This document shows, one piece after another, positions 1 through 32,765 of a stretch of 32,765 nt of DNA (the first letter of the stretch is position 1; the number at the start of each line of letters is the position of its first letter). The stretch is from Bacillota bacterium (GTDB taxonomy: Bacteria; Bacillota; Proteinivoracia; UBA4975; VEMY01). Both the position numbers and the translations under genes were made by a program. The notes beneath the pieces are model-generated. The model saw only the letters and a program-made list of their open reading frames with translations, ran no database searches and had not been told where the DNA came from. The stretch lies in assembly GCA_009711825.1 (NCBI GenBank), contig VEMY01000023.1, positions 1-32,765 on the forward strand. The letters run 5' to 3'.

Positions 1-52
1 ACCCAGACGTTGCCACCCACGCTAGTCACAATAGAGTTACCCCGAATGGATA

Positions 53-104
53 GGGTAGCCTTTCGGCAATATATTAAGCGACTTCTTGTCGCACATGGCT
101 ACCC
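53..104. repeat. Nested inverted repeat at the transposase breakpoint
   Basis: GGGTAGCC at 53-60 is the reverse complement of GGCTACCC at 97-104. Inside lies a second perfect stem, GCGAC at 78-82 with GTCGC at 88-92 and loop TTCTT. The transposase reading frame breaks down exactly here. This could be the end of another mobile element, a replication-slippage scar or a fold-back structure. The sequence from 1 to 52 shows no recognisable gene. Confidence 0.5.
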
Positions 105-778
105 CTGTCCGAATGTACAATTGGATGTTCTCCATCTGAAAGGCTGCTTATAGCACCCTCTAGCATAGTGTTAACTAGCTCTGCATCCGGGCTTGTCCCG
201 ATCGTCCAGCTGACTACTAATCCATCGAAGCAGTCGATGATTGGCGAAAGATAGACCTTTCCGGCTGGTAAATGGAACTCGGTGAGGTCGGTCAGCCATC
301 TAGTATTAGGCTTATCCGCATGGAAGTCACGATTCACCAGATTTTCCACCGCCGGGCTTATCTCTCCTTTGTATGAGCTATATCTGCGTTTTTTCTTGTA
401 TGGGACGGCAAGCTGCTCCTCCTTCATAATCCTACGAATGACTTTTTCAGAGATAATCGTCCCGTTTTGCTTAATTACCGCATGTACGCGCCTATATCCA
501 TAGCGACTATGGCTTTTAGTAAATACATTTTTCACTTCTTCTCGCAAAGAGACGTATTTGTCAGGACACATTTTGGATTCTTTCTGATAGAAATAGCTGC
601 TTTTAGGCATGCCCGTCATCCTGAGCAGCTCATTCAACGGGTGCCTCGTCCTCAGGGCATCGATCAGGCTTGCTTTCTCCTTGTTCGCCAGCTTCCGGGG
701 ATCGATGCCCTGGTCTTTTTTTATAATTTCGGCCGCCTTGTTCAGGATATCCAGTTCCATCTGCTGTCGGTATCGCAC
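74..778 (-). pseudogene. IS3-family transposase OrfB remnant, truncated
   Basis: The 234-residue product reads as the second ORF of an IS3-family (IS150-like) element. It has the tail of OrfA (ELDILNKAAEIIKKDQGID), the HTH_21-like segment with YGYRRVHAVIK, and the start of the DDE integrase core with the first Asp in WLTDLTEF and the second in HSDRGSH. The reading frame ends a few residues after the second Asp, so the last third, with the catalytic Glu, is missing; full-length OrfB proteins run about 60-100 residues further. The OrfA helix-turn-helix part is also absent upstream, where only about 115 bp separate this frame from spoVT. The annotated start is a GTG inside a G-run where IS3 elements often frameshift, so it is not a real initiation site. 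I see no terminal inverted repeats. It is almost certainly inactive, an insertion scar on the mfd side of the sporulation cluster. Confidence 0.85.
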
Positions 779-824
779 CCCCCTTATGGGCTATATGGCT
801 CAGCAAAAACACTCTGGTAAAAAA

Positions 825-855
825 TGAATAAAAACCTCTTTCAGGTTATATACTA
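825..855 (+). promoter_or_regulatory. Candidate sigma-G-type promoter of spoVT
   Basis: TGAATAA (825-831) and TATACTA (849-855) are spaced 17 bp and resemble the sigma-G pattern GNATA / CATNNTA. In Bacillus subtilis spoVT is transcribed by sigma-G and represses itself. A perfect inverted repeat, AACCT-CTTTC-AGGTT (833-847), fills the spacer and could be an operator for SpoVT or another regulator. The assignment rests on sequence resemblance only. Confidence 0.4.
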
Positions 856-893
856 GCAATGACCAGAACGACTAACTGACCTAAGGAGGTAAC

Positions 894-1454
894 ATGGTGA
901 AAGCAACGGGCATTGTCAGGCGCATAGATGATCTTGGGCGCGTTGTGATTCCCAAGGAAATTCGGCGAACGTTAAAGATACGCGAAGGTGATCCCCTGGA
1001 GATTTTTGTGGATCGGGATGGCGAGGTTATCTTAAAAAAATATTCCCCGATTGGAGAGCTGGGCGATTTTGCAAAGGAATATGCCGACTCGCTTTATGAA
1101 TCACTTGGACACATAGCATGTATTGCCGACCGGGACATGATTATTGCGGTCGCGGGAGCTCCCAAAAAAGAATTTCTTAACAAAACTGTCGGTCCAGCGG
1201 TCGAAAAGGCAATGGAAGAACGCCGAACATTGAAAATTGACAAACCAGGGCAGCATAAAGAGTGTATGAGCTGTCTGGCAGACGATGAAGACTGTCGGTT
1301 CTCTGTAGAAGTAATATCACCAATTATTTCCGGGGGCGACCCAATTGGGGCAGTCATCCTCTGCTCCAAAGAGGCGAATGCCAAAATGGGCGAGATGGAG
1401 ATAAAATTGGCTGAGACGGCCGCCGGATTCTTAGCGAAGCAAATGGCACAGTAA
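894..1454 (+). CDS. spoVT: Stage V sporulation transcriptional regulator SpoVT
   Basis: The 186-residue product is a DNA-binding regulator of sigma-G genes in the developing forespore. Residues 1-50 form an AbrB-type swapped-hairpin DNA-binding domain (ATGIVRRIDDLGRVVIPKE), nearly the canonical SpoVT sequence, and residues 55-186 form a GAF-like sensor domain ending in ETAAGFLAKQM. The ATG at 894 has a strong RBS (AAGGAGGT, 882-889). Unlike the B. subtilis protein as I recall it, the GAF domain carries a His/Cys cluster: H121, C124, C127 and C134. This could bind a metal or respond to redox. The gene is followed by a hairpin terminator and so is probably monocistronic. Its place at the head of the cluster, with a spoVB-like gene next, matches Firmicutes synteny. 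Confidence 0.95.
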   Translation: MVKATGIVRRIDDLGRVVIPKEIRRTLKIREGDPLEIFVDRDGEVILKKYSPIGELGDFAKEYADSLYESLGHIACIADRDMIIAVAGAPKKEFLNKTVGPAVEKAMEERRTLKIDKPGQHKECMSCLADDEDCRFSVEVISPIISGGDPIGAVILCSKEANAKMGEMEIKLAETAAGFLAKQMAQ

Positions 1455-1482
1455 TAGGGACCTCCGGTCCCTATTCTTATTT
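1454..1482 (+). terminator. Intrinsic terminator after spoVT
   Basis: A 9-bp stem (1454-1462 with 1466-1474, core AGGGACC/GGTCCCT) with a 3-base loop is followed by the T-rich stretch TCTTATTTA. It begins at the spoVT stop codon. Confidence 0.65.
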
Positions 1483-1504
1483 AGTAGTAATGTACTTAAC
1501 GCTT

Positions 1505-1513
1505 TGGTATAAT
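1505..1513 (+). promoter_or_regulatory. Extended -10 promoter for the spoVB-like gene
   Basis: TGGTATAAT is a perfect extended -10 element (TGN-TATAAT) about 34 bp upstream of the GTG start. No good -35 hexamer lies 17 bp upstream, as is usual for extended -10 promoters. Confidence 0.6.
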
Positions 1514-1546
1514 ATGCCTTAATCCGGTATAAGGAGAGGACGGAAA

Positions 1547-3202
1547 GTGAACGAAGGAAATAAGTTTTTCAAAGGGGCGCTGGTTCTAGCTGTGGCCGGG
1601 GCAATCGTCAAGTTTCTTGGTGCAGTGTACAGAATCCCCCTTTATAGTATATTGGGGCCAGAGGGAATTGGGTTGTTCCAGGCCGCCTATCCTGTGTATT
1701 CAATGATGTTGTCGATTTCCATCGCAGGTGTACCGGTGGCCGTGTCCAAGCTCGTGGCTGACAAACTTGCCCGGAAAAATTATGGCGGGGCGCTCCAGGT
1801 CTTCCGTGTCGCCCTGTTTTTAATGACTGCCACAGGTTTGATTGTAACCGGAGTACTCTTGCTGGGCGCCCGCTATTATGCAGAAAATCTTCTCGGCGTA
1901 CCTGACGTGTTCTATCCTTTAGTGGCAATCGCGCCGGCAGTGTTATTCTTTGCCGTTAAATCTGCTTTTCGTGGCTTCTTTCAGGGGCAGCAAAAGATGG
2001 TGCCTACCGCTCTGTCGCAAATTATTGAACAACTGGTTCGGGTGGCAACAATTTTTTTCCTGGCCAGCTTGCTGGTCCGGCAAAGTACAGAGATGGGCGC
2101 CGCTGGCGCTGCGTTTGGCACCGTAACTGGTGCGGCGGTTGCGTTGCTTCTGCTGGTTTATATTTACTTTCGCCAAAAAGCGGATTTTGCCCGGCTCATT
2201 GTTACGGGAAATAATAAATTACAATCTACCCGTTCGGTTATTCGCGAAATCTTTGTCTTGGCGTTGCCCTTGACCATCAGCAGCATAGTTTTGCCCTTGG
2301 TCAACGCTGTCGATTCTACTTTGATTCTGCCGCGCTTGCAGGTGGCGGGTTTTTCGGAGACGCGGGCCGTCGAAATGTTTGGGGACCTTACAGGGGCGGC
2401 GATGCCTTTGATTTCGTTGCCAACAATCTTCACTGTCGCAATCTCGGCAAGTCTGATTCCCGCCATTGCTAACGCGTCCGCCACCAACAATCAGCGATTG
2501 GTGGCAAGTCTCAGCAACCTATCGACTCGCCTGGGGGCAATAATCGGACTGCCTGCAGCGCTTGGGATATTTTTATTGGCTGAGCCGATTAGTATCATGC
2601 TTTTCGCAAATATCGAGGTTGCCCGCCCATTGACCTTTGCAGCATTTATCATCATCTTCCTGTCCCTCCAGCAGACAACGGCGCCGGTTTTACAAGGCCT
2701 GGGTAAGACCTTTGTGCCAGTGCGCAATACTTTTATCGGGCTTGGATTTAAAGTGGCGCTAAATTATATCCTTACAGCAATTCCGGCCGTCAATATTCTT
2801 GGCCCGGTAATCGGCACAATTGTTTATTTTGCAGTTGCCAGTTTCTTAAATTTCCGGGCAATCAGTAAAACGGTGGGCTGGCGTGTCAGTCTCTGGCAGA
2901 GTGCGGCCAAACCGTTATTGAATACACTGATAATGGGGGGGGCGGTCCTTGCGGTCTATCCGCTTACCTTCCGACTTCTCCAGCCCCTTGTCGGCCGACT
3001 GCAGCCACTGCTGCCAGCATTTGATCAAGCGAGATTGTTGGCGAGCTTTACTGTTTTAATTGTCGTTCTCATCGGGATAGTCGTGTATGGCCTATCCTCT
3101 TTGCTAACGGGTACGATTACCCGACGCGAGCTGGAAATGATTCCCCGGGTTGGTCCGAAAACTGCCCGTATACTGTCGCGGTTCCGTTTGTTAAGGAGGT
3201 AA
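1547..3202 (+). CDS. SpoVB/YabM-like polysaccharide (lipid II-type) flippase of the MOP superfamily
   Basis: The 551-residue protein is strongly hydrophobic, with about 14 predicted membrane helices. It starts with the family signature FFKGALVLAVAGAIVKFLGAVYRIP and continues with GLFQAAYPVY and SIAGVPVAVSKLVA, typical of SpoVB/MurJ/Wzx exporters. Family members flip undecaprenyl-linked peptidoglycan or polysaccharide precursors; SpoVB is needed for spore cortex synthesis and the B. subtilis gene at this locus is yabM. The GTG start at 1547 has AAGGAGAGGA at 1531-1540. The C-terminal tail, RVGPKTARILSRFRLLRR, is basic and cytoplasmic. The RBS of the next gene overlaps its stop codon, so the two are cotranscribed. 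Whether it is the functional spoVB or a yabM paralogue cannot be decided from this window. Confidence 0.9.
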   Translation: MNEGNKFFKGALVLAVAGAIVKFLGAVYRIPLYSILGPEGIGLFQAAYPVYSMMLSISIAGVPVAVSKLVADKLARKNYGGALQVFRVALFLMTATGLIVTGVLLLGARYYAENLLGVPDVFYPLVAIAPAVLFFAVKSAFRGFFQGQQKMVPTALSQIIEQLVRVATIFFLASLLVRQSTEMGAAGAAFGTVTGAAVALLLLVYIYFRQKADFARLIVTGNNKLQSTRSVIREIFVLALPLTISSIVLPLVNAVDSTLILPRLQVAGFSETRAVEMFGDLTGAAMPLISLPTIFTVAISASLIPAIANASATNNQRLVASLSNLSTRLGAIIGLPAALGIFLLAEPISIMLFANIEVARPLTFAAFIIIFLSLQQTTAPVLQGLGKTFVPVRNTFIGLGFKVALNYILTAIPAVNILGPVIGTIVYFAVASFLNFRAISKTVGWRVSLWQSAAKPLLNTLIMGGAVLAVYPLTFRLLQPLVGRLQPLLPAFDQARLLASFTVLIVVLIGIVVYGLSSLLTGTITRRELEMIPRVGPKTARILSRFRLLRR

Positions 3203-3205
3203 AGG

Positions 3206-4087
3206 ATGTTTGAGTGTATAGAATCTGTGTGCAGCAGTCTTGGCATTGAACGCGAAAATTTACAAGTGCAGAGCGCTCTAAAACTCGATTCGCCCAATCC
3301 ATTTCAGCCCTTGCTTGTATACCCGCTGAGTGATCAGGCCATCGCTTCGCAAGTGAAAGTTTATTTGCAATCAATCTACCCGGACAACCATCTCGTTTTG
3401 GTAACTCGCTTTACCGGCCATTCTACGGAAAACAAGCGGCAGTTAGAGCTTTGTCGCTTGGATCAGTTGGAGGACTTAAATGATTACACAGCTCTGTACG
3501 TGCCTGCGCTTGCAGTCGGCATGGTTGCCGGACATATTGATTCACTGCTTAAAATCATGGCTTTGTTGCGCAGCCACGTAGGTTGTCCTTGGGACCGTAA
3601 ACAAACATTTGACACTCTGGTCCCATTTGTGTTGGAAGAGGCCTATGAAGTGGTTGAGGCGGTGAATTCTAAGAATGGGAATAATATTTGTGAGGAATTG
3701 GGAGACTTATTATTACAAATCGCTTTTTTTGCTCAAATTTCTTCAGAACAGGATATGTTTAAGTTTAGCGATATTGTGCGCTCAATCTGCCAGAAGCTTG
3801 TTCATCGGCATCCGCATATTTTTGGCGATATCCAGGCAGAGTCCCCGGAAACGGTTGAGAAAATTTGGCGCCAACAAAAGCGTTTAGAGGGTTCAGTCGG
3901 CAGAAGACCGGATTTCCCTGCTCTGTTGGCGCTAGAGAAAGCCATTGCAAAAGGTACGCTTGAGCCAGCTGACATCAAAGATCCGCTTATGCGTCAATTG
4001 GCGGAGTTGCAGGCGCAAGCCGTTGCACAAGGCAGGTGTTTGGAGGCGGAAATGGCATCTTTCTTAAAAAATATCAGCCAATCATGA
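3206..4087 (+). CDS. mazG: MazG-type NTP pyrophosphohydrolase with a half-length methylase domain (YabN family)
   Basis: Residues 113-230 form a MazG domain with PWDRKQTFDTL and the Mg-binding residues E144-E145-x2-E148 and E163-E164-x2-D167. It should hydrolyse nucleoside triphosphates to monophosphates plus pyrophosphate. Residues 1-108 match the C-terminal half of the tetrapyrrole-methylase-like domain that precedes MazG in YabN-type proteins (SLGIERENLQVQSALKL, then SQVKVYLQSIYPDNHLVLVT, then TALYVPAL). The first half, with the SAM-binding glycine motif, is missing; full YabN proteins are near 490 residues against 293 here. The second, degenerate MazG repeat also seems to be lost. The ATG follows the spoVB-like stop by 3 bases and its RBS (AAGGAGG) overlaps that stop, so the missing part is not hidden upstream. 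The nucleotidase part is probably active. Confidence 0.85.
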   Translation: MFECIESVCSSLGIERENLQVQSALKLDSPNPFQPLLVYPLSDQAIASQVKVYLQSIYPDNHLVLVTRFTGHSTENKRQLELCRLDQLEDLNDYTALYVPALAVGMVAGHIDSLLKIMALLRSHVGCPWDRKQTFDTLVPFVLEEAYEVVEAVNSKNGNNICEELGDLLLQIAFFAQISSEQDMFKFSDIVRSICQKLVHRHPHIFGDIQAESPETVEKIWRQQKRLEGSVGRRPDFPALLALEKAIAKGTLEPADIKDPLMRQLAELQAQAVAQGRCLEAEMASFLKNISQS

Positions 4088-4174
4088 ATTTACTCAGTTA
4101 ATTAGAAGGAATTCAAGTTCTAGTGGAGAATAATAACATAGCAATTGGCAAACTTTATATCTGGAGGGAAATTA

Positions 4175-4444
4175 ATGAACAAGACTGACCTCATTCAATT
4201 GGTCGCTGAAAAGAGTGGCTTGAGCAAGAAAGACAGCGAAAAAGCAGTGAACGCAGTGTTGGATGGCATTATGGATGCTACATCCAAAGGAGAAAAGGTT
4301 CAGCTCATCGGTTTTGGCACCTTCGAAAAGCGCGACCGCAAAGAAAAGATGGGTCGGAACCCAAGCACAGGCGAAAAGATTCATATCCCTGCCACCAGTG
4401 TTCCCGTATTCAAGGCGGGTAAAGCATTTAAAGACAAGTTCTAG
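4175..4444 (+). CDS. hup: DNA-binding protein HU
   Basis: The 89-residue protein is a typical HU/IHF-type histone-like protein that bends and compacts DNA as a dimer. It shows the N-terminal helices MNKTDLIQLVAEKSGLSKKD, the core VQLIGFGTFEKRDRKEKMGRNP and the DNA-contacting arm ending GRNPSTGEKIHIPA. An upstream in-frame ATG at 4145 would add ten residues, but the RBS GGAGGG (4163-4168) and family length point to ATG 4175. A terminator follows at once. HU occurs at this position between mazG and the yabP genes in many Clostridia. Confidence 0.97.
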   Translation: MNKTDLIQLVAEKSGLSKKDSEKAVNAVLDGIMDATSKGEKVQLIGFGTFEKRDRKEKMGRNPSTGEKIHIPATSVPVFKAGKAFKDKF

Positions 4445-4457
4445 ATTCAGTCCTCAG

Positions 4458-4484
4458 CCAGGCCGTAAAGGCCTGGTCTTTATA
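4458..4484 (+). terminator. Intrinsic terminator after hup
   Basis: CCAGGCC-GTAAA-GGCCTGG (4458-4476) forms a 7-bp GC-rich stem followed by TCTTTATAT. Confidence 0.8.
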
Positions 4485-4546
4485 TGTGCATATTTATGGT
4501 CCAGCCTTCAAAAGCTAGAAGTACACTAATTTTGGAGGGACCAAGT

Positions 4547-5530
4547 ATGAGACGATGGTTATGTATTGTTTTGGTTCTGGTACTGATAGGCAGCTTGGGA
4601 GGCTGTCGCCTGTTTCGCCGACCGGTGCCGCCTGCGCCGGAGCCTCCGGATGGAGAACAAAAGGTAGAAATTCCAGAAGAAATTTTTCAGGGTGAAAATA
4701 CCGAGCCGGAACTTAGGGTATATATTGCCGAACAGGGCCAGACTGTAACAATGATGTTTGAAGAGTATATACAAGGAGTAGTTGCGGCCGAAATGGATAC
4801 AGATTGGCCGGTGGAGGCGCTGGCCGCCCAAGCAATCAAAGCCCGCACATTTACTTTGCAGAAAATAGCTGAGCAAGGGACTTTACCCAATCGAGATGCC
4901 CATGCTTCTTCGGATATACAAGAATTCCAGGCGTATAATGCCGAGCGAATTAACGACAATGTCCGGGAGGCAGTGGAAAAAACAAGGGGATTGGTCAGTG
5001 TCTATCAGGGTGAATTCGTCCGCGCTTGGTTTAGCGCCTATTGCGGCGGCAGCACCGCCACGCCGGAAGTGGGTTTAAATTTTCAAGGCGACCCTCCGCC
5101 ATATTTACAACCGGTTGATTGCCCTTGCTATGAAACCATCGATGAAGATGAGAGAGAATGGACAGAGAGTTTCAGTCGTTCACAGATCCGCAACGCCGTC
5201 AGGCAGATAACCGGCGATGACCCCGGAAATTTTGACACTGTAACCATCGCCAGCGAAGAAAATGGTCGTGCCCATATGTTGGAGATCGGTGGGGTGGAAG
5301 TCAGCGCTCCCGAGTTGCGTCTTACCCTTGACAGTACCGAAATGCGTTCAACATGGTACACCGATATCAATGTCGCAGGGGATAATGTGACTTTCTCCGG
5401 CCGGGGTTATGGCCATGGTGTTGGTTTGTGCCAGTGGGGTGCTCGGGGATTTGCTGAGGACAACCGTAACGCCGAGGAGATTGTCCAATTGTATTTCCCC
5501 AACACCAGCGTTCAACAGCTTTGGGAGTAA
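4547..5530 (+). CDS. SpoIID/LytB-domain lipoprotein, probable lytic transglycosylase
   Basis: The 327-residue product carries a SpoIID/LytB domain. SpoIID cuts glycan strands of peptidoglycan lacking stem peptides and drives engulfment together with SpoIIP and SpoIIM. Seen here are the catalytic glutamate region GVVAAEMDTDWPVEALAAQA (E82), the FSAYCGG motif, and the C-terminal signature GRGYGHGVGLCQWGARGFA. The N-terminus is a lipoprotein signal with lipobox LGGC (Cys20), then a Pro-rich linker, unlike SpoIID proper, which has a plain membrane anchor. The start ATG 4547 is set by the RBS TGGAGGG (4533-4538); the longer frame from 4484 would bury the signal peptide and overlap the hup terminator. 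The gene sits between hup and yabP, where many relatives have the small S4-domain gene rqcP (yabO). It could be the engulfment SpoIID or a paralogue acting on spore or vegetative wall. Confidence 0.88.
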   Translation: MRRWLCIVLVLVLIGSLGGCRLFRRPVPPAPEPPDGEQKVEIPEEIFQGENTEPELRVYIAEQGQTVTMMFEEYIQGVVAAEMDTDWPVEALAAQAIKARTFTLQKIAEQGTLPNRDAHASSDIQEFQAYNAERINDNVREAVEKTRGLVSVYQGEFVRAWFSAYCGGSTATPEVGLNFQGDPPPYLQPVDCPCYETIDEDEREWTESFSRSQIRNAVRQITGDDPGNFDTVTIASEENGRAHMLEIGGVEVSAPELRLTLDSTEMRSTWYTDINVAGDNVTFSGRGYGHGVGLCQWGARGFAEDNRNAEEIVQLYFPNTSVQQLWE

Positions 5531-5570
5531 TGAGGTCAGGGTTGGAGCGCTTCTAATTTTTCGCCGCCTG

Positions 5571-5578
5571 CATATACT
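5571..5578 (+). promoter_or_regulatory. Possible sigma-E -10 element upstream of yabP
   Basis: CATATACT resembles the sigma-E -10 consensus CATACA-T. The yabP gene of B. subtilis is sigma-E dependent. The matching -35 (AT-rich CTAATTTT at 5553-5560) is poor, so this is tentative. Confidence 0.3.
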
Positions 5579-5597
5579 CTAGCAGGAGGTGAACAAG

Positions 5598-5882
5598 ATG
5601 CCTGAACCAAAAATTACAGCCAATGATCATAAGTTAGTGTTGGTAAATCAGGAATCCCTTGAGGTCACAGGCGTTTCCAGGGTGGAGAGTTTCAACCCGG
5701 AAGAGATATTGCTGGAAACACCTGCCGGCCTGTTGGCGGTAAAAGGAGACGATCTGGATATTCGGACGCTGAATCTTGAACAGGGCGTGGTAGATATCGA
5801 AGGCCTAATCTATGAAATCATCTATACAGGAGAAAAGGGAAGCTTTGGTAAGCGGGGTTTCTTTGAGCGGATTTTTAAGTAA
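5598..5882 (+). CDS. yabP: Spore coat assembly protein YabP
   Basis: The 94-residue protein matches the YabP/YqfC family of mother-cell sporulation proteins: HKLVLVNQESLEVTGVSRVE, then EEILLETPAGLLAVKGDDL, then LNLEQGVVDIEG. YabP and YabQ act together in cortex and coat formation; the biochemical role is unknown. The GTG at 5589 overlaps the RBS (AGGAGG, 5584-5589), so ATG 5598 is the start. yabQ begins 15 bases after the stop, consistent with cotranscription. Confidence 0.92.
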   Translation: MPEPKITANDHKLVLVNQESLEVTGVSRVESFNPEEILLETPAGLLAVKGDDLDIRTLNLEQGVVDIEGLIYEIIYTGEKGSFGKRGFFERIFK

Positions 5883-5896
5883 GCGGAGGCAGGCCG

Positions 5897-6367
5897 GTGT
5901 CTTTGTTAATTCAGGGCATGATTTTTTTGTCGATGTCGTTGACAGGTATTCTGCTTGGCTTGTGGTTAGATTTTTATCGAGTTTTGCATATCAAAAGTAC
6001 TCGCTGGCTAAGGCCAGTGTTGGACATCATGTTTTGGTTGGTGGTTACAGCGTTTGTCATAGGCGCGTTGTTTTTGGTAAACAATCTTGAGCTCAGGTTA
6101 TATGTATTCATTAGTTTAGGGTTGGGACTGGCAATTTACTTGCGCTTATTCAGCAAATGGGTGATGCGTTTCTATCAATTTTTGTTTCGAGTGCTAATAA
6201 AGGGATTTCAGCTTTTGCTGACTGCTCTGCGTCCGCTCTGGTTCCCGGTGCGTTTTATCGCTTCTATAGTTGACAACTTCAGCCTGATAATAGTAACATT
6301 AGTTGCGTTCTGCTATTCTTTTTTACAAAATAAATATTTTCAGCAGGAAAAACCGCCTTCTGCGTAG
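5897..6367 (+). CDS. yabQ: Spore cortex biosynthesis protein YabQ
   Basis: The 156-residue membrane protein has the YabQ hallmark FLSMSLTGILLGLWLDFYRV followed by three further hydrophobic segments (near residues 44-63, 68-84 and 127-146). YabQ sits in the outer forespore membrane and is needed for cortex formation in B. subtilis. The start is GTG 5897, with GCGGAGG at 5883-5889. The end of the gene pairs with the divIC ribosome binding site in a predicted mRNA hairpin. Confidence 0.88.
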   Translation: MSLLIQGMIFLSMSLTGILLGLWLDFYRVLHIKSTRWLRPVLDIMFWLVVTAFVIGALFLVNNLELRLYVFISLGLGLAIYLRLFSKWVMRFYQFLFRVLIKGFQLLLTALRPLWFPVRFIASIVDNFSLIIVTLVAFCYSFLQNKYFQQEKPPSA

Positions 6368-6393
6368 AATTTCTTATGTTGCGGGAGGCGGTT
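6351..6393 (+). promoter_or_regulatory. Hairpin masking the divIC ribosome binding site
   Basis: AACCGCCT (6351-6358, end of yabQ) is perfectly complementary to AGGCGGTT (6386-6393). The pairing includes the GGGAGG RBS region of divIC and has the yabQ stop codon in its 27-base loop. Ribosomes finishing yabQ would melt it, giving translational coupling. Function is inferred. Confidence 0.45.
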
Positions 6394-6396
6394 ACA

Positions 6397-6708
6397 ATGT
6401 CGAAGGTAAAGCGGGTGGATTTCACCCGCAGACGAAAGTGGCTTAACCTTCTGTTTGCCGGCCTAATTGTTTATCTCGTAGTAATATTAATCAACCAACA
6501 ATCGACAATTGCCAGTCAAACAGAGGAAATAGCGGGAATTAGCTCAGAAATTGCTGCCTTGGAGGAGGATAACGCTGTCCTAAAGCGGGAAATTGACCTG
6601 TTGCATGACGACCCCGCATACATTGAAAGCATTATTCGGCGTGAACTAGGCCTCGTTCGTGATTCTGAGTTTTTGTATATCTTGCCACGCTGGCAAAATA
6701 ACGATTAA
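6397..6708 (+). CDS. divIC: Septum formation initiator DivIC (FtsB-like)
   Basis: The 103-residue protein is a bitopic membrane protein with a short basic cytoplasmic tail (KRVDFTRRRKW), one membrane helix (about residues 16-34) and an extracellular coiled coil (about 38-72). It ends with the DivIC/FtsB motif YIESIIRRELGLVRDSEFLY. It works with FtsL and DivIB/FtsQ in the divisome and is also needed for the sporulation septum. An in-frame ATG at 6376 exists, but the RBS GGGAGG (6383-6388) places the start at ATG 6397. Its position after yabQ matches B. subtilis. Confidence 0.9.
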   Translation: MSKVKRVDFTRRRKWLNLLFAGLIVYLVVILINQQSTIASQTEEIAGISSEIAALEEDNAVLKREIDLLHDDPAYIESIIRRELGLVRDSEFLYILPRWQNND

Positions 6709-6739
6709 ATTTACTCTTTTGGGGAGGAATTACTTTAGG

Positions 6740-7102
6740 ATGTCTTCACTGCAGATTGGGCAGGTAGTTACAGGAAAAGTGACAGGGATAACCAACTTCG
6801 GGGCTTTTGTTGCTTTGCCCAACGGAGCCACCGGTTTAGTTCATATCTCTGAGGTGGCTGACAGCTACGTAAAGGATATCAATGACTACCTGCAACCTAA
6901 CCAGGAAGTTAACGTAAAAATCTTGTCAATTGCCAACGGTAAAATTGGTCTCTCGATTCGCCGGGCAAAAAGCGATCAGGAACGGACCAAAAAATCCTTT
7001 GAGGACAAGCTGGCCAAATTTTTTAAGGAAAGTGACGAGTTACATGTCGATTTACGCCGAAAAGTCGACAGCAAACGCGGTGGCCGCGGCGGGCGCAGAT
7101 AA
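6740..7102 (+). CDS. yabR: S1 RNA-binding domain protein (YabR)
   Basis: The 120-residue protein has a single S1 (OB-fold) domain at residues 1-75: GQVVTGKVTGITNFGAFVAL, LVHISEVADSYVKDI and GKIGLSIRRA. A charged tail with a Gly/Arg-rich end (KRGGRGGRR) should bind nucleic acid. YabR-type proteins probably contact RNA or ribosomes; the exact role is unknown. The start ATG 6740 follows GGGGAGGA (6721-6728) and removes an upstream extension overlapping divIC that resembles nothing. Its location after divIC and before a tRNA pair is conserved in Bacillus. Confidence 0.9.
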   Translation: MSSLQIGQVVTGKVTGITNFGAFVALPNGATGLVHISEVADSYVKDINDYLQPNQEVNVKILSIANGKIGLSIRRAKSDQERTKKSFEDKLAKFFKESDELHVDLRRKVDSKRGGRGGRR

Positions 7103-7169
7103 TATTTACCTTTAACTCGACATAATTTTTAAGTATTTGGTTAATACTATCAAGGTAAAATTTAGCGCC

Positions 7170-7198
7170 TTGACACTGCTGGCGCTGTGTAGTAAAAT
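7170..7198 (+). promoter_or_regulatory. Sigma-A promoter of the tRNA pair
   Basis: TTGACA (7170-7175), 17 bp, then TAAAAT (7193-7198). The predicted start of transcription is a few bases upstream of the tRNA-fMet 5' end. Confidence 0.85.
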
Positions 7199-7210
7199 AA
7201 GTTTTGTTGA

Positions 7211-7287
<77 letters not shown>

Positions 7288-7292
7288 AATTG

Positions 7293-7368
7293 GGGCGAAT
7301 AGCTCAGCTGGGAGAGCACCTGCCTTACAAGCAGGGGGTCACAGGTTCGAGCCCTGTTTCGCCCACCA
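7293..7368 (+). tRNA. tRNA-Val (TAC)
   Basis: A 76-nt cloverleaf with acceptor GGGCGAA/TTCGCCC, D-loop AGCTCAGCTGGGAGAGC, anticodon TAC in loop CTTACAA, T-arm ACAGGTTCGAGCCCTGT, and CCA encoded. It lies 5 bases after tRNA-fMet in the same transcript. Confidence 0.97.
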
Positions 7369-7378
7369 TTTGATTATC

Positions 7379-7402
7379 AAAAGCCCGTAAGGGCTTTTTT
7401 TT
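7379..7402 (+). terminator. Intrinsic terminator after the tRNA pair
   Basis: AAAAGCCC-GTAA-GGGCTTTT (7379-7398) followed by more T residues: a classic rho-independent terminator. Confidence 0.93.
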
Positions 7403-7408
7403 GTATTT

Positions 7409-7483
7409 TGTCGAACTTCCGGGGTTATGCTTGTATTCCTCGGACAAAAAACAACAAACTTCTTCGTTGCCCAGAGTTATAAT
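7409..7483 (+). promoter_or_regulatory. Spo0A-type promoter region of spoIIE
   Basis: A perfect 0A box, TGTCGAA, lies at 7409-7415 (within TTTTGTCGAAC). A degenerate inverted box, TCGGACA followed by AAAA, lies at 7440-7446. The -10 element TATAAT is at 7478-7483 and no TTGACA-like -35 lies 17 bp upstream. This resembles B. subtilis spoIIE, where Spo0A~P activates sigma-A RNA polymerase at a promoter with poor -35 spacing. Confidence 0.6.
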
Positions 7484-7518
7484 ACTGCTATCACTCTCAA
7501 AATCAGGGGGCGGGAAGT

Positions 7519-9870
7519 TTGCTAAACAAAGGAAGTCTTGAGTACAACCGCGTCGACACACTGGGGGAGACTGTCACCAAATTTGCGATGAAGGTTATGA
7601 CCTCAAAGGGGCTGTTGCCCAGTTTACTGGGCATACTTTTGGCGAGAGCCGTGGTGGGGGACGGGCTGCAACCATTTGCGATCCCATTTTTCGCAGCTTT
7701 TGCCGGTACCCCGATTTGGCTGCCGGCGGCCCTGGCCTTGGGTCATATATCGGCAGGAAGTGGCGCCAGTTTGTTGTGGCTGCTGTTGCCAATGATACCG
7801 ATCTATTTTATTCGAATCAGGGCGCCTACGCTGAGCAGCACTGCTGTGGCCATAATGGCCGTAGCCGGCCAGATGCTTTTCCGGTTACCAGCAGTATTTG
7901 GAATGTTGCTCCCATATGATTGGTTGTTATATGGGCTGGAACTTTTACTGGTTGCCACTGCAGCCGTGATATTCTATCAGGCCCGGGATGCCATACGACA
8001 TCAGCCCGGATGGGCAAATGAAGGGTTTGAACAATCCCTGTGCATTGTCGTCACCTGCGCCCTGGCGCTGACCAGTCTGAGCGGATTGTATTGGGGACCA
8101 GTAGCAGTTTTGCCGTTGTTATGTATTTGGTTGGTGCTGCTTGTTGGCCACGCCAGTCAACAGGCAAACGCCGGTGCGGCCGCGGGTTTGGTGGCGGGGC
8201 TGTTGGTGGCCTTTGGCCAGCCGGCGGCGGCAGTAATAATTGCTGTTTTTGCACTGGGAGGACTGGTCTCTGGTCTCTTCTCCCAGTGGGGCAAGGCGGG
8301 AACCGTGGCGGGTTTTGCCGCGGGCGCCGTGGCGATGATTATATATGCTGGACAGATTCCGGTTGGATTTGGAGTTATCGACTTTTTGGCAGCCGGCGGG
8401 CTGCTGGCTCTGACACCGCGTGCACTGAGCAGAAAGGTGCGACGTTTAGTGATCAATAACAACGGGGAATGGGCGTGGGAATACCAACAACGTTTGCGCC
8501 GGACAACCGTTGCACGGCTTCAACGTCTGGGACAGGTATTTAATCGCCTATCCCATGCTTTCGGATGTCATAACGGTGTTGGGGATGTTTCGGCCAACCA
8601 GAATGAAATGTCCAAATTAATTGATCATGTGGCTGGTGAAGTTTGCACTAGTTGTGCGAACTACAGTCGGTGCTGGGAAAAAGAGTTGTACAGTACCTAT
8701 AGCCAACTTCTGGACTACCTAGTTAATGCGGAAAGCTGGGGTGAGGATACCGAACTTGACGGGCTGTTAGCCCGACGTTGCCATAATCTGGAACAATTAT
8801 TGGGGTATGCCCGCACCTGCTATGACCGCTATAAAAATGAACGCAACTGGTCCCGGAAGGTTCAGGAGTGTAAGGGGGTGGTCTCGGAGCAACTGCATGG
8901 TGTTTCAGAAGTGATCGTTAACCTTTCCCGGCAGATTCGTATGGATGGCAATGGACGCCGGGATTTGGAGGCCGAGCTTAATGACCGGCTTACCAGGTGG
9001 GGGGTAGAGATTTTTGATTTAACGATTACGGGAATTGAGCGGAACTTGCCCCAGGTGTATTTGCGGGCAAAGATTCCCGGTGGTGAAAATCCCCTGGGCT
9101 TGGTACAAGCCATGGTGTCAGATGTACTTGGTTATGCGCTGGAACCGGAGCAGACCAAGGTAACCGGCGATATCACTGAGATAACTTACACCCTGCCGAT
9201 CAAATTTAATGCTGACATGGGCGTGGCGCAATCTGCCCGGGAAGATGTGAACGGGGATTCGTTTACTTATCTTCCGGGAGGGAGCGGCAAGCACGTGTAT
9301 ATGCTTAGTGACGGCATGGGTAAAGGGCAGGTTGCCCGCAAGGAAAGCAATCAAGCGTTGCTGCTGGCCCGGGATATGTTGGATGCGGGCTTCACCGCAG
9401 AAACGGCTATCAAAGCCATTAACTCATTGTTGGTCCTGAGGCAGAGCGACGATAAGTTTGCGACCATGGATATGGCGGTGGTCGATTCGACCACGGGTAC
9501 TTTGGAACTGTATAAGACCGGTTCTGCGCCAAGTTTCATTAAGACGGGTAGCGAGGTCGAGCCAATTTCTGGGTCCAGTCTGCCGATTGGGATCGTCCCC
9601 GGAATTGAGCCTCAGACTGTCAGCCGAAACGTGACAGCGGGCGAGTATCTGGTTATGGTTTCGGATGGGATGCTGGACGGAGGCTGTCGCGACGAGACAT
9701 GGTTAATTAACCAGCTTCAGAGCTTTGGAAACATAGGGCCAAAAACAATGGCTCGACAACTTTTGAACCGGGCGGCCAAGATCGGAGAGCAGTTGCAAGA
9801 CGATGCGACTGTGGTGGTTGTCCGGCTCAAAGAGCCCATGTCGGAGAACTGGACACGGCAAGCCGGCTGA
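7519..9870 (+). CDS. spoIIE: Stage II sporulation protein E, PP2C-type phosphatase
   Basis: The 783-residue protein has the SpoIIE layout: about ten membrane helices in residues 30-310, a central cytoplasmic region (320-570) for oligomerisation and FtsZ contact, and a C-terminal PP2C phosphatase domain (about 570-775). It dephosphorylates SpoIIAA-P, releasing sigma-F in the forespore, and helps place the polar septum. Metal-binding motifs are YMLSDGMGKG (D598), FATMDMAVVD and MVSDGMLDGG. The central region has C376-x2-C379-x5-C385, a cysteine set I recall from clostridial SpoIIE proteins. The start is TTG 7519 with AGGGGG at 7505-7510. It is monocistronic, behind a Spo0A-type promoter and ahead of a strong terminator. 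Length is close to B. subtilis SpoIIE (827). Confidence 0.95.
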   Translation: MLNKGSLEYNRVDTLGETVTKFAMKVMTSKGLLPSLLGILLARAVVGDGLQPFAIPFFAAFAGTPIWLPAALALGHISAGSGASLLWLLLPMIPIYFIRIRAPTLSSTAVAIMAVAGQMLFRLPAVFGMLLPYDWLLYGLELLLVATAAVIFYQARDAIRHQPGWANEGFEQSLCIVVTCALALTSLSGLYWGPVAVLPLLCIWLVLLVGHASQQANAGAAAGLVAGLLVAFGQPAAAVIIAVFALGGLVSGLFSQWGKAGTVAGFAAGAVAMIIYAGQIPVGFGVIDFLAAGGLLALTPRALSRKVRRLVINNNGEWAWEYQQRLRRTTVARLQRLGQVFNRLSHAFGCHNGVGDVSANQNEMSKLIDHVAGEVCTSCANYSRCWEKELYSTYSQLLDYLVNAESWGEDTELDGLLARRCHNLEQLLGYARTCYDRYKNERNWSRKVQECKGVVSEQLHGVSEVIVNLSRQIRMDGNGRRDLEAELNDRLTRWGVEIFDLTITGIERNLPQVYLRAKIPGGENPLGLVQAMVSDVLGYALEPEQTKVTGDITEITYTLPIKFNADMGVAQSAREDVNGDSFTYLPGGSGKHVYMLSDGMGKGQVARKESNQALLLARDMLDAGFTAETAIKAINSLLVLRQSDDKFATMDMAVVDSTTGTLELYKTGSAPSFIKTGSEVEPISGSSLPIGIVPGIEPQTVSRNVTAGEYLVMVSDGMLDGGCRDETWLINQLQSFGNIGPKTMARQLLNRAAKIGEQLQDDATVVVVRLKEPMSENWTRQAG

Positions 9871-9907
9871 AGGGAACTGTCCCGCCTCGTGGCGGGACAG
9901 TTCCTTT
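9871..9907 (+). terminator. Strong intrinsic terminator after spoIIE
   Basis: A 14-bp perfect stem (9873-9886 with 9891-9904) has the loop TCGT and is followed by TTT. It starts just after the spoIIE stop. Confidence 0.9.
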
Positions 9908-10007
9908 GAATTTGGGGAGAAAATCATAATTTATCCTGCTTTGGGGAGGATATTTGGATTTTTCGGAGAAAGAATTTAGTTATATTATTTGTACTGGCGG
10001 TTTTGTG

Positions 10008-11363
10008 ATGTTGGATAAAATCCTGGCATATTGCCAAAAACACAACTTGTTTTCCTCCGATGAATTGGTGGTGGCGGCTGTATCCGGCGGCCCCGATTCA
10101 ATCTGCCTCGCCCACGTGTTGTGGACTCTGCGAGAACAGTTAAAGATTAAATTGCTGGTGGCCCATGTCAATCATCAGTTGCGGGGTGCGGAGTCGGAAG
10201 CAGATGCGCGCTTGGTATGTTCCTGGGCAAAGACGCTGGCGATTCCCCGAGTAGTGAAACGGATTGATTTAGAGGCGGGTAGCTCTATGCAAGCGCGGGC
10301 TCGCACTGCCCGCTATCAGGCGTTGACAGATGTTTGTGAGGCACACGGGGCTCCCAAACTGGCCACAGGCCATCACTCCAATGACCAGGTGGAAACTTTT
10401 TTAATTAACCTGTTACGGGGCAGTGGCGGACGCGGACTGGCGGCGATACAGCCCGCGCGGCCGCTTAATTCGCAGGTAATGGTGGTTCATCCCCTGCTGT
10501 CAATAACCCGGGCAGAAATTGAGGCCTATTGTCAGGAGCATAAGCTGCCCTGGCGGCTGGACGCCAGTAACGAAAGTTGTAAGTACACTCGTAACCGTAT
10601 CCGGCACCACTTGTTGCCGGTGTTAAGGCAATATAACCCGGGGGTGGACCAGGTACTGCGGGATACAGTGGAGCGCCTGCAGGCAGAGCAGCAGCTATTG
10701 GAGCAAATGACGGAAGCGGCACTCAGCAAAATAATTGTTGACAGTCCGTTGCCATCTGCGCCGGTGGCAGTATCTGTTTCTGGGCTTTCGGCCCTCGAGC
10801 CTGCTCTAGCAGCTAGGGCAATCAGATATCTGCTAAGCCAGCAGGATGAGCACGGCGCGATCGAGGCAAAGCATGTGATCTCGGTGATGGAACTGACAAC
10901 AGGACAAACCGGCAGCAGCCTGGATTTGCCCAACGATTTTAAGGCCTTCCGGCTCCACGACAGGATCGCACTGGGAAGGATGCCCAAACCTGTGCCGCAC
11001 ATTGCCCGTAAACTGCCAATTCCCGGGAGGGTGGATTTGCCCGAGCTTGGGGCAAGCATCGTGGCTGAAACCAAACAAGCAAACAACAGCGTTTGCCTGT
11101 GGGTGGACGTACATACAAGTGAGTTGACAGTCGGCAACCGCCGCCCTGGTGATTGGCTCAATCCCGGTGGCGGCAGGAAAAAGCTGAAAGATTGGTTAAT
11201 CGATCAAAAACTGCCCCGTTGGCTTCGCGACTACCTGGTTGTGGTGCGTACCGGCGACAGGGTATGTTGGCTGCCCGGTCTGATCGTCGACTTGGACTGT
11301 CGTCAATCGGGTCCTGGCAAGACAGCAGTGTATCTCAAGCGTGAGAATTATAATCAAAAATAG
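10008..11363 (+). CDS. tilS: tRNA(Ile)-lysidine synthetase TilS
   Basis: TilS attaches lysine to C34 of the CAU-anticodon tRNA-Ile using ATP, so that it reads AUA codons. The N-terminal PP-loop domain has SGGPDS (residues 26-31), then HVNHQLRGAESEADARL and ATGHHSNDQVETFLINLLRG. The motif LDASNESCKYTRNRIRHHLL marks the end of the catalytic core. The C-terminal domain runs to PGLIVDLDCR. I place the start at ATG 10008, where homologues begin (MLDKILAYCQKHNLF). A TTG at 9954 with a strong but close RBS (GGGGAGGA, 9943-9950) would add 18 residues and cannot be excluded. The order spoIIE-tilS-hprT-ftsH matches B. subtilis. Confidence 0.93.
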   Translation: MLDKILAYCQKHNLFSSDELVVAAVSGGPDSICLAHVLWTLREQLKIKLLVAHVNHQLRGAESEADARLVCSWAKTLAIPRVVKRIDLEAGSSMQARARTARYQALTDVCEAHGAPKLATGHHSNDQVETFLINLLRGSGGRGLAAIQPARPLNSQVMVVHPLLSITRAEIEAYCQEHKLPWRLDASNESCKYTRNRIRHHLLPVLRQYNPGVDQVLRDTVERLQAEQQLLEQMTEAALSKIIVDSPLPSAPVAVSVSGLSALEPALAARAIRYLLSQQDEHGAIEAKHVISVMELTTGQTGSSLDLPNDFKAFRLHDRIALGRMPKPVPHIARKLPIPGRVDLPELGASIVAETKQANNSVCLWVDVHTSELTVGNRRPGDWLNPGGGRKKLKDWLIDQKLPRWLRDYLVVVRTGDRVCWLPGLIVDLDCRQSGPGKTAVYLKRENYNQK

Positions 11364-11374
11364 GAGGATGTAAA

Positions 11375-11914
11375 GTGCATAAGGACATTGCGGAAGTTTT
11401 ACTTGATCAAGACACTATTCGCTCCAAAGTCCGGGAGCTGGGAACGACTCTTGCCAGGGATTATGCCGGCAAGCGTCCGGTGGTGGTATGCGTGCTCAAG
11501 GGAGCGTTGATGTTTGTCGCTGATCTGGTTAGGGAAATGCAAATTCCTTTGGAAGTGGATTTTATGGCTGTTTCAAGCTACGGAGCTTCCACACAGTCTT
11601 CGGGCGTGGTGCGGATACTCAAGGATCTTGACACCAGCATTCAGGGGCGTGACGTGCTAATCGTTGAAGACATAATCGACACTGGCTTGACATTGCACTA
11701 TCTGCTAAATAACCTGCGTTCCCGCAAGCCCGCTTCGCTGAAAATCTGTACGCTTCTTGATAAGCCATCCAGGCGTCAGGTGCAAATCAGCCCTGAATAC
11801 AAAGGGTTTGAAATCGAAGATAAATTTGTCGTCGGCTATGGGTTGGATTTTGATGAAACCTACCGCAATCTACCCTATATTGGCATTCTCCGTCCCGAAG
11901 CATACGATAAATAG
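11375..11914 (+). CDS. hprT: Hypoxanthine(-guanine) phosphoribosyltransferase
   Basis: The 179-residue protein salvages hypoxanthine and guanine to IMP and GMP using PRPP. The PRPP-binding loop is VLIVEDIIDTGLT (from residue 94), the N-terminal part has VVVCVLKGALMFVADL, and FVVGYGLDFDETYRNLPYIG is the usual C-terminal signature. The GTG start follows TAGGAGGATG, which overlaps the tilS stop, so the two genes are cotranscribed. In Firmicutes HprT and TilS can also act together on the ftsH promoter, as reported for Listeria and Bacillus; the same gene order here is compatible with that. Confidence 0.96.
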   Translation: MHKDIAEVLLDQDTIRSKVRELGTTLARDYAGKRPVVVCVLKGALMFVADLVREMQIPLEVDFMAVSSYGASTQSSGVVRILKDLDTSIQGRDVLIVEDIIDTGLTLHYLLNNLRSRKPASLKICTLLDKPSRRQVQISPEYKGFEIEDKFVVGYGLDFDETYRNLPYIGILRPEAYDK

Positions 11915-11917
11915 CAG

Positions 11918-11946
11918 TTGTTGCACCTAATTCACTGTGTTACAAT
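11918..11946 (+). promoter_or_regulatory. Sigma-A promoter of ftsH
   Basis: TTGTTG (11918-11923), 17 bp, then TACAAT (11941-11946) preceded by TGT, an extended -10. It lies between the hprT stop and the ftsH RBS. Confidence 0.65.
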
Positions 11947-11979
11947 AAGCGTATGCCCTTTTGAGAGGAGGATGGCCTG

Positions 11980-13800
11980 TTGAACTATCGCAGATTCATC
12001 ATCATAATATTTATCATCATTATTGCCGTTGTGATTTTCCAGGCAGGGAACAATCTGCCGCAAAACGGAGCCCAAGAGCTAGCCTATTCAGAATTCAGTT
12101 CCCTGATTGAACAGGGGCGGGTTCAGTCTGCTGAAATTAATCAACTTGATGTCAGCGGTCAACTTGTCGATGGAACCGAGTTCGAAGTTGTGATTCCCGA
12201 GGGCGCGGCCTCGTCCATTGCGGACCGTATTGGGGCGGCTGGCGGCCAGGCTACAGTCATAAATCACACTGCCGGCGGCGGCATGTTAATGTACATGTCT
12301 TGGATTATTCCGGCGGTGCTTTTGGGCCTGTTATTGCTGTTTATCATGCAGCAAGCTCAGGGTGGCGGCAACCGGGTCATGAACTTCGGCAAAAGCAAGG
12401 CCCGTATGCATCAGGACACCGGTCGCAAGGTTACCTTTGCCGATGTTGCAGGGATTGATGAAGCCAAGGAAGAGCTGGAGGAAATAGTAGATTTTCTGTC
12501 TTCACCCCGTAAGTTTATCCAGTTGGGCGCACGAATTCCCAAGGGTGTTCTGCTTTATGGGTCCCCAGGTACAGGTAAAACCCTTCTGGCTAGGGCCGTA
12601 GCCGGCGAAGCTGGCGTGCCCTTCTTTAGCATCAGCGGCTCCGACTTTGTCGAGATGTTTGTCGGTGTAGGCGCTTCCCGTGTTCGGGATTTGTTTGAGC
12701 AGGCAAAAAAGCACGCGCCCTGCATTATTTTTATCGATGAAATTGACGCTGTCGGCCGGCAACGGGGCGCAGGCCTCGGCGGCGGGCACGATGAACGGGA
12801 GCAGACCCTGAACCAGCTTTTGGTTGAAATGGATGGCTTCGGTGTTAACGAAGGAATTATTATGATTGCAGCCACCAACCGCCCGGATATTTTAGACCCG
12901 GCGCTGTTGCGGCCCGGACGCTTTGACCGACAGATCACAGTTGATGTTCCCGATGTCAAAGGCCGGGAAGAAATACTTGCAGTTCACGCCAAAACCAGAC
13001 CGTTGGACAATGATGTGGATTTGGCTGTGTTGGCCCAGCGCACCCCCGGGTTTACCGGCGCTGATTTAGAGAACTTAATCAATGAGGCGGCGCTTTTGGC
13101 CGCAAGACGCAACAAAAAGCATGTTGATATGGATGAGCTGGAGGACGCTATTGACCGGGTGATTGGCGGTCCCGAGAAAAAATCACGTCTTCGCTCTGAG
13201 CAGGAGAATAAGCTGGTCGCTTACCATGAGGCCGGCCACGCTGTTGTCGCTCATCTTCTGAAATACATGGATCCAGTCCATAAAGTCACCATGGTCCCCC
13301 GGGGGCGTGCTGGCGGTTATACCCTGGCTCTGCCCAAAGAGGACCGGCATTTTGCCACTAAAAATGAGCTCCTGGACCAGATAACCTTTGCCCTGGGGGG
13401 AAGGGTGGCAGAACATTTGGTGCTTAACGATGTCAGCACCGGCGCTCAGAATGACCTGGAACGGGTAACACAAATGGCCAGGCGGATGATTATGGAGTAT
13501 GGCATGAGCGAGGATCTCGGTCCCTTGACCTTTGGCCGCAAGCAGGACCAGGTATTCCTGGGCCGGGATATCAGCCGTGACCGCGACTTCAGTGAAGAAG
13601 TGGCCTCCGCCATTGACCGGGAAACAAGAAATCTTGTGGAAAGCTGTTACGAACGGGCCGAAAAAATTCTCACCGAGCATCTTGAGCGTCTGCACAATGT
13701 GGCAAATGCTTTGCTAGAAAAGGAAACCCTGGGCGCCAAGGAATTTGTCCGTGTAATGGGCATCGATAAAAATGGGAACCCGGTGGATTCCGACGAGTAA
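11980..13800 (+). CDS. ftsH: ATP-dependent zinc metalloprotease FtsH
   Basis: The 606-residue membrane-anchored AAA+ protease degrades misfolded and regulatory membrane and cytosolic proteins. It has a membrane helix at residues 5-22, an extracytoplasmic domain, and a second helix at about 105-125. The AAA module has Walker A GSPGTGKT (194-201), Walker [13 protein letters not shown] and the second region of homology ending [11 protein letters not shown]. The peptidase has HEAGH (416-420) with the third zinc ligand region [11 protein letters not shown]. The start is TTG 11980 behind AGAGGAGGA (11964-11972). Length is near B. subtilis FtsH (637), with a shorter C-terminal tail. It has its own promoter. 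Confidence 0.97.
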
Positions 13801-13801
13801 A

Positions 13802-13831
13802 TTGACAGCCTGTTACATTGTTATGTATAAT
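13802..13831 (+). promoter_or_regulatory. Sigma-A promoter of the hut operon
   Basis: TTGACA (13802-13807), 18 bp, then TATAAT (13826-13831): both hexamers perfect. It starts 2 bases after the ftsH stop and predicts a leader of about 105 nt before hutH. Confidence 0.85.
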
Positions 13832-13866
13832 TCAAACCAAGATTAACACACCTCGATTTCAAAACG

Positions 13867-13911
13867 AAAGGAGGCGGTTATTGTTGACAAGAACAATGCC
13901 GGCTCCTTTTT
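13867..13911 (+). promoter_or_regulatory. Leader hairpin of the hut operon, possible attenuator
   Basis: AAAGGAG (13867-13873) pairs with CTCCTTT (13903-13909), CGG (13875-13877) with CCG (13899-13901), and ATTGTT (13880-13885) with AACAAT (13892-13897) around a 6-base loop. A run of five T (13907-13911) closes it, giving a terminator-like form between a perfect promoter and hutH. The left arm contains a strong SD (AAAGGAGG) for the small leader ORF, so translation and folding should interfere. It could instead be the ftsH terminator placed after the hut promoter. Confidence 0.6.
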
Positions 13912-13949
13912 GCTGTTTCTTAATTGTGCTAAAGGGGGAAAGACTATGA
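13881..13949 (+). CDS. Possible 22-residue leader peptide upstream of hutH
   Basis: A TTG (13881) sits 6 bases after a near-perfect SD (AAAGGAGG, 13867-13874); a second TTG follows at 13884. The frame encodes 22 residues, starting MLTRTMPAPFCCFLIV, and stops at TGA 13947-13949, overlapping the hutH start as ATGA. The peptide is hydrophobic with two adjacent Cys and no His, so it is not a classical His-codon attenuator. Nothing like it is known to me. It may couple leader translation to hutH or be fortuitous. Confidence 0.4.
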   Translation: MLTRTMPAPFCCFLIVLKGERL

Positions 13950-15475
13950 TTGAAGAATTTGTCACTATAGACGGTAACAGCCTCCGCATTGAACATGTCA
14001 TTTCTGTCGCCAGGGGCTCGGTCAAAGTCAGGTTAGCAGAGCAGGCCCGGGAGAAAATACTGGCGTCCCGGCGCTACGTGGAGGAATTGGTAGCCGCCAG
14101 GCAGCCGGTGTATGGGATCACCACTGGGTTCGGTAAGTTTAGCGACGTGTTTATTGAGCCCGATGACACTGCCCGGCTGCAGCAAAACCTGATTCGCAGC
14201 CATGCCTGTGGCATAGGCGAAAGCCTGCCGGTGGAGGATGTGCGGGCAATGATGCTACTTAGGGCCAACGCCCTGGCAACAGGACATTCCGGCGTCCGCT
14301 TACAGGTAATTGAGCTGCTGATAGATTGCTTGAATCACGGCATCTACCCGTTGGTTCCCCGCAAGGGTTCTTTGGGCGCCAGCGGTGACTTGGTGCCTCT
14401 CGCCCATATGGGTTTATTCCTTACAGGGGAAGGGACTGCTGTTGTCGACGGCGAAGTATTGCCTGCAGGCCGGGCCTTGGCCAACTGCGGACTGAAGCCG
14501 TTGCGTCTGGAAGCAAAAGAGGGCTTGGCTTTGGTCAATGGCACCCAGTTTATGACGGCCAGGGGAATGCTCATTCTGCAACGGGCGCTTCAGCTGGCAG
14601 ATTGGGCTGACGCAGTTTCCGCCCTGACATGTCAGGCCCTGGAGGGCATAACCGCTGCCTACTCGCCCTTGATACATCAGCAACGCCCGCATCCCGGGCA
14701 GCAAAAAAGCGCGGAGACACTACGTTTTCTGCTCAAGGACAGCCGTTTGACCACCGAACCCGGCCAAATCCGCACCCAGGATGCCTATACATTGCGGTGC
14801 ATACCCCAAGTTCACGGCGCCAGCAGAGATGTTTTTACCCATGTCAGAGATGTATTACATCGGGAGATTAATTCAGCCACTGACAATCCACTAATCTTTC
14901 CCGAGGAGTGTGAGGTAATTTCCGGTGGTAATTTCCACGGGCAACCGGTGGCGATGGCGCTTGATTACCTGGCGGTGGCAATGGCAGAACTGGCCAATAT
15001 ATCGGAGCGCAGAATAGAACGTCTGGTAAACCCCCAGCTCAGCAATTTGCCTCCGTTTTTGACCAAAAACGGAGGGTTGAACTCTGGATTAATGATAGTT
15101 CAATACGCGGCGGCGGCGCTGGTCTCAGAAAACAAGGTTCTCGCCCACCCGGCCAGTGTCGACTCAATCCCCTCATCAGGCAACCAGGAAGACCATGTCA
15201 GCATGGGCGCAAACGCTGCCAACAAGGCTGCCCAAATCGCCGATAACGTTGTCAATGTCTTGGCGATTGAGCTTTTATGCGCCTGTCAAGCTGTGGACTA
15301 TCGCGGGGCGGAAAAGCTGAGTCCCGTCACAGCCAAAATATATAGTGCGGTGCGTCAATTGTCTGCATTCATCGATGACGACCGTTCTGTGCACGCAGAT
15401 ATACATGCTCTGTCTGAGTTTTTGACAGGCAATGAGCTGATGCAAATAATAAACGGAAAAGGAGTGAATTGTTGA
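13946..15475 (+). CDS. hutH: Histidine ammonia-lyase
   Basis: The 509-residue enzyme converts L-histidine to trans-urocanate and ammonia, the first step of histidine catabolism. The self-forming MIO cofactor comes from A145-S146-G147 in [15 protein letters not shown]. Other family motifs are [36 protein letters not shown] and [12 protein letters not shown]. The start is ATG 13946 with the RBS AAAGGGGG (13930-13937); an alternative upstream TTG at 13910 would swallow the RBS. Length is typical (about 505-510). The stop overlaps the hutU start (TGATG), which indicates translational coupling. Confidence 0.97.
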
Positions 15476-17127
15476 TGACTCAAGGAGCGCCCCGGGGTAC
15501 TAGCTTACAATGTAAAGGATGGCAGCAGGAAGCAGCGCTGAGAATGTTATTGAATAACCTGGATCCGGAGGTTGCAGAGAACCCGAAGGAACTGGTTGTC
15601 TATGGCGGTACAGGTAAGGCCGCCCGCAATCAGCAGGCTCTCGCCGCAATTATTTCTACCCTTAAAGAGTTGGAAGCGGACGAGACTTTGCTTATTCAAT
15701 CGGGGAAGCCGGTGGGCGTTTTCAGAACCCATGAACTTGCCCCCCGGGTTTTGCTGGCCAACTCGCTCTTGGTTCCGGCCTGGGCTACCTGGGAAAAGTT
15801 CTGGGAGTTGGAAGAAAAGGGTCTGACGATGTACGGTCAGATGACTGCTGGCAGCTGGATTTATATCGGCACCCAGGGTATTTTGCAGGGAACGTACGAA
15901 ACCTTTGCTGAGGCGGCAAGACAGCATTTTGGCGGCACCCTTGCCGGACGCCTGGTAGTTACTGCCGGCCTGGGCGGCATGGGCGGCGCCCAGCCGCTGG
16001 CCGTAACCATGAACGGCGGTGTTGCCCTGGTGGTGGAAGTGGACCGTCAGCGCGCCAAACGTCGCGTGGATACCCGTTATTGCGACGAGCTGACCGATAA
16101 TCTGGACACCGCGCTGGCTTTGGCCAAAGAGGCGGTGGATAAGAAGAAGCCGTTATCCATTGGTTTGGTGGGTAATGCAGCGGAAGTGCTGCCCGAATTG
16201 GTGAAACGCGGAGTTACACCGGATTTGGTCACTGACCAGACTTCTGCTCATGATCCCCTGGGTGGCTATGTGCCCGCAGGCATGACTTTGGAGGCCGCCA
16301 ATCAATTGCGTGCTGAAAACCCCGATCAATATATCAAGCTGGCAAAGAGAAGCATGGCGGTGCATGTCCAGGCGATACTTGACATGCAGAAGGCGGGCGC
16401 GATCGCTTTTGATTACGGCAACAACATTCGTGAACAGGCTTTGCAGGAAGGTGTGCAGAACGCTTACGATTTCCCGGGTTTTGTTCCTGCCTATATTCGG
16501 CCCCAGTTCTGTGAGGGGCGCGGGCCATTCCGTTGGGTTGCCCTCTCCGGCGATCCCCAGGACATTGCAGTAACTGACGATTTAGTTCTGGAACTCTTCC
16601 CCAAGGACGAGGGGCTCCGGCGCTGGATTACCATGGCCCGGGAACAAGTGGAATTCCAGGGACTGCCATCCCGGATTTGCTGGCTTGGTTACGGCGAGCG
16701 AATGAAGTTTGGTCTGGCAATTAATGAGCTTGTCAAGCAGGGCAAAATCAGTGCACCAATTGTTATCGGTCGTGATCATCTCGACTGTGGCTCGGTGGCC
16801 TCGCCCAACCGGGAGACCGAAGCGATGAAAGACGGCAGCGACGCCATCGGCGACTGGCCGATTCTCAACGCATTGGTGAATACCGCCGCCGGCGCCAGCT
16901 GGGTCTCGGTGCATCACGGCGGAGGAGTTGGGATCGGGTATTCGCTTCACGCCGGTATGGTGGTTGTAGCCGACGGCACAGATTCTGCAGCCCAACGCTT
17001 GGAGCGTGTGCTGACAACCGACCCGGGAATGGGGATTGTCCGTCATGTTGATGCCGGCTATGAGCAAGCTAGGGACGCTGCCCGCCGCGGCGGCGTAAAA
17101 ATTCCGATGTCAGGAGGAGAGCGATGA
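15475..17127 (+). CDS. hutU: Urocanate hydratase
   Basis: The 550-residue NAD+-dependent enzyme turns urocanate into 4-imidazolone-5-propionate, using tightly bound NAD+ as an electrophile. It shows the urocanase signature regions [56 protein letters not shown] and the strongly conserved [21 protein letters not shown]-terminal [14 protein letters not shown] is also typical. Length matches the family (about 550-560). I prefer ATG 15475 over TTG 15469; the RBS is AAAGGAG in the end of hutH. The ATG of ftcD overlaps its stop. Confidence 0.97.
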
Positions 17128-18026
17128 AGGCAATTGTGCAATGCGTACCCAATATCAGCGAGGGACGCAACAAAGAGATTGTTGAGATGGTTGTCAATCA
17201 AGTCCGTGACACAGAAGACGTTAAGTTATTGGATTGGTCAATGGATTCAGATCACAACCGTTCAGTGATTTCGTTCGTAGGTACACCCGATGGAGTGGAG
17301 AAGGCCGCGTTTTTGGTTTGTCAAAAAGCCGCTGAACTCATTGATATGACAACCCATAGTGGCGAACATCCCCGAATGGGAGCGACAGATGTTGTCCCTT
17401 TTATCCCCATCCAGGGAATTGACATGGATGCCTGTGTGGAAATTGCAAACCGGGTTGGCAAGCGCATTGGCGACGAACTGGGGATACCCGTATATCTGTA
17501 TGAAGAGGCGGCCCGGGTTCCCGGTCGCAAGAACCTGGCCAAAGTGCGTAAGGGCCAGTATGAAGGATTGGCGGAGCGGATGGCAGGCGAAGACCATAAG
17601 CCCGATTACGGCCCCCACAGCTTTAATGCCAAGTGCGGCGCAACAGCGGTTGGCGCCCGAATGCCGCTGGTGGCTTTCAATGTCAATTTGAATACCAACG
17701 ATTTAGATATTGCCAATCAAATCGCCCGCAATGTGCGCAACGCTTCCGGTGGACTTAAAGCGGTAAAAGCGATGGGAGTGCGCCTGGAAGAGCGGGGAAT
17801 AGTCCAAGTCTCCATGAATATGGTAAATTATCAGCAAACCCCCCTCTATCGGGCGGTAGAGTTAATCCGCGCCGAGGCGCGGCGCTGGGGAGTGAGCGTC
17901 ATTGGTACCGAGGTCATCGGTCTGGTACCTTTGGAAGCTTTGGTAGGTAGTCTTGAGTACTATATGGGAATTGAGGACTTTAAAATGAAGCAAATCCTTG
18001 AGACCAATCTGTGGGGCGACGAATGA
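17124..18026 (+). CDS. ftcD: Glutamate formimidoyltransferase
   Basis: The 300-residue enzyme moves the formimino group from N-formimino-L-glutamate to tetrahydrofolate, giving glutamate and 5-formimino-THF. It matches the formiminotransferase half of [36 protein letters not shown] with catalytic H82, and [20 protein letters not shown]. The cyclodeaminase half present in the mammalian fusion is absent and not found elsewhere in the window, so a separate FchA-type protein must supply it. The ATG overlaps the hutU stop (ATGA), with RBS AGGAGGA at 17112-17118. Using this enzyme, not HutG, conserves the one-carbon unit. Confidence 0.95.
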
Positions 18027-19285
18027 GACCACAAGCCGATTTGCTGATTGTCAATGCCCGTCTGGCCACTCTGGCAGGGTACAGTCAGCGGCCGCAACGG
18101 GGCAGCGAATTGGGAGATTTAGGTGTGGTATCAGGTGGCGCCATAGCCGTCAAGTCAGGGCGAATTATTGCTGCCGGCGCCTTAGACGAAGTACTGCAGT
18201 CAGCTGAAAAAGGCCCGGAAACCCAGGTGCTAGACGCCGGCGGCCGACTTGTGACCCCTGGGCTGGTTGACCCTCATACTCATGTTGTGCATTATGGCAG
18301 CCGTGAATTTGAATACCAAATGCGCCTTGAGGGCATGCCATATATAGAAATTCTCAAGGCTGGCGGCGGCATTCTCAACAGCGTCCGCCATACCCGGGAA
18401 GCTTCCCTAGCGGATTTGGTGGCCCAGTCAAAAAAGAGCTTGGCCCGGATGCTTAGCTATGGTATGACCACTGTAGAGGCCAAGAGCGGGTATGGGCTGG
18501 ATACCGAAACGGAGCTTAAAACGCTGCAGGCGATTCAAATTCTCAATCAGGTTCAACCTGTAACCCTGGTGCCGACTTTTTTGGGCGCCCATGCAATTCC
18601 GGAGCAGTACAAGCACAATTCCGACGCGTTTGTTGAGCTGGTCATCCAGGAGATGCTTCCGGAGGCGGCACCTTTGTCTCGGTTCTGCGACGTATTTTGC
18701 GAAGAACATGTGTTTAACATCGCCCAATCCTGCCGCATTTTGCAAGCAGCAAAAGACTTGGGGCTAGGCTTAAAGATACACGCCGATGAGCTGGCAGCAA
18801 CCGGAGGCGCACAACTGGCAGTCGAGCTGGGAGCAGTGTCAGCCGACCATTTGCTGCACACCGACGCTCAAGGCATCGCCGCGTTGGCAGGGTCAAACAC
18901 AATCGCCGTCTTGTTGCCAGGCACATCCTTTAATTTGATGACAGATAGGTTTGCTCCTGCCCGGGAGATGTTGGAAGCCGGGGTGGCTATCGCCCTGAGC
19001 ACTGATTACAACCCAGGCAGTTGCCCCACGGAAAATCTTCAATTCATTATGACCCTTGGGTGCCTGGGGCTGAAGCTCACCCCCAGTCAGGTGCTGGCGG
19101 CAGTTACTATTAACGCTGCCCATGCCCTGGGGATGGCTGCTGAGGTTGGCAGCCTGGAGCCAGGCAAGCAGGCCGATATCGTGATTTTTGACGCAGATAA
19201 TGAAGCGTATTTGCCATATCATTTTGGGATAAACCACGTATGGAAGGTGTTTAAGGCGGGGCGTCAAATTGACGGTCTGTCCTAA
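18023..19285 (+). CDS. hutI: Imidazolonepropionase
   Basis: The 420-residue amidohydrolase opens the ring of imidazolone-propionate to N-formimino-L-glutamate. The metal-binding HxH is H85-T-H87 in LVDPHTHVVHYGSREFE. Other family motifs are VEAKSGYGLDTETELK, KIHADELAATGGAQLAVEL, SADHLLH and ALSTDYNPGSCPTENLQ. ATG 18023 overlaps the ftcD stop (ATGA) and fits family N-termini; GTG 18011 is in frame but less likely. The gene order is not the order of the reactions: this step precedes FtcD. Confidence 0.96.
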   Translation: MRPQADLLIVNARLATLAGYSQRPQRGSELGDLGVVSGGAIAVKSGRIIAAGALDEVLQSAEKGPETQVLDAGGRLVTPGLVDPHTHVVHYGSREFEYQMRLEGMPYIEILKAGGGILNSVRHTREASLADLVAQSKKSLARMLSYGMTTVEAKSGYGLDTETELKTLQAIQILNQVQPVTLVPTFLGAHAIPEQYKHNSDAFVELVIQEMLPEAAPLSRFCDVFCEEHVFNIAQSCRILQAAKDLGLGLKIHADELAATGGAQLAVELGAVSADHLLHTDAQGIAALAGSNTIAVLLPGTSFNLMTDRFAPAREMLEAGVAIALSTDYNPGSCPTENLQFIMTLGCLGLKLTPSQVLAAVTINAAHALGMAAEVGSLEPGKQADIVIFDADNEAYLPYHFGINHVWKVFKAGRQIDGLS

Positions 19286-19313
19286 ATATAAATTTTTGAG
19301 GAGGTTAATTTAA

Positions 19314-20984
19314 ATGAAGACGGACATTCAAATTGCCCAAGAAGCGAAAATGAAGCATATCATGGACATTGCCCGGGAGACAGGGCTGGAAGAAAATGAG
19401 GTAGAACTTTATGGTAATAACAAGGCTAAGGTCTCCCTGGATGTTCACAAGCGTCTGGCCAACGAGTCAGATGGCAAGTTGGTCCTGGTAACCGCCATCA
19501 ATCCCACCCCTGCCGGCGAAGGCAAGTCAACCACCACTGTCGGCTTGGGTCAAGCAATGCGTAAGCTGGGTAAAAATGCAGTTATCGCCCTGCGTGAACC
19601 CTCCCTCGGTCCCTGCATGGGAGTAAAAGGCGGTGCAGCCGGCGGCGGCTATGCCCAGGTGGTGCCAATGGAAGATATCAACTTGCACTTCACCGGCGAC
19701 CTGCACGCAATCACCACTGCTCATAACCTGCTGGCTGCCCTCTTGGATAACCACCTGCATCAGGGCAACAAGTTGAACATCGATCCCCGCCGGATTGTTT
19801 TTAAGCGTGTTATGGACATGAATGAGCGCGCGCTGAGAAATGTTGTTGTCGGGCTCGGCGGCCGTGCCCATGGCGTGCCTCGGGAAGATGGCTTTGACAT
19901 CACCGTTGCCTCAGAAGTAATGGCAATTCTCTGTCTCGCTTCTGACTTGGAGGACCTGAAAGAGCGTTTGGGCAAAATTGTTGTTGCCTATGACTATGAC
20001 CGCAAGCCGGTTACAGCAAAAGACCTAGAGGCCAATGGCGCCATGGCTCTGCTTATGAAGGACGCCATCAAGCCCAACTTAGTGCAGACCCTGGAAAACG
20101 GCCCCGCCTTTATCCATGGTGGACCCTTCGCAAACATAGCTCACGGTTGCAACTCGGTAACCGCCACCAAGATGGGTCTGAAGATTGCCGATTACCTGAT
20201 TACCGAAGCCGGGTTCGGCGCTGATCTGGGCGCCGAAAAGTTCCTGAATATCAAGTGTCGTTTGGCCGGGCTGAAGCCCGACGCAGTTGTTATTGTTGCT
20301 ACTGTCCGGGCGCTGAAGATGCATGGCGGCGTCGCTAAGGCAGATTTGACCAATGAAAACCTGGAAGCCCTGGAAGCAGGAATGAGCAACTTGGAGAAGC
20401 AGGTCGAAAACATGCGGAAGTTTGGTCTGCCGCTGGTCGTGGCCATCAACCGGTTCCCAACCGATACCGAAGCAGAGTTGGATTTGGTTGGCAAGTTCTG
20501 CAGTCGCATCAATGTGCCCTGGGCTCTGTCTGAGGTATGGGCTAAAGGTGGCGAAGGCGGCATTGAGTTGGCCGAAAAGCTCATGAACGTGCTGGAGACC
20601 GAGAAGTCCAACTATGCTCCAATCTACCCGGTTGATGCTCCTATAACCGAGAAGATTGAGACCATTGCCCGGGAAATTTATGGCGCCGACGGCGTAGACT
20701 TTACCAAAGGCGCATTGAACAACATCAAGAGCTTAGAGCAAAATGGCTTTGGCAACTTGCCAATCTGCATGGCCAAGACCCAGTACTCCCTTTCAGATGA
20801 CCCCACCTTGCTGGGACGCCCCAGCGGTTTCCGGGTTACTGTCCGGGAAATCAAGGTATCGGCCGGTGCCGGTTTCTTGGTAGCACTCACTGGCGAAGTA
20901 ATGACTATGCCTGGTCTGCCCAAAGTGCCAGCTGCAACGAAGATGGATATTCTTCCCGACGGAACAATTAAAGGCCTGTTTTAA
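19314..20984 (+). CDS. fhs: Formate-tetrahydrofolate ligase
   Basis: The 556-residue enzyme joins formate and THF with ATP to 10-formyl-THF, and can run backwards to make ATP. The P-loop is [10 protein letters not shown] (from residue 65), followed by [49 protein letters not shown] and the C-terminal [16 protein letters not shown]. Length matches the family (about 556). ATG 19314 is preceded by GAGGAGG (19298-19304). With 28 bases between hutI and fhs and no promoter or terminator, it is the last gene of the hut operon. That placement suggests it processes C1 units from histidine; it may also serve the Wood-Ljungdahl pathway. Confidence 0.97.
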
Positions 20985-20986
20985 TA

Positions 20987-21019
20987 GCAAAACCCCCTGC
21001 CTGCGGCAGGGGGTTTGCT
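20987..21019. terminator. Bidirectional terminator between fhs and the convergent membrane-protein gene
   Basis: ACCCCCTGCC-TGC-GGCAGGGGGT (20992-21014) forms a 10-bp perfect stem flanked by AAA and TTT. It sits between two convergent genes and can serve both. Confidence 0.88.
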
Positions 21020-21038
21020 ATCGCTTTGGGTAGTGGAA

Positions 21039-22433
21039 TTAGAACACCAGCATCTGCGGCGCCAGCTCCAGAAGAGTGGCGAGGATTCCCGGGGCAAAGA
21101 TGTTTCCCGTTCGGTGGTAGCTGTAGCCGACCAGAAGCGACTGACCGCCTCGGGACAGAAGAAGTAATACCACTTGATGATTCATAACGCCGATATCAAC
21201 AGAGGCAGTGATTAGAGCCCAGATGACTGATGTTATCAGAAGTCCGGCCCAGGGCGTAAGCCAATGGGACAGCACACGCTGGCAAAAACCACGCAAAAAT
21301 GCTTCCCGGAAAACAATCGCTACCAGCGATGAAAAAAACAAGCCCGCATGCCAGTCAATACCAACGGGGATTCTTGTTGTTGTACCGAGAGTGACAAAGG
21401 CTGTAACGACAGCGGCGAGGATAACCGCATGGACAAGTCCTCGTTTGCTGATACCCGGATAACTTAAGGGTAGACGTGCCTGATACATCCAAAAACCAAC
21501 CAGCGCCAGGGGTAATGTCCAAACAATAGCAAGCCAAAATTGAGAGGGGTGGAAGTGGACATCATAGAGATGTAAGCCCCAGGCGGCAATAAATGCGCCC
21601 AATAACCCTGCGATGGTGTGAAAGGGATTGTACTCGCCCTTGACAGGTAAAGCTTTCATGTCCAGGCCTCCAGTTACAAAAGCAATAATGGACATCGCGC
21701 CCAACCAAAGCAGGATACCGTAGAGGGCCACTCGCTCAGGAAACCCCTGGGGAGGATAAAAAGGTTGTTCCAGCTCCGGGTGCTGGAACTCCACATCAAA
21801 GTTCATGCCAGACACGTGGACAGTTTGGTCTTCGTAGTAAGTCACCACTCCCATACGTTGGGTCCATATTTGCAGCAGCACCATCTCCTGGGTGGGAGGC
21901 AGATAATTGGTAAAACCAAACATCTCATACCGGCTGAGCAAATCTCTGGCCTGTTCAAGCTGGTTTTCCAGATATCGAGTGGGGACATCGGTTTCGTCAG
22001 CGCGTAACAAAATTGTATCGCCGCTATCTCGGATTACATTGACATAATCGTTGTTTTCAATCAAAAGCAGTATTTGATCGGTGCCGGAAGTGATTGTGTC
22101 TGGCAGTTCGCCCCGGTGTTCCTGGGGCAGAGAGAGGTTAAAGCGTCCCGGCGCGTCATCGCCGGAAATAATCAGAACTGCATTTACCCGTCCCTCATTA
22201 TACCCCGGAACCACCAGGCTGCCCCGGGGAACTTCTAGGTCTAAGTAATCAAAGCTAACGCTCCAGTCATCAGCGAAGTAGTAGATGGTGCTTGTGTTTA
22301 AACCCGCATTGGGAACGCCGAAACTGGCAGGGGAGGTGACATACAAGCCAAAGGCAAGTAGGACAGAGACCAAGGCAAATGTGAGTGCAATAAAGGTTCG
22401 GGATACAGGATTGTCAAACAGTGCTCTAATCAT
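21039..22433 (-). CDS. CPBP/CAAX-protease-like membrane protein, catalytic residues not conserved
   Basis: The 464-residue protein has one membrane helix near residues 13-33, a probable extracytoplasmic domain up to about residue 230, then about seven to eight membrane helices. Near residue 380 the segment FREAFLRGFCQRVL resembles CPBP motif 1 (EExxxR-G), but the first catalytic Glu is Arg. The later GNIFAPGILATLLEL resembles motif 3, with Thr where the family has His; I find no clear FxxxH. It is therefore probably a pseudoprotease or a divergent member acting as a scaffold or chaperone. Its substrate is unknown. ATG 22433 has a strong RBS (GGAGGAGGT on the minus strand). It is transcribed alone, divergently from nadA. 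Confidence 0.6.
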   Translation of the reverse strand: MIRALFDNPVSRTFIALTFALVSVLLAFGLYVTSPASFGVPNAGLNTSTIYYFADDWSVSFDYLDLEVPRGSLVVPGYNEGRVNAVLIISGDDAPGRFNLSLPQEHRGELPDTITSGTDQILLLIENNDYVNVIRDSGDTILLRADETDVPTRYLENQLEQARDLLSRYEMFGFTNYLPPTQEMVLLQIWTQRMGVVTYYEDQTVHVSGMNFDVEFQHPELEQPFYPPQGFPERVALYGILLWLGAMSIIAFVTGGLDMKALPVKGEYNPFHTIAGLLGAFIAAWGLHLYDVHFHPSQFWLAIVWTLPLALVGFWMYQARLPLSYPGISKRGLVHAVILAAVVTAFVTLGTTTRIPVGIDWHAGLFFSSLVAIVFREAFLRGFCQRVLSHWLTPWAGLLITSVIWALITASVDIGVMNHQVVLLLLSRGGQSLLVGYSYHRTGNIFAPGILATLLELAPQMLVF

Positions 22434-22512
22434 TGGACCTCCTCCAACAAAACAGTAGGTAATCTAGACAATATTCGCCTTTTCCAGGCCATTTCCCTGC
22501 CCTTGTAGCAAA

Positions 22513-22541
22513 TTGACATCGGAAATCCTAGTGTATAAAAT
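22513..22541 (+). promoter_or_regulatory. Sigma-A promoter of the nad operon
   Basis: TTGACA (22513-22518), 17 bp, then TAAAAT (22536-22541). It is in the intergenic region divergent from the CPBP-like gene. I see no obvious NiaR or NrtR operator. Confidence 0.75.
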
Positions 22542-22568
22542 GAAGAAAATTGTAAAGAGGTGATCTGG

Positions 22569-23480
22569 ATGGGCAATTATTCTCATATACAAGGCGAGAT
22601 CACCCGTCTGAAGATCGAACGTAACGCACTTATCCTCGCTCATTATTATCAACGTCCCGAAATCCAAGATATCGCCGATTTTGTCGGTGATTCTTTTGGA
22701 CTCAGTCAAAAGGCTGCACGTACAGACGCCGAGGTCATAGTTTTTTGTGGCGTTCATTTCATGGCGGAAAGCGCTTATATTTTGGCTCCTGATAAAACAG
22801 TTTTATTGCCAGAACCGGAGGCCGGTTGTCCAATGGCAGATATGGCAGATGTGGAGGAGCTGAGGCAACTAAAAGCCAGATACCCGGATGCGGCAGTGGT
22901 AAGTTATGTAAACACCAGCGCCGCAGTCAAGGCTGAATCTGACATTTGCTGCACGTCTGCCAATGTCCTGTCGGTGGTTAGATCCCGACCTGAAGATAAG
23001 ATTATCTATACGCCAGACAGAAATATGGGCAAGTTTATTGCTGACCAGACAGAAAAGGAAATCATCCCGTGGTCGGGCTATTGTTATACCCATGACCGTT
23101 TGCGGGCAGAAGATATCGAAGTAGCCCGCCGGCAAAATCCGGATGCAGTTGTGATGGTCCATCCTGAATGTTCACCGGAGGTTGTCGCTGTAGCCGACTA
23201 TGCCACAGGGACCAGTGGCATGCTGAAACTTGCCCGTGAACATAAGGCCCTTACTTTTATCGTTGGAACAGAAATGGGACTTAAGCATGCGCTCAAAAAG
23301 GAGGCGCCGGAAAAGAAGTTTGTGTTTCCCAGCAAGCATCTACTCTGTGCAAACATGAAGCTGAATACTTTGGAAAAGGTTCTCGTGAGTTTGCAAACCC
23401 TGGAGCCGCAGATAACAGTACCGGAGCCAATCCTGCAGGGAGCCCGGAGCGCTCTGGACAAGATGCTGCAAGTTACTTAG
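22569..23480 (+). CDS. nadA: Quinolinate synthase NadA
   Basis: The 303-residue [4Fe-4S] enzyme condenses iminoaspartate with dihydroxyacetone phosphate to quinolinate. Three cluster cysteines are visible: C128 (CCTSANV), C201 (HPECSPEV) and C260 (LLCANMK). HYYQRPEIQDIADFVGDS and VFCGVHFMAESA are family motifs. The start ATG 22569 follows AAAGAGGTGAT (22554-22564); the GTG at 22560 is inside that SD. Length is typical of the short NadA type. nadB starts 5 bases after the stop. Confidence 0.96.
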   Translation: MGNYSHIQGEITRLKIERNALILAHYYQRPEIQDIADFVGDSFGLSQKAARTDAEVIVFCGVHFMAESAYILAPDKTVLLPEPEAGCPMADMADVEELRQLKARYPDAAVVSYVNTSAAVKAESDICCTSANVLSVVRSRPEDKIIYTPDRNMGKFIADQTEKEIIPWSGYCYTHDRLRAEDIEVARRQNPDAVVMVHPECSPEVVAVADYATGTSGMLKLAREHKALTFIVGTEMGLKHALKKEAPEKKFVFPSKHLLCANMKLNTLEKVLVSLQTLEPQITVPEPILQGARSALDKMLQVT

Positions 23481-23485
23481 GGGGA

Positions 23486-25084
23486 ATGCCAGTGGCAGAA
23501 TCAACTGTTGAGCAATGGGATTTGATTGTTGTTGGCGCTGGTCTTGCCGGCATGTACACTGCGCTGATGGTTGCCCCTGTCGGTAAGCGGATTTTGCTGC
23601 TTGCCAAAGGTGATATAACAGCGAGCAACACTGAACAGGCCCAGGGGGGAATAGCGGCCTCGATTTCCGAACAGGACTCGCCGATTATGCATACAGAGGA
23701 CACGTTACGCGCTGGCGCCGGACTCTGTGAGCCGGATGCTGTACGGACGCTGGCAGAAGAAGGCAAGGACGCAATTCAAAGCCTGATTGACTTAGGCGTT
23801 CCCTTCGATTTGGCACGGGATGGCTCGGGCTTGTCCTTAACCCGTGAAGGCGCCCATAGTCGCCGACGAATCCTCCATGCCAGTGGCGATGCTACTGGTC
23901 GGGTAATCCGCGAAACCCTCTACGGGAAGCTCTTGAAACTGGGCAATGTGACAATTCGCCCGCATTCGTTTGCAATCTCTCTGGTTATGAACTCCGGGCA
24001 GTGCCAAGGCGTGGTAATTCTGGACGATAACAATGTCCCCAGGACATATTTGGCCGGGCAGGTTGTTCTGGCCAGCGGTGGCGCCTGTCAGATGTTTCAG
24101 AACACCACCAATCCTGTGGTGGCCACTGGCGACGGCATTGCCATGGCCTGGCGGGCGGGAGCATATCTGATGGATATGGAATTTGTCCAGTTTCATCCCA
24201 CCGCACTGATGTTGGCCGGGGCACCGCATTTTCTTATCTCAGAGGCTGTACGCGGCGAAGGGGCACTTTTGCTGAATGTCCGGGGCGAGCGTTTTATGCC
24301 CAATTACCATGCCGATGCTGAACTAGCGCCCCGTGACGTGGTGGCCCGGGCAATTGTCACAGAAATGGAGCGGACCGGGGCAGACCATGTACTGCTTGAT
24401 CTCTCACCCCTTGCCGACAGAGATGTGTCCAGGCGTTTTCCAACAATCTACACCCGCTGCCAGGAATATGGGCTTTGTTTACCGCAGGATAAGATTCCGG
24501 TGGCGCCGGCTGCACACTATTTCATTGGTGGTATACATACTGATCACAGGGGTAAGACCAATATCCCCGGCCTTTTTGCTTGTGGCGAGGCCACATGTAC
24601 CGGTATCCATGGCGCCAATCGACTGGCCAGCAATTCCCTGTTGGAGGCGCTTGTCTACGGGCAGAGGATTGCGTCGCAAGTATTGGCAACTGATAAGGCC
24701 AAAACAGACGATAAATTAGGCTCTCTGGATTTAAAGCCGTCCGTGTCGGGGATAGCAGAGCTGCGCTCCCGTTTGCGCAGTCTCGTTTGGCGGCAAGGAG
24801 GCTTAGTCCGAAGTCGGCAGGGTCTGGAGGCTGCGCTCTCTGAGTTGCGGAGCATGTCCCGGCAGCTGCCGGATGGCCTATACAGAGACCCCCAGGTAAT
24901 GGAGGTCGTTAATATGCTTGCTTTGGCCCAGATGCTTATTGAAGGAGCCTTGTTGCGGGAAGAAAGCAGGGGTGGTCACTATCGCCGCGATTTTCCTGAG
25001 AGCAGCCAAAATTGTCTCGGGCACTGGCTGTTCGCACGGGAATCGGCCCCCAGGTTCGTGCCTTCCAGGGATTTTGAGCCGTAA
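23486..25084 (+). CDS. nadB: L-aspartate oxidase NadB
   Basis: The 532-residue flavoprotein oxidises L-aspartate to iminoaspartate, the substrate of NadA. The FAD-binding GxGxxG is in IVVGAGLAGMYTAL (residues 14-27), followed by EQAQGGIAAS, EGAHSRRRILHASGDATGR, the active-site region EFVQFHPTAL, and AAHYFIGGIHTD. It ends with a fumarate-reductase-type helical domain (SRLRSLVWRQGGLVRS, then RRDFPE). The start is ATG 23486 with GGGGGA just upstream. It acts as an anaerobic desaturase if fumarate is the acceptor. Part of the nadABC operon. Confidence 0.96.
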   Translation: MPVAESTVEQWDLIVVGAGLAGMYTALMVAPVGKRILLLAKGDITASNTEQAQGGIAASISEQDSPIMHTEDTLRAGAGLCEPDAVRTLAEEGKDAIQSLIDLGVPFDLARDGSGLSLTREGAHSRRRILHASGDATGRVIRETLYGKLLKLGNVTIRPHSFAISLVMNSGQCQGVVILDDNNVPRTYLAGQVVLASGGACQMFQNTTNPVVATGDGIAMAWRAGAYLMDMEFVQFHPTALMLAGAPHFLISEAVRGEGALLLNVRGERFMPNYHADAELAPRDVVARAIVTEMERTGADHVLLDLSPLADRDVSRRFPTIYTRCQEYGLCLPQDKIPVAPAAHYFIGGIHTDHRGKTNIPGLFACGEATCTGIHGANRLASNSLLEALVYGQRIASQVLATDKAKTDDKLGSLDLKPSVSGIAELRSRLRSLVWRQGGLVRSRQGLEAALSELRSMSRQLPDGLYRDPQVMEVVNMLALAQMLIEGALLREESRGGHYRRDFPESSQNCLGHWLFARESAPRFVPSRDFEP

Positions 25085-25097
25085 AGGAGGAGAGAAT

Positions 25098-25934
25098 GTG
25101 TTCAACCCCCAGTTGGATCAGAAATTATTGAGTTTCTTGGCGGAAGATTTGGGAAGTGGCGATGTGACCAGTCGTTGTTTCCCCGACCCTGGAACTCGTA
25201 CCGGTTGGTATACGGCCCGGAGGCAGGGCGTAATTGCCGGCCTGCCCTTTGCCCGCCGTTTGTTCGAGTTGATGAATGTCGATACCTGGCATAGTCTGGT
25301 CGGGGAAGGTGAAACAGTAGAGGCTGGAGCCCGAATTGCCCGTGTCGAGGGGCCGGGAGATGTGCTTCTGCAGGTGGAACGATTGTCACTGAACCTAATA
25401 CAACGCCTTAGCGGTATTGCCACAAAGACGCGGCAGTTGGTGAGATTGATCTCCGGGACCAAAACACGGGTTACTGACACCCGTAAGACCGCCCCGGGCT
25501 TGCGTTATTTTGACAAATATGCCGTCCGGGCCGGCGGCGGTTTCAATCACCGCTGGGGACTATATGACGCTGTTCTGATTAAAGACAATCATATTAAATT
25601 GGCTGGCGGAATTGCCAATGCTCTGGAATGTGCTCGGCAAATGAACGGCCATGCTGTAAAGATTGAAGTGGAGGCGGAATCACTTGCCCAGGTTGAGCAG
25701 GCGTTGGCTGGCAGCGCCGATATCATCATGCTGGATAACATGAGCCCGGAGCTTGTGGCCCGGGCAGTCGGGATAGTGAACGGCCGGGCAATAACAGAGG
25801 CTTCTGGGAATATTGATGCAACGAATATTGTGGACTATGCCCGGGCAGGTGTCGATTATATTTCTATTGGCGCTCTCACTCATACAGTGACCGCGCTGGA
25901 CATTGGCTTTGATCTGGATCAGCCAAAAACTTAG
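25098..25934 (+). CDS. nadC: Nicotinate-nucleotide pyrophosphorylase (quinolinate phosphoribosyltransferase)
   Basis: The 278-residue enzyme decarboxylates and phosphoribosylates quinolinate to nicotinate mononucleotide. Signature segments are DLGSGDVTS, RLSGIATKTRQLV, DTRKTAPGLRYFDKYAVRAGG with FNHRWGLYDAVLIKDNH, and KIEVEAESLAQVEQAL. The start is GTG 25098, set by AAAGGAGG (25083-25090) and family N-termini; the open frame extends upstream into nadB but without homology. Stop and the RBS of the next gene overlap (TTAGGAGGAG). Confidence 0.96.
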   Translation: MFNPQLDQKLLSFLAEDLGSGDVTSRCFPDPGTRTGWYTARRQGVIAGLPFARRLFELMNVDTWHSLVGEGETVEAGARIARVEGPGDVLLQVERLSLNLIQRLSGIATKTRQLVRLISGTKTRVTDTRKTAPGLRYFDKYAVRAGGGFNHRWGLYDAVLIKDNHIKLAGGIANALECARQMNGHAVKIEVEAESLAQVEQALAGSADIIMLDNMSPELVARAVGIVNGRAITEASGNIDATNIVDYARAGVDYISIGALTHTVTALDIGFDLDQPKT

Positions 25935-25952
25935 GAGGAGAGGTGTTGAACA

Positions 25953-26345
25953 ATGACCCGTGCAGAGCAATTTATAAAACTGCAAACCTGGGCGGTGGTT
26001 GGCGCTTCAACAGTCGAGGAGAAGTTTGGCTTTAAAATTACAAAACGGTTGTTATCTGCCGGCAAACAGGTCTATCCCGTTAATCCCAAACCCGGTGTGG
26101 TCTGCGGTATAGAACTCTATCCGAATTTAGACGCGTTACCGGAATTACCTGATATTGTCGACGTGGTGGTGCCGCCGGCCGTTGCCCGCCAGGTGGTGGA
26201 GGAGTGCGGGCGCCTGGGAATCAAAAGAATTTGGTTTCAACCGGGAACCCGTTCCCCCGAAGCGATGGCTCGCTGCGCTGAGCTAGGTATTGAGGCTGTG
26301 GACGACAGCTGCGTATTGGTGGAGCTTGACAAACTGGGTTTTTAG
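25953..26345 (+). CDS. CoA-binding domain protein (YccU family)
   Basis: The 130-residue protein is a single Rossmann-like CoA-binding domain: WAVVGASTVEEKFGFKITKRLLSAGKQVYPVNPK, then PDIVDVVVPPAVARQVVEEC, GIKRIWFQPGTRS and VDDSCVLVE. Such proteins resemble the CoA-binding part of succinyl-CoA synthetase alpha. Their function is unsettled; CoA binding or protein CoAlation have been proposed for some relatives. It lies 18 bases after nadC and 11 before dusB in an apparent operon, which may only be convenient transcription. Confidence 0.88.
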   Translation: MTRAEQFIKLQTWAVVGASTVEEKFGFKITKRLLSAGKQVYPVNPKPGVVCGIELYPNLDALPELPDIVDVVVPPAVARQVVEECGRLGIKRIWFQPGTRSPEAMARCAELGIEAVDDSCVLVELDKLGF

Positions 26346-26356
26346 AGAGGTGCAAA

Positions 26357-27325
26357 ATGGAGAAGATTGCTATCGGGGGCGCGGCGCTGCCCCCTTATTT
26401 TATGGCGCCAATGGCGGGAGTCACCGACAAACCTTTTCGCCAGCTGGTCAGGGAATTTGGCTGTGGCCTGACTTTTACTGAGATGATCAGCGCCAAAGCC
26501 CTGAGCTATGACAATCATCGCACTTGGAAGATGCTCGACATTGCCGGTGAGGCGCCGGTTGCTGTTCAGTTGTTTGGCAGTGAACCGGGTGTGGTTGCCC
26601 AAGCTGCCGCTGGCGCCGAAAAGCAGGGCGCGCTTTTTGTAGATATTAACATGGGATGCCCGGCCCCGAAGATTGTAAACAATGGTGAGGGGGCCGCTTT
26701 GATGCGTAATCCTGACAGGGCCAGGGCGATTGTGGCAGCCGTTAAGGAGGCAGTAACTGTGCCTGTAACTGTAAAAATCCGCGCCGGCTGGGATGAACAT
26801 TCGCGTAATGCGGTTAGTTTCGCCCGCGGACTAGAGGCGGAAGGGGCCAGTATGGTGACTGTGCATGGGAGAACACGGGAACAATTTTATAGCGGTAAGG
26901 CCGAGTGGCAGGTAATCGCCGATGTACGGCAGGCGCTTAGGGTTCCTGTGATTGGGAACGGCGACATATGGACCGGTGAGGACGCCGTGGCCATGCATCA
27001 ACATACAGGTTGCCAGGGGGTAATGGCGGCCCGTGGCGCTTTGGGCAATCCTTGGTTGTTCCGGGAAATTGCAAGTGCATTTGCCGGGCAGGGATTTAAG
27101 CGCCCTTCGGTTTCGGAACGGTTGAATTTGGCGCTTCGCCACTTTGATATGCAGCTCTCTTATCGGGGTGAGTGTATGGGAATTGTTCAGATGCGTAAAC
27201 ACCTGTCTTGGTACCTAAAGGGACTGCCTGGCGCCACCGGGATGCGCAGCCAAATAATCCGGGAAACGGACCCACAGGCCGTGCGCGCCATTCTGCTCGA
27301 TTATTTGGAACGCCTGGAGGAGTAA
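26357..27325 (+). CDS. dusB: tRNA-dihydrouridine synthase DusB
   Basis: The 322-residue FMN enzyme reduces uridine to dihydrouridine in the tRNA D-loop. It is a TIM barrel with MAPMAGVTDKPFRQLVREFG, the catalytic Cys101 in NMGCPAPKIVNNGEGAALM, VTVKIRAGW, TVHGRTREQFYSG and VIGNGDIWT. The C-terminal helical domain includes MRKHLSWYLKGLPG. ATG 26357 follows GAGAGGTG. In B. subtilis dusB lies just upstream of lysS and an rRNA operon; here dusB is also followed by greA and an rRNA operon, so broad synteny holds. Confidence 0.95.
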   Translation: MEKIAIGGAALPPYFMAPMAGVTDKPFRQLVREFGCGLTFTEMISAKALSYDNHRTWKMLDIAGEAPVAVQLFGSEPGVVAQAAAGAEKQGALFVDINMGCPAPKIVNNGEGAALMRNPDRARAIVAAVKEAVTVPVTVKIRAGWDEHSRNAVSFARGLEAEGASMVTVHGRTREQFYSGKAEWQVIADVRQALRVPVIGNGDIWTGEDAVAMHQHTGCQGVMAARGALGNPWLFREIASAFAGQGFKRPSVSERLNLALRHFDMQLSYRGECMGIVQMRKHLSWYLKGLPGATGMRSQIIRETDPQAVRAILLDYLERLEE

Positions 27326-27328
27326 TTG

Positions 27329-27367
27329 TTGTGTGCTGCAGGTAAAGACGGTATACTTAGTGTATAC
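27329..27367 (+). promoter_or_regulatory. Promoter and operator-like palindrome upstream of the HTH gene
   Basis: TTGTGT (27329-27334), 17 bp, then TATACT (27352-27357) make a plausible sigma-A promoter. GTATAC (27351-27356) is repeated after a 5-base spacer as GTATAC (27362-27367); each half is itself palindromic. The repeat covers the -10 region, where a bound repressor would block transcription. The regulator encoded immediately downstream is the obvious candidate. Confidence 0.55.
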
Positions 27368-27393
27368 AGAATTGTGCACAAGGGGTGGACGGG

Positions 27394-27933
27394 GTGGAAA
27401 TAATCCGTATTGGTGAAAAGACCATCAGCCGTTGGCAAATTGATGCTTTAATTACCAAAGTACTTGAACTGCGCAGTCAGGGCCTGTCACAGCAGGAAGC
27501 GGCACAAAAACTCTCCATCGACCGGACGTTTATCTCTCGCCTGGAGAGCATTGGCGAGGTCCGCAAGGGGCCGGATTTGGCCGTGGTTGGTTTCCCTGTG
27601 GCCAACAGGGCTGAGTTGGAGGATATCTGCCGCAAATATGGGGTGGATTGGTGGTTGTTTTTTAGCGAGAAAGAGCGCTTAGACTTTGTTGAGCAAAAAT
27701 CAGGTTTGCAACTTTTTAATGACGTCATGGACCTGTTGACCCGTGTCCGTTCGTTCTCCACAATTGTTGTCCTTGGTTCCACCAGTCGCATTAAAATAAT
27801 CGAAGCGCTTTTGGATACGCGGGTTGTGGGATTCCCAATAGGAGAATCGCCATTGACCCGGGATGTGGTCGCCGATACTAATCAATTTGAGCAGGTAATC
27901 CGGTCTCTAAGCGCAAAGGGGGGACCTAAATGA
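27394..27933 (+). CDS. HTH transcriptional regulator of unknown target
   Basis: The product is about 179 residues. Residues 10-50 hold a helix-turn-helix of the Xre/sigma-like type (LRSQGLSQQEAAQKLSIDRT, continuing FISRLESIGEVRKG). The remainder, with VVGFPVANRAELEDICRKYG, WWLFFSEKER and TIVVLGSTSRIKIIEALLDT, is an alpha/beta domain I do not recognise, perhaps ligand binding. The start is GTG 27394 by spacing from AAGGGG; GTG 27385 overlaps that RBS. It overlaps the next gene by ATGA and is probably cotranscribed with it. The palindrome GTATAC-N5-GTATAC lies just upstream, consistent with autoregulation. I believe this gene pair is conserved near dusB/greA in related Clostridia, but I cannot verify that here. 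Confidence 0.65.
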   Translation: MEIIRIGEKTISRWQIDALITKVLELRSQGLSQQEAAQKLSIDRTFISRLESIGEVRKGPDLAVVGFPVANRAELEDICRKYGVDWWLFFSEKERLDFVEQKSGLQLFNDVMDLLTRVRSFSTIVVLGSTSRIKIIEALLDTRVVGFPIGESPLTRDVVADTNQFEQVIRSLSAKGGPK

Positions 27934-28829
27934 AGCGAGTCGTGAGTATCAGTTTAGGTTCCAGTCGCAGAGATCACCAGGCCGAAGTCCAATTTAACGG
28001 GGTTCGTTTCCAGGTGGAACGCCGGGGCACCGATGGCGACATGAAAAAAATGATTGCCATGGTTTCTGAATTGGATGGAAAGGTGGATGCCTTTGGTCTA
28101 GGCGGTATTGATCTCTATGTAGGAACCCCGGGACGACGCTATATTTTTCGCGACGCCAAGAACATTGTCAAGGCAGCCAGGAAGACGCCGGTGGTGGATG
28201 GCAGCGGGCTGAAAAATACGCTTGAGCGCAACACCATCAAGTACTTGGCGGAAAAGTTGGGTTGGTCATTCGCCGAAAAAAAAGTGTTACTAATTAGCGC
28301 CTTGGACCGGTGGGGCATGGCGGAGACACTTGCCCAGTATGGGAGCAGTCTTTTGATCGGCGATTTCATGTTCACCCTTGGTTTGCCCTTTCCGATTCGA
28401 AAATTGAAGACAATTGACCGGGTTGCCCGGATTCTGGCGCCGCTCGTTGTGCAATTGCCTTTTAGTATCGTTTACCCCACAGGAAAAAAACAAGACTCCA
28501 GTGACGGTCGATTGGCCCGTTACTTTAATGACAAGGACATAATTGCCGGAGATTTTAACTATATATATAAACATATGCCCCGGAACATGGAGGGTTTGAA
28601 GTTAATTACCAACACTGTCACCGCAACAGATATCGATGAACTCCGGAGCCGGGGTGTAAAGACGTTGGTCACCACTACGCCGGCACTAAATGGTCGCTCC
28701 TTTGGCACCAATGTCATGGAGGCTGTTCTGGTCGCTTATGCTGGGCGCGACTCTGAGCTATCACCGGAAGAATATAACCGGCTGCTGGCTGAGTTAAAAT
28801 TTGTGCCGCGGGTGGAAGACCTCTCTTAG
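27930..28829 (+). CDS. Protein of the family often annotated quinate 5-dehydrogenase; function unknown
   Basis: The 299-residue soluble protein shows a probable Rossmann-type segment, KKVLLISALDRWGMAETLAQ then YGSSLLIGDFMFTLGLPFPI. Nearby are KLKTIDRVARILAPLVVQLP, VYPTGKKQ, ITNTVTATDIDELRSRGVKT and TTPALNGRSFGTNVMEA. I recall near-identical motif order in clostridial proteins labelled quinate 5-dehydrogenase, a label I regard as automatic transfer: there is no GxGxxG nucleotide motif and no shikimate/quinate genes are nearby. The N-terminus, VVSISLGSSRRDHQAEVQF, and the line FGLGGIDLYV are also distinctive. ATG 27930 overlaps the regulator stop. It may be an oxidoreductase or a binding protein controlled by the upstream regulator. 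Confidence 0.6.
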   Translation: MKRVVSISLGSSRRDHQAEVQFNGVRFQVERRGTDGDMKKMIAMVSELDGKVDAFGLGGIDLYVGTPGRRYIFRDAKNIVKAARKTPVVDGSGLKNTLERNTIKYLAEKLGWSFAEKKVLLISALDRWGMAETLAQYGSSLLIGDFMFTLGLPFPIRKLKTIDRVARILAPLVVQLPFSIVYPTGKKQDSSDGRLARYFNDKDIIAGDFNYIYKHMPRNMEGLKLITNTVTATDIDELRSRGVKTLVTTTPALNGRSFGTNVMEAVLVAYAGRDSELSPEEYNRLLAELKFVPRVEDLS

Positions 28830-28841
28830 GAGCGGTGCTTT

Positions 28842-29804
28842 GTGGACTTCGCGTTTATAAGCTGTCCGGTAACGCTGAGCCAATTGCGGCTTAGTCGCCC
28901 AGGCTTACGTTTGATCCCCGGCGGTTTGCTGTCGGGGTTAAATCGTTTTCTGCCGATAAAAGAGAAGGCAATGTTGGATGTGGCCGGTGCCCCTGGTGTT
29001 ATCCTGGAATATCCCGGGTTACCAGAATACCTGGTTGATCTTTCCCCTTCGGCAATTGAAAAAAAAGCTGTCCAGATAGGCAAAATATTAGCAGCTAATA
29101 ATATAAAAATTTTGGGTCTGGAAGATAGCTTGCAGCCGCTGGCCCCGGTAATCTGTGCAGAGCACCCGGTGCGTATACCCACTGGTTTGACGATAACGCT
29201 AGCGGCCCTGCTTGCTGTTTTTAGTAATTTTTTAAGCGAGAACACAAATTCCCGCGCCGTTATTATTAGTCCACTATCCCCGCCCGGTGCAGTTATTGCT
29301 CGTCTGTTGGCGCCTCGCTTGCGCTCGCTGGTTTTGGTTTCCAATCTACGGCCCGGCCTGAAACGACTTGCACAAAAAATTATTCAGGAAACCGGCACCG
29401 CCAGTGTACTCAGTCACTGGCATCCAGGTTTGCTGCCGGAAACCGATATAATAATTGATTTGGCTGGCCTGGATCTGTCCGAGTTAAAATCTCCAGCATT
29501 GATCTGGCAGCCATATGGCGGAAGACCACCGCAGAGCGCACGTACGCTTGGCCTTCCACTTTTGGATTTTCCGGGGGTTCCGGCTGTGCACGGCGACTTG
29601 CCGGCAGGCATTCTTCGCCCTAATTTAACTGAAGCAATATTAGTGGCCACCGGTGAACGCAGGCTATGGGCACGTAATTTTAATGAATTAACTGCCGCCA
29701 ATGTTATAACAGCCAGTAAGCAAAGCCGTGTCTGCAAGCTGCGTGTTACAGCCAGCTGCCTGGATGGATATATCCATTGGTTTCCTGCACCAATAGAAAT
29801 TTGA
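28842..29804 (+). CDS. Uncharacterised Rossmann-like protein, third gene of the cassette
   Basis: The 320-residue protein is not one I can name. Residues 115-230 read like the dehydrogenase core of acyl-ACP reductase or shikimate-dehydrogenase-type enzymes: RIPTGLTITLAALLAVFSNF, then AVIISPLSPPGAVIARLLAP, then SLVLVSNLRPGLKRLAQKI. In true dehydrogenases the second segment holds a glycine-rich GxGxxG loop; here it is PLSPPG, so NAD(P) binding may be lost. A later strand (DIIIDLAGLDLSELKSPALI) fits the usual end of such a domain. The N-terminal 100 residues may form a substrate domain. The start is GTG 28842, with TAGGAG at 28827-28832. The stop codon is embedded in the -35 box of the greA promoter. 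Cotranscription with the two upstream genes is likely. Confidence 0.55.
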   Translation: MDFAFISCPVTLSQLRLSRPGLRLIPGGLLSGLNRFLPIKEKAMLDVAGAPGVILEYPGLPEYLVDLSPSAIEKKAVQIGKILAANNIKILGLEDSLQPLAPVICAEHPVRIPTGLTITLAALLAVFSNFLSENTNSRAVIISPLSPPGAVIARLLAPRLRSLVLVSNLRPGLKRLAQKIIQETGTASVLSHWHPGLLPETDIIIDLAGLDLSELKSPALIWQPYGGRPPQSARTLGLPLLDFPGVPAVHGDLPAGILRPNLTEAILVATGERRLWARNFNELTAANVITASKQSRVCKLRVTASCLDGYIHWFPAPIEI

Positions 29805-29829
29805 CAAATTAAATCCACCGGTTTATAAT
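29801..29829 (+). promoter_or_regulatory. Consensus sigma-A promoter upstream of greA
   Basis: TTGACA (29801-29806), exactly 17 bp, then TATAAT (29824-29829): a perfect consensus promoter. The -35 overlaps the stop codon of the upstream gene. It predicts a leader of about 117 nt before greA. Confidence 0.88.
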
Positions 29830-29867
29830 TGTGGAAAGTTTGCCCCGGGTAATTTCTCATGGTATAT

Positions 29868-29902
29868 ATTGCCGCTGTTTTATTGAATAAAGCAGCGGCA
29901 AT
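29868..29902 (+). promoter_or_regulatory. Long hairpin in the greA leader
   Basis: ATTGCCGCTG (29868-29877) pairs with CAGCGGCAAT (29893-29902), and the stem continues inward through TTTTAT/ATAAAG (one G-T pair) to a 3-base loop, about 16 bp in all. It lies after the promoter, followed by TTACATATCATTTT, a weak T-tract. It may be a terminator/attenuator for greA or the 3' end of a short RNA of about 67 nt. Confidence 0.6.
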
Positions 29903-29952
29903 TTACATATCATTTTCTAACAGGTGGCAATACTGGAAGTAAAGGAGAGAGA

Positions 29953-30432
29953 GTGTTGAATAATAAAGAAGTTATACTAACTCCTGACGGGTTTAAGCGA
30001 CTTGAAGATGAACTTGAATTTTTGCGCACAGCCCGCCGCAAAGAGGTGGCTGAGAGGATAAAAGTTGCCATCGGCTTTGGCGATATCAGTGAGAACTCTG
30101 AATACGAGGACGCCAAGAAGGAGCAGGCCTTTGTGGAAGGACGAATCCTGACCCTGGAAAAGATGTTGCGTAACGCACGTGTTTTGGATGATGATGAGAT
30201 TACGACTGAGACTGTTAGTCTTGGGGCAACAGTAATGCTTAAAGACCTGGAGTACGACGAAGAGATTGAGTACGTCCTGGTCTCCAGCGCTGAGGCAGAT
30301 CCCGCTCAAAGTAAAATCTCCATTGAATCGCCGGTGGGTAAAGCTATTATTGGTCATCCGGTAGGTGATGTGGTGGAAGTGAACGTTCCTGCTGGAACTC
30401 TAAAATACGAAATCATGGCAATACGTAAATAA
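29953..30432 (+). CDS. greA: Transcription elongation factor GreA
   Basis: The 159-residue factor rescues backtracked RNA polymerase by stimulating transcript cleavage. The N-terminal coiled coil (residues 1-76) has [40 protein letters not shown] and [18 protein letters not shown], with the acidic tip residues in the [12 protein letters not shown] turn. The C-terminal FKBP-like domain ends [19 protein letters not shown]. Start is GTG 29953 or TTG 29956 after AAAGGAGAG (29941-29949). Length matches the family (about 158). It is followed by a terminator, so it is probably monocistronic from the promoter at 29801. Confidence 0.96.
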
Positions 30433-30456
30433 AAAGCCCAAACGGGCTTTTTATTT
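30431..30456 (+). terminator. Intrinsic terminator after greA
   Basis: AAAAAGCCC-AAAC-GGGCTTTTT (30431-30452), then ATTTT: a strong rho-independent terminator overlapping the stop codon region. Confidence 0.93.
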
Positions 30457-30479
30457 TGTAAACTTACTTGAGTTACAGA

Positions 30480-30498
30480 TTAGCGTTGTAAACGCTAA
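30480..30498. repeat. Perfect 8-bp palindrome upstream of the rRNA promoters
   Basis: TTAGCGTT-GTA-AACGCTAA. It has no T-tract, so it is more likely a protein-binding site or chance than a terminator. Confidence 0.35.
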
Positions 30499-30574
30499 GA
30501 TGAGAATAATGACTGCATGCCAAAATAACCCTATATAATGATATTTATTTTTTTTAACCTGGAACAAATTGACG

Positions 30575-30603
30575 TTGATTTTGTATCTAAAAGTGTGTAT
30601 TCT
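30575..30603 (+). promoter_or_regulatory. Possible rRNA promoter P1
   Basis: TTGATT (30575-30580), 17 bp, TATTCT (30598-30603), with an A/T-rich stretch upstream (30541-30556) that could act as an UP element. The hexamers are imperfect. Confidence 0.35.
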
Positions 30604-30652
30604 AGTCTTTGTCGCCACAACACGGCGGCAAAAAAACGAAGTGACTTTGGTC

Positions 30653-30681
30653 TTGACACTTCGCCGAAGCTGTGGTAATAT
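30653..30681 (+). promoter_or_regulatory. rRNA operon promoter P2
   Basis: TTGACA (30653-30658), 17 bp, then TAATAT (30676-30681) preceded by TGG, an extended -10. It is about 200 bp before the 16S gene. Confidence 0.8.
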
Positions 30682-30795
30682 AACTCTTGCCGTCGTGAGA
30701 CGGCGTTGCATTCTGTCAGGTGAGCACGAAGCTGACCGACAAGCAATGAGGGGTTCGGCATTTTCGGCGACGAAGTCGGCGAAAAGCCGTATGAG

Positions 30796-30826
30796 ATCCT
30801 TGAAAACTGAACAGTGAGTAAGAGAA
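30796..30826 (+). ncRNA. 16S rRNA leader: 5' arm of the processing stalk with boxA-like sequence
   Basis: The segment with TGAAAACTGAACAGTGAGT (30801-30819) is complementary, with few mismatches, to ACTCACTGTTCTGTTTTGA (32537-32555) beyond the 16S 3' end. The two would form the long RNase III stem that loops out pre-16S rRNA. The preceding GATCCTTGAAAACTGA is the usual Firmicutes leader element near boxA. Confidence 0.75.
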
Positions 30827-30874
30827 GCGATTTAAACCAGTTGTTTTTGAGAGTTTCAGACTCTCTTCGAAATT

Positions 30875-32765
<1,891 letters not shown>

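Follow-up and report, generated by a model that had tools for sequence, protein, structure and literature searches.

What does the small three-gene cassette between dusB and greA do? The window analysed here, 32,765 nucleotides of contig VEMY01000023.1 from a Bacillota bacterium, carries between these two genes (dusB at 26357-27325, greA at 29953-30432) three open reading frames placed head to tail on the + strand. They encode a regulator with an N-terminal helix-turn-helix (HTH) and a C-terminal alpha/beta (Rossmann-like) domain (27394..27933), a 299-aa protein labelled quinate 5-dehydrogenase, here called QDH (27930..28829, overlapping the HTH gene by 4 bp), and a third protein, ORF3 or gene 3 (28842..29804). 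For the HTH gene, the GTG at 27394 is preferred over the alternative start at 27385 on the alignment of relatives and on the profile match, which begins at 27397. greA has a sigma-70 promoter of its own at 29801..29829 on the + strand (TTGACA-17-TATAAT, 12/12 consensus match, 17-bp spacer), and therefore the cassette ends with ORF3, at 29804. Downstream of greA a 16S rRNA gene begins at 30875 (Rfam RF00177, scanned to 31200) and probably extends to the end of the window at 32765. The ORF coordinates bear out the first-pass annotation, which had described three genes in tight order between dusB and greA and no GxGxxG loop in either enzyme-like protein. Its view of an undescribed small system is supported as well, since the cassette is not described as a unit in the literature that we found. 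The answer that we favour, with little more than even confidence, is that the cassette forms the regulatory half of an autoregulated and conserved regulon for a long-chain-amine pathway, whose product is probably N-glyceroyl alkylamine lipids.

The first-pass annotation had also proposed an operator, the palindrome GTATAC-N5-GTATAC lying over the -10 box. The palindrome is exact (27351-27367, zero mismatches; expectation for the whole window, 0.28 matches with ≤2 mismatches) and an operator does seem to exist, but the reading was misplaced: the -10 box TATACT (27352..27357, + strand) contains most of the first GTATAC, the aligned position in relatives reads TAAAAT or TATAAT, and a GTATAC pair with a 3-8 nt spacer is kept in just 2 of 98 homologous upstream regions. 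The site has to be shifted by about 10 bp to include TGTGCACA, which is found without mismatch just downstream of the -10 in 85 of these 98 regions; in most cases TGnnnACA and a four-base spacer come before it. What relatives share upstream is thus TGTnnACA-N4-TGTGCACA, and the copy of this element in the window, TGTATACA-GAAT-TGTGCACA (27361..27380, + strand), overlaps the expected transcription start and ends beside the Shine-Dalgarno sequence. It scores 27.9 with the position weight matrix, the 99th percentile of the background being 11. Scanned for over whole genomes, the pattern has two exact sites in the own genome and is matched exactly in 88 of the 199 genomes of the phylum, the reversed control giving 3 matches. 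Two of the one-mismatch matches elsewhere in the own genome were checked (L113 and L116); both lie inside ORFs and are therefore taken as chance. Because the site at 27361-27380 lies upstream of the HTH gene itself, it is most simply predicted to be the autoregulatory operator of the HTH protein, which would bind there.

Where does the other exact site lie? It is found at G000:C10:105095-105114, behind a TATACT box and upstream of a gene for a fusion protein of 857-867 aa (G000:C10:105233-107803, or L117:7234-9804). In this protein a class III aminotransferase (Aminotran_3, E 2e-93) is followed by a domain of the acyl-ACP reductase (AAR) family with its GASGSIG and ACMAE motifs intact. The fusion matches PDB 4ppm at E 7e-122, its score lies under the PigE equivalog cut-off, and the curated cut-off of TIGR04058 is not reached, the own genome giving no match to this model at E ≤ 1e-12. 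Two related enzymes have been characterised: PtTamH, from the tambjamine pathway, uses glutamate to aminate fatty aldehydes and together with an acyl-ACP-forming enzyme turns fatty acids into amines (PMC9594044), and PigE, from the prodigiosin pathway, has the same parts in another order and reduces a thioester (PMC8341465). As in both, the fusion joins a class III aminotransferase to an AAR-type reductase with a GxxGxxG loop and a catalytic Cys, and its domain order is that of PtTamH. Unlike them, the genes described here belong to no secondary-metabolite cluster but to a chromosomal regulon that is conserved and has QDH and an HTH protein of its own, and the two activities are often encoded by separate genes. 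Where relatives of the reductase are encoded on plasmids of other bacteria, a class III aminotransferase gene in most cases overlaps with them or lies next to them; no QDH was found on plasmids.

Gene 3 of the cassette would normally encode a relative of the same long-chain acyl-ACP reductase. Among 14 members of the gene-3 set, 13 match TIGR04058, PigE and PF01488, and the best PDB matches of these relatives are AAR and PigE structures (PDB 6jzq, E 2e-35). They are homologous to cyanobacterial AAR (TIGR04058, PDB 6jzq) over most of their length and keep the loop and the equivalent of Cys294. They differ from it in that the partner is here an aminotransferase, no aldehyde-deformylating oxygenase being seen among the neighbours examined, and in that the window copy departs from the canonical form. 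ORF3 is an intact reading frame in the same QDH-greA slot as the canonical AAR of its relatives and matches the AAR profile A4 at E 1.6e-13 in a search of a 10-sequence set. Of 101 residues that do not vary among 12 canonical relatives it keeps 31, and it reads SPLSPPG where the GxxGxxG loop is expected and has N261 in place of the catalytic Cys; alone it gives, like the window QDH, no Pfam, NCBIfam or PDB sequence family match above noise. Judged by these residues, ORF3 is catalytically degenerate.

The loss goes together with the presence of the fusion. In fusion-bearing genomes the slot AAR has lost both motifs in 7 of 8 assessable cases, the exception being G186, which has the fusion and a slot AAR with both motifs. 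Where no fusion is present elsewhere, both motifs are kept without exception, in 21 of 21 genomes whose ORFs are complete, counted over the first 30 loci. The slot genes without both motifs are those of the own genome (G000), G131, G011, G058, G147, G160 and G192; the slot ORF is barely or not recognisable in G100, G015, G134, G061, G189 and G164, the gene is absent from G009, G185, G135, G165, G055 and G041, and in G130 it is cut by the contig end. Repeated motif loss with intact ORFs is seen at L244:5157-6047, L254:5976-7007 and L256-L272. This distribution suggests that the fusion has taken over the reductase step, and through it the window cassette is tied to an amine-forming enzyme. That degenerate slot ORFs have been left intact suggests a retained, non-catalytic role.

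What, then, is QDH? It occurs in 153 of the 199 sampled genomes of the phylum, about three quarters, at an identity of ~46-68 % for nearly all among the matches listed. About 80 residues are invariant in its relatives, and the window protein keeps 78 of 79. Its AlphaFold (AF2) model has a pLDDT of 90, and Foldseek retrieves with it two-domain Rossmann-like proteins that include AAR (6jzq, TM 0.49), FolD, dipicolinate synthase A and YdiB; a conserved DRxGMA-like motif stands at the position of the nucleotide loop. Alignment of QDH with AAR by hhalign gives a probability of 0.1 %, that is, no sequence relation, and therefore we claim a resemblance of fold alone, not homology: on its model, QDH appears to be a conserved protein with an AAR-like two-domain fold. 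Its neighbours in genomes that lack the HTH protein or AAR include no widely shared partner. In G084 and G178 (L183, L184) the order is dusB-operator-HTH-AAR-greA and QDH lies elsewhere in the genome. Second or relocated QDH copies stand beside a small ORF and an amino acid permease (L249:3434-6061, L255:426-3034); the small ORF at L249 is a protein of the SCP2 sterol-transfer family, a possible link to a lipid carrier. Outside the phylum, each of 33 Deinococcus genomes, and Thermus too, has a protein labelled quinate 5-dehydrogenase and assigned to no CDD family (PMC9425974), and if the label is a guide, this protein would be QDH.

The HTH protein accompanies QDH closely: it is found solely in genomes with QDH (126 of 126 in the sample of 199), and QDH occurs without it in 27 genomes. 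It has weak HTH_3/HTH_31 matches (HTH_3 at 22.0 bits, with a cut-off of 23), and in its AF2 model (pLDDT 87) the helices of the helix-turn-helix lie at the expected place. Its C-terminal alpha/beta domain gave no confident PDB match with Foldseek, and the profile searches made with the protein gave no match to a FapR/FabT/FadR-like regulator. Those fatty-acid regulators act through short palindromic operators at promoters of acyl metabolism. The present system resembles them in having such an operator at genes of acyl metabolism and differs in that its regulon is small and centred on amine genes.

How far does the regulon extend across the phylum? The order dusB-HTH-QDH-(AAR)-greA recurs in relatives, and the co-occurrence of the genes outside the own genome, on which the first-pass annotation had staked its proposal, is evident. 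QDH and AAR are found together in 131 genomes, QDH without AAR in 22, AAR without QDH in 4 and neither in 42 (Fisher 3e-22, with related genomes counted as independent). An operator-like site lies upstream of 18 of the 30 fusion genes examined, and another 4 come after an HTH gene that itself lies behind an operator; in G111 the HTH, QDH and fusion genes are contiguous. In AAR-less genomes, operators away from the HTH operon precede genes for an alpha-oxoamine synthase (BioF/KBL/serine palmitoyltransferase family) and a zinc alcohol dehydrogenase. The latter is present in 11 of the 22 QDH-positive, AAR-negative genomes and is nearly exclusive with AAR, which only 1 of its 12 close carriers possesses. 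Serine palmitoyltransferase and BioF-KBL enzymes are thus the counterpart of an alternative enzyme under the same operator, with the differences that here the synthase is paired with a zinc alcohol dehydrogenase and scores below the equivalog cut-offs. In G102 the operator precedes fabH-fabK (L193:3022-4992), an arrangement seen once that suggests an overlap with the control of fatty-acid synthesis. The best stand-alone aminotransferase gene of 20 genomes, most of them with a slot AAR, has no operator upstream, and therefore the amine step is tied to this regulation in part of the phylum only. Taken as a prediction from sequence, a functional link between the cassette and acyl-to-amine conversion through the shared operator is well supported.

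What might the amine be used for? Going by the title of Bale et al. 2025, as cited in PMC13274423, N-glyceroyl alkylamine lipids are reportedly dominant in several Bacillota. The phosphoglycolipids of Thermus and Deinococcus have as their third chain an alkylamine joined to glycerate (PMC3398001), the enzymes for the alkylamine chain had not been identified as of 2022 (PMC9636437), and Moorella thermoacetica contains N-glyceroyl alkylamines (PMC13274423). In our literature search no paper was found that assigns genes to the synthesis of these lipids. A Moorella thermoacetica strain (L078) has operator, HTH, QDH and AAR in order. In 14 control genomes, AAR was found at E ≤ 1e-12 just in Synechococcus elongatus, which is known to possess AAR, in Thermus composti and in Deinobacterium chartae; the curated TIGR04058 cut-off is passed by one control genome only, and the PigE-family search, which matches all 14, does not discriminate. 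To make N-glyceroyl alkylamine phosphoglycolipids, Deinococcus, Thermus and some Bacillota need a long-chain alkylamine, and AAR-type genes overlap with the producers in the few cases checked; from this we infer the link of the present gene set to the amine chain, and N-glyceroyl alkylamine is a likely end product.

In the model that we propose, the HTH protein acts as a repressor of its own operon and of the second unit through TGTnnACA-N4-TGTGCACA just downstream of the -10, and a metabolite at its C-terminal alpha/beta domain, be it an acyl compound, an aldehyde or an amine, would release (or recruit) it. AAR would convert a fatty acyl thioester to the aldehyde and the class III aminotransferase would turn the aldehyde into a long-chain amine, both activities residing, in the own genome, in the one fusion under the second operator. 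ORF3, its catalytic residues lost, would survive, if functional, as a non-catalytic partner, and QDH would catalyse or assist a step that every version of the pathway has. Among end products, the amine chain of N-glyceroyl alkylamine phosphoglycolipids would be the likeliest. The earlier suggestion of a system that senses and converts a metabolite is thereby made specific, as control of the route from acyl thioester to aldehyde to amine, with sensing kept as a presumed property of the regulator. Some observations count against the lipid-amine reading: where the alpha-oxoamine synthase is used, the product should be an amino alcohol, not a simple alkylamine, the likeness of QDH to AAR is one of fold only, and the stand-alone aminotransferases of the 20 genomes are without an operator.

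Could the cassette instead be a true shikimate or quinate system, as the label of gene 2 has it? The label is present in databases, YdiB is among the Foldseek matches of QDH, and PF01488, which matches the gene-3 relatives, bears the Pfam name "Shikimate/quinate 5-dehydrogenase". In addition, a lone aroQ lies divergent to the fusion and its operator in the own genome. Yet aroQ is no neighbour in the other 29 fusion loci, QDH matches neither PF01488 nor any other shikimate dehydrogenase model, in 25 members as in the window protein, and the gene-3 relatives score far better with AAR and PigE. We therefore regard a shikimate or quinate function as very improbable, in agreement with the first-pass annotation, which had rejected the label. 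The rejection holds for gene 2; for the gene-3 family the Pfam name does fit, and it may be from these relatives that the label on gene 2 came.

A more serious competitor accepts the same enzymes and gives them another product, such as plasmalogens or other ether lipids, a spore component, a sphingoid-like lipid or a diffusible amine. AAR yields aldehydes, the version with alpha-oxoamine synthase and alcohol dehydrogenase is similar to the start of sphingoid base synthesis, and Bacillota make plasmalogens as well (PMC13274423). However, plasmalogens have known and distinct genes of their own (PlsA; PMC13274423), and an amine lipid is favoured both by the repeated pairing with a class III aminotransferase, whether within one protein or within an operon, and by the occurrence of AAR in the two Deinococcota control genomes. 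This leaves the alternative with perhaps one chance in four. We consider it rather unlikely that the HTH protein is a general fatty-acid regulator sensing acyl-ACP or malonyl-CoA status, with the amine genes as one of several targets and QDH as a sensor partner. The fabH-fabK operator of G102 and the several genomes with QDH and no AAR would agree with such a role, but that operator was seen once, the own genome has its second exact operator at the fusion and none at fatty-acid synthesis genes, and about 80 invariant residues make QDH look more like an enzyme. That only the location is conserved, QDH being an unrelated housekeeping protein beside a regulator and a reductase, would account for the 27 genomes with QDH and no HTH gene and for QDH in other neighbourhoods; it has little probability, given that the HTH gene never occurs without QDH and that HTH, QDH and fusion form one run in G111.

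These results replace a misleading database label, that of quinate 5-dehydrogenase on QDH, and reveal a repeated change from enzyme to pseudoenzyme in the slot reductase. A bolder and distinctly tentative extension is that QDH represents a new enzyme family that acts at a committed step on the way to long-chain-amine lipids, such as the joining of amine and glycerate, with its own regulator and operator. The gene set might then be the missing N-glyceroyl alkylamine pathway common to Bacillota and Deinococcota, and the degenerate AAR of fusion lineages a retained pseudoenzyme partner of QDH. What the analysis offers for the synthesis of the alkylamine chain is a set of specific candidate genes together with an operator and a regulator, and for QDH a role that can be tested.
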